Positions 1 to 64,000 of a DNA stretch of 64,000 bases are shown one piece after another. The translations under genes were made by a program, and so were the position numbers. Numbering within the stretch: position 1 is the stretch's first letter; each line of letters begins with the position of its first letter. The DNA is from Taeniopygia guttata (taxonomy: Eukaryota > Chordata > Aves > Passeriformes > Estrildidae). The DNA lies in assembly GCF_048771995.1 (NCBI RefSeq), contig NC_133028.1, forward strand, positions 1,704,001 through 1,768,000, read 5' to 3'. Under the pieces are notes generated by a model. It did not search any database. It had not been told where the DNA came from and saw only the letters and a list, made by a program, of their open reading frames with translations.

Positions 1-1090
1 TATCCCTGTTCATCCCTCTGTCCCTGTCCCTATCCCTATCCTTATCCCTACCCCTTATCCCTCTTCTTATCCTTTATCTCTATTCCCTACCCCATCCCTT
101 AGCCCTGTCCTCATTTCTTATCCCCACCCCTTATCCCTATTCACCCCCTATTCTCTATCCCTATCCCTATCTCCCTATCCCTATAGCCCTATAGCCCTAT
201 CCCTATACCTCTATCCCTATCCCTATCCCTATCCCTATTTCCCTATCCCTATATCCCTATGCCTATCCCTATCCTTTATCCCTATTCCATTCCCTATCTC
301 ACACCCCTTATCCCTATTCCTATCTCTATCCCTTAGCCCATTCCCCATCCCTCTCCTATTCTCATTCCCGTTCCCATTCCCATTCCCATTCCCATTCCTG
401 TTCCTGTTCCCATTCTCGTTCCCATTCCCACTCCCATTCCCATTCCCATTCCCATTCCCATTCCCACTCCCATTCCCATTCCCATTCCCATTCCCGTTCC
501 CGTTCTCGTTCTCATTCCCATTCCCGTTCCCCATCCCGTTCCCGTTCCCATTCCCATTCCCATTCCCATTCCCATTCCCATTCCCACTCCCATTCCCAAT
601 TCTGTTCCCATTCCCATTCCCGTTCCCGTTCCCATTCCCATTCCCATTCCTATTCCCGTCCCCGTTCCCATTCCCATTCCCATTCCCATTCCCAGTCCCG
701 TCCCCATTCCCATTCCCGTTCCCGTTCCCATTCCCGTCCCCGTTTCCATTCCCACTCCCATTCCCAATTCTGTTCCCATTCCCATTTCCATTTCCATTCC
801 CATTCTCATTCCCATTCCCATTCCCATTCCCATTCCCATTCCCGTCCCCGTTTCCATTCCCACTCCCATTCCCAATTCTGTTCCCATTCCCATTTCCATT
901 TCCATTCCCATTCTCATTCCCATTCCCATTCCCATTCCCATTCCCATTCCCGTTCCCATTCCCATTCCCATCCCCACTCCTATTCCCATTCCTGTTCCCA
1001 TTCCCCATCCCATTCCCATTCCCATTCCTATTCCCGTCCCCGTTTCCATTCCCATTCCCGTTCCCGTTCCCCATCCCGTTCCCGTTCCCT
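1..1090. repeat. CCCTAT / CCCATT hexamer tandem array
   Basis: Positions 1-360 are degenerate repeats of CCCTAT. Positions 360-1090 are mostly CCCATT with CCCGTT, CCCACT and CCTGTT variants. The minus strand reads GGGAAT repeated, so it has runs of three G every six bases and could form G-quadruplexes. Long open frames on the minus strand encode only Gly-Asn or Met-Gly repeats and are not genes. The array lies just upstream of the ATP6V1B1 promoter. Confidence 0.9.
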
Positions 1091-1364
1091 GCCCCCATCC
1101 CGGCTCCCGCGATCCCGCCTCCGGCCGCTCCCTCCCGCTGTTTACAGCCAACACGGTGCCACCTCTGTCTCCGGTGCCACCCGTGTCTCCGGTGTCACCT
1201 GTGTCGCCGGTGCCACCTGTGTCTCCGGTGTCACCTTCGCTGCCGGTGTCGCGGGCGGGACCGGCGGGGGCCGGGCCGGGGCTACAAAACCCGGGGCGCT
1301 GCCGTGTCCTGCCCGGCGGGACCGGGACCGTGACGGCGACAAGGACAGGGACAGGGACAGGGCC
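1091..1364 (+). promoter_or_regulatory. ATP6V1B1 promoter / 5' UTR region
   Basis: This is a GC- and CpG-rich segment between the hexamer array and the ATP6V1B1 start codon. It includes GC-box-like GGCGGG runs and a short minisatellite around 1155-1250 with the unit GGTGTCACCTGTGTC. The transcription start cannot be fixed from sequence. The promoter role is inferred from its position and composition. Confidence 0.5.
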
Positions 1365-25882
<24,518 letters not shown>

Positions 25883-25904
25883 CCCCAAATCCCCACAAAT
25901 CCCC

Positions 25905-26805
25905 ACAAATCCCCTTTTTCCTGCAATGGGATCCCCCTTCTCTACAATCAGACCCCCTTTTCCTACAATGGGATCCCCCTTTTCCTACAATCAAATCCCC
26001 CTTTTCCTACAATCAAATCCCCCTTTCCTACAATCAGACCCCCTTTTCCTACAATCAAATCCCCCTTTCCTACAATCAGATCCCCTTTTCTGACAATCGG
26101 ATCCCCCTTTCCAACAATCAAATCTCCCTTTTCCTACAATCAAATCCCCCTTTCCTACAATCAGACCCCCTTTTCCTACAATCAGATCCCCTTTTCCTAC
26201 AATGGGATCCCCCTTTTCCAACAATCGAATCCCCCTTTTCCTACAATCAAATCCCCCTTTCCTACAATCAAATCCCCCTTTCCTACAATCAAATCCCCCT
26301 TTCCTACAATCAGACCACCTTTTCCTACAATCAAATCCCCCTTTCCTACAATTAATCCCCTTTTCTGACAATTGGATCCCCCTTTCCTTCAATCGGATCC
26401 CCCTTTCCTACAATCAAATCCCCCTTTTCCTACAATCAGATCCCCCTTTCCTACAATAGGATCCCTCTTTCCTACAATCAGACCCCCTTTTCCTACAATC
26501 GAATCCCCCTTTCCTACAATCAAATCTCCCTTTCCTACAATCAAATCCCACTTTCCTGCAATTAATCCCCTTTTCTGACAATTGGATCCTCCTTTCCGAT
26601 AATCGGATCCCCCTTTCCTACAATCGGATCCTCCTTTCCTACAATCAGACCCCGTTTTCCTACAATCAAATCCTACAATTAATCCCCTTTTCTGACAATT
26701 AGATCCCCCTTTCCTACAATCAGATCCCCCTTTCCAACAATCGAATTCCCCTTTCCGACAATCAAATCCCCCTTCCCAAAACTGGATCCCCCTTCCCTAA
26801 AATCG
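25905..26805 (+). repeat. Minisatellite in ATP6V1B1 3' UTR, about 21-bp unit
   Basis: About 40 copies of TTTCCTACAATCAAATCCCCC with variants such as GACAATCGGATCC. It lies between the stop codon and the probable poly(A) signal, so it would be transcribed into the mature 3' UTR. Confidence 0.93.
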
Positions 26806-26832
26806 GGAAAAATCCCTTTATTTTTATTGATG

Positions 26833-26838
26833 AATAAA
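26833..26838 (+). terminator. Probable ATP6V1B1 poly(A) signal AATAAA
   Basis: First canonical AATAAA after the stop codon, 950 bp downstream, at the end of the 3' UTR array and before the next gene's promoter. Confidence 0.65.
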
Positions 26839-26959
26839 CAACCGCGGTCACCCAAACCCTTCCACGCTCCGATGTTTCCTTCCACGCCTGTGGAATTCCC
26901 ACCCCTGGGAACCTCTGGAGCAGCAACTCCTGAGCCCACCCCGAGTTCCAGCTCCCCAA

Positions 26960-27176
26960 AATCCCATAATTCTGTGTTTTAGGGGAAAACTACCCCGTGG
27001 AAAATCCCGACATCCCCCCGCGGGTTTCGCTTCCCCCGTGTTGGGATCGGGGCCCCTTGGGAGGAGGGAGGGGAGAGGGAGGGGAGGGTGGTTTCACTTC
27101 CCTGTGGGGAGCCAGGAGGCAGCGCCGGGGAGAGGGAGGCACCCCAAAATCTCGGGGGTTTTAGGGGGCCCTGGGC
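26960..27176 (+). promoter_or_regulatory. Putative promoter / 5' UTR of the shootin-like gene
   Basis: A short unique GC-rich segment with CCCCCCGCGGGTTTCGC and GGGAGGGGAGGGTGG between the ATP6V1B1 poly(A) signal and the first plausible start codon. The role is inferred from position. Confidence 0.4.
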
Positions 27177-27216
27177 ATGGCCTGGGTTGGGGACGGCATC
27201 GGGGGACACCTCATGG
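27177..27216 (+). CDS. Shootin-like exon 1 (start exon, two candidate ATGs)
   Basis: The donor GTAAGG at 27217 follows ATGG, whose final G joins CC of exon 2 to give Ala. The ATG at 27213 gives MAILESGSSEEE, most like MNSSDEE of SHTN1. An in-frame upstream ATG at 27177 has a better context (G at -3 and +4) and would add 12 residues. Confidence 0.6.
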
Positions 27217-30200
27217 GTAAGGGGGAACTCGTGGGGGATTTTCAGGGGGTCACCAGCGGGGTTTGGGGGTTGAGATTTGGGGTTGGAGGGAGTGAAAGCA
27301 AATTGGGTGAAAGCAAATCCCTCCTCAGATTTGGGGGATTGGCTGGGGAGAGGGTCCAGCCCCAGGAAAAGGGGTTGGGATTCAGATTCCTGAGCGCGTT
27401 CCCCGCCGGATCGGGATTGTGGGAATGGTTCAGGAGGAGCCAGGGACCCAAAGGATGTCCCCAATCCCACCTTGGGGACACCAGAGGTGTGTCCCCCCAT
27501 CCTGAGGGGACACTCGGGAGTGCCCAGGACCATCCTGTCCCCCACGGTCACCCCGGTGTCCCCGCAGCCATCCTGGAGTCCGGGAGCAGCGAGGAGGAGG
27601 AGGAGCAGGAGGAGGAGGATGAAGAGGCAGCCCTTGGACAGGTATCACTTCCAGACTCCCTTTCCATCGGATTTCCCGTTCCTGATCCCATAAATCAGGG
27701 GGGGTGAAGAGGGGGTGCCCCGTGCCAGGCCAATGGAATTCCACACCAGTGCAATGCCGTGCCGATGGAATTCTGCGCCAAAGCAGCGCCAGTGCCAAAC
27801 AGCATCATTCCGATGGAACGCCGTGCCAGTGGAATTCCATCCTGAGGGCCACCCCATCCCAATGGAACTCCATCCCAATGGAACTCCATCCCAATGGAAT
27901 TCCACTCTGAGGGCCACCCCATCCCAATGGAACTCCATCCCAAGGGCCATTCCATCCCAATGGAACTCCATCCCAATGGAACTCCATCCCAATGGAACTC
28001 CATCCCAATGGAATTCCATCCCAATGGAACTCCATCCCAATGGAATTCCATCCCAAGGGCCACCCCATCCCAATGGAACTCCATCCCAATGGAACTCCAT
28101 CTTCCATCCCAAGGGCCATTCCATCCCAATGGAATTCCATCCTGAGGTCATGCCATTCCCAATGGAACTCCATCCCAAGGGCCGTTCCATACCATGACAA
28201 TGCCATGCTGTGCCAACACGGTGACATTTGCCATGGCCATGCCGATGGAACTCCATGTTGATGGAACTCCATGCCAATGGAATTCCATGCCAAGCCAACG
28301 CCTCATTCCCGTTTTTCCCACCACAGCACCCGGCCCTGGATCCAGTGCCAGATGACACCGAGACTCGGCTGGCCCAGCTGGAGCAAGGTGAGCCCTGTCC
28401 CATCCCGGTGTCCCATCCCGGTGTCCCATCCCGGTGTCCCATCCCGGTGTCCCACCCCCATGTCCCCAATGCCCCCGGCACCTCCCTGGCCCCCACAGGC
28501 TCAGGGTTCAATCCCCGCCTGGCACGGTGCCAGCCCCGATTCCTGGGTGCCCTGGCCGGGCTCCGGGCATGGGGGACCGCGGGCAGGACACGCCGGTGGC
28601 ACCTGACCCCCGATGTCACCGCCGGTGTCACCGGCAGCGTCACAGGCGCTGCTGGCCGAGCTGGCGGCGCTGGACACCGAGGTGGAGATGGAGCTGCGGT
28701 GCCAACAGCGAGCCCAGGCCTTCAGTGCCCAGGTGGGGTGGGGACAGGTCCCCAGAATTGTCCCTTTTTGGGGACAAAGGTGCTGGGGTACCCTCGGGGC
28801 ACACCCGGCTCGGGGGGCGTGGGGGGAACCCCAGTTCTGGGATTCTGGGATTCTGGTGGAGCAGGAGGACACGCGGCTGGAGAGGATCAGCCTGGCCGGG
28901 ACACCTGAGGGGACCCCAGGGGAGGTGACAGCTGTGATGAGCCCCGAGGTGGCCCCAGAGGAAGTGACACCCACAGGGGTGGCCCTGGAGGAGCCCCCTG
29001 CCCCTGCCCAGCTCCCAGGTGAGCCTGAGGTGTCCCATCCCAATCCCATCCCATCCATCCCAGTCCCAACCCAACCCAATCCCAATCCAAATCCCATTCC
29101 AATTCCATCCCATCACATTTCCTCCCCATCTCATTTTATCCCACTCCATTTCATCCCAAATCTTCCCAATTCCATCCCATCCCATCCCAATCTAAATCCC
29201 AATCCCATCCCATCCATCCCACCCAATCCCAATACCACTTCCATCCCACCTCAATCCCAATTGGAATCCCATCCCATCCATCCCACCCAATCCAAATCCA
29301 AATCCCATTTCGATCCCACGTCATCCCATCCAATCCCAATCCCAATCTCATCCAATCCCAATCCCATCCCAATCCCATCCTACTGCATTTCCTCCCCATC
29401 TCATTTTATCCCACCTCATTTAATCCCAAATCATCCCAATTACATCCCATTCCACTCTGATCCCAATCCAAATCCAAATCCCAATCCCATCCCATCCTTC
29501 CCAGACAATCCCATTCCCAATCCCATCCCATCCATCCCACCCCAGTCCCAATCCCAGTCCCAATCCCAATCCAAATCCCATCACATCCATCCCACTTTAT
29601 CCCAATCCCAATTGTAATCCCAATCCAATCCCATCCCATCCATCCCACACAATCCCAATATCAATCCCAATCCCAATTCCATCCCACCTCATCCCATCCA
29701 CTCCCAATCCCAATCTCATCCCAAACCATCCCAATCCCATTCCATCCATCCCACCCAATCCCAATCCCAATTCCATCCCACCTCATCCCATCCAATCCCA
29801 ACCCCAATCTCAGCCCATCCCACCCATCCTATCCCATCCCACCCCACCCATCCCTGCCCCGCTGTCCCCAAATCCCGAGCTGTCCCCACGCCGCGTTTTG
29901 GGGCCGTTCCCGAGCCCCATTTTGGGTCAAACCAAGCAAAAGCGACACCGAAACCCAACCGCGGGCACCGAAACCGCTCGCACTTCCCCTTTCCCATCCC
30001 CTTTTCCCAAGGTGCCGCTTCCGGCTCTCGGACACCCCAAATTCCCCAATCCCAGTGCTGGGATGATCCTTGGGGGGTGTTTGGGGTTTGCCACTTCATT
30101 CCCATATGGATCCCAGAGCAGAGGCAGATTCCAGTCGGGATATGGGGGACACAGCTGGGATGGGGTCACCGGGGGGGGTCCAGCTCCGGGAGGGGTGTGC

Positions 30201-33200
30201 TGCCCTTTCCCATCCCTTTTTTCCCCCTTTCCCATCTCTTTTTTCCCCCTTTCCCACCTTTTCCCTCCCTTTCCCATCCCTTTTTTCCCCCTTTCCCATC
30301 CCTTTTTTCCCCCTTTCCCACCTTTTCCCTCCCTTTCCCATCCCTTTTTTCCCCCTTTTCCACCTTTTCCCTCCCTTTTCTAACCCCTCAATTCCCCCTT
30401 TCCCACTCTTCCCCCCCCCATTTCTCCCCTTTTCCCCCCATTTTCTCCCCATTTTCCCCCCCCTTTTCCCTCACTTTTCCCTCACTTTTCCCTCACTTTT
30501 CCCTCACTTTTCCCTCACTTTTCCCTCACTTTTCCCTCACTTTTCCCTCACTTTTCCCTCACTTTTCCCTCACTTTTCCCTCACTTTTCCCTCACTTTTC
30601 CCTCACTTTTCCCCATTTCCCCCCCTTTTCCACCCCTTTTCCCCCTTTCCCCCATTTCCCCCCTCTTTTTTCCCTTTTCCCCTTTTCCCACTTTCCCCCC
30701 TTTATTCCCCCCCTTTATTCCCCCCCATTTCCCCCCATTTCCCCCCCTAATTTCCCCCAATTTTCCCCACATTTTCCCCTTTTTTTCTTCATTTTCTCCC
30801 CATTTTCCCCCCCATTTTTCTCACTTTTCCCCCCTTTTTTTCCCCTTTTCCCATTTCCCTCATTCCCTCTTTTCCCACAGCTCCGCAGGAAAATCTCTCC
30901 GAGCTCCTGGAACAGCACCGGGACCTCGGGGTGCAGCTGCAGCACCTGCAGGCCCAGGTACCCCAAAACCGACCCCAACCCCCTTTTCCATTTGGGAATT
31001 CTTCCCAAATTTGGGATTCCCATTTGGGAATTTTGGGATGAAACCCCCACTAATGTCCCGGGGTTCAGGGTGGGATTTTTCCCTGATTTTTCGTGGATTT
31101 ATCACTGATTTTTCACTAATTTTTTGTGGATTTTTCACTGATTTTTCACTAATTTTTCCTGCATTTTCTCCCAGATTTTTCTTGAATTTTTCATGAATTT
31201 TTTGCAGATTTCTCCTGGATTTTCTCCCAGATTATTTGCAGCTTTTTTTTTTTACAGATTTTTCACAGATTTTTTGCTGATTTTCATGGGGTTTTTTTTG
31301 TTAGAATTTTTACAGGTTTGTCATGGATTTTCTCCTGGATAGTTTTCTGATTTCTCCCAGATTTTCTTTAGGATTTTCCCTGGATTATTCACAATTTTTT
31401 CACAGATTTTTCACGGGTTTTTTTTGGGTTTTTTTTCAGACTTTCATGATTTTTTTTCTCTGATTTTTCACAAATTTTTCGTGGATTTTTCACGGATTTT
31501 TTTCTGATTTCACCTGGACTTTCTCCCGGATTTCTCCCAGATTATTCACAAATTTTTCACAGATATTTCAAGGGTTTTCTGCAGATTTTCACAGATTTTT
31601 TTTTCTCAGATTTTTCGCGAATTTTTCACGGATTTTTCTCCAGATTTCTCCTGAATCTCTCACTGATTTTTCGCAGATGCTTTGCAGATTTTCCACGGAT
31701 TTTTCACTGATTTCTTCCCATATTTTTCACAGAATTTTCACTGATTTTTTTCCAGATTTTTTGCGAATTTTTCACGGATTTTTTGCGGGTTTTTCATGAC
31801 TTTCTCACGTATTTTTCACTGATTTTTCTCCTGGATTTTTGCGGGTTTTTCATTGATTTCTCAAGGATTTTTCACTGATTTTCTCCCGGATTTTTGCAGG
31901 GTTTTCATTGATTTCTCACGGATTTTTCACTGACTTTCTCCTGGATTTTTGCAGGTTTTTCATGGATTTCTCACGGATTTTTCACTGATTTTTTCCCAGA
32001 TTTTTTCAGGTATTTCATGGATTTCTCACGGATTTTTCACTGATTTTTTCCCAGATTTTTTCAGGTATTTCATGGATTTCTCACGGATTTTTCACTTATT
32101 TTCTCCCGGATTTTTGCGGGTTTTTCACTGATTTTCTCCCGGATTTTTGTGGGGTTTTCATGGATTTCTCACTGATTTTTCACTGATTTTCTCACGGATT
32201 TTTGCGGGTTTTTCATCGATTTCTCACAGATTTTTCACTGATTTTCTCCTGGATTTTTGTGGGGTTTTCATTGATTTTTTTGCAGATTTTTCACTGATTT
32301 TTCTCCTGGATTTTTCCGGGTTTTTCATGGATTTCTCACGGATTTTTCACTGTTTTTTCCCGGCACAGCTGGAGCTGGAGCGGGAGGAGCAGCAGCGCCT
32401 GCGGGCAGCCCTGGCCAGCAGCCACAGGGCTCTGAGGTCCTTCAAGAGAGGTCAGCAGTGTCCCCATGTCCCCTCCTGGTGCCACCAGTGCCACCAGTGC
32501 CACCCCAACCACCGGCTGGCACTGCCCGTGGCTGTCCCCACCCAGGGCAGGTGGCAGAGCCCGTGGTGGCATCACCCTCATTTCCCACTTTTCCCTCCTT
32601 TGTCCTTCTTTTTCCCCTTTTTTTCCTCTTTTTTCCCCCTTTTTTCCCCTTTTTTCCCCTTTTTCCCCTTTTTTTCCCTTTTTTTCTCTTTTTTCCCCTT
32701 TTTTCCCCTTTTTCCCCCTTTTTCCCCCTTTTTTCCCCCTTTTCCCCCTTTTCCCCCTTTTTCCCCCTTTTCCCCCTTTTCCCCCTTTTCCCCCTTTTCC
32801 CCCTTTTCCCCCTTTTCCCCCCTTTTCCCCCCTTTTTCCCCTTTTTTCCCCCTTTTTTCCCCTTTTTTCCCCTTTTTTCCCCTTTTTTCCCCTTTTTCCC
32901 CCTTTTTCCCCTTTTTCCCCCCTTTCTTCCCCATTTTCCCACCTTTTCCTCCCCAATTTCCCATTTTTCCCCCACCCCTTTCCCTCCCATTTCCCAAATC
33001 TTTTCCATCCTTTTCTTCCATTTTCCCACCTTTCCTGACCCCTTTTCCCCCTTTTCCCTCCCCCCTTTTTTCCCCTTTTTTCCCCTTTTTTCCCCCTTTT
33101 TTCCCCTTTTTTCCCCTTTTTTCCCCTTTTTTCCCCCTTTTTCCCCCTTTTTCCCCATTTTTCCCCATTTTTCCCCTTTTTTCCCCTTTTTTCCCCTTTT

Positions 33201-36200
33201 TTCCCCTTTTTTCCCCTTTTTTCCCCTTTTTTCCCCTTTTTTCCCCTTTTTCCCCCTTCTTCCCCTTTTTTACCCTTTTTAACCCTTTTTTATCCTTTTT
33301 AACCCTTTTTACCCTTTTCCCCCCTTTCTTCTCCATTTTCCCACCTTTTCCTCCACACTTTTCCCACCTTTCCCCTCCCCAATTTTCCACCTTTTTCCCC
33401 ACACTTTTCCCTCCCATTTCCCAAATCTTTTCCATCCTTCACTTCCATTTTCCCACCTTTCCCTGCCCCCTTTTCCCCCTTTTCCCTCCCCCCTTTTTTC
33501 CCCTTTTTTCCCCTTTTTTCCCCTTTTTTCCCCTTTTTTCCCCTTTTTTCCCCTTTTTTCCCCTTTTTCCCCCTTTTCCCCTTTTTTCCCCTTTTTTCCC
33601 ATTTCCCCCCCTTTCTTCCCCATTTTTCCACCTTTTCCTCCCCAATTTCCCATTTTTTCCCCCACCCCTTTCCCTCCCATTTCCCAAATCTTTTCCATCC
33701 TTCACTTCCATTTTCCCACCTTTCCCCTCCCCAATTTCCCACCTTTTTCCCCACACTTTTCCCTCCCATTTCCCAAATCTTTTCCATCCTTTTCTTCCAT
33801 TTTCCCACCTTTCCCTGCCCCCTTTTCCCCCTTTTCCCTCCCCCCTTTTCCCACCTTTTCCTCCCCCATTTCCCACCTTTTTTCCACCCTTTTTTCCCCC
33901 ATTTCCCACCCCTTTTCCCGCCGTCCCCGGTGCCACCGCGCTGTCCCCGCAGTGTCCCAGATTGTCACCCAGGATTACTGCCAGGCCCTGGAGCAGCTGG
34001 AGCTGGAGCAGGACCTGCGCTGCCACGCCGAGGCCTTCGCCCACCAGGTGCCACCAAGGCCTTGGGGACACCGCTGGGGGTGGCACGGAGGTGACAATGG
34101 GGTGTGTCAGCACCCCTGGCACCCATCCCGAGGGAATGGGGTCATCCCAAGGGAATGGGGCGATCCCAAGGGAATGTGGTGATCCCAGGATTCTCCCGTT
34201 GTGGTTTCCCAGGATGGAGCCACCAGCTCCTCTAGAAGGTGACACCGAGGTGACACCAAGAGTTTGGGGACATTGCTGGAGGTGGCATGGAGGTGACAAT
34301 GGGGTGTGTCAGCACTTCTGGCACCCATCCCGAGGGAATGGGGTGATCCCAAGGGAATGGGGTGATCCAAAGGGAATGGGGTGATCCCAGGATTCTCCTG
34401 CTGAGGTTTTCCAGGATGGAGCCACCAGCTCCTCTAGAAGGTGCCACCGAGGGGTTGGGGACACCACTGGGGGTGGCACAGAGGTGACAATGGGGTCTAC
34501 CAGCACCCCTGGCACCCATCCTGAGGGAATGGGGTCATCCCAAGGGAATGGGATTATCCCAGGATTTTCCCATGGCGGTTTCCCAGGATGGAGCCACCAG
34601 CCCCTCTAGAAGGTGCCACCAAGGCGTTGGGGACACTGCTGGAGGTGGCACGGAGGTGACAATGGGGTCTACCAGCACCCCTGGCACCCATCCCGAGGGA
34701 ATGGGGTGATCCCAAGGGAATGGGGCGATCCTAAAGGGAATGGGATCATCCCAGGATCCCCCCGTTGTGGTTTCCTGGGATGGAGCCACCAGCCCCTCTA
34801 GAAGGTGCCACCGAGGGGTTGGGGACTCCGCTGGGGGTGGCACGGAGGTGACAATGGGGTCTACCAGCACTTCTGGCACCCATCCCGAGGGAAGGGAGTG
34901 ATCCTAAGGGAATGGGATTCACCCCAGGATTTTCCCATGGCGGTTTCCCAGGATGGAGCCACCAGCTCCTCTAGAAGGTGACACCGAGGTGACACCGAGA
35001 GTTTGGGGACTCCGCTGGGGGTGGCACGGAGGTGACAATGGGGTCCACCGGCACTTCCGGCACCCATCCCAAGGGAACGGGGTGATCCAAAGGGAATGTT
35101 GTGATCCCAGGATTCTCCTGCTGAGGTTTCCCAGGATGGAGCCACCAGCTCCTCTAGAAGGTGACACCGAGGTGACACCGAGAGTTTGGGGACATTGCTG
35201 GGGGTGGCACGGAGGTGACAATGGGGTGTGTCAGCACCCCTGGCACCCATCCCGAGGGAAGGGGGTGATCCCAAGGGAATGGGGCGATCCCAGGATTCTC
35301 CTGCTGAGGTTTCCCAGGATGGAGCCACCAGTGCCTCTAAAAGGTGACACCGAGAGTTTGGGGACATTGCTGGAGGTGGCACGGAGGTGACAATGGGGTC
35401 TACCAGCACTTCTGGCACCCATCCCAATGGAATGGGGTCATCCCAAGGGAACGGGATTCACCCCAGGATTTTCCCGGGATGGAGCCGGGTGGGATTCACC
35501 ACCAGCCCCTCTGGAAGGTGACACCGAGGTGACACCAAGGTGACACAGAGGTGACACCCGCGCTCCCAGATGCTGGTCCAGCAGAAGGAGGCGAAGCGCC
35601 AGAGCTCCATCCTGCTGAGGAGCGCCGCGCCCGATTCCCAACTCCTGGAAGCGCTCCAGGAACTGGAAAAACTCGGCCAGGAGCTGGAGGAGACACGGCG
35701 GGAACTGCGCCAGCAGGTGAGGGACTGTCCCCAAACTTGGGGACATCGCTGGGAGGGGACAGCAGCTCCAGGTCACATCCCTCGATTCCCATTTTTCCAT
35801 GGAGCGCTGCTATTCCATGGATTTCCCACCATGGATTTCCCACCATGGAGTTCCCACCATGGATTTCCCACATGGATTTCCCACCATGGATTTCCCACCA
35901 TGGAATTCCCCATGGATTTCCCTCCATGGATTTGTCAGCATGGATTTCTTTCCATGATTTCCTAGCATGGAATTCCCACCTTGGAATTCCCACCTTGGAA
36001 TTCCCACCTTGGAATTCCCACCATGGATTCCCCTCCATGGATTCCCCTCCATGGATTTCCCTCCATGGATTTCCCTCCATGGATTTTCCACCATGGAAAT
36101 CCCACCATGGATTTCCCACCATGGATTTCCTTCCATGGATTTCCCACCATGGATTTCCCTCCATGGAATTCCCTCCATGGAATTCCCACCTTGGATTTCC

Positions 36201-39200
36201 ATCCATGGAATTCCCTCCATGGATTTCCCTCCATGGATTTTCTTCCACGGAATTCCATCCATGGATTTCCCACCTTGGAATTCCACCATGGAATTCTCAA
36301 TTTGGATTTCCACCATGGATTTCCATCCATGATTTCCCTTCATGGATTTTCTTCCATGGAATTCCATCCATGGATTTCCCACCATGGATTTCCCACCATG
36401 GATTTCCCACCATGGATTTCCTTCCATGGATTTCCACCATGGAATTCCCACCATGGACTTCCCACCTTGGATTTTCCACCATGGAATTCCATCCATGGAT
36501 TTCCATCCATGGATTTCCCTCCATGGATTTTCTTCCATGGAATTCCATCCATGGATTTCCCACCATGGATTTCCCACCTTGGAATTCCACCATGGAATTC
36601 TCACCTTGGATTTCCACCATGGATTTCCCTCCATGGATTTCCCTCCATGGATTTCCCTCTGTGATTTCCATCCTTGGATTTCCACCATGGAATTCCCACC
36701 TTGGATTTCCCCCCATGGATTTCCACCCATGGATTTCCCTCCATGGAATTCCCACCATGGATTTCCCTCTGTGATTTCCACCATGGATTTTCCACCATGG
36801 ATTTCCCTCCATGGATTTCCCACCTTGGATTTTCCACCATGGAATTCCATCCATGGATTTCCATCCATGGATTTCTTTCCATGGATTTCCCACCATGGAT
36901 TTCCTTCCATGGATTTCCCACCATGGATTTACCACCTTGGATTTTCCACCATGGAATTCCATCCATGGATTTCTTTCCATGGATTTCCCTCCATGGATTT
37001 CCCTCCATGGATTCCCCTCCATGGACTTCCTTCCTTGGATTTCCCTCCATGGAATTCCCACCACGGATTTCCCTCCATGGATTTTCTTCCACGGAATTCC
37101 ATCCATGGATTTCCCACCTTGGATTTCCCTCCACGGAATTCCCACCATGGATTTCCTTCCATGGATTTCCCACATGGATTTCCCTCTGTGATTTCCACCA
37201 TGGATTTTCCACCATGGAATTCCCACTTTGGATTTCCTTCCATGGAATTCCCACCTTTGATTTCCCACCATGGATTTCCCTCCATGGATTTCCCCCCATG
37301 GAATTCCCACCTTGGATTTCCATCCATGGATTTCCCTCTGTGATTTCCATCCATGGATTTCCCTCCATGGATTTGCCAGCATGGATTTCCTTCCATGATG
37401 TCCTATCATGGAATTCCCACCTTGGAATTCCCACCTTGGAATTCCCACCATGGATTTCCCTCCATGGATTTTCCACCATGGAAATCCCTCCATGGATTTT
37501 CCACCATGGAAATCCCACCATGGAAATCCCACCATGGACTTCCCTCCATGGATTTCCCACCATGGATTTCCCACCATGGATTTCCTTCCATGGATTTCTT
37601 GCAGGGATTTCCCACCATGGATTTCCCTCCATGGATTTTCCACCATGGATTTCCCTCTATGATTTCCACCTTGGATTTCCCTCCATGGAATTCCCACCAT
37701 GGAATTCCCCCCATGGATTTCCCCGCATGGATTTCCCTCCATGGATCTCCCACCTTGGATTTTCCACCATGGAATTCCATCCATGGATTTCCCTCCATGG
37801 ATTTCTCACCATGGATTTCCTTCTATGGATTTCCACCATGGAATTCCCACCATGGATTTCCCACATGGATTTCCCACCATGGATTTCCCACCATGGATGT
37901 CCCACCATGGATTTCCCTCCATGGATTTCCCTCCATGGATTTCCCTCCATGGATTTCCCACCATGGATTTCCCACCATGGATTTCCTTCCTTGGATTTCC
38001 CTCCATGGATTTTCCACCATGGATTTCCCACCATAGATTTCCCACCATGGATTTCCTTCCATGGATTTCCCACATGGATTTCCCTCCATGGATTTTCTTC
38101 CACGGAATTCCATCCATGGATTTCCCACCTTGGAATTCCACCATGGAATTCTCACCTTGGATTTCCACCATGGATTTCCATCCATGGATTTCCCTCCATG
38201 GATTTCCCTCCATGGATTTCCCACCATGGATTTCCCACCATGGATTTCCCACCATGGATTTCCTTCCATGGATTTCCCACATGGATTTCCCTCCATGGAT
38301 TTTCCACCATGGAAATCACACCATGGAAATCACACCATGGAAATCCCACCATGGATTTCCCTCTGTGATTTCCATCCTCGGATTTCCACCATGGAATTCC
38401 CACCTTGGATTTCCCCCCATGGATTTCCACCCATGGATTTCCCTCCATGGATTTCCCTCCATGGAATTCCCACCATGGATTTCCCTCCATGGATTTCCTC
38501 TCATGGAATTCCAACCATGGATTTCCCACCATGAATTTCCCCCCATGGATTTCTCTCTATGGAATTCCCACCACGGATTTCCCTTCATGGAATTCCCACC
38601 TTGGATTTCCCACCTTGGATTTCCATCCATGGAATTCCCTCCATGGATTTTCTTCCACGGAATTCTATCCATGGATTTCCCACCATGGATTTCCCACCTT
38701 GGAATTCCACCATGGAATTCTCACCTTGGATTTCCACCATGGATTCCCATCCATGGATTTCCCTCCATGGAATTCCCACCTTGGATTTCCATCCATGGAA
38801 TTCCCACCTTGGATTTCCCTCCATGGATTTCCTTCCTTGGATTTCCCACCATCGATTTCCCACCTTGGATTTTCCACCATGGAATTCCATCCATGGATTT
38901 CCCTCCATGGATTTCCCACCACAGATTTCCCTCCATGGATTTTCTTCCATGGATTTCCCTCCATGGATTTCCCTCCATGGATTTCCTCTCATGGAATTCC
39001 AACCATGGATTTCCTTCCATGGATTTCCACCTTGGATTTCCCACCTTGGATTTCCCACCTCGGATTTTCCACCATGGATTTCCATCCATGGATTTCCTCC
39101 CATGGAATTCCCACCATGGATTTCCATCCATGGATTTCCCAACGTGAATTCCCTGTTTGATTTCCATCCATGGAATTCCCACCATCCCACAGCGAGGGGC

Positions 39201-42200
39201 GATTTTCCCTAAAACCCGCCGGGAGTTTTTCCCTAAATTCCCGATTTTAGGGTCGGGGAGCGTCGCCGTTCTTGGGGTTTTTCCCAAATCCCGGAATTCC
39301 CACAGGAGAAGGAGCTGGAGCAGGAGCGGGAGGAGCTGCGGCGGGCACGGGAGGAGAAGCGGGAGCTGATGGAGAGGCTGGAAGAGCTGGAGAAGGAAGG
39401 TGGGAATTTCCACATGGAATTCCAGCGGGTTCCCTGGGGGCGTTCCAAAAATTCCAGAGGGTTCCAGAGAAATTTTTTTTAATTCCATGGGGGTTTTAGA
39501 GATTCCAGGGGGATTCCAGAAGATTCCAGACAGATTTCAAAGGATTCCAGAGGGATTTTAGAGGATTCTAGAAGAATTCCAGGGGGGTTCCAGAGGATTC
39601 CAGGAAAATTCCACGTGTATTCCAAAGAATTCCAGGGGAATTCAGGAAAATTCCAGACGAATTCCAGAGAATTCCAGAGGGATCCAGGGGATTCCATGGG
39701 GATCAAAAAAAATGCCAGGGGGATTTTAGAGGATTCCAGAGGGATTCCAGATGGATTCCAGAAGATTCCAGACTTAATCCAAAGAATTCCAGAGGGTTCC
39801 GGGGGATTCCAGAGGGATTCCAAAGAATCCCAGACAGATTCCAAAGAAATCCAGAGAATTCCAGAAGGATTCCAGAGGGATTCTCGGTGGGGTTCCAGTG
39901 GAGCTCCAGATAATTCCAGAGGGTTTCCAGAGGATTCCAGAGGATTCCAGAAGGATTCCAGAGGATCCCAGGGGAATTCCAGGGGATTCCAGGCGGATTT
40001 CAAAAGAATTCTAGAGGGATTCCCGGGGGATTCCAGGAGGAGTCCAAAGAATTCCAGAGAAATTCCAGGAGGATTCCAGGGGAATTCCAGGGGGATTCCA
40101 AAGAATTCCAGAGGGTTACCAAAGGATTCCAAAGAATTCCAGAGGAATTCCAGGGGGATTCCAAAGAATTCCAGGGGAATTCCAGATGATTCCAAGGAGT
40201 TTCCGGGGGGAATTCCCGACAATTCCAGAGAATTCCAGGGGTGATTCCAGAAAGTTCCAGAGGGATCCCCAACCCCATCCCGGCCTCATTCCAGCGGGAT
40301 CCCTCCGGGAGCAGCTGGCACAGCGGCCGCCACCCCCGAGCCACCCCGAGGTGCCACCGGCGCCACCGCTGCCACCGCCTGCTGCCACCGCCGTCCCCGC
40401 CGAGTAGGTGACACATCCCACCACCAACCTTCCGGAATATTCCTGGAAAAGCGCCGTCCCCACCCTGGCTGTCCCCCAGAGGGGAGGGGACAGGGTGGCA
40501 GATGGGAGGTGTCACCTGCTGTCCCCTCCGGTGTCACCTGCTGTCCCCTCCGGTGTCACCTGCTGTCCCCTCCCCGCAGCCCCCTGGCCACGCTCCGGCA
40601 GAGGAAGGCGCGGAAAAACCGGGAGCAGAGTGAGTCCTGAGGGGGGGAGTGTCCCCAAAGTGTCACCAAGGGGACAGCGGGAGTGTCCCCAAAACGTCAC
40701 CAAGGGGACAGCGGGAGTGTCCCCAAAGTGTCACCAAGGGGACAGCGCGAGTGTCCCCAGAATGTCACCGAGGGGACATCGAGATTGTCCCTGAAGTGTC
40801 ACCAAGGGGACATTGGGAGTGTCCCCAAAACCTCACCAAGGGGACAGCGGGAGTGTCACCAGAGTGTCACCGGGGGGGCCATTGGGAGTGTCCCCAAGGG
40901 GACATCGGGAGTGTCCCCAGAGTGTTACCAGGGGGGACATCGGAAGTGTCCCCAAAATGTCACTGAGGGGACATCGAGATTGTCCCTGAAGTGTCACCAA
41001 GGCAACATTGGGAGTGTCCCCAAAGTGTCACCAGGACAGGGGCGTGGGGACATTGGGAGTATCCCCAAGGGGACATCGGGAGTGTCCCCAAAATGTCACC
41101 AAGGGGATATCGGGAGTGTCCCCAGAATGTCACTGGGGGGACATTGGGAGTGTCCCCAAAATGCCACCAGGACAAGGGGGTGGGAACAACCTGAGTGTCC
41201 CCAAAATGTCACCAGGACAGGGTGGTGGGGACATCTGGAGCGTCCCCAAAGTGTCACCAGGACAAGAGGTGCTCCAGGGGTCCCCCAGCTCCATCGGGGG
41301 TGATCTGGGGACAGGGTGGCACTGCCAGGGGAGGTGACAGCTCCACCCTCAGCGTGTCCCCAGCACGGGGAGGTGACAGCGGTGCCACCCTGGCAGGTGA
41401 CACGGGCACCGAGGACATCCGGGCGCGGGCGGTGCAGGAGATGCTGGAGCGGATCCGCAGCGGGATCGTCCTGCGGCCGGCCAGGGCCCGGCCACCCCCA
41501 TGCCAGGTGACAACGGGGACAAGGGGACAACGGGTGGCCAGGCTGGCACAGCGGGGCTCCGGAATTCCCGGGATTGAGCCATTCCCGATTTCCTTCAGGA
41601 CTCCACGGCCAGCAAGAGGCGGAGCGCGGCGCTGGAGCTGGCGGGCATCCTGGTGGGCAGCGCTGTCCCCTCGGTGTCCCCTCGGTGTCCCCTCAGTGTC
41701 CCCTCGGTGTCCCCTCGGTGTCCCCACACTGTCCTCACTCTGTCCCCATGCTGCCCCTTTGGTGTCCCCATGGCGCCCCTATGCTGCCCCCTTGATGTCC
41801 CCTTAGTGTCCCCACACTCTCACCTTGATGTCCCCTTTGCTGTCCCCTTAGTGTCCCCATGGTGTCCCTTGATGTCCCCGTGGTGTCTTCTTGGTGTCCC
41901 CTTTGGTGTCCCCATGTTGTCCCCTTTGGTGTCTCCACACTCTCCCCTTGATGTCCCCTTAGTGTCCTCATTTGTCCCCATGATGTCCCCACACTGTCCC
42001 CTTGCTGTCCCCTTTGGGGTCCCCATAGTGTCCCAATGATGTCTTCTTGATGTCCCCATGCCATCCCCATGGTGTCCTCCTTGCTGTCCCTCTTGGTGTC
42101 GCTTTGGTGTCTCCATGATGTCCCTTGATGTCCCCGTGGTGTCTTCTTGGTGTTCCCTTGGTGTCCCTGTGGTGTCCCCACGATGTCCCCTTGCTGTCCC

Positions 42201-43875
42201 CTTTGGTGTCCCCCTGGTGACCGCGGCTGTCCCAGGGTGCCCTGCGGAGGCCGAGCCGGAGGCGCAGCCGGAGGAGCTGGGAGCAGCAGCCGGGATCGGC
42301 CCCGGAGCTGGGATTGGTCCTGGAGCGGCGGCGCCGGGCCCTGGACGCTTCCATGGGGAATTCCATGGGGGATTCCATGGGGAATTCCATGGGGGATTCC
42401 ATGGGGGATTCCATGGGGGATTCCATGGGGAACTCCATGGGGAACTCCATGAGTACCAATTCCATGGGGAATTCCATGGGGGATTCCATGGGGAATTCCA
42501 TGGGGGATTCTATGGGGAGCTCCATGGGGAATTCCATGGGAGATTCCATGGGGAACTCCATGGGGAACTCCATGGGGAGCTCCATGGGGAACTCCATGGG
42601 GAATTCCATGGGGAACTTCATGGGAGATTCCATGGGGAACTCCATGGGGAAGTCCATGAGCACCAATTCCATGGGGAACCATTCCAAGGGCACCAATTCC
42701 ATGGGGAATTCCATGGGAGATTCCATGCGGAGCTCCATGGGGAAGTCCATGAGCACCAATTCCATGGGCACCAATTCCATGGGGAATTCCATGGTCACCA
42801 AATCCATGGGGAACCATTCCATGGGCACCAAATCCATGGGGAATTCCATGGGCACCAAATCCATGGGGAACCATTCCATGGGCACCAAATCCATGGGGAA
42901 TTCCATGGGCACCAAATCCTTGGGGAACCATTCCATGGGCACCAATTCCATGGGGAACCATTCCATGGGCACCAAATCCATGGGGAACCATTCCATGGGC
43001 ACCAAATCCATGGGGAATTCCATGGGCACCAAATCCATGGGGAACCATTCCATGGGCACCAATTCCATGGGGAATTCCATGGGGAACCATTCCAAGGGCA
43101 CCAATTCCATGGGGAATTCCATGGGGGATTCCATAAGCACAGATTCCATGGGCACCAATTCCATGGGGAATTCCATGGGGGATTCCATAAGCACCAATTC
43201 CACGTGCCCCAATTCCACAGGCACCAATTCCATGGGTACCAATTCCACGGGAAATTCCATGGGAAACCAGTCCATGGAGAATTCCATGGGAAACCATTCC
43301 AAGGGCACCAATTCCATGGGCACCAAATCCAAGGGCACCAATTCCATGGGAAATTCCATGGGTACCAATTCCGTGGGGAATTCCATGGGGAATTCCATGA
43401 GCACCGATTCCACGGGCACCAATTCCATGGAGAACCATTCCAAATGCACCAATTCCATGGGGAATTCCGCGGGCACCGATTCCACAGGCGCCAATCCCAT
43501 GAGGAATTCCATGAGCACCAATTCCTTGGAAAATTCCATGAGCACCGACTCCACGGGCACCGATCCCACCAGGAATTCCACAGGAGCTTGGGATGGAACT
43601 GGGAAGGAGCCGGTCGTGGGTACGGAGCCGGGAACGTCCCCGGGGAGGGCGCGGAGGTGACACCGGCAGCTGCCACCTCCTGTCCCCTCCCTGTCCCATC
43701 CCTGTCACGGCTTTTCCCAGGAAACCGCCGCCAGGACACGGAAAAGGACATGGAAAAGGACGTGGAAAAGGAGCAGGAGCTGGCCAAGGTCCCCTTCCGG
43801 CCCCGGGGCCTTGGTGGCCTTCCCAGGACGCGTCCCCGTCCCCGCTGGGCTGGGGACAGCGGGGACAAGGCCTAG
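27177..43875 (+). CDS. Shootin-1-like coiled-coil protein (SHTN1 paralogue)
   Basis: A paralogue of shootin-1, the cytoplasmic clutch protein that in mammals couples actin flow to L1 adhesion during neuronal polarisation; the job of this copy is unknown. Exons: 27213-27216 (or from 27177), 27568-27641, 28327-28387, 28638-28732, 28865-29018, 30881-30957, 32369-32450, 33953-34047, 35570-35716, 39306-39399, 40295-40403, 40580-40629, 41397-41506, 41599-41652, 42236-about 43619 and 43721-43875. All junctions keep one frame. An acidic N-terminus (MAILESGSSEEEEEQ) precedes a coiled coil of about residues 45-300 with VSQIVTQDYCQALEQLELEQ and KRQSSILLRSAAPDSQLLEA, which align with SHTN1 VSMLAVEEYEEMQVNLELEK and KRQSHLLLQSSIPDQQLLKA. 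A proline-rich stretch (about 295-331) and RAVQEMLERIRSGIVLRPA follow, the latter like SHTN1 RQAVEEMMDRIKKGVHLRPV. The tail contains AKVPFRPRGLGG, like SKVTFQPPSSIG. Exons 1 and 15 are the least certain. Confidence 0.85.
27568..27641 (+). CDS. Shootin-like exon 2
   Basis: Encodes ILESGSSEEEEEQEEEDEEA and ALGQ, an acidic head. The acceptor is CCCGCAG and the donor GTATCA. Only composition, not sequence, matches SHTN1 here, but the frame joins perfectly to exon 3. Confidence 0.7.
27720..28310. repeat. Minisatellite, 16-bp unit AATGGAACTCCATCCC
   Basis: About 35 copies, mixing GGAACTCCATCCC and GGAATTCCATCCC units with GGGCCACCCCATCCC inserts. The unit is near-palindromic (GGAATTCC, GGAACTCC). 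It fills shootin-like intron 2. Confidence 0.93.
28327..28387 (+). CDS. Shootin-like exon 3
   Basis: Encodes HPALDPVPDDTETRLAQLEQ. The end aligns with the EAVKKLEEFQK stretch of SHTN1 at the start of its first coiled coil. The donor is GTGAGC. Confidence 0.78.
28638..28732 (+). CDS. Shootin-like exon 4
   Basis: Encodes SQALLAELAALDTEVEMELR and CQQRAQAFSAQ, position for position comparable with SHTN1 EEVNFMQNHLEIEKTCRESA. The donor is GTGGGG. Confidence 0.85.
28865..29018 (+). CDS. Shootin-like exon 5
   Basis: Encodes EDTRLERISLAGTPEGTPGE and VTAVMSPEVAPEEVTPTGVA followed by LEEPPAPAQLP. EDTRLERIS matches NKTLKRIS of SHTN1, and the following acidic linker is also present in the homologue. 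The donor is GTGAGC. Confidence 0.83.
29030..29860. repeat. Minisatellite of CAATCCCAATCCCATCC units
   Basis: About 830 bp of AATCCC and CATCCC words arranged in higher-order blocks with CATCCCATCCATCCCACCC. It fills the left part of shootin-like intron 5. Confidence 0.92.
30200..30870 (+). repeat. Polypyrimidine arrays (TTTTCCCTCAC; CCCTTTCCCATC)
   Basis: Two related arrays. A 24-32 bp TTTTTTCCCCCTTTCCCATC unit occupies 30200-30400, and a perfect 11-bp TTTTCCCTCAC unit is repeated 13 times at about 30467-30610. They run up to the exon 6 acceptor and serve as its long polypyrimidine tract. Confidence 0.93.
30881..30957 (+). CDS. Shootin-like exon 6
   Basis: Encodes PQENLSELLEQHRDLGVQLQ and HLQAQ, a heptad-rich coiled-coil segment. 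The acceptor is TTCCCACAG and the donor GTACCC. Confidence 0.82.
31050..32360 (+). repeat. T-rich minisatellite, unit near GGATTTTTCACTGATTT
   Basis: About 1.3 kb of 16-45 bp units. Around 31800-32340 a higher-order unit of about 65 bp contains TCTCCTGGATTTTTGCGGGT and TCACGGATTTTTCACTGATT. It fills shootin-like intron 6. Confidence 0.93.
32369..32450 (+). CDS. Shootin-like exon 7
   Basis: Encodes LELEREEQQRLRAALASSHR and ALRSFKR, coiled coil. It ends in KR before VSQ of exon 8, as CNR-VSM does in SHTN1. The donor is GTCAGC. Confidence 0.85.
32575..33925 (+). repeat. Polypyrimidine array of CCCCTTTTTT units, 1.35 kb
   Basis: C/T-only except for a recurring block of about 190-330 bp containing CCATTTCCCAAATCTTTTCC and TCCATTTTCCCACCTTTCC. 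It fills shootin-like intron 7. Long frames here are repeat translation. Confidence 0.94.
33953..34047 (+). CDS. Shootin-like exon 8
   Basis: Encodes VSQIVTQDYCQALEQLELEQ and DLRCHAEAFAHQ, one of the two segments with the clearest identity to SHTN1 (ELEKDLRKKAESFAQE). The donor GTGCCA is weak. Confidence 0.92.
34048..35510. repeat. Long-unit array, about 160-200 bp, starting at the exon 8 donor
   Basis: About eight copies, each with GGTGCCACC or GGTGACACC, GGTGGCACGGAGGTGACAAT, GGCACCCATCCCGAGGGAAT and CCCAGGATGGAGCCACCAGC. The array begins exactly at the donor GTGCCACCAAGG, so each internal unit reproduces a donor-like AAG-GTGCCACC. It fills shootin-like intron 8. Confidence 0.93.
35570..35716 (+). 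CDS. Shootin-like exon 9
   Basis: Encodes MLVQQKEAKRQSSILLRSAA, PDSQLLEALQELEKLGQELE and ETRRELRQQ. It matches SHTN1 MFIEQNKLKRQSHLLLQSSI and following residues; this is the most diagnostic exon. The donor is GTGAGG. Confidence 0.94.
35800..39190. repeat. 3.4-kb minisatellite, 14-bp unit CCATGGATTTCCCT
   Basis: About 230 copies with CCATGGAATTCCCA and CTTGGATTTCCA variants. Both strands are open in every frame because the unit lacks stop words, which creates spurious proteins of up to 564 residues. It fills shootin-like intron 9. Confidence 0.95.
39306..39399 (+). CDS. Shootin-like exon 10
   Basis: Encodes EKELEQEREELRRAREEKRE and LMERLEELEKE, heptad-rich coiled coil corresponding to SHTN1 KELEEQLENE onwards. 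The donor is GTGGGA. Confidence 0.88.
39440..40260. repeat. Minisatellite of GGATTCCAGAG units
   Basis: About 820 bp of 10-15 bp GATTCCAGAGG, AATTCCAGGGG and related words, with no clean period. It fills shootin-like intron 10. Confidence 0.9.
40295..40403 (+). CDS. Shootin-like exon 11 (proline-rich)
   Basis: Encodes GSLREQLAQRPPPPSHPEV and PPAPPLPPPAATAVPA. A proline-rich segment follows the coiled coil at the same place in SHTN1. The donor must be GTAGGT at 40404, because retaining three more bases (GAG then TAG) would stop translation. Confidence 0.8.
40580..40629 (+). CDS. Shootin-like exon 12
   Basis: A 50-bp exon encoding PLATLRQRKARKNREQ, a basic stretch like SHTN1 PIRSLMSMIRKR. The acceptor is CCCGCAG and the donor GTGAGT. 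Confidence 0.82.
40640..41285. repeat. Minisatellite of AAGGGGACATCGGGAGTGTC units
   Basis: About 18 copies of a unit of about 33 bp, CCCAAAATGTCACCAAGGGG plus ACAGCGGGAGTGTCC, with some longer GGACAGGGG variants. It lies in shootin-like intron 12. Confidence 0.92.
41397..41506 (+). CDS. Shootin-like exon 13
   Basis: Encodes DTGTEDIRARAVQEMLERIR and SGIVLRPARARPPPCQ. It matches SHTN1 EEVTDLKRQAVEEMMDRIKK and GVHLRPV. The donor is GTGACA. Confidence 0.93.
41599..41652 (+). CDS. Shootin-like exon 14
   Basis: Encodes DSTASKRRSAALELAGIL, like SHTN1 CESAVDELKGIL. The donor is GTGGGC. Confidence 0.85.
41655..42232. repeat. Minisatellite of CCTTGGTGTCCC units
   Basis: About 570 bp of 12-15 bp GTGTCCCC words with CTTGATGT, CTTGGTGT and CATGGTGT variants. 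It fills shootin-like intron 14. Confidence 0.92.
42236..43619 (+). CDS. Shootin-like exon 15, running into a 12-bp coding-phase array
   Basis: The first about 38 codons give GALRRPSRRRSRRSWEQQ and GLVLERRRRALDAS, aligning with SHTN1 GTLNKSTSSRSLKS and ELERILRRRKVTAEA. The frame then continues without a stop through Ser-Met-Gly-Asn/Asp repeats. A donor GTACGG at 43620 gives the right phase for exon 16. Earlier in-phase donor-like GTACCA sites (for example near 42453 and 43246) could shorten the exon, so the right end is uncertain. Confidence 0.5.
42350..43590. repeat. Minisatellite, 12-bp unit TCCATGGGGAAT
   Basis: About 100 units, most of 12 bp and the rest of 15 bp (ATGGGCACCAAATCC types). 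The reading register Ser-Met-Gly-Asn is kept from end to end. All three forward frames lack stops, so openness alone is not proof of coding. Confidence 0.93.
43721..43875 (+). CDS. Shootin-like exon 16 (terminal coding)
   Basis: Encodes NRRQDTEKDMEKDVEKEQEL, AKVPFRPRGLGGLPRTRPRP and RWAGDSGDKA, then TAG. The KVPFRPRGLGG part resembles SHTN1 KVTFQPPSSIG, which supports this frame. The acceptor is CTTTTCCCAG. Confidence 0.65.
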
Positions 43876-43879
43876 GAGC

Positions 43880-44880
43880 CACTTCCCGGGAATTCCCGCC
43901 CTCCTTTCCCGGGAATTCCCGCCCTCCTTTCCCAGAATTTTCCACCCTCAAATTCCCAGGAGTTTCCTGACTCATTTCCCACCTTCAATTTCTGGGGTTT
44001 TCCTCCTTTTTTCCCCAAGATTTCCCACCCTCAATTCCTGGCATTTCCTGTCCTCCGTTCCCAGGATTTTCCTGCCTCCTTTCCTGGGATTCTCCTCCCC
44101 TTTTTCCCCAAGATTTTTCCAGGATTTCCCGCCCTCATTTCCCAAGATTTTCCGACCTCCTTTCCCAGGATTTTCCACCATTTTTCCCAGGGTTTTCTAC
44201 CCTTTATTCCCAAGATTTTCCACCCTCCTTTCCCAGAATTTTCCTGCCCTCAAATTCCCAGGATTTTCCTGACTCCTTTCCTGGGATTTCCCGGGACTTT
44301 TCTGCCTCCTTTCCCAAGATTTTCCTCCCCTTTTTTCCCCAAGATTTTTCAGGAATTCCCGCCCTCATTTCCCAAGATTTTCCAACCTCCTTTCCTGGGA
44401 TTTCCGCCCTTATTTCCAGGATTTTCCACCCACAATTCCTGGGATTCTCCACCATCAAATCCCAGAATTTCCCACCCTTATTTCCAGGATTTTCCACCCC
44501 TTTTTCCCAAGATTTTCCCACCCTCAATTCCCAGAATTTTCCACCCCTTTCCCCCAGTATTTTCCCAGATTTTCCCACCCTGAATTCCCAGAATTTTTCA
44601 CCCCTTTTCCCCAATATTTTCCCAGATTTTCCCACTCTGAATTCCCAGAATTTCCCACCCTCCTTTCCCAAGATTTTCTACACTCAATTCCCAAAATTTT
44701 CCACCACTTTTCCCCAAGATTTTCCCAGAATTTCCCACCCTCAATTCCCAAAATTTTTCACCCCTTTTTCCCAAGTTTTTCCCAGAATTTCCCACCCTGA
44801 ATTCCCAGAATTTCCCCCCGCTCCCAGGAACCCCTGGAAAAACAGGATCCACTGGAGTTCCACACCCACTTTCCCAAATT
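43880..44880 (+). repeat. T/C-rich minisatellite in shootin-like 3' UTR
   Basis: Units near TTTCCCAGGATTTTCCACCC with CCTCAATTCCCAGAATTTTC variants continue for 1 kb directly after the stop codon and end before the poly(A) signal. Confidence 0.9.
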
Positions 44881-44954
44881 CCCCCAAAATTCGGGAATTC
44901 CTTCCCCAAAATCCCACAAAACCTCTGGCAGCTCCTCCTTTCCTACAACATCCA

Positions 44955-44960
44955 AATAAA
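44955..44960 (+). terminator. Probable shootin-like poly(A) signal AATAAA
   Basis: First canonical AATAAA after the TAG stop, about 1.08 kb downstream, within TCCAAATAAAATTTTTATTT. The minus strand also reads AATAAA a few bases on (44964-44969). Confidence 0.65.
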
Positions 44961-45259
44961 ATTTTTATTTCCCTTGGATTTGTGAAAAACTGGAATTATT
45001 CCCGGCATTCCAAAGCTGCTTTCCCAGGAATCCCAAATCCTCCATTCCCCGGGAATTCTCACGGATTTGTTTTTATCCCGATTTTTTTTCCCTCCTCCTC
45101 CAGCTGGAATTCAAAAATTTAAGGCTGGGAGGGATTTTTCCCAAATTTCCCTCAATTCCTGCTCCTTTTCCCTGCAAATTTTCCAGGAGGAAAACTGGGA
45201 AGGAGAGGTCCAAAAAACACCTGGAAAAGAGAAATTCCTGCTGGAAAAGGAGCAGGAAA

Positions 45260-45720
45260 TTTTCCCAGACTTTTCCAATTCCTAGAAATTTCCTGGAGCT
45301 TTTTCCAAGAGTTTTCCCAAATCCTGGAGTTTTTTTCCTGGATTTCTCCCAAATCCCACAATTTCCCAGTAGCTTTTCCTGGATTTCTCAAATTCCTGGA
45401 GTTTCTTCCCAGATTTCTCCAATTCTTGAAACTTTCCTGGAGATTTTTCCCAGATTTCTCCAAATCCTGGAGTTTTTTTCCTGGATTTCTCCCAAATCCT
45501 GGAACTTTCCTGGAGATTTTCCTGAATTTCATCAAATCCTGGAACTTTCTTGGAGCTTTTTCCCAGATTTCTCCAATTCCTGGAGTTTCTTCCCAGATTT
45601 TTCCAAATCCTGGAACTTTCCCAGAGCTTTTCCTGTGATTTCTTCAAATCTTGGGAGTTTTTTCCCGGATTTTTCCAAATCCAGCTTTTTTTGGGCTCTC
45701 CCTGCTGCTTCCAGGAAAAT
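45260..45720. repeat. Minisatellite, unit near CCTGGAGTTTCTTCCCAGAT
   Basis: About a dozen 30-40 bp units with TTTCTCCAATTCCTGGA words lie in the convergent intergenic interval between the shootin-like gene and TEX261. Confidence 0.88.
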
Positions 45721-45827
45721 TCCAGAGCCTGGGAATTTCCTTTTCCTGACCTTTCCGGATCCAGGAAATTTCCACGGGATCTGAATCCATGAATTCCCCC
45801 CAAAAATCCCGGAATTCCTGTGGCAAA

Positions 45828-45890
45828 ATTCCACCCAAATTCCACAATCCCAGCTCCAACCTGGCCTTGGACACTTCCAGGGATCCCTAA
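45828..45890 (-). mobile_element. CR1-like 3' fragment, minus strand
   Basis: The minus strand reads GGAAGTGTCCAAGGCCAGGT followed by TGGAGCTGGGATTGTGGAAT, typical of the CR1 3' region. It is short and degraded. Confidence 0.6.
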
Positions 45891-45951
45891 AAAAATCCCA
45901 ATCCCAAAAAAAACCCCTCAAAACCCCAAGGAAAATCCAGGATTTTTCCAC

Positions 45952-45957
45952 TTTATT
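45952..45957 (-). terminator. Probable TEX261 poly(A) signal (AATAAA on minus strand)
   Basis: The plus strand reads TTTATT in CCACTTTATTCATAAA. It lies about 1.08 kb beyond the TEX261 stop codon, with no clearer canonical signal nearer. Confidence 0.6.
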
Positions 45958-46208
45958 CATAAATTTCCCACATTCCCGTGTTTCTGGGAATGTTTTTCCC
46001 AAATTTCTGGGGGTTTCATCCCGAATTTCCTTTTCCTGGTTAAATATTGATGGAATTCCACAATTTACTTAAAATCTGATTCAGCTCCTGGAAATCCAGG
46101 CTAGAAAAATATGGAAAAACAGCTGGAAAAATTCCCAGGAAAATTGGGATTCAAAGGAATCAGGAATTCCTGATTTTCCTCATTCCCATCCTGGAATTTT
46201 CCAGGAAA

Positions 46209-46227
46209 TCCAGAGGGAAAAAAATTT

Positions 46228-46258
<31 letters not shown>

Positions 46259-46266
46259 AAAGAAAA
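46209..46266. repeat. A-rich homopolymer tract
   Basis: About 58 bases of almost pure A with a few G. On the TEX261 transcript this is a poly-U tract in the 3' UTR. Confidence 0.85.
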
Positions 46267-47036
46267 ATCCCAATCCAAGAGGTCTTGGAGCAAAATTCCA
46301 GCTTTTCCAAAGGAATTTTTTTGGGGAATTCCTGGAAAAAATCCTCTGGATCAGGAATTCCCAAGCCTGGCTGGGGTGGGAATGGAAAAATCCGGAAAAA
46401 AACAGGAATTTTCTCATGGGAAAGAAAAAATTTGCGGCTCCCTCGGAGGATTTTCACCCTTTGGAAAAAGAGGAAGGAAAAATCTGGGAATTCTCAACAT
46501 TCCCCCCTCATCTGCAGGATCAGAAAAATCCGCAATTCTGAGAATTCCCTGGAAAAGCAAAATTCCCACGGAAAATCCCTTTCCATCCACTCCTTTCCAA
46601 GGTTTTGCTGGAGGGAAAAATGGGAATTTCCAGGATTTCAACCGCCCAAATCCTGATTTTTTTGGGGGTTTGTTTTGGGATCATTCCCTCTGGAAAAATG
46701 GGATGAAGAAACAGCGTGGAATCCTCTGGATTTATCCCAATTTTTCCCATTTTTTTTTAATTCCTGGCTCTGTGCAACCCTCAGGAAAATCCAGGAGCAG
46801 CTCCAAAAAAAAAAAAAAACCCGCAGTGAATTGGGAAATTCCCAAAATTCCCAACATTTTCCACGGAAACATTCCCAAGGAATCAGCAGGAAAAGCCCCA
46901 AACGTGGTCGGCACCTCCAGGAGTGTCCAAGTCTCTGAATTCCCAAAGAATTCCCGGCGGAAAGAGGCAAAAATTTGGGATCTTCCGGCTGGGGATCTTC
47001 TGGATATTCCCAAAAATTCCCAAAACTTCTGGAATT

Positions 47037-58839
<11,803 letters not shown>

Positions 58840-59080
58840 GGCGGGGCCGCTCCCGGTGCCGCGCCGGGGCCGCTCCCGGGGCCGCTCCCGGTGCCGCTCC
58901 CGGTGCCCCGCGGAACCAACGAGACGCGGCACCGGAACCAACGAGACGAGGCACCGGAACCAGCGAGATGCGACACCGGAACCAACGAGACGAGGAACCG
59001 GAACCAGCGAGACGTGGGGGGACTGGCACAGCGCCCCCTGGCGGCGTGGAGGACTCCAGCGGCCAAATGGGGGCCCAAGG
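58840..59080 (-). promoter_or_regulatory. TEX261 promoter / 5' UTR with 25-bp repeats
   Basis: CpG-rich sequence upstream of the start codon. At 58845-58905 GGGGCCGCTCCCGGTGCC repeats; at 58910-59015 a 25-bp unit ACCGGAACCAACGAGACG repeats about five times. The promoter role is inferred from position and CpG content. Confidence 0.5.
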
Positions 59081-59084
59081 GCGG

Positions 59085-60770
59085 GGGGACCCCAAAATGA
59101 TGCGGGGGGACCCCAAAATGGGCAGGGGGACCCTAAAATGGGCAGGGGGACCCTAAAATGGGCAGGGGGACCCCAAAATGGGCGGGGGGACCCCAAAAGT
59201 CTCCGGGGGGACCCCAAAATGGGCAGGGGGACCCCAAAATGGGGCGGGGGGACCCTAAAATGGGCGGGGGGACCCCAAAAATGGGCGGACGATCCTAAAA
59301 TGGAAGGGGGGACCCCAAAATTGGCAGGGGGACCCTAAACGGGAGGAGGGACCCCAAAATGCTGCGGGGGGACCCCAAAATGGGCGGGAGGACCCCAAAA
59401 GGGGCGGGGGATCCTAAAATGGGTGGGGGGACCCCAAAAATGGGCGGGAGGACCCCAAAAATGGGCAGGGGAACCCTAAAATGGAAGGGGGGACCCCGAA
59501 ATGGGCAGGGGACCCCAAAATGGGAGGGGGGACCCCAAAAATGGGCAGGGGACCCCAAAATGGTGTGGGGTACTCTAAAATGGGCGGGGGGACCCTAAAA
59601 TGGGCGGGGGGACCCCAAAATTTGCAGGGGGACCCTAAAAGGGTGAGGGGGGACCCCAAATAGGGCAGGGGGACCCTAAAATGCTGCGGGGGACTCCAAA
59701 ATGGGCAGGGGGGACCCTATAATGGGCGGGAGGACCCCAAAAAGGAAGGAGGGACCCCAAAATGGACGGGAGGACCCCAAAATGGACGGGAGGACCCCAA
59801 AAGGGTGCGGGGGGACCGTAAAATGGGCGGGGGGGACCCCAAAATGGTGCGGGGGACCCCAAAATGGTGCGGGGGACCCTAAAATGGGCGGGAGATCCTA
59901 AAAGGGGCGGGAGGACCCCAAAATGTGGTGGGGGGACCCCAAAATGGGCGGGAGGACCCTAAAATGGGCAGGGGGACCCTAAAAGGGTGCGGGGGGGACC
60001 CCGAAATGGGCGGGGGGAGCTAAAATGCGTGGGGGGACCCCAAAATTGGCGGGAGGCTCCCAAAAGTCTGCGGGGGGACCCCAAAATGGGCAGGGGACCC
60101 TAAAACGGGAAGAGGGACCCCAAAATGGGCGGGGGGACCCCAAAACGGGAGGAGGGACCCCAAAAGGGTGCGGGCGGACCCCAAAATGGGCGGGGGATCC
60201 TAAAATGGGCAAGGGACCTTAAAATGGGCGGGAGGACCCTAAAATGGTGCGGGGGACCCCAAAATGTGGCGAGAGGACCCCAAAATGGGAGGGGGGACCC
60301 CAAAAGTCTGCGGGGGGACCCTAAAATGCGCTGGGGGACCCTAAAATGGAAGGGGGGACCCCAAAATGTGGCGAGAGGACCCCAAAATGGGCAGGGGGAC
60401 CCTAAAATGGGCGGGGGGACCCCAAAATGCTGCGGGGGACCCCAAAATGGGCGGGGGATCCTAAAATGGAAGGGGGGACCCCGAAATGGGCAGGGGACCC
60501 CAAAATTGACGGGAGGACCCCAAAAGGGAAGGGGGGACCCCAAAATGGGAGGGGGGACCCCAAAATGGGCAGGGGAACCCTAAAATGGGCGGGAGGACCC
60601 CAAAATGCTGCGGGGGACCCTAAAATGGGCAGGGAGACCCTAAAATGGGCAGGGGGACCCCAAAAGGGAAGGGGGGACCCCAAAATGGGCTGGGGGACCC
60701 TAAAATGGAAGGGGGGACCCCAAAACACGGCAGGGACCCCCAAAACCATACAGAAACCCCAAAACGCAGA
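59085..60770. repeat. Minisatellite, 20-bp unit GGGGACCCCAAAATGGGCGG
   Basis: About 80 units with GACCCTAAAATGGGC, AAAAGTCTGCGGGG and AAAATGTGGCG variants. Many units retain a CpG. It lies upstream of TEX261. Confidence 0.95.
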
Positions 60771-60844
60771 GGGACCCCCCCCAAAATGTGTCGGCACCCC
60801 AAAAACCATTGAAGGACCCCAAAAACGCCCCCGGGCTGGACCGG

Positions 60845-61290
60845 GAGAGGTTTTGGGGTTTTGGGGTCCTTTTTGGGGTGCTGGGGACTCCTTTTGGGGT
60901 CCTGAGCTCATTTTGGGGTGCTCGGGGGTTTCGTTTTTGGGGTGTTGGGGTGCTCATTTTAGGGTCTCGTTTTGGGGTCCAAGGGGTTCATTTTAGGGCT
61001 TTTGGGGGGCTCATTTTGCAGTGTTGGGGTGCACCTTTTGGGGTCTCGTTTCGGGGTCCTGGGGGGCTCCTTTTGGGGTGTTTGGGGTTCATTTTTGGGG
61101 TCCGGGGTGATTTCATTTTGGGGTGTTCGTTTTAGGGTTCTGGGGGTTTCCTTTTGGGGTCCTGAGCTCATTTTAAGGCTTCTGGGGGAATTTGTTTTGG
61201 GGTGCTATGGGGTTCGTTTTGGGGTTATTTTTGGGGTGCTGGGGGCTCCTTTTGGGGTCTGGTTTTGAGGGGCTGGGGGTTCGCTTTGGG
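60845..61290. repeat. Minisatellite of TTTTGGGGTGCTGGGG units
   Basis: Units of 13-30 bp such as CTCATTTTGGGGTGCTGGGG and CCTTTTGGGGTCC lie adjacent to the previous array. Confidence 0.88.
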
Positions 61291-61299
61291 GGTGCATTT

Positions 61300-61530
61300 C
61301 AAATCCCCAATCCCCAATCCCCAAATCCCCAAATCCCCAAACCCCAAATCCCCAATCCCCAATCCCCAAATCCCCAAATCCCAAATCCCCAAATCCCTGT
61401 GTCCCCAAATCCCCAATCCCCCAATCCCCAAATTCCCAAATCCCAAATCCCCAAATCCCCAAACCCTAAATCCCAAATCCCCAAATCCCCAAATCCCAAA
61501 CCCCAAATCCCCAAATCCCCTTTCAACTCC
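61300..61530. repeat. CCCCAAATC short tandem array
   Basis: About 27 copies of an 8-9 bp unit AATCCCCAA with small variations. Confidence 0.94.
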
Positions 61531-61559
61531 ATCCCTATTTAGGACCCTCAGAGCTGCGT

Positions 61560-62225
61560 GTGGGGTCATTTTTGGGGTCATTTTTAGGGTTATTTTTAGG
61601 GTTATTTTAGGATCATTTTGGGGTCGTTTTTAGCGTCATTTTTAGGGTCGTTTTTGAGGTCATTTAAGGGTCATTTTTAGGGTTATTTTTAGGGTTATTT
61701 TAGGATCATTTTGGGGTCGTTTTTAGCGTCATTTTTAGGGTCGTTTTTGAGGTCATTTTAGGGTCATTTTTAGGCTTATTTTTAGGGTCATTTCTAGGGT
61801 TATTTTTAGGACCATTTCTAGGGTTATTTTAGGGTCATTTTTAGGGTCATTTTTAGGCTTATTTTAGGGTCGTTTTTTATGATTATTTTAGGGTCATTTT
61901 TAGGGTCATTTTTAGGACCATTCTTAGGGTTATTTTAGGGTAATTTTTAGGGTTATTTTAGGGTCATTTTTATGGTTATTTTAGGGTCATTTTTAGAGTT
62001 ATTTTTAGGACCATTCTTAGGGTTATTTTAGGGTCATTTTAAGGGTTATTTTAGGATCATTCTTAGGGTTATTTTAGGCTTATTTTTGGGGTTATTTTAG
62101 GATCATTTTTAGGGTTATTTTAGGATCATTTTTAGGGCCATTTTTAGGGTTATTTTAGGCTTATTTTTGGGGTTATTTTAGGGTCATTTTTAGGGTCACT
62201 TTACGCCTATTTTTAGGCCTATTTT
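61560..62225. repeat. Array of TTTTAGGG-based units
   Basis: About 45 copies of 13-15 bp words GGTCATTTTTAGGG and GTTATTTTAGG. Each contains TTTTAGGG or TTTTAGG. It resembles telomere-type repeat in sequence only; the spacing differs from true telomere repeats. Confidence 0.92.
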
Positions 62226-62339
62226 TTGCTATTTCCCCCTTTTTTTTGTAGGATTTTTTTTCTCTTTTCCCATTTCCACTCCGCGACCAAAACCCCGTGA
62301 AGTTCCGGGCGGGCCCCGCCGGGAGCTGCCGGCGAATCC

Positions 62340-62392
62340 AGGCGTGAAAAATCAAAAATGTGCGTGAAAAATCAAAATGTGCGTGAAAAAAA
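62340..62392. repeat. Three copies of GCGTGAAAAATCAAAAATGT
   Basis: Short tandem repeat of 19-20 bp between the TTTTAGGG array and the CCCATT array. Confidence 0.85.
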
Positions 62393-62569
62393 AACTGTCC
62401 CTCCCCTCTCCCCGCTCCTTTTCCCACCCCAAATCCTTCTGGAGGGGGTTTTCCCTACAAATCCCATAAATTGTTTCCAAGCCTCACCAATGGGATTTTG
62501 TCTCCCAACCCCCGAACGTCCCCAAGGATGGGATTTGACCCTCAGTGCCCCCCACCTCCCCCTGGCTGA

Positions 62570-63555
62570 TTCCCATTCCCATTCCCATTCCCATTCCCAT
62601 TCCCATCCCCATCCCATTCCCATTCCTATTCCCATTCCCATTCCATTCCCATCCCCATCCCATTCCCATCCCCATCCCATTCCCATTCCCCCATCCCTAT
62701 TCCCATTCCCATTCCCATCCCCATCCCATTCCCATTCCCATTCCCATTCCCATTCCATTCCCATCCCCATCCCATTCCCATCCCCATCCCATTCCCATCC
62801 CATTCCCATCCCATTCCCATTCCCATTCCCGTTCCCATTCCCCCATCCCGGTTCCCATTCCCATTCCCATCCCCATCCCATTCCCATTTCCCCCATTCCC
62901 ATTCCCATTCCCATTTCCCCCATCCCTATTCCCATTCCCATTCCCCCATCCCTCTTCTTGTTCCCATTCCCCCATTCCCACTCTCAATCTCATCCCCATC
63001 CCTGTTCCCATTCCCCCATTCCCCCATCCCCATTCCTGATCCCACTCCTGTTCCCATTCCCCCATCCCCATCCCCATTCCTATTCCCCCATTCCCATTCT
63101 CGTTCCCATTCCCCCATTCCCATTCCCTCATTCCCATTTCCCCATCCCCGTTCCCGTTTCTGTTCCCATTCCTCCATTCCTGGTTCTCGTGTCCCCATTC
63201 CCCATTTCCCCATCCCCATTCCCATTCCCTCATTCCCATTTCCCCATTCCCATTCCACCATTCCCTCATCCCCATTCCCGTTCCCATTCCCGTTCCCATT
63301 CCCCCATCCCCACTCCCATTCCCATTCCCCCATTCCAATTCCCCCATTCCCCCATCCCCATCCCCATTCCCGTTCCCATTCCTGTTCCCATTCCCTCATT
63401 CCCATTTCCCCATTCCCGTTCCCATTCCCTCATTCCCATTCCCCCATCCTGGTTCCCATTCCCATTCCCATTCGCATTCCCCCATCCCCATCCCCATCCC
63501 CATTCCCATTCCCTCATTCCCATTCCCCCACTCCCGTTCCCGTTCCCGTTTCCCC
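62570..63555. repeat. CCCATT hexamer array (second block)
   Basis: About 1 kb of CCCATT with CCCATCC, CCCCATT and CCCGTT variants, the same family and strand orientation as positions 360-1090. It ends directly at a CpG-rich block. The open frames encode only repeats. Confidence 0.95.
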
Positions 63556-63785
63556 GCTCTCCCGGCCGCGCTGCCCCGGGCTGCCACAGCCGCCCCCGGT
63601 TCCCCCCTCCCGCCGCCGCCGCCCATCGCTCCGTGCTGCGCGGGGGTCGCGCTCCGGTCAGCCCTGCCTGATCCGTGCCCGCTCCCCCCGGGCCGCGGCT
63701 GCCGCCGGCTGCCGTCAGCTCCGCTCAGCCTCCCGCGGCCCGCGAACCGTGAATGCACCGCGGCCGGGGACCGGCACCGGGACCG
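63556..63785. promoter_or_regulatory. CpG-rich block, possible promoter of a gene beyond the window
   Basis: Dense CpG with GCCGCCGCCGCC, GCCGCGGCTGCCGCCGGCTG and no array structure, directly after the hexamer array, as upstream of ATP6V1B1. An ATG at 63752 opens a short frame into the next repeat, but no homologue is recognised. Promoter identity is inference. Confidence 0.4.
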
Positions 63786-64000
63786 TGCGGTGCTGCTCCC
63801 CGGGACCGGTTCTGCTCCCCGGGACCGGTTCTGCCTCCCCGGGACCGGTTCTGCTCCCCGGGACCGGCCCCGTGCGGTGCTGCTCCCCGGGACCGGCCCC
63901 GTGCGGCGGCGGCTGCCCCGAGACCGGTTCTGCTCCCCGGGACCGGTTCTGCCTCCCGGGACCGGTTCTGTCTCCCGGGACCGGTTCTGCCTCCCCGGGA
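63786..64000. repeat. 19-bp tandem array CCCCGGGACCGGTTCTGCT
   Basis: About ten copies with a longer variant inserting CCCCGTGCGGTGCTGCT. The unit carries two or three CpGs and reaches the window edge, so its full extent is not visible. Confidence 0.93.

Follow-up and report, generated by a model that had tools for sequence, protein, structure and literature searches.

Shootins help the cells of other vertebrates to grip and pull, and the window analysed here, a 64,000-nucleotide stretch of bird DNA, raises the question of whether a second member of the family occupies the slot between ATP6V1B1 and TEX261, as an earlier note on the sequence had proposed. The answer that we favour, with a probability of roughly 80%, is that the slot holds a complete protein-coding shootin paralogue derived from the vertebrate whole-genome duplications, most likely the orthologue of shootin2.

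The gene model was rebuilt from the sequence as 16 exons on the + strand, and it recovered exactly the interval that the note had assigned to sixteen exons in one frame (27177-43875). The model begins with an ATG at 27177, ends with a TAG stop closing at 43875, carries GT/AG at the borders of 15/15 introns and reads as a single frame of 926 amino acids without internal stop; codon-position GC in its core is 0.79/0.46/0.86. A polyadenylation-like AATAAA motif lies downstream on the same strand (44955..44960), and a search of 25800-47000 against Rfam gave no match at gathering scores. The window's + strand encodes both peptides quoted in the note (positions 35594 and 41435). They lie in different exons, and a probe joining them found no match in the bird's own genome.

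The exon plan was compared with that of SHTN1 from the same genome, leaving out exon 12 (40580..40629), for which no convincing counterpart was located in the SHTN1 loci searched, and taking exon 16 (43721..43875, with the stop) by its entry phase alone, which equals that of SHTN1 exon N. Entry and exit phases were common to 14/14 exons compared and length was equal in seven of these: exon 3 (28327..28387, 61 bases, SHTN1 exon A), exon 4 (28638..28732, 95), exon 7 (32369..32450, 82), exon 8 (33953..34047, 95), exon 9 (35570..35716, 147), exon 13 (41397..41506, 110, bearing the QEMLERIRSGIVLRP block) and exon 14 (41599..41652, 54). Exon 1 (27177..27216, MAWVGDGIGGHLM, holding the start codon) and exon 2 (27568..27641, with an acidic stretch) run from phase 0 to 1 and from 1 to 0, as do exons 1 and 2 of SHTN1 when read by eye. 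Phases also matched for exon 5 (28865..29018), exon 6 (30881..30957), the coiled-coil exon 10 (39306..39399, 60 bases shorter), the proline-rich exon 11 (40295..40403) and exon 15 (42236..43619), where 39 SHTN1-like residues precede a minisatellite.

The protein sequence led to the same family. Against a hand-typed human SHTN1 reference, the 926-residue protein gave 139/464 identical positions by blastp (30%, 182 bits, E 9e-53). Chance was gauged with 401 control sequences made from the 453-residue core: 200 shuffled in blocks reached at most 64.7 bits, 200 shuffled so as to keep the heptads 59.7 and the reversed sequence 42.4, versus 181 for the real core, confirming shootin-family homology along the coiled coil and the C-terminal blocks. 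Within Pfam, Fez1 was matched at 28.1 bits (E 3.4e-06), under its cut-off of 34.4, along with one further match at chance level, and no relative was found in the PDB at E 0.01. The protein is equally distant from both SHTN1 sequences, with 126/375 shared columns identical to the human protein and likewise 126/375 to the one from its own genome, while the two SHTN1 sequences agree with each other at 309/375 of these columns.

Genome searches placed SHTN1 itself elsewhere. With the hand-typed human protein there were 24 matches at E <=1 among the 70/129 candidates scored, 13 of them in SHTN1 on contig C8, one at the window locus and ten elsewhere (E 0.05-0.96). The ten weak matches were considered as further shootins and set aside as chance matches of coiled or proline-rich sequence. 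With 407 residues of the window protein there were 12 matches at E <=0.01 among 102/335 candidates scored: ten at the window locus, one in SHTN1 and a weak one on C32. Because SHTN1 lies on a separate contig, the window gene is a second shootin gene; by distance it does not group with the SHTN1 sequences, nor does it stand as the sole copy, and the note was right to call it a paralogue rather than SHTN1. Neither search, over the candidates scored, revealed a third shootin, although a diverged copy could escape.

The surroundings of the gene are consistent with an ancient origin. The proposed placement agrees with V-ATPase B-subunit exons upstream (11120..25852, +) and TEX261 exons downstream (47040..58839, -), both located with hand-typed probes; the former probe was human ATP6V1B2, and the gene is called ATP6V1B1 from its neighbours. 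The full order is VAX2-ATP6V1B1-[shootin paralogue]-TEX261-NAGK. In human, ANKRD53 comes next after ATP6V1B1, as the note had stated and as the accessible text of PMC4630852 bears out; here a consensus probe run without a positive control detected no ankyrin repeats at E 0.01 in 264 kb. At both loci, that of the paralogue and that of SHTN1 on C8, the shootin gene has a VAX gene upstream in its own orientation, the linkage expected of a whole-genome-duplication pair on the account available from PMC3827601. The vertebrate duplications would have left the paralogue at the VAX2-ATP6V1B1 locus and SHTN1 at the VAX1 locus.

The minisatellite of exon 15 (42353..43582) spans ~1.23 kb in 12/15-bp units and would encode 410 residues in frame, a stretch rich in serine (99 residues), glycine (74), methionine (73), asparagine (61) and threonine (40). 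Its three commonest hexamers recur at spacings that are multiples of three in 69/69, 62/62 and 61/61 cases; the same test on an array in intron 9 gave 20/180, 20/166 and 14/157. Shorter words keep register less strictly (ATGG in 64/65 spacings, ATG in 71/74). Stops are absent, too, from a second forward frame and from two of the reverse frames, so the open frame alone proves little. It is conceivable, if unlikely, that exon 15 is mis-modelled, the minisatellite being untranslated and the protein ending or splicing earlier: codons across the array vary in the amino acid encoded, slippage in whole 12- or 15-bp units preserves frame without selection, and shootin1 is described in the accessible part of PMC6704158 as having splice isoforms 1a and 1b. 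Against this, among 18 other picked arrays only one had all spacings of its three commonest hexamers in multiples of three, and its unit is 6 bp; moreover, exon 15 enters and leaves in the phases of SHTN1 exon M. We favour a C-terminal tail that is probably a long translated minisatellite, predicted to be disordered.

An intact-looking shootin2 pseudogene that has lost expression is a highly improbable reading. It would accommodate the fast divergence of the paralogue (33-34% identity to SHTN1, versus 347/427 positions between the human and own-genome SHTN1), the heavy invasion of introns and exon 15 by repeats, and a 5' end at which no clear CpG-island promoter was seen in 500-base windows starting from 26500 to 27750 (CpG observed/expected 0.71 with 47% GC at 26500, and 0.31-0.49 for starts from 26750 to 27750). 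What argues against it is that splice dinucleotides are intact across 16 exons without an internal stop, that exon phases are conserved with SHTN1 and that frame is kept in the exon-15 array, unlike the intron arrays tested. A live gene that is presumably transcribed is the preferred reading.

Its product is predicted to act as other shootins do, as a coiled-coil clutch protein that, at the leading edge of a moving cell or a growth cone, couples the retrograde flow of F-actin to adhesion. The serines corresponding to both Pak1 sites are kept, Ser99 (RIS motif, exon 5) for SHTN1 Ser101 and Ser238 (KRQS motif, exon 9) for Ser249, and Pak1 might tune the clutch at these positions. In the L1-CAM-binding region (1-125), 26/100 aligned positions are the same as in human, falling to 9/44 in the first 58 residues. 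As these ~58 N-terminal residues and the shortened exon 10 are the parts most divergent from SHTN1, the adhesion partner and cortactin binding of the predicted clutch may differ.

Duplicated shootins are already known from PMC3827601 and PMC6704158, so the paralogue is not new as such. The 2019 paper (PMC6704158) named shootin2, in fish, frog and marsupial, and shootin3, in fish; in its accessible part birds are entered for shootin1 only, and a literature search found no earlier report of a bird shootin2. PMC6080949 is also cited, on the portion available, among the literature supporting a shootin paralogue. The note had raised a possible loss in mammals; what is reported is a lack of the gene in placentals rather than in mammals at large, the same part of PMC6704158 recording shootin2 in the Tasmanian devil. 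The fuller proposal, that a hitherto overlooked shootin2 of birds has had its C-terminal part exchanged for a frame-locked minisatellite translated into ~410 residues, making a cytoskeletal clutch protein of variable length, stands at about even odds. If true, the range of shootin2 extends to birds and its absence from placentals looks like the exception among tetrapods. Tandem repeats make up 78% of the gene span and plausibly hide the gene in short-read assemblies, which may then miss one more gene. With the central coiled coil and LRP block kept while the adhesion-binding end and tail have changed, the protein offers a natural test of what a shootin core needs, and individuals may differ in the length of the coding minisatellite. 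The advance is real but not revolutionary, as shootin duplicates were known from fish, frogs and marsupials.

Compared with SHTN1, the window gene shares exon order and phases, coiled coils, the proline-rich exon, the EMxxRIxxGxxLRP block, both Pak1-site serines and a VAX gene upstream; it differs in that it is only 33-34% identical, lies on a separate contig, has an altered N-terminus and an exon 10 that falls 60 bases short of its counterpart, and ends in a minisatellite tail. Compared by description with the fish genes in the accessible part of PMC6704158, it keeps the Ser249 equivalent, as zebrafish shootin3 does and zebrafish shootin2 does not. On that point the protein fits shootin3 better. 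Orthology to shootin3 is nevertheless distinctly unlikely, as the same source reports shootin3 from fish lineages only, coelacanth included, and shootin2 with conserved synteny from frog and marsupial. Shootin2 is the most likely identity. The window gene lies in the VAX2-ATP6V1B1 segment and, as shootin2 does in other tetrapods, makes up a further shootin away from the SHTN1 locus; the shootin2 genes known from the Tasmanian devil, frog and fish are its putative orthologues.

The predicted shootin paralogue comprises 16 exons spanning 27177 to 43875 on the forward strand, between ATP6V1B1 and TEX261. All 15 introns carry AG/GT borders, and the joined exons form a single 926-residue frame without internal stops, bearing out the earlier note, which had described sixteen exons joining in one frame; both peptides that it quoted were found in the window. 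The context of the start codon (gggcATGG) is favourable, and the 3' end of the gene is closed by a stop codon and an AATAAA at 44955. There is not clearly a CpG island at the 5' end: the observed/expected ratio was 0.31-0.49 in five 500-base windows starting from 26750 to 27750, and 0.71 in the one from 26500 (GC 47%). Tandem repeats occupy 67% of the window, a share that rises to 78% from the first to the last exon of the gene, although 10 of the 16 exons are free of them; such a load would explain the gene's putative absence from short-read assemblies.

The protein aligned with human SHTN1 at 139 identities over 464 columns (E 9e-53). Because coiled coils can align through composition alone, a 453-residue core was compared with 200 block-shuffled copies, 200 heptad-keeping shuffled copies and one reversed copy. 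The best controls scored 64.7, 59.7 and 42.4 bits, respectively, against 181 for the real core, upholding the proposed relationship with SHTN1. The exon plan agrees: 14 exons of the SHTN1 gene of the same genome were located as counterparts of exons 1-11 and 13-15, and entry and exit phases were identical in all 14 pairs (SHTN1 entry phases were read by hand, giving a chain consistent from exon to exon, and those of exons 1 and 2 were compared by eye). Exon length was identical in seven pairs (61, 95, 82, 95, 147, 110 and 54 bases); exon 10 falls short of its SHTN1 counterpart by 60 bases. Exon 16 matches in entry phase, the sole phase compared, and no counterpart of exon 12 was found in the SHTN1 loci searched in this genome.

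The window gene is not SHTN1 itself. Within the searched genome (1.14 Gb, 41 contigs), SHTN1 was traced exon by exon to contig C8 (30.332-30.385 Mb), separate from the window, which lies at 1.704-1.768 Mb on the 73.8-Mb contig C5. A comparison was made over 375 columns common to the window protein, human SHTN1 and T. guttata SHTN1, the last assembled from 12 exons: the human and T. guttata SHTN1 proteins are identical at 309 of these, and the window protein matches each of them at 126. Such equal distance is expected if the window gene branched off before the two SHTN1 genes parted, although an outgroup would be required to weigh the effect of fast evolution. Querying the genome with 407 residues of the window protein yielded at least 12 matches (102 of 335 candidates scored): ten at the window locus, one at SHTN1 and a weak one on C32 (E 0.0024), read as a generic coiled coil. 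With human SHTN1 as query, at least 24 matches reached E 1 or better: the SHTN1 gene accounted for 13 and the window locus for one, and ten weak ones lay elsewhere. No third shootin was seen among the scored matches of these searches; a diverged one could be missed, since the window protein matched SHTN1 in one exon only.

Synteny was probed by sequence search (B2 for the V-ATPase). A VAX gene taken for VAX2 is represented by two homeobox exons situated 20 and 4 kb ahead of the window, and the order on C5 is VAX, ATP6V1B1, the window gene, TEX261 (opposite strand) and NAGK. C8 carries another VAX gene, at 30.4316 Mb and taken for VAX1, which is upstream of SHTN1 and has the same orientation; this pair of VAX genes outscores every other homeobox match by a wide margin (E 1e-22 versus 3e-14 for the next). 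Both shootin loci therefore have a VAX gene ahead of the shootin, in the same orientation. According to PMC3827601, Shootin is one of the genes near the atp6v1B genes that have been duplicated; most of the duplicates lie in human segments 10q26, 2p13 and 8p22, a distribution that fits whole-genome duplication. The gene after ATP6V1B1 in human is ANKRD53 (PMC4630852), as the earlier note stated; here a consensus ankyrin-repeat probe, run without a positive control, gave no match at E 0.01 in C5 1604001-1868000, and there is thus no sign of ANKRD53 in its human slot. In TEX261 (reverse strand), the 3' part of one exon is present twice, at 51546-51674 and 52917-53072, about 1.4 kb apart and identical across the common part and into the intron start, a recent partial exon duplication.

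Exon 15 carries an unusual predicted coding repeat: 39 SHTN1-aligning residues are followed by 410 residues, among which Ser, Gly, Met and Asn are abundant, encoded by mostly 12- and 15-bp units (42353-43582). For the three commonest hexamers of this array, every spacing is a multiple of three (69/69, 62/62 and 61/61), compared with 20/180, 20/166 and 14/157 in the intron 9 array, which also carries CCATGG units; regularity drops slightly for shorter words (ATGG 64/65, ATG 71/74). Among 18 other picked arrays in the window, only one, with a 6-bp unit, showed such spacing throughout; it consists of 750 bp of CCCATT hexamers (337-1089). The regularity fits selection on the reading frame. The frame would equally survive slippage in steps of a full 12- or 15-bp unit, and three further frames of the array (one forward, two reverse) are stop-free as well. 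Its length perhaps varies between individuals.

Shootin1a binds L1-CAM through residues 1-125 and cortactin through residues 261-377 (PMC6080949). Positions kept relative to human number 26/100 in region 1-125, 40/125 in 126-260, 37/97 in 261-377 (which a proline-rich stretch may inflate), 27/69 in 378-456 and 9/34 in 457-495; change is greatest over the N-terminal 58 residues (9/44). These identities, with the altered N-terminus and shorter exon 10, suggest that actin-side coupling would be kept and that the adhesion side would differ.

Taken together, the observation of a shootin paralogue at this locus and its main reading stand. Zebrafish shootin2 and shootin3 are named in PMC6704158, where F-actin flow is reported to carry all three zebrafish shootins along. 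The same paper reports shootin2 from fish, frog and a marsupial (Tasmanian devil) but not from placental mammals, and shootin3 from fish alone, coelacanth included; for birds it lists shootin1 only. As a second shootin in a tetrapod, the window gene is, given this distribution, most likely shootin2, and we propose it as a candidate; the matches listed in the open-licence literature included no report of a bird shootin2. Against this identity, zebrafish shootin2 is described there as lacking the Ser249 site, whereas the window protein has its equivalent (Ser238, in KRQS), along with that of Ser101 (Ser99, in RIS). The gene adds a member to an already described family and sits where known paralogous segments lead one to expect it.
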